Positions 1-11,471 of a DNA stretch of 11,471 nt are shown here, piece after piece. Both the position numbers and the translations under genes were made by a program. The stretch comes from Clostridia bacterium. Lineage in GTDB: Bacteria > Bacillota_A > Clostridia > Oscillospirales > Acutalibacteraceae. The stretch lies in the NCBI GenBank assembly GCA_024699005.1, contig JAILQN010000120.1:1-11471 (forward strand), given 5' to 3'. The number at the start of each line of letters is the position of its first letter. Position 1 is the first letter of the stretch. Under the pieces are notes generated by a model. It saw only the letters and a program-made list of their open reading frames with translations. It did not search any database and was not told the DNA's origin.

Positions 1-1729
1 GGCTTACGCTCTTGCGTATGCGTTCCGCAACGCGGACGGCTTCAATATCCCGGACGATTACGGCGAAAACTCCATCGTAAAGAACCTTATGGACGAGGCC
101 GCTCAGGAATCCGATGAGGATATCCTGGATGAATTCGACAATGTCGTGATGACAGCTTCCGAGACGCGCAAGTATAAGGAAAATACCTTCTACAGATTTG
201 AGGACGAATATATCGACGAGAACACCGGTTACACAGTAGCGGGCAGAAGAGTCGCGTACGACTGGGGTTACGACAATCCCGCCATCAAGAGAGCTTATGA
301 TGACAGAGCGATATTCCTGAACGCACTCTCCGCGATATTCTCTCCGTTCGCTCTGGTCATAAGGTATATCGCCGCCGGCGAGGATCTGAGCGTCCTGGGC
401 GTTGTCAACATCCCCGGCTATGAGGGTTACGCCTACTCCTGGATCAACATCATGGAGGCTTTCGGCGCGACGAGGGATCTTCTCAGTTACCGTGATTATC
501 TGAGCTATGCTTATCAGGCTGTTGACGAGACCGAGGAGTACGATTACGATTCTTCAAAGGTGCGTGACGACGGTACTCCGCTTGATTCGGGCGATATACT
601 GATCAGGAACTATAATTCCATCTACTATCTGCTCAAGCCCATGTTCAACTGGATGCAGGATCTTATCCAGGATCCGCTGCAGTATCTGCTGGACGTCATC
701 CCGAACCTGATGTTCTATCTGTCGATAGGCGCATTCTCCGACTGCATCAACAATCTGGTACACTTCGCTTACGTGCTCGTTTATATGCTGCAGCCCGTGA
801 TCGATATCATGCCGCTCGCCAATAAGTTCCTTGCCAATCTTTCGTTGGGCGATTTCGACCTCAACCTGTCGCTGCCGCTTGATGTCGACCTCAATTCTCT
901 GCTTAACGGTCTTATCTCCACCTATCTGACGGATGAACTGCTCACCTTCGATATCGAGAACAAGAACATCCCGATAGGCAAAGAAACGGTGGAAGTCCAG
1001 AAGGAAGTTCTGGATGATAACGGCGACGTGGTGCTTGACGATCAGGGCAACGTGGTCACGGTAACCGCACAGGAGGAAAAAACCTTATATCAGACCGCTA
1101 CGCTCAAGATCACCCTGCCGTACATCGACTTCACGACTCTGTGCTGCGGCGAGCTGCAGCTCGACCGTCCGTCGATCTCCACAAGCAGGAATTATGTGAC
1201 GATCAATACCGGCAACGGCGGCGATATGATAACGCTGCTGCTGCGGCTGGTGCTCGATACGCTGTTCTATAAGGACAACAACGAGAACCTGACCAACTTC
1301 CTTATAGGCTTCTTCCAGCTCGATGACGAAGATCATAACGACAGGTTCTTAAAGGAACTCATGACCGCTCTCTACTCATGGTCTATGGAGCAGTCCGTTC
1401 CCGACAAGATACTTAAAACACTCTTCACGGTTTATAAATATCTGGTGCCGCTGTCCGGCAAGCTTGCCGACAGGTTCAGAAACGTCGATTTCAGTCTGAT
1501 CGACATGTTCAACTCTATCGACGATATGCCCAGGTTCATAAGCTACGTCACAAAGCTTCTTGACGTCGGTTCCGCCACGACGAGCACCGACTCGCCGACC
1601 AACCCGTCCGCACACACCACAACGGTTGACAGCACAGGTTTGTCCGGCTTCGCGAAACTTATCGCGGCTCTCAAGAACTTCTTCGGGGCAATAGCGCAGT
1701 TCTTTGCCAGACTCTTCGGCGTCGGCTGA
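1..1729 (+). CDS. C-terminal part of a large hypothetical, probably surface or secreted protein (5' end outside window)
   Basis: The reading frame is open from base 2 to the TGA at 1727-1729, giving 575 visible residues. The first in-frame ATG (89) has no clear Shine-Dalgarno site and the frame runs through it, so the true start lies upstream. I do not recognise a family. The visible part is rich in Asp, Tyr and Leu and alternates acidic stretches with long hydrophobic or amphipathic segments (around 600-870 and 1200-1330). A Thr/Ser/Pro linker at about 1570-1640 precedes a C-terminal amphipathic tail ending KNFFGAIAQFFARLFGVG. From memory, tails of Phe/Leu/Lys-rich helices like this occur at the ends of very large envelope proteins of Clostridia. 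The surface assignment is inference, because no signal peptide, LPXTG motif or S-layer domain is visible here. A duplicate-acid linker near 1000-1075 (repeated DDxGxVV words) looks like a beta-hairpin insertion. A terminator follows 15 bases after the stop, so this ends a transcription unit. Confidence 0.7.
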   Translation, partial: AYALAYAFRNADGFNIPDDYGENSIVKNLMDEAAQESDEDILDEFDNVVMTASETRKYKENTFYRFEDEYIDENTGYTVAGRRVAYDWGYDNPAIKRAYDDRAIFLNALSAIFSPFALVIRYIAAGEDLSVLGVVNIPGYEGYAYSWINIMEAFGATRDLLSYRDYLSYAYQAVDETEEYDYDSSKVRDDGTPLDSGDILIRNYNSIYYLLKPMFNWMQDLIQDPLQYLLDVIPNLMFYLSIGAFSDCINNLVHFAYVLVYMLQPVIDIMPLANKFLANLSLGDFDLNLSLPLDVDLNSLLNGLISTYLTDELLTFDIENKNIPIGKETVEVQKEVLDDNGDVVLDDQGNVVTVTAQEEKTLYQTATLKITLPYIDFTTLCCGELQLDRPSISTSRNYVTINTGNGGDMITLLLRLVLDTLFYKDNNENLTNFLIGFFQLDDEDHNDRFLKELMTALYSWSMEQSVPDKILKTLFTVYKYLVPLSGKLADRFRNVDFSLIDMFNSIDDMPRFISYVTKLLDVGSATTSTDSPTNPSAHTTTVDSTGLSGFAKLIAALKNFFGAIAQFFARLFGVG

Positions 1730-1743
1730 TAAGCAAAAAATGT

Positions 1744-1769
1744 GCCGCCCTTAACGGGCGGCCGTTTTT
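1744..1769 (+). terminator. Rho-independent terminator after the large surface-type protein
   Basis: A perfect 7-bp GC-only stem, GCCGCCC (1744-1750) with GGGCGGC (1756-1762), closes a 5-base loop and is followed by a T-run at 1765-1769. It lies directly downstream of the stop at 1729, as expected for the end of that transcript. The stem is almost the same as that of the next terminator at 2054-2088. Confidence 0.88.
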
Positions 1770-1804
1770 AATATACAATGTACAATAACAGATCGGATAA
1801 AAGA

Positions 1805-1811
1805 AAGGGAG
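1805..1811 (+). promoter_or_regulatory. Ribosome binding site that decides the start of the zinc-ribbon gene
   Basis: AAGGGAG lies 8 bases before the ATG at 1820. An in-frame ATG at 1778 has no such site and sits only nine bases after the preceding terminator, so the start at 1820 is preferred. Confidence 0.75.
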
Positions 1812-1819
1812 TATTTGGC

Positions 1820-2050
1820 ATGTATGATTCAACAGATAAAAACTATGACCGTTGCCCGTACTGCGGCGGGACGGAGATGATCGAGTGTTTCCAGGCCGGA
1901 TACGGAGCGATAAGCGCGGTGAAGCATAAGCTCGGCGGCAGCGCTCTGTATCATTCCGTCTGCCGCGGATGCGGTACCGTCGTCCGCAGCTACGTCAGAA
2001 AACCGGAAAAGCTGCTCAGAAGAAAAGACAGAAGGAAACCTGAAGAATAA
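1820..2050 (+). CDS. Small zinc-ribbon protein, 76 residues
   Basis: The protein has a four-cysteine zinc ribbon: CPYC at residues 12-15 and CRGC at residues 48-51, spaced like small treble-clef or zinc-ribbon domains. The core between them (AGYGA, then LGGSALYHSVC) is followed by GTVVRSYV and a strongly basic tail from about residue 60 (KPEKLLRRKDRRK). There is no signal peptide or membrane segment, so it is probably cytosolic. The basic tail suggests nucleic-acid contact, which is inference. Family knowledge: small proteins with CPYCG...CxxCG are often labelled TFIIB-like or general zinc ribbons without a known role. The gene has its own Shine-Dalgarno site and is isolated between two terminators, so it appears to be monocistronic. 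I could not identify a convincing promoter in the short space before it. Confidence 0.75.
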   Translation: MYDSTDKNYDRCPYCGGTEMIECFQAGYGAISAVKHKLGGSALYHSVCRGCGTVVRSYVRKPEKLLRRKDRRKPEE

Positions 2051-2053
2051 AAA

Positions 2054-2088
2054 CACAAGCCGCCCGGAAAACGGGCGGCTGTGCTTTT
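2054..2088. terminator. Bidirectional rho-independent terminator between the zinc-ribbon gene and gap
   Basis: A 9-bp stem, AGCCGCCCG (2058-2066) with CGGGCGGCT (2072-2080), has a GAAAA loop and an outer CAC/GTG extension. It is followed by CTTTT on the plus strand. Read on the minus strand it is followed by a T-run from the A-rich bases at 2047-2053. It can therefore stop both the zinc-ribbon transcript and the convergent gap transcript, whose stop codon is at 2133. Confidence 0.88.
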
Positions 2089-2095
2089 AAAAAAG

Positions 2096-2121
2096 GAGAA
2101 AAAATGAAAACCAAAGAATGA
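2096..2121 (+). other. Orphan translation start: Shine-Dalgarno site with a five-codon reading frame
   Basis: AGGAG at about 2095-2099 is followed by ATG at 2104 and a frame encoding M-K-T-K-E before TGA at 2119-2121. The arrangement looks like a genuine gene start, but the frame ends after five codons, 12 bases before the end of the convergent gap gene. It may be the remnant of a lost gene, a micro-ORF, or chance. No product is claimed. Confidence 0.3.
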
Positions 2122-2132
2122 TTATCGGAAAA

Positions 2133-3200
2133 TTACTTGAGCTCAGCGAGATACTTGATGGTGCGGACCATCTGGCTGGTGTAGCTGTTCTCGTTGTCAT
2201 ACCACGCAACGACCTGGACCTGATAGGTATCGTCGCCCATGGGGATGACCATGGTCTGAGTCGCGTCGAAGAGCGAGCCGTAGGTCATGCCGATAACGTC
2301 GGAAGAGACGATCTGGTCCTCGTTGTAACCGAAGCTGGCGGAAGCCTGAGCCTTCATGGCTGCGTTGATGGACTCTGCAGTGACGTCTTTGCCCTTTACG
2401 ACCGCGACAAGGATCGTGGTGGAGCCGGTGGGCACGGGAACGCGCTGTGCGCTGCCCTGAAGTTTGCCGTTAAGCTCGGGGATAACAAGTCCGATAGCTT
2501 TGGCTGCGCCGGTGGAGTTGGGAACTATGTTCGCAGCGCCTGCGCGGCCGCGGCGAAGATCGCCCTTGCGGTGCGGACCGTCGAGGATCATCTGATCGCC
2601 GGTGTAAGCGTGGATGGTGCTCATGATGCCGGACTGGATGGGATATACGTCGTTAAGAGCCTTTGCCATGGGAGCCAGGCAGTTGGTGGTGCAGGATGCG
2701 GCGGAGACGATGGTGTCGTCTGCAGTAAGAGTGTCCTCGTTTACGGAATAAACGATAGTCTTGAGGTCCTTGCCCGCGGGAGCGGAAATAACGACCTTCT
2801 TCGCGCCGGCGTCGATGTGAGCCTGGGATTTTGCCTTGGAGGTGTAGAAACCGGTGCACTCAAGAACGACGTCGATATCAAGAGCCTTCCAGGGCAGATC
2901 GGCGGCGTTCTTCTCGGCGAAGATGGTGATTTCCCTGCCGTCTACGATGATGCAGCCGGGAGCCTTGACAGTGCCGTCCTCGGCGACGTCGGCGTCCTTA
3001 TAGTCGACAGTGTGAAGGTTCTGACCGATGGTGCCGGTGTAACCCTTCTGAGCGGTGTCATACTTAAGCAGATAAGCCAGCATCTTGGGGCTGGTGAGGT
3101 CGTTGATGGCGACGATCTCGTAACCCGCGGCGTCAAACATCTGACGGAAAGCGAGGCGGCCGATCCTGCCGAAACCGTTGATAGCAACTCTTACTGACAT
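2133..3200 (-). CDS. gap: Glyceraldehyde-3-phosphate dehydrogenase, type I (glycolysis)
   Basis: This 355-residue enzyme catalyses NAD-dependent oxidation and phosphorylation of glyceraldehyde-3-phosphate to 1,3-bisphosphoglycerate in the cytosol. Visible signatures: the N-terminal Rossmann motif INGFGRIGR (residues 7-15); Asp34 in AINDLTSP, typical of NAD preference; the catalytic motif [12 protein letters not shown] with active-site Cys170; the partner His197 in HAYTGDQ; the phosphate-site [18 protein letters not shown] (218-235); and the C-terminal [13 protein letters not shown] (333-345). Length is slightly above the usual 330-340, with extra residues in the segment around 52-90 (two short polar stretches near 68-90). 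GGAGG lies 8 bases before the ATG, so the start is secure. No pgk or tpi is adjacent, so the gene stands alone, with its own promoter upstream and a bidirectional terminator downstream. An operator-like palindrome lies just upstream of the promoter. Confidence 0.98.
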
Positions 3201-3208
3201 ATTATTGT

Positions 3209-3213
3209 CCTCC
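3209..3213 (-). promoter_or_regulatory. Shine-Dalgarno site of gap
   Basis: GGAGG read on the minus strand, 8 bases before the gap ATG at 3200. It is near-perfect, as expected for a highly expressed glycolytic gene. Confidence 0.9.
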
Positions 3214-3234
3214 GTTATTTAAGATTACAATGAT

Positions 3235-3263
3235 ATTTTAATATCAATTCTGCGAATATTCAA
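3235..3263 (-). promoter_or_regulatory. Sigma-A type promoter of gap
   Basis: On the minus strand, a -35 box TTGAAT (3258-3263) and a -10 box TAAAAT (3235-3240) are separated by exactly 17 bases. This predicts a transcript start near 3228 and a leader of about 28 bases ending in GGAGG. The same pair of hexamers with the same spacing occurs upstream of the EamA gene (9820-9848). Confidence 0.82.
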
Positions 3264-3268
3264 GCTTT

Positions 3269-3285
3269 TTTCGCAAATTGCGAAA
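3269..3285. promoter_or_regulatory. Operator-like perfect palindrome upstream of the gap promoter
   Basis: TTTCGCAAATTGCGAAA is an 8-bp perfect inverted repeat around a single central base, ending 5 bases upstream of the -35 box. A further half-site, TGCGAA, lies inside the promoter spacer at 3251-3256. The size and symmetry fit a dimeric DNA-binding regulator. The position upstream of -35 would suit an activator, and the half-site in the spacer would suit a repressor. The regulator is not in the window and I cannot name it. Confidence 0.6.
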
Positions 3286-3336
3286 GTTTGTAAAAAGGAT
3301 ATAAAAAGTAGTACAAGTATAATAACGCAGTTAGTA

Positions 3337-3394
3337 AAAAATAAACCGCCGATATTTCCGCGCACTTCGCGCGATGAATCTCAGCCCGTCGGCG
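3337..3394 (-). terminator. Possible terminator after the MATE transporter gene
   Basis: On the minus strand just after the MATE stop, an outer 6-bp pair CGCCGA/TCGGCG (3389-3394 with 3347-3352) encloses an inner hairpin CGCGC/GCGCG (about 3359-3373). It is followed by a T-rich run (3336-3345). The loop is long, so the fold is less certain than the other terminators. The rest of the 3201-3400 gap is AT-rich and holds the gap promoter. Confidence 0.5.
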
Positions 3395-3400
3395 CTCCGT

Positions 3401-4747
3401 TCACCGCCGGCCGCTCCTCCGCGCAGACAGTATGAAATGCCCGCTGAACAGGCAGAAAAGCAGCAGATTATGCGCTATCATGCAGCCCCAGGCTGCGACA
3501 AGTCCTAAGGATAAAACCTGCGTCGCGATGAACGTGCCCAGGATCCTGACGCCCCACATGCCGGTCATATTGTAAATGAAGGGCGGAACGGTCTTTCCCT
3601 GCCCCTGGAGGATGCCCTCAAGTACGATCGGTACGCCGTAGAACGGCTCGGACACGGCTACCATATGCAGCACGGAAGTCCCGAGAGCGATGACCTCTGC
3701 ATCCTTTGAGAAAAGACGTATGAGCATGGGAGCGAAGGCAAAAAGCAAACCCCCGGAAACGAGCATAAGACCGACCTCAAGCGTAAGGATCGCTTTTGTC
3801 AGCTTTTTGATCCCGGCTGTGTCATCTGCTCCGGTGGCGTTGCCGGAAAGGGTGGCTGCAGCCGTCTGCATGCCCCAGCCGGGGATATAAAAAGCCGATT
3901 CCACAGTATTGGCGACTGTGTGTGCCGCGGTGGCGATCTCTCCCAGAGAATTGATCATGGAAGCGAAAAACACATATCCCAGCGAGGTCGCAAAACGCTG
4001 GAGCATATTCGGTATGCCGACTCTGAAAACCGGCTTGAGGATTGTCTTGTCCGGTCTGAAGGAGTAACCGGCGGGGGAGATATCGGGGTGCCGGAAAAGC
4101 TTTACGGTTATAATGATCCCGCCCAGGGTATAGGCGATTGCGCTTGCGAGAGCGGCGCCGTTTATCCCGAGCCCCGCGCCGTAAAGGGTGATACTGCGGG
4201 AGAATACCGGAACGGTTCTTGTGTCGTAAATCAGCAGAAAGTTCAGCACGACGTTCACCGCGTTGACGATAAGTCCGGTACGCATCGGGGTTCTGGTGTC
4301 TCCTGCGGCGCGCAGTACCATGCCGAAAATGATGCTCGCCGTCCTTAAGAGCATGGGGGAGTACAGTATCAGCAGATAAGTTGATGCCGCGGACCGGATC
4401 GCCGGATCCGCCTGCATCCATTCAGGGATAAAAGGTGATAATCCGGTTGTCAGAAGGGTAAAAACCAAACCGAACACGAGAGTCAGCGTGACAGACTGCG
4501 CCGCCGCCGCCCGGGCTTTGTCGGGTTGTTTCGCACCGAAAGCCTGGGCTATGAACGCCAACAAACCGACACCGACAGCCGATACCGTGCTGCCGGTGAG
4601 CCAGTTGAAGGTGGTTGTCGCTCCGACTGCCGCCACGGCGGAAGTCCCCAGGACCCCGACCATGGCCGTATCTATATACTGCACGGCGGTGCCGAGCAGT
4701 TGCTCGAGCATGGTCGGCCAGGCGAGGGAGAAGATCGAACGCAGCAT
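3401..4747 (-). CDS. MATE family multidrug/Na+(H+) antiporter
   Basis: The 448-residue integral membrane protein has about 12 hydrophobic helices and the typical length of the MATE (multi-antimicrobial extrusion) family. Members export cationic drugs, dyes or metabolites in exchange for Na+ or H+ across the cytoplasmic membrane. Visible features: an N-terminal LAWPTMLEQLL...DTAMVG helix pair (residues 8-31); the inter-helix motif GMVLRAAGDTRTPM (142-155), typical of the family; NAVNVVLNFLLIY (162-174) followed by GINGAALASAIA (194-205); and a second-half repeat starting around IPNMLQR. The start at 4747 has no good Shine-Dalgarno site, but an in-frame stop lies 8 codons upstream and the N-terminus matches the family, so it is accepted. 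It lies downstream of mutS2 on the same strand, separated by 202 bases that contain a heptamer inverted-repeat element. Substrate cannot be predicted. Confidence 0.93.
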   Translation of the reverse strand: MLRSIFSLAWPTMLEQLLGTAVQYIDTAMVGVLGTSAVAAVGATTTFNWLTGSTVSAVGVGLLAFIAQAFGAKQPDKARAAAAQSVTLTLVFGLVFTLLTTGLSPFIPEWMQADPAIRSAASTYLLILYSPMLLRTASIIFGMVLRAAGDTRTPMRTGLIVNAVNVVLNFLLIYDTRTVPVFSRSITLYGAGLGINGAALASAIAYTLGGIIITVKLFRHPDISPAGYSFRPDKTILKPVFRVGIPNMLQRFATSLGYVFFASMINSLGEIATAAHTVANTVESAFYIPGWGMQTAAATLSGNATGADDTAGIKKLTKAILTLEVGLMLVSGGLLFAFAPMLIRLFSKDAEVIALGTSVLHMVAVSEPFYGVPIVLEGILQGQGKTVPPFIYNMTGMWGVRILGTFIATQVLSLGLVAAWGCMIAHNLLLFCLFSGHFILSARRSGRR

Positions 4748-4790
4748 AATCTGAAGATCGTTTTTGCTCAGTCAGAAAGGCTTTAAGGAT

Positions 4791-4924
4791 AATGCGGAAT
4801 GCGGAATTCGGAATGCGGAATTTTTAAAAGGTTTTGCCTTACTGTATTTGCGTGTAAAGCTGCAAAACAGAAATCTTATTGCCGCAAATAATTCCGCATT
4901 CCGAATTCCGCATTCCGAATTATT
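4791..4924. repeat. Heptamer-armed inverted-repeat element A (mutS2-MATE gap)
   Basis: The left arm 4791-4825 is five 7-base words: AATGCGG, AATGCGG, AATTCGG, AATGCGG and AATTTTT. The right arm 4890-4924 is AATTCCG, CATTCCG, AATTCCG, CATTCCG and AATTATT. Reverse-complemented, the right arm matches the left over about 32 bases with one mismatch. The 64-base core contains a second perfect inverted pair, GTTTTGC (4831-4837) with GCAAAAC (4862-4868). The element occupies most of the 4748-4949 gap between two same-strand genes. No T-run follows on the minus strand, so it is not a standard terminator. Confidence 0.9.
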
Positions 4925-4949
4925 ACATGCTGCTCTGTTTGAAAAATGC

Positions 4950-7403
4950 TTACTTCATTGTGACGATAGTCACTCCGTCCTCACCTTCGCCGTATTTGCC
5001 CAGGCGGAAGGCTTTGACGTGTCTGTGGCCGGACAGCAGCTTTGTGACCGCTTTGCGCAGAGTCCCCGTTCCCTTGCCGTGGATTATCGTGCCCTCGGGC
5101 AGGCCTGCGACGGCGAGGGAGTCCAGGAACTCCTCCACGGCTTCCATGGCTTCCTCGGTGTTCATGCCTCGCAGATCACAGCGCGACGACACGGCGGCGG
5201 TGGCTCTCGACTCGGTTTTGAATACGATATCCGGGTCGGCTCTTTTCGGCGCCGGCGCTTTTACTTTGCGCAGGTCGGCCGCCTTTGCCCTCATCTTGCC
5301 GCTGCCCATTCCGATCTCGACGTAGCCTTTTTTGTCCGGCTCGGTGAGGACGGTCCCGGTCGCTCCGGTAGAACCGAAACGGACGGTGTCGCCCTTATGT
5401 ATTTTTTCCGGCTCTGAGACCTCAGTCGCCGTTCCCGTCAGCGAGGTTGCCGCGGCGTCGTAGGCGGCGTCCAGTCCGCGGCGTATATCGGACTTCGCTT
5501 TCTGAAGAAAGTCCTGATTCGCGTTCTGTTTGCGCAGTTCCTTTTTGATGGAATCGATCTCTGCGAGCAGATCCTGAGACGCTCTTTTCGCGCCTTCCAC
5601 TATCCGTCTCGCTTCCGCGGTGGCGCGGTCTATCTCTTTTTCGCGGATATTATCCAGGTCGTCCAGCTTCGTTTCCGCCTGACGCAGTTTTTCTTCCGCT
5701 TCACGGCGCATCCTCTGTGCGTCGTCGTCGGCCTGTTCCATGGATTTGCGCCTGCGCTCAAGATCGTCCATAACGTCCTCAAAACGGGTGTTCTCGGCTG
5801 ATACGAGTTCTTTTGCGCGGTCGATCACCTCGGGCGCTATGCCCAGCCGCTCGCTTATCGCGAAGGCGTTTGAACGGCCCGGGATCCCGATAAGCAGCCG
5901 GTAGGTCGGACGCAGGGTCTCCACGTCAAATTCGCAGCTGCCGTTCTCCACCCGGGGTGTATCGAGGGCGTAGGCTTTCAGCTCGGCGTAATGAGTCGTG
6001 GCTGCGATGGTCGCGCCCTGAGCGCGCAGCTTTTCCAGGATCGCCATGGCAAGCGCCGCTCCCTCTACAGGGTCCGTACCTGCGCCTAATTCGTCTATAA
6101 GCACAAGGCTGTCGAAATCAGCCTCTTTCAGGATGGACACGATATTGACCATGTGAGCGGAGAAAGTGCTCAGGCTCTGTTCTATGGACTGCTCGTCGCC
6201 GATATCCGCGAATATGTTTTTGTAAACTCTGACCCGGCTGCCGTCTCTCGCCGGGAGCATAAGCCCGCATTCCGCCATAAGGGTCAGAAGACCGAGCGTC
6301 TTGAGCGCGACAGTCTTGCCGCCGGTGTTGGGACCGGTTATCACAAGGGTGTCGTATTCGCCGCCGACGCGTATGTCTATAGGCACCACGGAGGTCTTGT
6401 CAAGCAGCGGGTGGCGCGCTCCTCTGAGGTCGGTCTCGCCTTCATCGCAGAGTTCGGGAAGCCCCGCGCGCATATCGTACGCAAGCTGAGCCTTCGCGAA
6501 AATGACGTCCAGCTCCACGGCGCACTCGTAGCCCGCGTTGAGTTCGTCTTTAAAGGAACCGGCTTCGGCGCAGAGCGCAGAGATGATGCGCTCGATCTCC
6601 TGCTGCTCCTTGCCCTCCAGAACTCTTATCTCGTTATTGGCTTCGACCACAGCCATGGGCTCAATGAACACGGTGGAGCCGCTGGAGGAGGTATCGTGTA
6701 CCAGTCCTCCGAATCTGGAGCGGTACTCCGCTTTCACCGGCACAACGAATCTGCCGTTGCGCTGGGTGATGATCGCGTCCTGAAGCATATCACGGTACGC
6801 TGCGGAATGAACGGTATGTTCCAGTTTTTCGCGGATACCTGCTGATTTCGTCCTTATCTGCCGTCTGATCTCGGCAAGCAGGGGAGAGGCGCCGTCGGCG
6901 ATCTCCTCCTCCGGTGTTATGGCTGTTGTGATCTTATCTTCAAGGTATCGGTTCGGCATAAGCCCGCCGAAGAATAAATCGAGTTCTGAGTTCTGAGTTC
7001 TGAGTTCTGAGTTTTCTGATTCGGAACAGGACGAATCAGAAAACGTGGAACTTGGATCTTGGAACTTGGAACTATGATCCTGATTATCTCTCCACTGCCG
7101 CAGGGACCGGATGACACGGAGGTTCTCCGCGATATTCAGCAGATCGCGCCTGCCGATGATGCCGCCCGCGTCGGCGACAGCCAGAGCGTTGGAGCAGTTT
7201 CGCAGGCCGCCGAAGGAGGGGCTGCCGTATTGGGCGACAAGCCGGAAGGCCTCGTCCGTGCGGGCGAGGCTTATCTTCGCAACGGTCAGGTCTGTCTCCG
7301 GTCCGAGCGAAATGCAAGCCTCCTTCGCGTCTGCGCAGGAGGCGAATGTTGAGAGTATATTCAGGATTTTATCGAGTTCGAGAGATTTGAAGTGTTTATT
7401 CAT
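4950..7403 (-). CDS. mutS2: MutS2: DNA/ribosome quality-control ATPase with Smr nuclease domain
   Basis: The 817-residue protein has the full MutS2 plan: an N-terminal helical core domain; a MutS-type ABC ATPase with Walker A GPNTGGKT (357-364) and Walker B LVLIDELGAGTDP (433-445), with TTHYAEL (469-475) beyond; a long charged coiled coil (about 530-630); a KOW-like beta segment (669-712); and a C-terminal Smr domain (741-817) with DLRG (743-746) and HGKGTGTLR (775-783). Family knowledge: MutS2 is not a mismatch-repair protein. It binds branched DNA or recombination intermediates and, in Bacillus, splits collided ribosomes. The protein is about 30 residues longer than usual. The excess is a low-complexity Ser/Gln/Glu insert at about residues 107-141, encoded by a heptamer repeat element, between conserved helices, with ATPase and Smr motifs intact. 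The start matches the family N-terminus, but no Shine-Dalgarno site precedes it: heptamer element C reaches to within two bases of the ATG. It is codirectional with galK upstream and MATE downstream. Confidence 0.96.
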   Translation of the reverse strand: MNKHFKSLELDKILNILSTFASCADAKEACISLGPETDLTVAKISLARTDEAFRLVAQYGSPSFGGLRNCSNALAVADAGGIIGRRDLLNIAENLRVIRSLRQWRDNQDHSSKFQDPSSTFSDSSCSESENSELRTQNSELDLFFGGLMPNRYLEDKITTAITPEEEIADGASPLLAEIRRQIRTKSAGIREKLEHTVHSAAYRDMLQDAIITQRNGRFVVPVKAEYRSRFGGLVHDTSSSGSTVFIEPMAVVEANNEIRVLEGKEQQEIERIISALCAEAGSFKDELNAGYECAVELDVIFAKAQLAYDMRAGLPELCDEGETDLRGARHPLLDKTSVVPIDIRVGGEYDTLVITGPNTGGKTVALKTLGLLTLMAECGLMLPARDGSRVRVYKNIFADIGDEQSIEQSLSTFSAHMVNIVSILKEADFDSLVLIDELGAGTDPVEGAALAMAILEKLRAQGATIAATTHYAELKAYALDTPRVENGSCEFDVETLRPTYRLLIGIPGRSNAFAISERLGIAPEVIDRAKELVSAENTRFEDVMDDLERRRKSMEQADDDAQRMRREAEEKLRQAETKLDDLDNIREKEIDRATAEARRIVEGAKRASQDLLAEIDSIKKELRKQNANQDFLQKAKSDIRRGLDAAYDAAATSLTGTATEVSEPEKIHKGDTVRFGSTGATGTVLTEPDKKGYVEIGMGSGKMRAKAADLRKVKAPAPKRADPDIVFKTESRATAAVSSRCDLRGMNTEEAMEAVEEFLDSLAVAGLPEGTIIHGKGTGTLRKAVTKLLSGHRHVKAFRLGKYGEGEDGVTIVTMK
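6981..7073. repeat. Heptamer-armed hairpin element B inserted in the mutS2 coding sequence
   Basis: The left arm is four copies of GAGTTCT plus GAGTTTT (6981-7015). The right arm is four 7-base words, TGGAACT, TGGATCT, TGGAACT and TGGAACT (7046-7073). Between them is a perfect 13-bp stem, GTTTTCTGATTCG (7011-7023) with CGAATCAGAAAAC (7032-7044), around an 8-base loop. Reverse-complemented, the right word is AGTTCCA, which resembles AGTTCTG of the left arm (5 of 7), so the arms are diverged inverted copies. The stretch is translated on the minus strand as part of MutS2. About 105 bases (6981-7085), a multiple of three, lack counterpart in normal MutS2. Confidence 0.9.
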
Positions 7404-7405
7404 AT

Positions 7406-7578
7406 GATAAGTAATGTGTAATGAGAAATGTGTAATGTGTAATTGCGACGAACAAAGTCTCAGCCGTTTGCTTTATACCGCCCTGTCAGCATCAGAAAAA
7501 ACCTTCCGGGGCGGAGACAATCCAGCTGTTATACCATCCGGAGCGCAATTGCACATTGCATATTGCACATTGTAAAAC
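7406..7578. repeat. Heptamer-armed inverted-repeat element C filling the galK-mutS2 gap
   Basis: The left arm 7406-7447 reads in 7-base words GATAAGT, AATGTGT, AATGAGA, AATGTGT, AATGTGT and AATTGCG. The right arm 7544-7578 reads CGCAATT, GCACATT, GCATATT, GCACATT and GTAAAAC. Reverse-complemented, the right arm gives AATGTGC words ending in AATTGCG, matching the left arm, with the inner heptamers AATTGCG/CGCAATT perfectly complementary. The 96-base core has its own pairing, CCGCCC (7478-7483) with GGGCGG (7509-7514), reinforced by GTCTC (7457-7461) with GAGAC (7514-7518). The element starts two bases before the mutS2 ATG and ends two bases beyond the galK stop, leaving almost no other spacer. 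Confidence 0.87.
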
Positions 7579-7580
7579 TA

Positions 7581-8876
7581 TTAACAGATTTCCGTTCCTC
7601 CGACCGGGCGTATATTCAGCACGTAGCACGCGTTGTCGCCGAATACGCTCTCGAGGGCGGAGATGTAGCGGTCAAGAAGATCGTCGGGCACGAAAGCCTG
7701 GATAGTACCGGCGAAGCCGCCGCCGTGGACGCGCCACGCGCCGGAGCCGCGCAGAACGCTGTCGGAGATCGCCAGCGCCAGAGCGACGGGCTGGTTCTGC
7801 GGAGCTTTGGCGGAGAATACGTTCTGGTTATACATATACGAGGATTCGCCGCTCTCGGTGATCACCGCTTTGAATGTCCCGAAATCGCCGCGGGAAAGGG
7901 CGTCCGCCGCGCGCTCCACGCGCCTGTTCTCTCCGAAGAAATGGATGCCTCTGAGCACCGGTCTGTCGCCCGCCTGTTCGCGGACCTTCGCCAGGTTTGC
8001 AAAAAACTCGTTTTCGTCCACGTCACGGAGCGCGCTTTTGCCGAATACAGACGCTGTCTTTTCCATTTCGAGCCTGATGGCGGCGTATTCGTCAGTCAGA
8101 TCGGAGTGATCCGCACGCGTGTCGGTGATTACGAGCTTATGAGAGCAGGATGCGAAATCGAACCCGATCGGTGTGATAACGGGCTTTTCGGTGTCTTTAA
8201 AGTCGATCTTTACAAAGCCTCCGACAGAGCACGCCATCTGATCCATAAGACCGCAGGGCTTGCCGAAAAACTCATTCTCGGCGTACTGGGCGATCTGGGC
8301 GATCTCCACTGCGCTGACGCGTCCGTCGTTGTAAAGGTAATTCATGATGGTTGCGATCAGGACCTCGAACGCCGCGGAGCTGGACAGTCCGGAGCCGGAA
8401 ATGACCTGAGTTTTTGTGACGGCGTTGAATCCGCCGACGTTGTAGCCGCGTTTTCTGAAGCCGGCGCATACGCCGCGGATAAGCCCCTGAGACTTGCCGT
8501 TGTCTTCGGGCTGTACGGTCAGGATGCCGGAATCGACTCTGTCGATCTTTGTGTATTCGGCGGACTTGACGGTGACGATGCCGTCGTCCGTTTTCGCCGC
8601 GGCTGCGACCGCATCCAGATTGACTGCCGCAGCCATGACCTTGCCGCGGTTGTGATCTGTGTGGTTGCCGCAGACCTCGGTCCTGCCGGGAGCGGAGAAA
8701 AAGCGGATCTCACCGCCTGCGTCGGGATAAATATCCGCCCAGAGTGAAATAAGCTCATCGTAGCGTTTCTCCTGAATGCCGCACTCGGCGTCGTTTGTAT
8801 AAAGCTCCCTCATTTTGGGCAGAAGCGCTCCGGATTCGAGTTTTTTTCTTGCGTTGATCACTGAATTGTTGTCCAT
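7581..8876 (-). CDS. galK: Galactokinase (Clostridia-type GHMP kinase)
   Basis: The 431-residue GHMP-superfamily kinase phosphorylates galactose to galactose-1-phosphate with ATP, the first step of the Leloir pathway. Visible motifs: the substrate signature PGRTEVCGNHTDH (63-75), the ATP loop GSGLSSSAAF (161-170), the catalytic-base segment CGLMDQ with Asp212 (208-213), and the C-terminal GHMP motif RVHGGGFAG (382-390). The signature has GNHTDH where Escherichia coli GalK has GEHTDY. From memory, Clostridia-type galactokinases (about 430 residues, with a longer N-terminus) share this variant, so it is not a defect. The start at 8876 has a weak AAAGGCGG site about 12 bases upstream. The gene lies 18 bases after the VTT-protein stop, so the two are probably cotranscribed. 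No galT, galE or sugar transporter is in the window. A close relative such as another sugar kinase of the family is less likely. Confidence 0.93.
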   Translation of the reverse strand: MDNNSVINARKKLESGALLPKMRELYTNDAECGIQEKRYDELISLWADIYPDAGGEIRFFSAPGRTEVCGNHTDHNRGKVMAAAVNLDAVAAAAKTDDGIVTVKSAEYTKIDRVDSGILTVQPEDNGKSQGLIRGVCAGFRKRGYNVGGFNAVTKTQVISGSGLSSSAAFEVLIATIMNYLYNDGRVSAVEIAQIAQYAENEFFGKPCGLMDQMACSVGGFVKIDFKDTEKPVITPIGFDFASCSHKLVITDTRADHSDLTDEYAAIRLEMEKTASVFGKSALRDVDENEFFANLAKVREQAGDRPVLRGIHFFGENRRVERAADALSRGDFGTFKAVITESGESSYMYNQNVFSAKAPQNQPVALALAISDSVLRGSGAWRVHGGGFAGTIQAFVPDDLLDRYISALESVFGDNACYVLNIRPVGGTEIC

Positions 8877-8894
8877 AATAATAAATTCCGCCTT

Positions 8895-9692
8895 TCATAT
8901 ACTGCTGTCGGACGTCTGCGCACCCGTCTCTTTGATCGGAGCGACAGAGTCTGTGACGTCTTTTTCTTTTATAAACGTGTCGAATACCCAGCGTATCCCG
9001 AAGAAGGAAGTTCCGGTAAGCAGGAACATGATCATCGTCGGAATGGAAAAGCTGAGCGAGAACGGATTTGAAACGTTGCTGCCGATAACCACGTAAAAAA
9101 GCATCTTCGGCAGGTATCCGGAATAGGATATGAGCATGAACTGCACGAACGGAAAGCCCATGGCTCCGTAAAGCGAGCTGACGTTGCTCAGTGTCATTCC
9201 GGGGACAAGCCGGCATGCCAGCAGCAGCCAGGCGTTGCCCCTGCCGTCCGGACCGGAAACGAAACTCTGTATCCAGACGTTTTTGTTTATAAGCTTGCCA
9301 AGGTTTCCGCCGCCGGACCACACGCCTGTTACATAACGGACTGCGAACAGTATGATCATTCCCGCTGAGTTTATCGCTATCGCGTGCGGCACGTCAAAGA
9401 CCATAGCCGTAGCCATGCTCAGGATGGAGATGGGGTACAGAGGATAGACAGTCTTGATGAAGTACATCAGCAGGATACAGATGACCAGCACCCAGAGGTT
9501 GTTGATAGATGCTATCTTTATCTCCAGATTTGACAGCCAGATCGTATACGCCCTGTACTTCTCTGCGAAAACTCCCACGCGGCAGATAAGAGACCATACT
9601 ATAATAAACACTGCGACGGAATAAGACGCAATGCCGAGTACTTTCAGCAGCTTATCTATGTGCCGCGGATCCGCCGTTTTGAGCCTGGACAT
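8895..9692 (-). CDS. TVP38/TMEM64 (VTT/DedA superfamily) membrane protein
   Basis: The 265-residue integral membrane protein has hydrophobic segments at about residues 18-36, 65-82, 86-122 (two helices), 153-175, 182-204 and 214-234. The family-like re-entrant region includes PLYPISILSMATAMVF (84-99) and the conserved-type ACRLVPGMTLSN (159-170), followed by GYLPKMLFYVVIG (192-204). VTT/DedA proteins act in the cytoplasmic membrane. Some flip phospholipids or undecaprenyl phosphate, but the role of this one is not known. The frame extends upstream to 9860, but I chose the ATG at 9692 because GGAGG (9697-9701) precedes it, because a strong promoter lies inside the longer reading, and because the extra 56 residues are translated repeat sequence. 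It is the first gene of the minus-strand cluster, ending 18 bases before galK. The C-terminal 25 residues are polar. Confidence 0.85.
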   Translation of the reverse strand: MSRLKTADPRHIDKLLKVLGIASYSVAVFIIVWSLICRVGVFAEKYRAYTIWLSNLEIKIASINNLWVLVICILLMYFIKTVYPLYPISILSMATAMVFDVPHAIAINSAGMIILFAVRYVTGVWSGGGNLGKLINKNVWIQSFVSGPDGRGNAWLLLACRLVPGMTLSNVSSLYGAMGFPFVQFMLISYSGYLPKMLFYVVIGSNVSNPFSLSFSIPTMIMFLLTGTSFFGIRWVFDTFIKEKDVTDSVAPIKETGAQTSDSSI

Positions 9693-9696
9693 GTTG

Positions 9697-9701
9697 CCTC
9701 C
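9697..9701 (-). promoter_or_regulatory. Shine-Dalgarno site fixing the VTT gene start
   Basis: GGAGG on the minus strand, 4 bases before the ATG at 9692. It supports this start over in-frame ATGs further upstream. Confidence 0.75.
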
Positions 9702-9722
9702 GTGATTATTGCATACCGAATC

Positions 9723-9751
9723 ATTATAACAAATATAATGCAGGATTGCAA
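9723..9751 (-). promoter_or_regulatory. Strong sigma-A promoter of the VTT-galK-mutS2-MATE cluster
   Basis: On the minus strand, -35 TTGCAA (9746-9751) and perfect -10 TATAAT (9723-9728) are separated by 17 bases. The predicted transcript start near 9716 gives a leader of about 24 bases containing GGAGG. Because the downstream genes are codirectional and close, this promoter may serve all of them. An internal promoter in the repeat-containing gaps was not found but cannot be excluded. Confidence 0.85.
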
Positions 9752-9756
9752 CTACA

Positions 9757-9784
9757 AAGTTTTGAGTGCTGAGTTTCGGGTTTT
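9757..9784. repeat. Degenerate heptamer arm D between the divergent promoters
   Basis: Four 7-base words, AAGTTTT, GAGTGCT, GAGTTTC and GGGTTTT, resemble the GAGTTCT word of element B and keep the 7-base phase. No clear second arm is seen, so this may be a decayed or half element. It separates the leftward VTT promoter from the rightward EamA promoter. Confidence 0.5.
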
Positions 9785-9819
9785 TACCGGTTGAGTTTTC
9801 GTTCAGGGGATATTTGGTG

Positions 9820-9848
9820 TTGAATGTTGCGGTTTTATCTGATAAAAT
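9820..9848 (+). promoter_or_regulatory. Sigma-A type promoter of the EamA transporter gene
   Basis: -35 TTGAAT (9820-9825), a 17-base spacer and -10 TAAAAT (9843-9848). Transcription would start near 9855, giving a leader of under 20 bases with GGAGA (9866-9870) just before the ATG. The hexamers are identical to those of the gap promoter. Confidence 0.8.
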
Positions 9849-9872
9849 GCGGACGATCACCGAACGGAGATA

Positions 9873-10775
9873 ATGAACGTGAAGGAAAAATACAGGAATA
9901 TAACCGGGCCCGCGCTGATCATTCTTGCGGGATGCTTCTGGGGGACCATGGGCATTTTCGTCCGGAAGCTGAGCGCTTTCGGATTCAGTTCCATACAGAT
10001 CGTGTCGGTCCGTGTCACGCTGGCGGCGCTTGTGTTCTGCGTCGTGCTGTTGATCAGAGACCGTTCCGGTTTCAGGATCGCCGCGCGGGATATACCGCTT
10101 TTTCTTGGACTCGGTGTCGGAAGCGTCCTGTTCTTTGCCGTATGCTATTTTACGGCTATTACGATGATGCCGTTGTCCGTTGCGGCCATACTGCTTTATA
10201 CCTCGCCCGTATGGATCATGCTGATGTCCGTGCTGTTTTTCCGGGAGAAACCGGAACGGGGGAAGATCATCGCGCTTGTTCTCGCGTTCATCGGCTGCGT
10301 GCTGGTCTCCGGTATCTCCGGTGAAGGGATCACGCTGCCCGGGTTTTTTATAGGACTCGCCTCCGGTATCGGGTACGGACTGTACAGCATTCTGGGGACC
10401 GTGGCTCTCCGGAGGTATTCCCCTTACACGGTCACCACTTACGCGTTTCTGTTCGCAGCCGCAGGTTCATGGATGATATGCCGCCCGGCGGAGATGGTAT
10501 CGATATTTGCAGGCTCAGGAAAGCTTCCGTCGCTTCTTGCGTTTTGCGGGCTGACCGCCCTTGTCACCGCCGTCATTCCTTTTCTTGCGTATACCCTCGG
10601 TCTTAATACCGTGGAGGCAAGCAAAGCGGGTATTCTTGCGACGGTCGAGCCGATGGTGGCGACGCTTATCGGGATTCTGGTTTTTTCCGAAAAGCTGACC
10701 GTTTTATCCGGTCTCGGCATCCTTCTGATCCTTGTTGCCGTTATCCTTCTGAATCTCAATAAGAAGAAATCATAA
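9873..10775 (+). CDS. EamA/DMT-superfamily membrane transporter
   Basis: The 300-residue protein has ten predicted membrane helices in two homologous EamA halves. The halves end in parallel motifs: LLYTSPVWIMLMSVLFF, then REKPERGK and a helix (108-146), and ILATVEPMVATLIGILVF, then SEKL and a helix (254-293). The YTSP and TVEP pair followed by a charged E-K turn is characteristic of drug/metabolite transporters such as RhaT/YdcZ-like EamA exporters. It sits in the cytoplasmic membrane and probably exports a small metabolite or amino acid. The substrate cannot be read from sequence. The ATG at 9873 has GGAGA only three to four bases upstream, which is close, but the promoter and N-terminus fit. 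It is transcribed divergently from the VTT-galK cluster and ends next to a hairpin shared with the convergent TrpB2 gene. A lysine tail (NKKKS) closes the protein on the cytosolic side. Confidence 0.93.
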   Translation: MNVKEKYRNITGPALIILAGCFWGTMGIFVRKLSAFGFSSIQIVSVRVTLAALVFCVVLLIRDRSGFRIAARDIPLFLGLGVGSVLFFAVCYFTAITMMPLSVAAILLYTSPVWIMLMSVLFFREKPERGKIIALVLAFIGCVLVSGISGEGITLPGFFIGLASGIGYGLYSILGTVALRRYSPYTVTTYAFLFAAAGSWMICRPAEMVSIFAGSGKLPSLLAFCGLTALVTAVIPFLAYTLGLNTVEASKAGILATVEPMVATLIGILVFSEKLTVLSGLGILLILVAVILLNLNKKKS

Positions 10776-10780
10776 TAAGT

Positions 10781-10808
10781 GAGCCGTCCGCCTGACGGCG
10801 AACGGCTC
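10781..10808. terminator. Stem-loop between convergent EamA and trpB2 genes
   Basis: GAGCCGT (10781-10787) pairs with ACGGCTC (10802-10808), with an inner CGCC/GGCG pair around TGAC and one C/A mismatch. It lies 5 bases after the EamA stop. The T-run is poor on the plus strand and only partly T-rich on the minus strand, so termination is likely from position but imperfect by rule. Confidence 0.6.
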
Positions 10809-10858
10809 CGGAGAAAAGACCCATAAAAGGAATATTGTTATATTGACAGGCTCAGCGC

Positions 10859-11471
10859 TCAGCCCGGCACCTTCGGCAGCTCGGCTATGCTCTTCGCGAT
10901 ATCCTCGTCGGTGGGGATCTGATCGGTCATGGTGCCGTCGTTGTAAGCCTCGTAGGCTTTCATGTCGAAATAGCCCGTGCCGGTAAGGCCGAAGAGGATG
11001 TTCTTGCTCTCGCCGGACTCTTTGCACTTAAGCGCCTCATCGATGGCGCCGCGGATGGCGTGGCTGGATTCGGGAGCGGGCAGGATGCCCTCGGTGCGCG
11101 CGAACATCTCGGCGGCTTCGAACACGGAGTTCTGTTCCACCGCGACGGCGCGGATGATTCCGTCTGCGCAGAGCTGCGAGATTATCGGGCTCATGCCGTG
11201 GAACCTCAGGCCGCCCGCGTGGTTCGCAGAGGGGATGAAGCTGGAGCCTATTGTATACATCTTCGCGAGCGGGCAGATCTTGCCGGTGTCGCAGAAGTCG
11301 TAGGCGTAGACGCCGCGGGTGATGCTGGGGCAGGACGCCGGCTCGACGGCAACGATATCGTAGCTCGCTTCGCCGCGGCAGATCTCGCCGGCAAACGGCG
11401 CGATAAGTCCGCCCAGGTTGCTTCCGCCGCCGGTGCAGCCGACGATGATATCAGGCTTTACGTCGTATTTT
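10859..11471 (-). CDS. TrpB2-type tryptophan synthase beta-like PLP enzyme, C-terminal part (5' end outside window)
   Basis: The frame is open on the minus strand from the window edge (11470) to the stop at 10859-10861, giving 203 visible residues. The downstream ATG at 11260 is internal. The visible part carries the PLP phosphate loop GGGSN (11417-11431) after PDIIVGCT, then VAVEPASCPSITRGVYAYD, the stretch HAGGLRFHGMSP, and EGILPAPESSHAIRGAIDEAL near the C-terminus. HAGGLRYHG and the VEP-xxCP-xx-TxGxYAYD pattern are typical of the TrpB2 branch rather than TrpB1. Family role: condensation of indole, or a related nucleophile, with serine-derived aminoacrylate to make tryptophan. TrpB2 proteins often lack a TrpA partner, so salvage of indole is plausible, which is inference. 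The Lys that binds PLP lies upstream of the window. No trpA is visible downstream, where the gene converges on EamA. Confidence 0.92.
   Translation of the reverse strand, partial: KYDVKPDIIVGCTGGGSNLGGLIAPFAGEICRGEASYDIVAVEPASCPSITRGVYAYDFCDTGKICPLAKMYTIGSSFIPSANHAGGLRFHGMSPIISQLCADGIIRAVAVEQNSVFEAAEMFARTEGILPAPESSHAIRGAIDEALKCKESGESKNILFGLTGTGYFDMKAYEAYNDGTMTDQIPTDEDIAKSIAELPKVPG

Follow-up and report, generated by a model that had tools for sequence, protein, structure and literature searches.

The window analysed here (the whole stretch of DNA, 11,471 nucleotides, from a gut bacterium) carries a mutS2 gene on the minus strand (4950–7403; MutS_V, Smr and MSSS domains), together with three foldback elements (4791–4921, 6982–7073 and 7413–7571) and one remnant (9758–9775). 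The four loci of the preliminary description are real, with slight shifts in their coordinates. The elements possess terminal inverted repeats that form a stem, and at about 92–159 bp they are too short for an S23/IVP gene; two of the three are intergenic. No copy in the window lies inside a 23S rRNA gene, the positions being in mutS2 and between protein genes, and no PF05635 gene was present among the listed ORFs.

Element 1, between mutS2 and a MATE gene, has a 32-bp left arm on the plus strand (4791–4822; AATGCGG, AATGCGG, AATTCGG, AATGCGG and AATT, giving five ARTK motifs), a core between its two arms (4823–4889) and an inverted 32-bp right arm on the minus strand (4890–4921; AATTCGG, AATGCGG, AATTCGG, AATGCGG and AATT), with the word ARTKCGG in both arms. 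Element 2, carried by mutS2, begins with a 32-bp plus-strand arm (6982–7013; four copies of AGTTCTG, then AGTT), followed by a core (7014–7045) comprising a hairpin with a 13-bp stem and a degenerate fifth right-arm motif (CGTT, minus strand); the minus-strand right arm (7046–7073), read inward, consists of AGTTCCA, AGTTCCA, AGATCCA and AGTTCCA, leading into that CGTT, so that the words AGTTCTG and AGTTCCA differ within one element. Element 3 is situated between the galactokinase gene and mutS2, its 32-bp plus-strand left arm (7413–7444; AATGTGT, AATGAGA, AATGTGT, AATGTGT and AATT, with words TGT and AGA) lying 9 bp away from the start codon of mutS2; its core (7445–7546) has no gene assigned, and its minus-strand right arm of 25 bp (7547–7571) has three clear units, AATGTGC, AATATGC and AATGTGC, plus AATT. 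The solo remnant array (9758–9775, plus strand) consists of three motifs, AGTTTTG, AGTGCTG and AGTT. Arms had been described as holding 4–6 heptamers, and a better statement is four ARTKNNN heptamers followed by a fifth ARTK, exactly 32 bp in four of the six window arms.

Comparison of the MutS2 linker with 80 relatives showed that element 2 adds a 31-codon in-frame insertion to mutS2 (6981–7073, minus strand), its right arm being free of stop codons in the mutS2 frame. The linker at this site has 11–12 residues in 79 of the relatives and 19 in the other one, while the linker in the window consists of 6 host residues and 31 inserted ones, meaning that about 5 linker codons are missing beside the 31 gained. 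The peptides NSELRTQ and NAECGIR, both found in ORFs of the window, can be translated arms, and annotators should be wary of such peptides in predicted proteins.

Scanning of the window for periods of 4 to 15 gave more than one array only for period 7 and its multiple 14. Six period-7 arrays were observed, against a mean of 0.04 and a maximum of 2 in 1000 first-order Markov windows, so a null model of this kind does not yield equal numbers, in favour of a real family. Under a strict exact-7-mer test a single inverted pair was scored, that of element 1, and none of the 1000 Markov windows contained one. Elements 1, 2 and 3 folded better as RNA than their shuffles by 11.1, 7.3 and 2.6 s.d., respectively. 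The proposal that each core has its own inverted repeat applies clearly to element 2 and more weakly to element 1; the core of element 3 alone folded no better than shuffles (z −0.26).

A pattern of three heptamers plus ARTK gave 3229 matches on the forward and reverse strands of 14 relatives' genomes, compared with 607 for the reversed control. Such arrays were present in 13 of the 14, so they are not confined to the window, and 12 genomes exceeded their own reversed control at least threefold; genome G008 was barely above it (403 matches versus 380). Of 146 arrays that had consistent words and four or more units plus ARTK, 132 were exactly 32 bp long, and when shorter arrays were also counted in 352 kb of one genome, 54 of 82 had this length, 27 were shorter and one was longer. 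Neighbouring arrays 15–300 bp apart were arranged plus–minus in 19 cases, minus–plus in none and on the same strand in 14, palindromic double calls being left out. Nested and side-by-side arrays were common. The tandem heptamers are dispersed in the relatives, where both inverted arms and dispersed non-coding copies occur: one ORF-less element matched, in whole or in part, 14 or more further sites of one genome, where match numbers are not copy numbers and many elements match both strands (15 first-look candidates were scored in most genomes and 232 in G007). In one genus, small hairpins lay just inside 31 of 49 arrays compared with 22 of 49 in the outside control, and we make no claim about them because the contrast is weak; many of their stems start at the same offset.

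Inverted heptamer arms bracket genes of PF05635, the family of the 23S rRNA intervening-sequence protein (IVP, S23), whose members are annotated as 'four helix bundle protein' or 'S23 ribosomal protein'. Of 71 such genes in 11 genomes (73 listed matches minus two, both from G011), 43 had a flanking inverted repeat that outscored all 400 random controls; the best internal period was 7 in 38 of these 43. In a tree of 68 PF05635 genes, from which three short genes had been dropped beforehand, one clade of 24 rows held 19 of the 20 arm-less genes; the other 44 rows comprised 39 with arms, four at contig edges and one without arms (two genes with non-heptameric inverted repeats, L192 and L195, were left out of the arm counts on the tree and of the word–protein comparison below). 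Sixteen plasmid or phage regions, chosen from 66 listed matches to cover phyla (Cyanobacteria, Bacteroidota, Spirochaetota, Chloroflexota, Gemmatimonadota and Bacillota), were fetched, and 15 had arms around the PF05635 gene; the remaining one resembles, by eye, the arm-less clade. Five ARTK motifs are the commonest arm form in ARTK elements, but this number does not hold throughout: in clade B, longer arms and arms of period 8 are frequent, and clade A also has some longer ones (39–109 bp, the longest example being from Bernardetia).

PF05635 matches were found in 96 of 200 genomes sampled from one clostridial family, 92 of them over the cut-off. Across the 14 relatives' genomes, array and PF05635 numbers were correlated as raw counts (Spearman 0.67, p 0.009), and this is given little weight because the correlation was not significant after subtraction of the control (0.36, p 0.21; 0.64 and p 0.02 without G008). 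Two of the genomes, G005 (34 matches) and G014 (157 matches), have arrays and no PF05635 match, for which incomplete MAGs or loss could be the reason.

The arm word tends to follow the lineage of the enclosed protein, judging from sequence comparison: word similarity and protein identity were correlated (Spearman 0.38), with none of 500 permutations as high, and similar words were shared by 9% of 90 pairs at 60–70% identity and by 43% of 14 pairs above 70%. Differing words are frequent between related PF05635 proteins, and common descent, with word and protein travelling together, could produce the association without any recognition. The window's word CGG is present in the arms of two IVP elements (L160 and, mixed with others, L179). 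The preliminary description had held the words to be private to each locus and had taken simple copying to be excluded; neither view is supported, since a small number of words occur repeatedly in one genome, the dispersed ORF-less element matches the 14 or more further sites noted above, and words tend to accompany particular PF05635 lineages across species.

At the four loci where empty sites could be compared, all on cyanobacterial plasmids, every insertion replaced host DNA (188, about 330, 36–42 and 13 bp; 13–328 bp), part of which could represent later deletion. No period-7 run was found at these empty sites. Among 32 complete paired elements (including one element taken from each strand and one right arm that serves in two pairs), the flanks showed no excess identity over shuffled pairs at 2–9 bp of the kind that a target-site duplication would give. 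In the Clostridia data, no ARTK element had a clean empty counterpart in the joined-flank search or the synteny blocks; orthologous sites mostly held another hairpin or an element with a changed word, as at one site in G069 and G215 where GAA stands against AAA.

No recognisable nuclease or recombinase was found in IVP. Its best solved relatives, 2RLD and 2GSC, have five chains each, and its predicted structure resembles Avd (4DWL; TM 0.79, Foldseek E 0.13), a resemblance accompanied by a below-cut-off match of one clade B IVP to Pfam bAvd. RVT_1 was present in only four of the 14 relatives' genomes and absent from ten, including the array-rich G001, G006, G007, G009, G012 and G013; Y1_Tnp (PF01797) was absent from seven, including the array-rich G001, G002, G006, G009 and G012. 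A reverse transcriptase or a Y1 transposase as partner was rejected as inconsistent with the 14 genomes.

Taken together, these data support the contention that the window elements belong to a genuine family with conserved geometry, and they favour the earlier suggestion of a mobile hairpin. Because the window lacks a PF05635 gene, the assignment of its elements rests on architecture and word, and on these grounds their identity as relatives of IVP elements is very probable. A full member consists of a tandem heptamer array, a PF05635 four-helix-bundle gene (IVP/S23) and then an inverted array; such full-length elements look like a widespread, hardly recognised kind of jumping DNA with one small gene encoding a five-part ring protein. 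IVP may recognise the arms and spread the element that encodes it as well as, in trans, copies lacking an ORF. The chances are about even that IVP is the factor that moves the elements, and it is rather doubtful that one IVP subunit binds each heptamer. Insertion would proceed by copying or repair, for instance through template switching, with host DNA swapped out instead of a cut with staggered ends, while slippage and conversion between arms might make for similar words within an element. That the window copies are ORF-less (MITE-like) relatives of mobile IVP/S23 foldback elements, spread in this manner, is our favoured explanation, and we regard it as likely.

Among the alternatives, slipped-strand mispairing would expand and contract heptamers, with the inverted arms as incidental hairpins or terminators. 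Heptamer number does vary among strains in the Coxiella account of PMC4990558, and very long arms, such as the 109-bp one of Bernardetia, and the 27 arrays below 32 bp would suit such a process; the strong preference for exactly 32 bp, the matching inverted arms around genes (39 of 44 outside one clade) and the dispersed copies of one element do not, and slippage alone is a poor and very improbable account. As the main process it is rejected on account of the 32-bp preference, the fixed arm polarity and the empty sites without period-7 runs. Those empty sites also speak against the idea that heptamer repeats are older hotspots that attract insertions of PF05635 genes and of other small elements. 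Arrays that are nested or lie side by side would be in keeping with hotspots, but the arms flanking the gene have inverted rather than direct orientation and their words tend to match the lineage of the protein between them, so that this reading is scarcely credible.

Classic MITEs, moved by a DDE or HUH transposase (e.g. of the RAYT/IS200 type) with the PF05635 gene as a passenger, would share the small size, inverted ends and many ORF-less copies of the elements, and small hairpins inside arrays would also be in keeping with them. However, the lack of detectable target duplication and the replacement at empty sites argue against DDE types, Y1_Tnp is missing from the five array-rich genomes named above, and PF05635 genes lie within such arms in six phyla, leaving this explanation unlikely. 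Retrotransposition, in which IVP would act like the Avd of diversity-generating retroelements and a reverse transcriptase in trans would copy element RNA, draws on the predicted Avd-like fold and the bAvd match; it is set against the ten genomes without an RVT_1 match, although the MAGs are incomplete and a divergent reverse transcriptase could have gone unnoticed, and we consider it quite improbable.

The favoured reading, of mobile IVP/S23 foldback elements with ORF-less relatives, has a close parallel in the intervening sequences of 23S rRNA genes. In the account given in PMC4990558, which cites further hosts, the Coxiella burnetii intervening sequence carries an ORF for S23p, preceded by tandem heptamers, and its terminal inverted repeats form a 28-bp stem; the S23p is described there as probably not made, its ORF decaying. 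Intervening sequences are excised from RNA by RNase III, and for the window elements stable stems are predicted. Stem size, the protein family in the loop and the fold-back of the ends are alike, whereas the window copies are found within mutS2 and next to it, not in rRNA, related copies are dispersed and often without a gene, and words vary between protein lineages; the S23/IVP gene missing from the window elements is present in related elements with the same arm type. PF05635 is called functionally uncharacterised in a passage of PMC11270868, and its resemblance to Avd is noted in one of PMC10053308. Avd itself has a fold that modelling relates to that of IVP, although its retroelements would call for the RVT_1 missing from most genomes searched.

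Eukaryotic foldback (FB) elements possess long inverted arms of short tandem repeats, a short core and few or no genes. The elements described here have similar arms and a similarly short core but differ in that no target duplication was detected, the hosts are unrelated and the full form has a PF05635 gene. MITEs and REP/BIME sequences are likewise small and dispersed, with non-coding copies and inverted ends; unlike them, the present elements have no detected target duplication, no consistent Y1 transposase and ends of about five tandem motifs.

Reports of heptanucleotide repeats go back decades. Period 7 is shared with the cyanobacterial STRRs, the TAACTGA repeats of PMC4679880 and the Xanthomonas GGGAATC and Nostoc GGGGA(C/T)T repeats of PMC4692102, which these sources describe as dispersed and mostly intergenic; according to the Xanthomonas section of the latter, GGGAATC repeats have mostly four units and form 70–75 convergent inverted pairs. 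TAACTGA, which is AGTTATC on the other strand, fits ARTKNNN, and the IVP arms of the fetched Nostoc relatives are heptamer repeats of the STRR kind, which makes concrete the link to cyanobacterial repeats drawn earlier. Both papers treat the repeats alone: PMC4679880 does not mention S23, four helix, 23S rRNA or intervening, PMC4692102 does not mention S23, and the passages on these repeats in the papers cited offer no mechanism of spread. Tying PF05635 to heptanucleotide repeats gives both a testable role, as the protein of a mobile element and the array that belongs to it, and predicts a ring protein that would recognise 7-nt words sequence-specifically and modularly, with a mode of insertion that replaces host DNA and can place an element in frame within a gene, as in mutS2. 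We tentatively propose, as a possibility somewhat short of even, that these elements form a separate class of mobile DNA in prokaryotes, with a pentameric nuclease-free four-helix bundle as the sole protein, five recognition motifs in every arm, one for each subunit, lock-and-key co-evolution of word and protein, and insertion by replacement instead of transposition; if so, the STRRs, the heptamer repeats of Xanthomonas and Beggiatoaceae and the intervening sequences of 23S rRNA would be faces of one class.

The window carries genes for GAPDH (named by eye from sequence), a MATE transporter, MutS2, galactokinase and an EamA transporter in 11.5 kb, and its MutS2 is at most ~60% identical to the nearest relatives, which are uncultured Clostridia and Oscillospiraceae (one genome per species). 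Three foldback elements lie at 4791-4921 (element 1), 6982-7073 (element 2, inside mutS2) and 7413-7571 (element 3), with an array remnant at 9758-9775. Read inward, their arms are built of heptamers ARTKNNN, in which the R and K positions differ between units and the word NNN is near-constant in most arms. Arm length is exactly 32 bp (four heptamers and a fifth ARTK) in four of six cases; another arm consists of four units, including an AGATCCA, followed by a degenerate fifth motif, and the last has three clear units. The six period-7 arrays in the window compare with 0.04 expected (average of 1000 Markov windows, maximum 2), bearing out against a null model the family of heptamer-armed foldbacks claimed in the preliminary description. 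RNA folding z-scores were -11.1, -7.3 and -2.6 for elements 1, 2 and 3, respectively.

Tandem heptamers also proved abundant in relatives, where the same description had proposed looking for them. Across 81 loci (1.38 Mb), 40 arrays had period 7, followed by periods 14 (18 arrays), 15 (12) and 9 (11), and inverted pairs occurred mainly at period 7 (five, with two at period 14 and none at other periods from 4 to 15). A pattern of three heptamers plus ARTK matched 13 of 14 relatives' genomes at 34 to 665 matches per genome, where a single array may yield several, for a total of 3229 against 607 for the reversed pattern; 490 of these control matches came from two genomes, G007 and G008, and in G008 pattern and control were near-equal (403 vs 380). 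Of the distinct arrays that had consistent words and four or more units followed by ARTK, 146 in all, 132 were exactly 32 bp, 10 were 39 bp and four were longer; when shorter arrays were counted in 352 kb of G007, 54 of 82 were 32 bp, 27 shorter and one longer. Adjacent arrays 15-300 bp apart comprised 19 +- pairs, no -+ pairs and 14 same-strand pairs.

That each locus seems to have its own words, which had been read as speaking against simple copying, is a sampling effect, as several word classes recur within G007 alone. Copying does occur, because a 198-bp G007 element lacking an inner ORF of 60 aa recurs, wholly or in part, at no fewer than 14 further places in that genome among the matches listed. 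Within the genus group of G007, a 1.8-kb query around this element found some match in 19 of 22 genomes, these matches falling partly on flanking genes and not on the element alone. On one contig, two elements (L080:2587-2702 and L080:5378-5488) have similar arms and a common terminator-like core hairpin (GCAACCTCCTGC stem). At locus L033 (~8451-8530) the element begins within the terminal part of a GTPase gene that on visual inspection looks era-like, and the element's first bases complete the gene's stop codon; inspection by eye showed similar starts at gene ends for L080:2587 and L003:3428. Two loci from records listed as different genomes in the one-per-species collection (L024 and L025) share 99.99% identity over 20 kb, which suggests cross-contamination of MAGs.

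Alignment of one region between two species revealed a small gene inside the arms, identified as PF05635, the 23S rRNA intervening-sequence protein (IVP), which was found in 11 of 14 relatives' genomes but had no match in 14 control genomes. Of 73 matches, 71 loci were examined, and 43 of these genes had a flanking inverted repeat that outscored all 400 random controls, with a best internal period of 7 in 38 and of 8 in most others; in an earlier, stricter arm test 15 of 30 genes scored positive, and two random sets of 1500 gave one positive each. In a tree of 68 PF05635 proteins, 19 of the 20 arm-less genes fell in one clade of 24, delimited post hoc after the data were seen, which also holds three contig-edge cases and two genes with arms; the remaining 44 members comprise 39 with arms, four at contig edges and one without. 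The largely arm-less clade may represent a domesticated or different form. Many of its proteins, mostly without heptamer arms (e.g. L184-L187, L209, L212), end in IRRxLI, one locus (L209) has two such genes ~1.2 kb apart, and proteins of this clade may have another role. An AGATGCC array of 114 bp (L012:9643-9756) reaches its contig end and several PF05635 loci stop at contig edges, so heptamer-array elements may break MAG assemblies. There is good support for assigning the window's copies, three elements without an ORF and one remnant, to a widespread foldback family in which the gene-bearing members encode IVP.

Searches of plasmids with two IVP queries returned 36 and 28 records, mostly from Nostoc and other cyanobacteria but also from Bernardetia, Treponema and others, and phages returned two. 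Of the 66 regions listed, 16 were fetched, and in 15 the IVP gene was bracketed by inverted repeats above the maximum of the random controls, the best period being 7 in 14 of these and 8 in the other, from Gemmatirosa; the sole region without arms, a phage scaffold (L267), resembles the arm-less clade by eye. Two Nostoc plasmids have arms of AATTCGC x4 + AATT and AATTCGT x4 + AATT, five motifs on each side, and Dolichospermum has five motifs in the right arm, its left arm continuing directly into a second array. Arm length is not fixed everywhere, since Aulosira arms run from 32 to 39 bp (pattern count) and one Bernardetia arm is 109 bp. In Anabaena cylindrica pANACY.01 (L259) and Nostoc TCL26-01 plasmid B (L262), an IVP gene with heptamer arms lies between cas2 and cas1 on the opposite strand.

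No target duplication of 2-9 bp was found in the flanks of 32 complete paired elements (one read twice), and no period-7 run in eight empty-site sequences. In four cyanobacterial plasmid insertions, one of which interrupts a DNA cytosine methyltransferase gene, host stretches of 188, ~330, 36-42 and 13 bp are replaced by elements of ~422, 466, 477 and 494 bp, respectively. Such insertion with target loss would be better explained by copying into a gap or by template switching than by cut-and-paste transposition. Between Nostoc C052 plasmids A and D (L263 and L273), flank identity shifts at the element from 90% (left) to 99.8% (right), so the element probably also marks a recombination joint, as if from a recent exchange between two plasmids of one strain. 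Element 2 adds 31 codons in frame to mutS2 with no stop in that frame (stops are not absent from all six frames). Its arm words differ, and the AGTTCCA arm escapes the TGA that AGTTCTG, the word of the other arm, would place in the mutS2 coding strand. The linker at this site has 11-12 residues in 79 of 80 relatives and 19 in one, whereas the window retains six host residues plus the element; about five codons therefore seem to have been lost while 31 were gained.

Among 41 armed gene-bearing elements, arm similarity increased with IVP identity (Spearman 0.38, a value reached in none of 500 permutations), and pairs with clearly similar words (≥ 0.6) had protein identity of ~0.5 or more. Related IVPs accompany the words CAG and CTG in G007 and G009, CAA in G010 and G011, and a CGG-like word in G004, G009 and G010. 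The relation holds poorly in the other direction: words were similar in 43% of 14 IVP pairs above 70% identity and in 9% of 90 pairs at 60-70%. Words within one element change together, since at an orthologous place in two species (L033 and L035) both arms carry another word. At another orthologous site, on joined contigs (G069:C9 and G215:C45), the arms are AATTGAA-like in one species and AATTAAA-like in the other, both arms having changed together. Joint change is expected if a protein reads the words or if the arms convert one another, and the data fit either reading.

As to what moves the elements, RVT_1 was not found in 10 of 14 relatives' genomes, nor Y1_Tnp in seven of 14, array-rich genomes being among them in each case. 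Raw array and PF05635 numbers per genome correlated (Spearman 0.67, n=14, p 0.009); subtracting the control lowered the correlation to 0.36 (p 0.21), an effect of G008, and leaving that genome out gave 0.64 (p 0.02). G005 and G014 have arrays with no PF05635 match. Genome-level counts thus neither establish nor exclude dependence of arrays on IVP. A predicted structure of an IVP from clade A, one of the IVP groups (mean pLDDT 97.4), matches 2RLD (BT_0352 of Bacteroides thetaiotaomicron, a clade A IVP) and 2GSC (XCC0516 of Xanthomonas campestris), with five chains each, and more weakly Avd (4DWL; TM 0.79, E 0.13); Xanthomonas S23p is stated to be a homopentamer in the Coxiella IVS paper (PMC4990558). 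The agreement between five chains and five motifs in an arm is suggestive but demonstrates nothing by itself. We give IVP about an even chance of being the factor that moves the elements, and regard the overall reading of the window elements as relatives of IVP elements, with the proposed mechanism, as rather likely; the unsteady genome-level correlation holds down confidence in both. Mobilisation by IVP and the mechanism of replacement are put forward as hypotheses.

Our literature search, mostly without subscription journals and preprints, found no paper linking heptamer arms to IVP genome-wide. Dispersed GGGAATC-type arrays, mostly of four units, number 186 and 183 in two Xanthomonas species, with 70-75 convergent pairs, in the account of PMC4692102, and for Beggiatoaceae TAACTGA arrays horizontal transmission is considered possible with no mechanism evident, as that report puts it (PMC4679880). 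The Coxiella 23S rRNA intervening sequence (IVS) is described as a 428-nt selfish element that contains an ORF for S23p, has a terminal stem of 28 bp, is processed by RNase III and carries, ahead of the ORF, tandem heptamers whose number differs among strains; according to the same paper S23p is probably not made in Coxiella, and an older idea held that the ORF formerly served mobility (PMC4990558). The CPR rRNA-insertion paper places IVP within both 16S and 23S insertions. Strictly defined, the window copies are neither MITEs mobilised by a DDE transposase, as they show no target duplication, nor an IVS, as they lie outside 23S rRNA and lack the gene. Functionally, however, they come closest to an IVS released into the genome.
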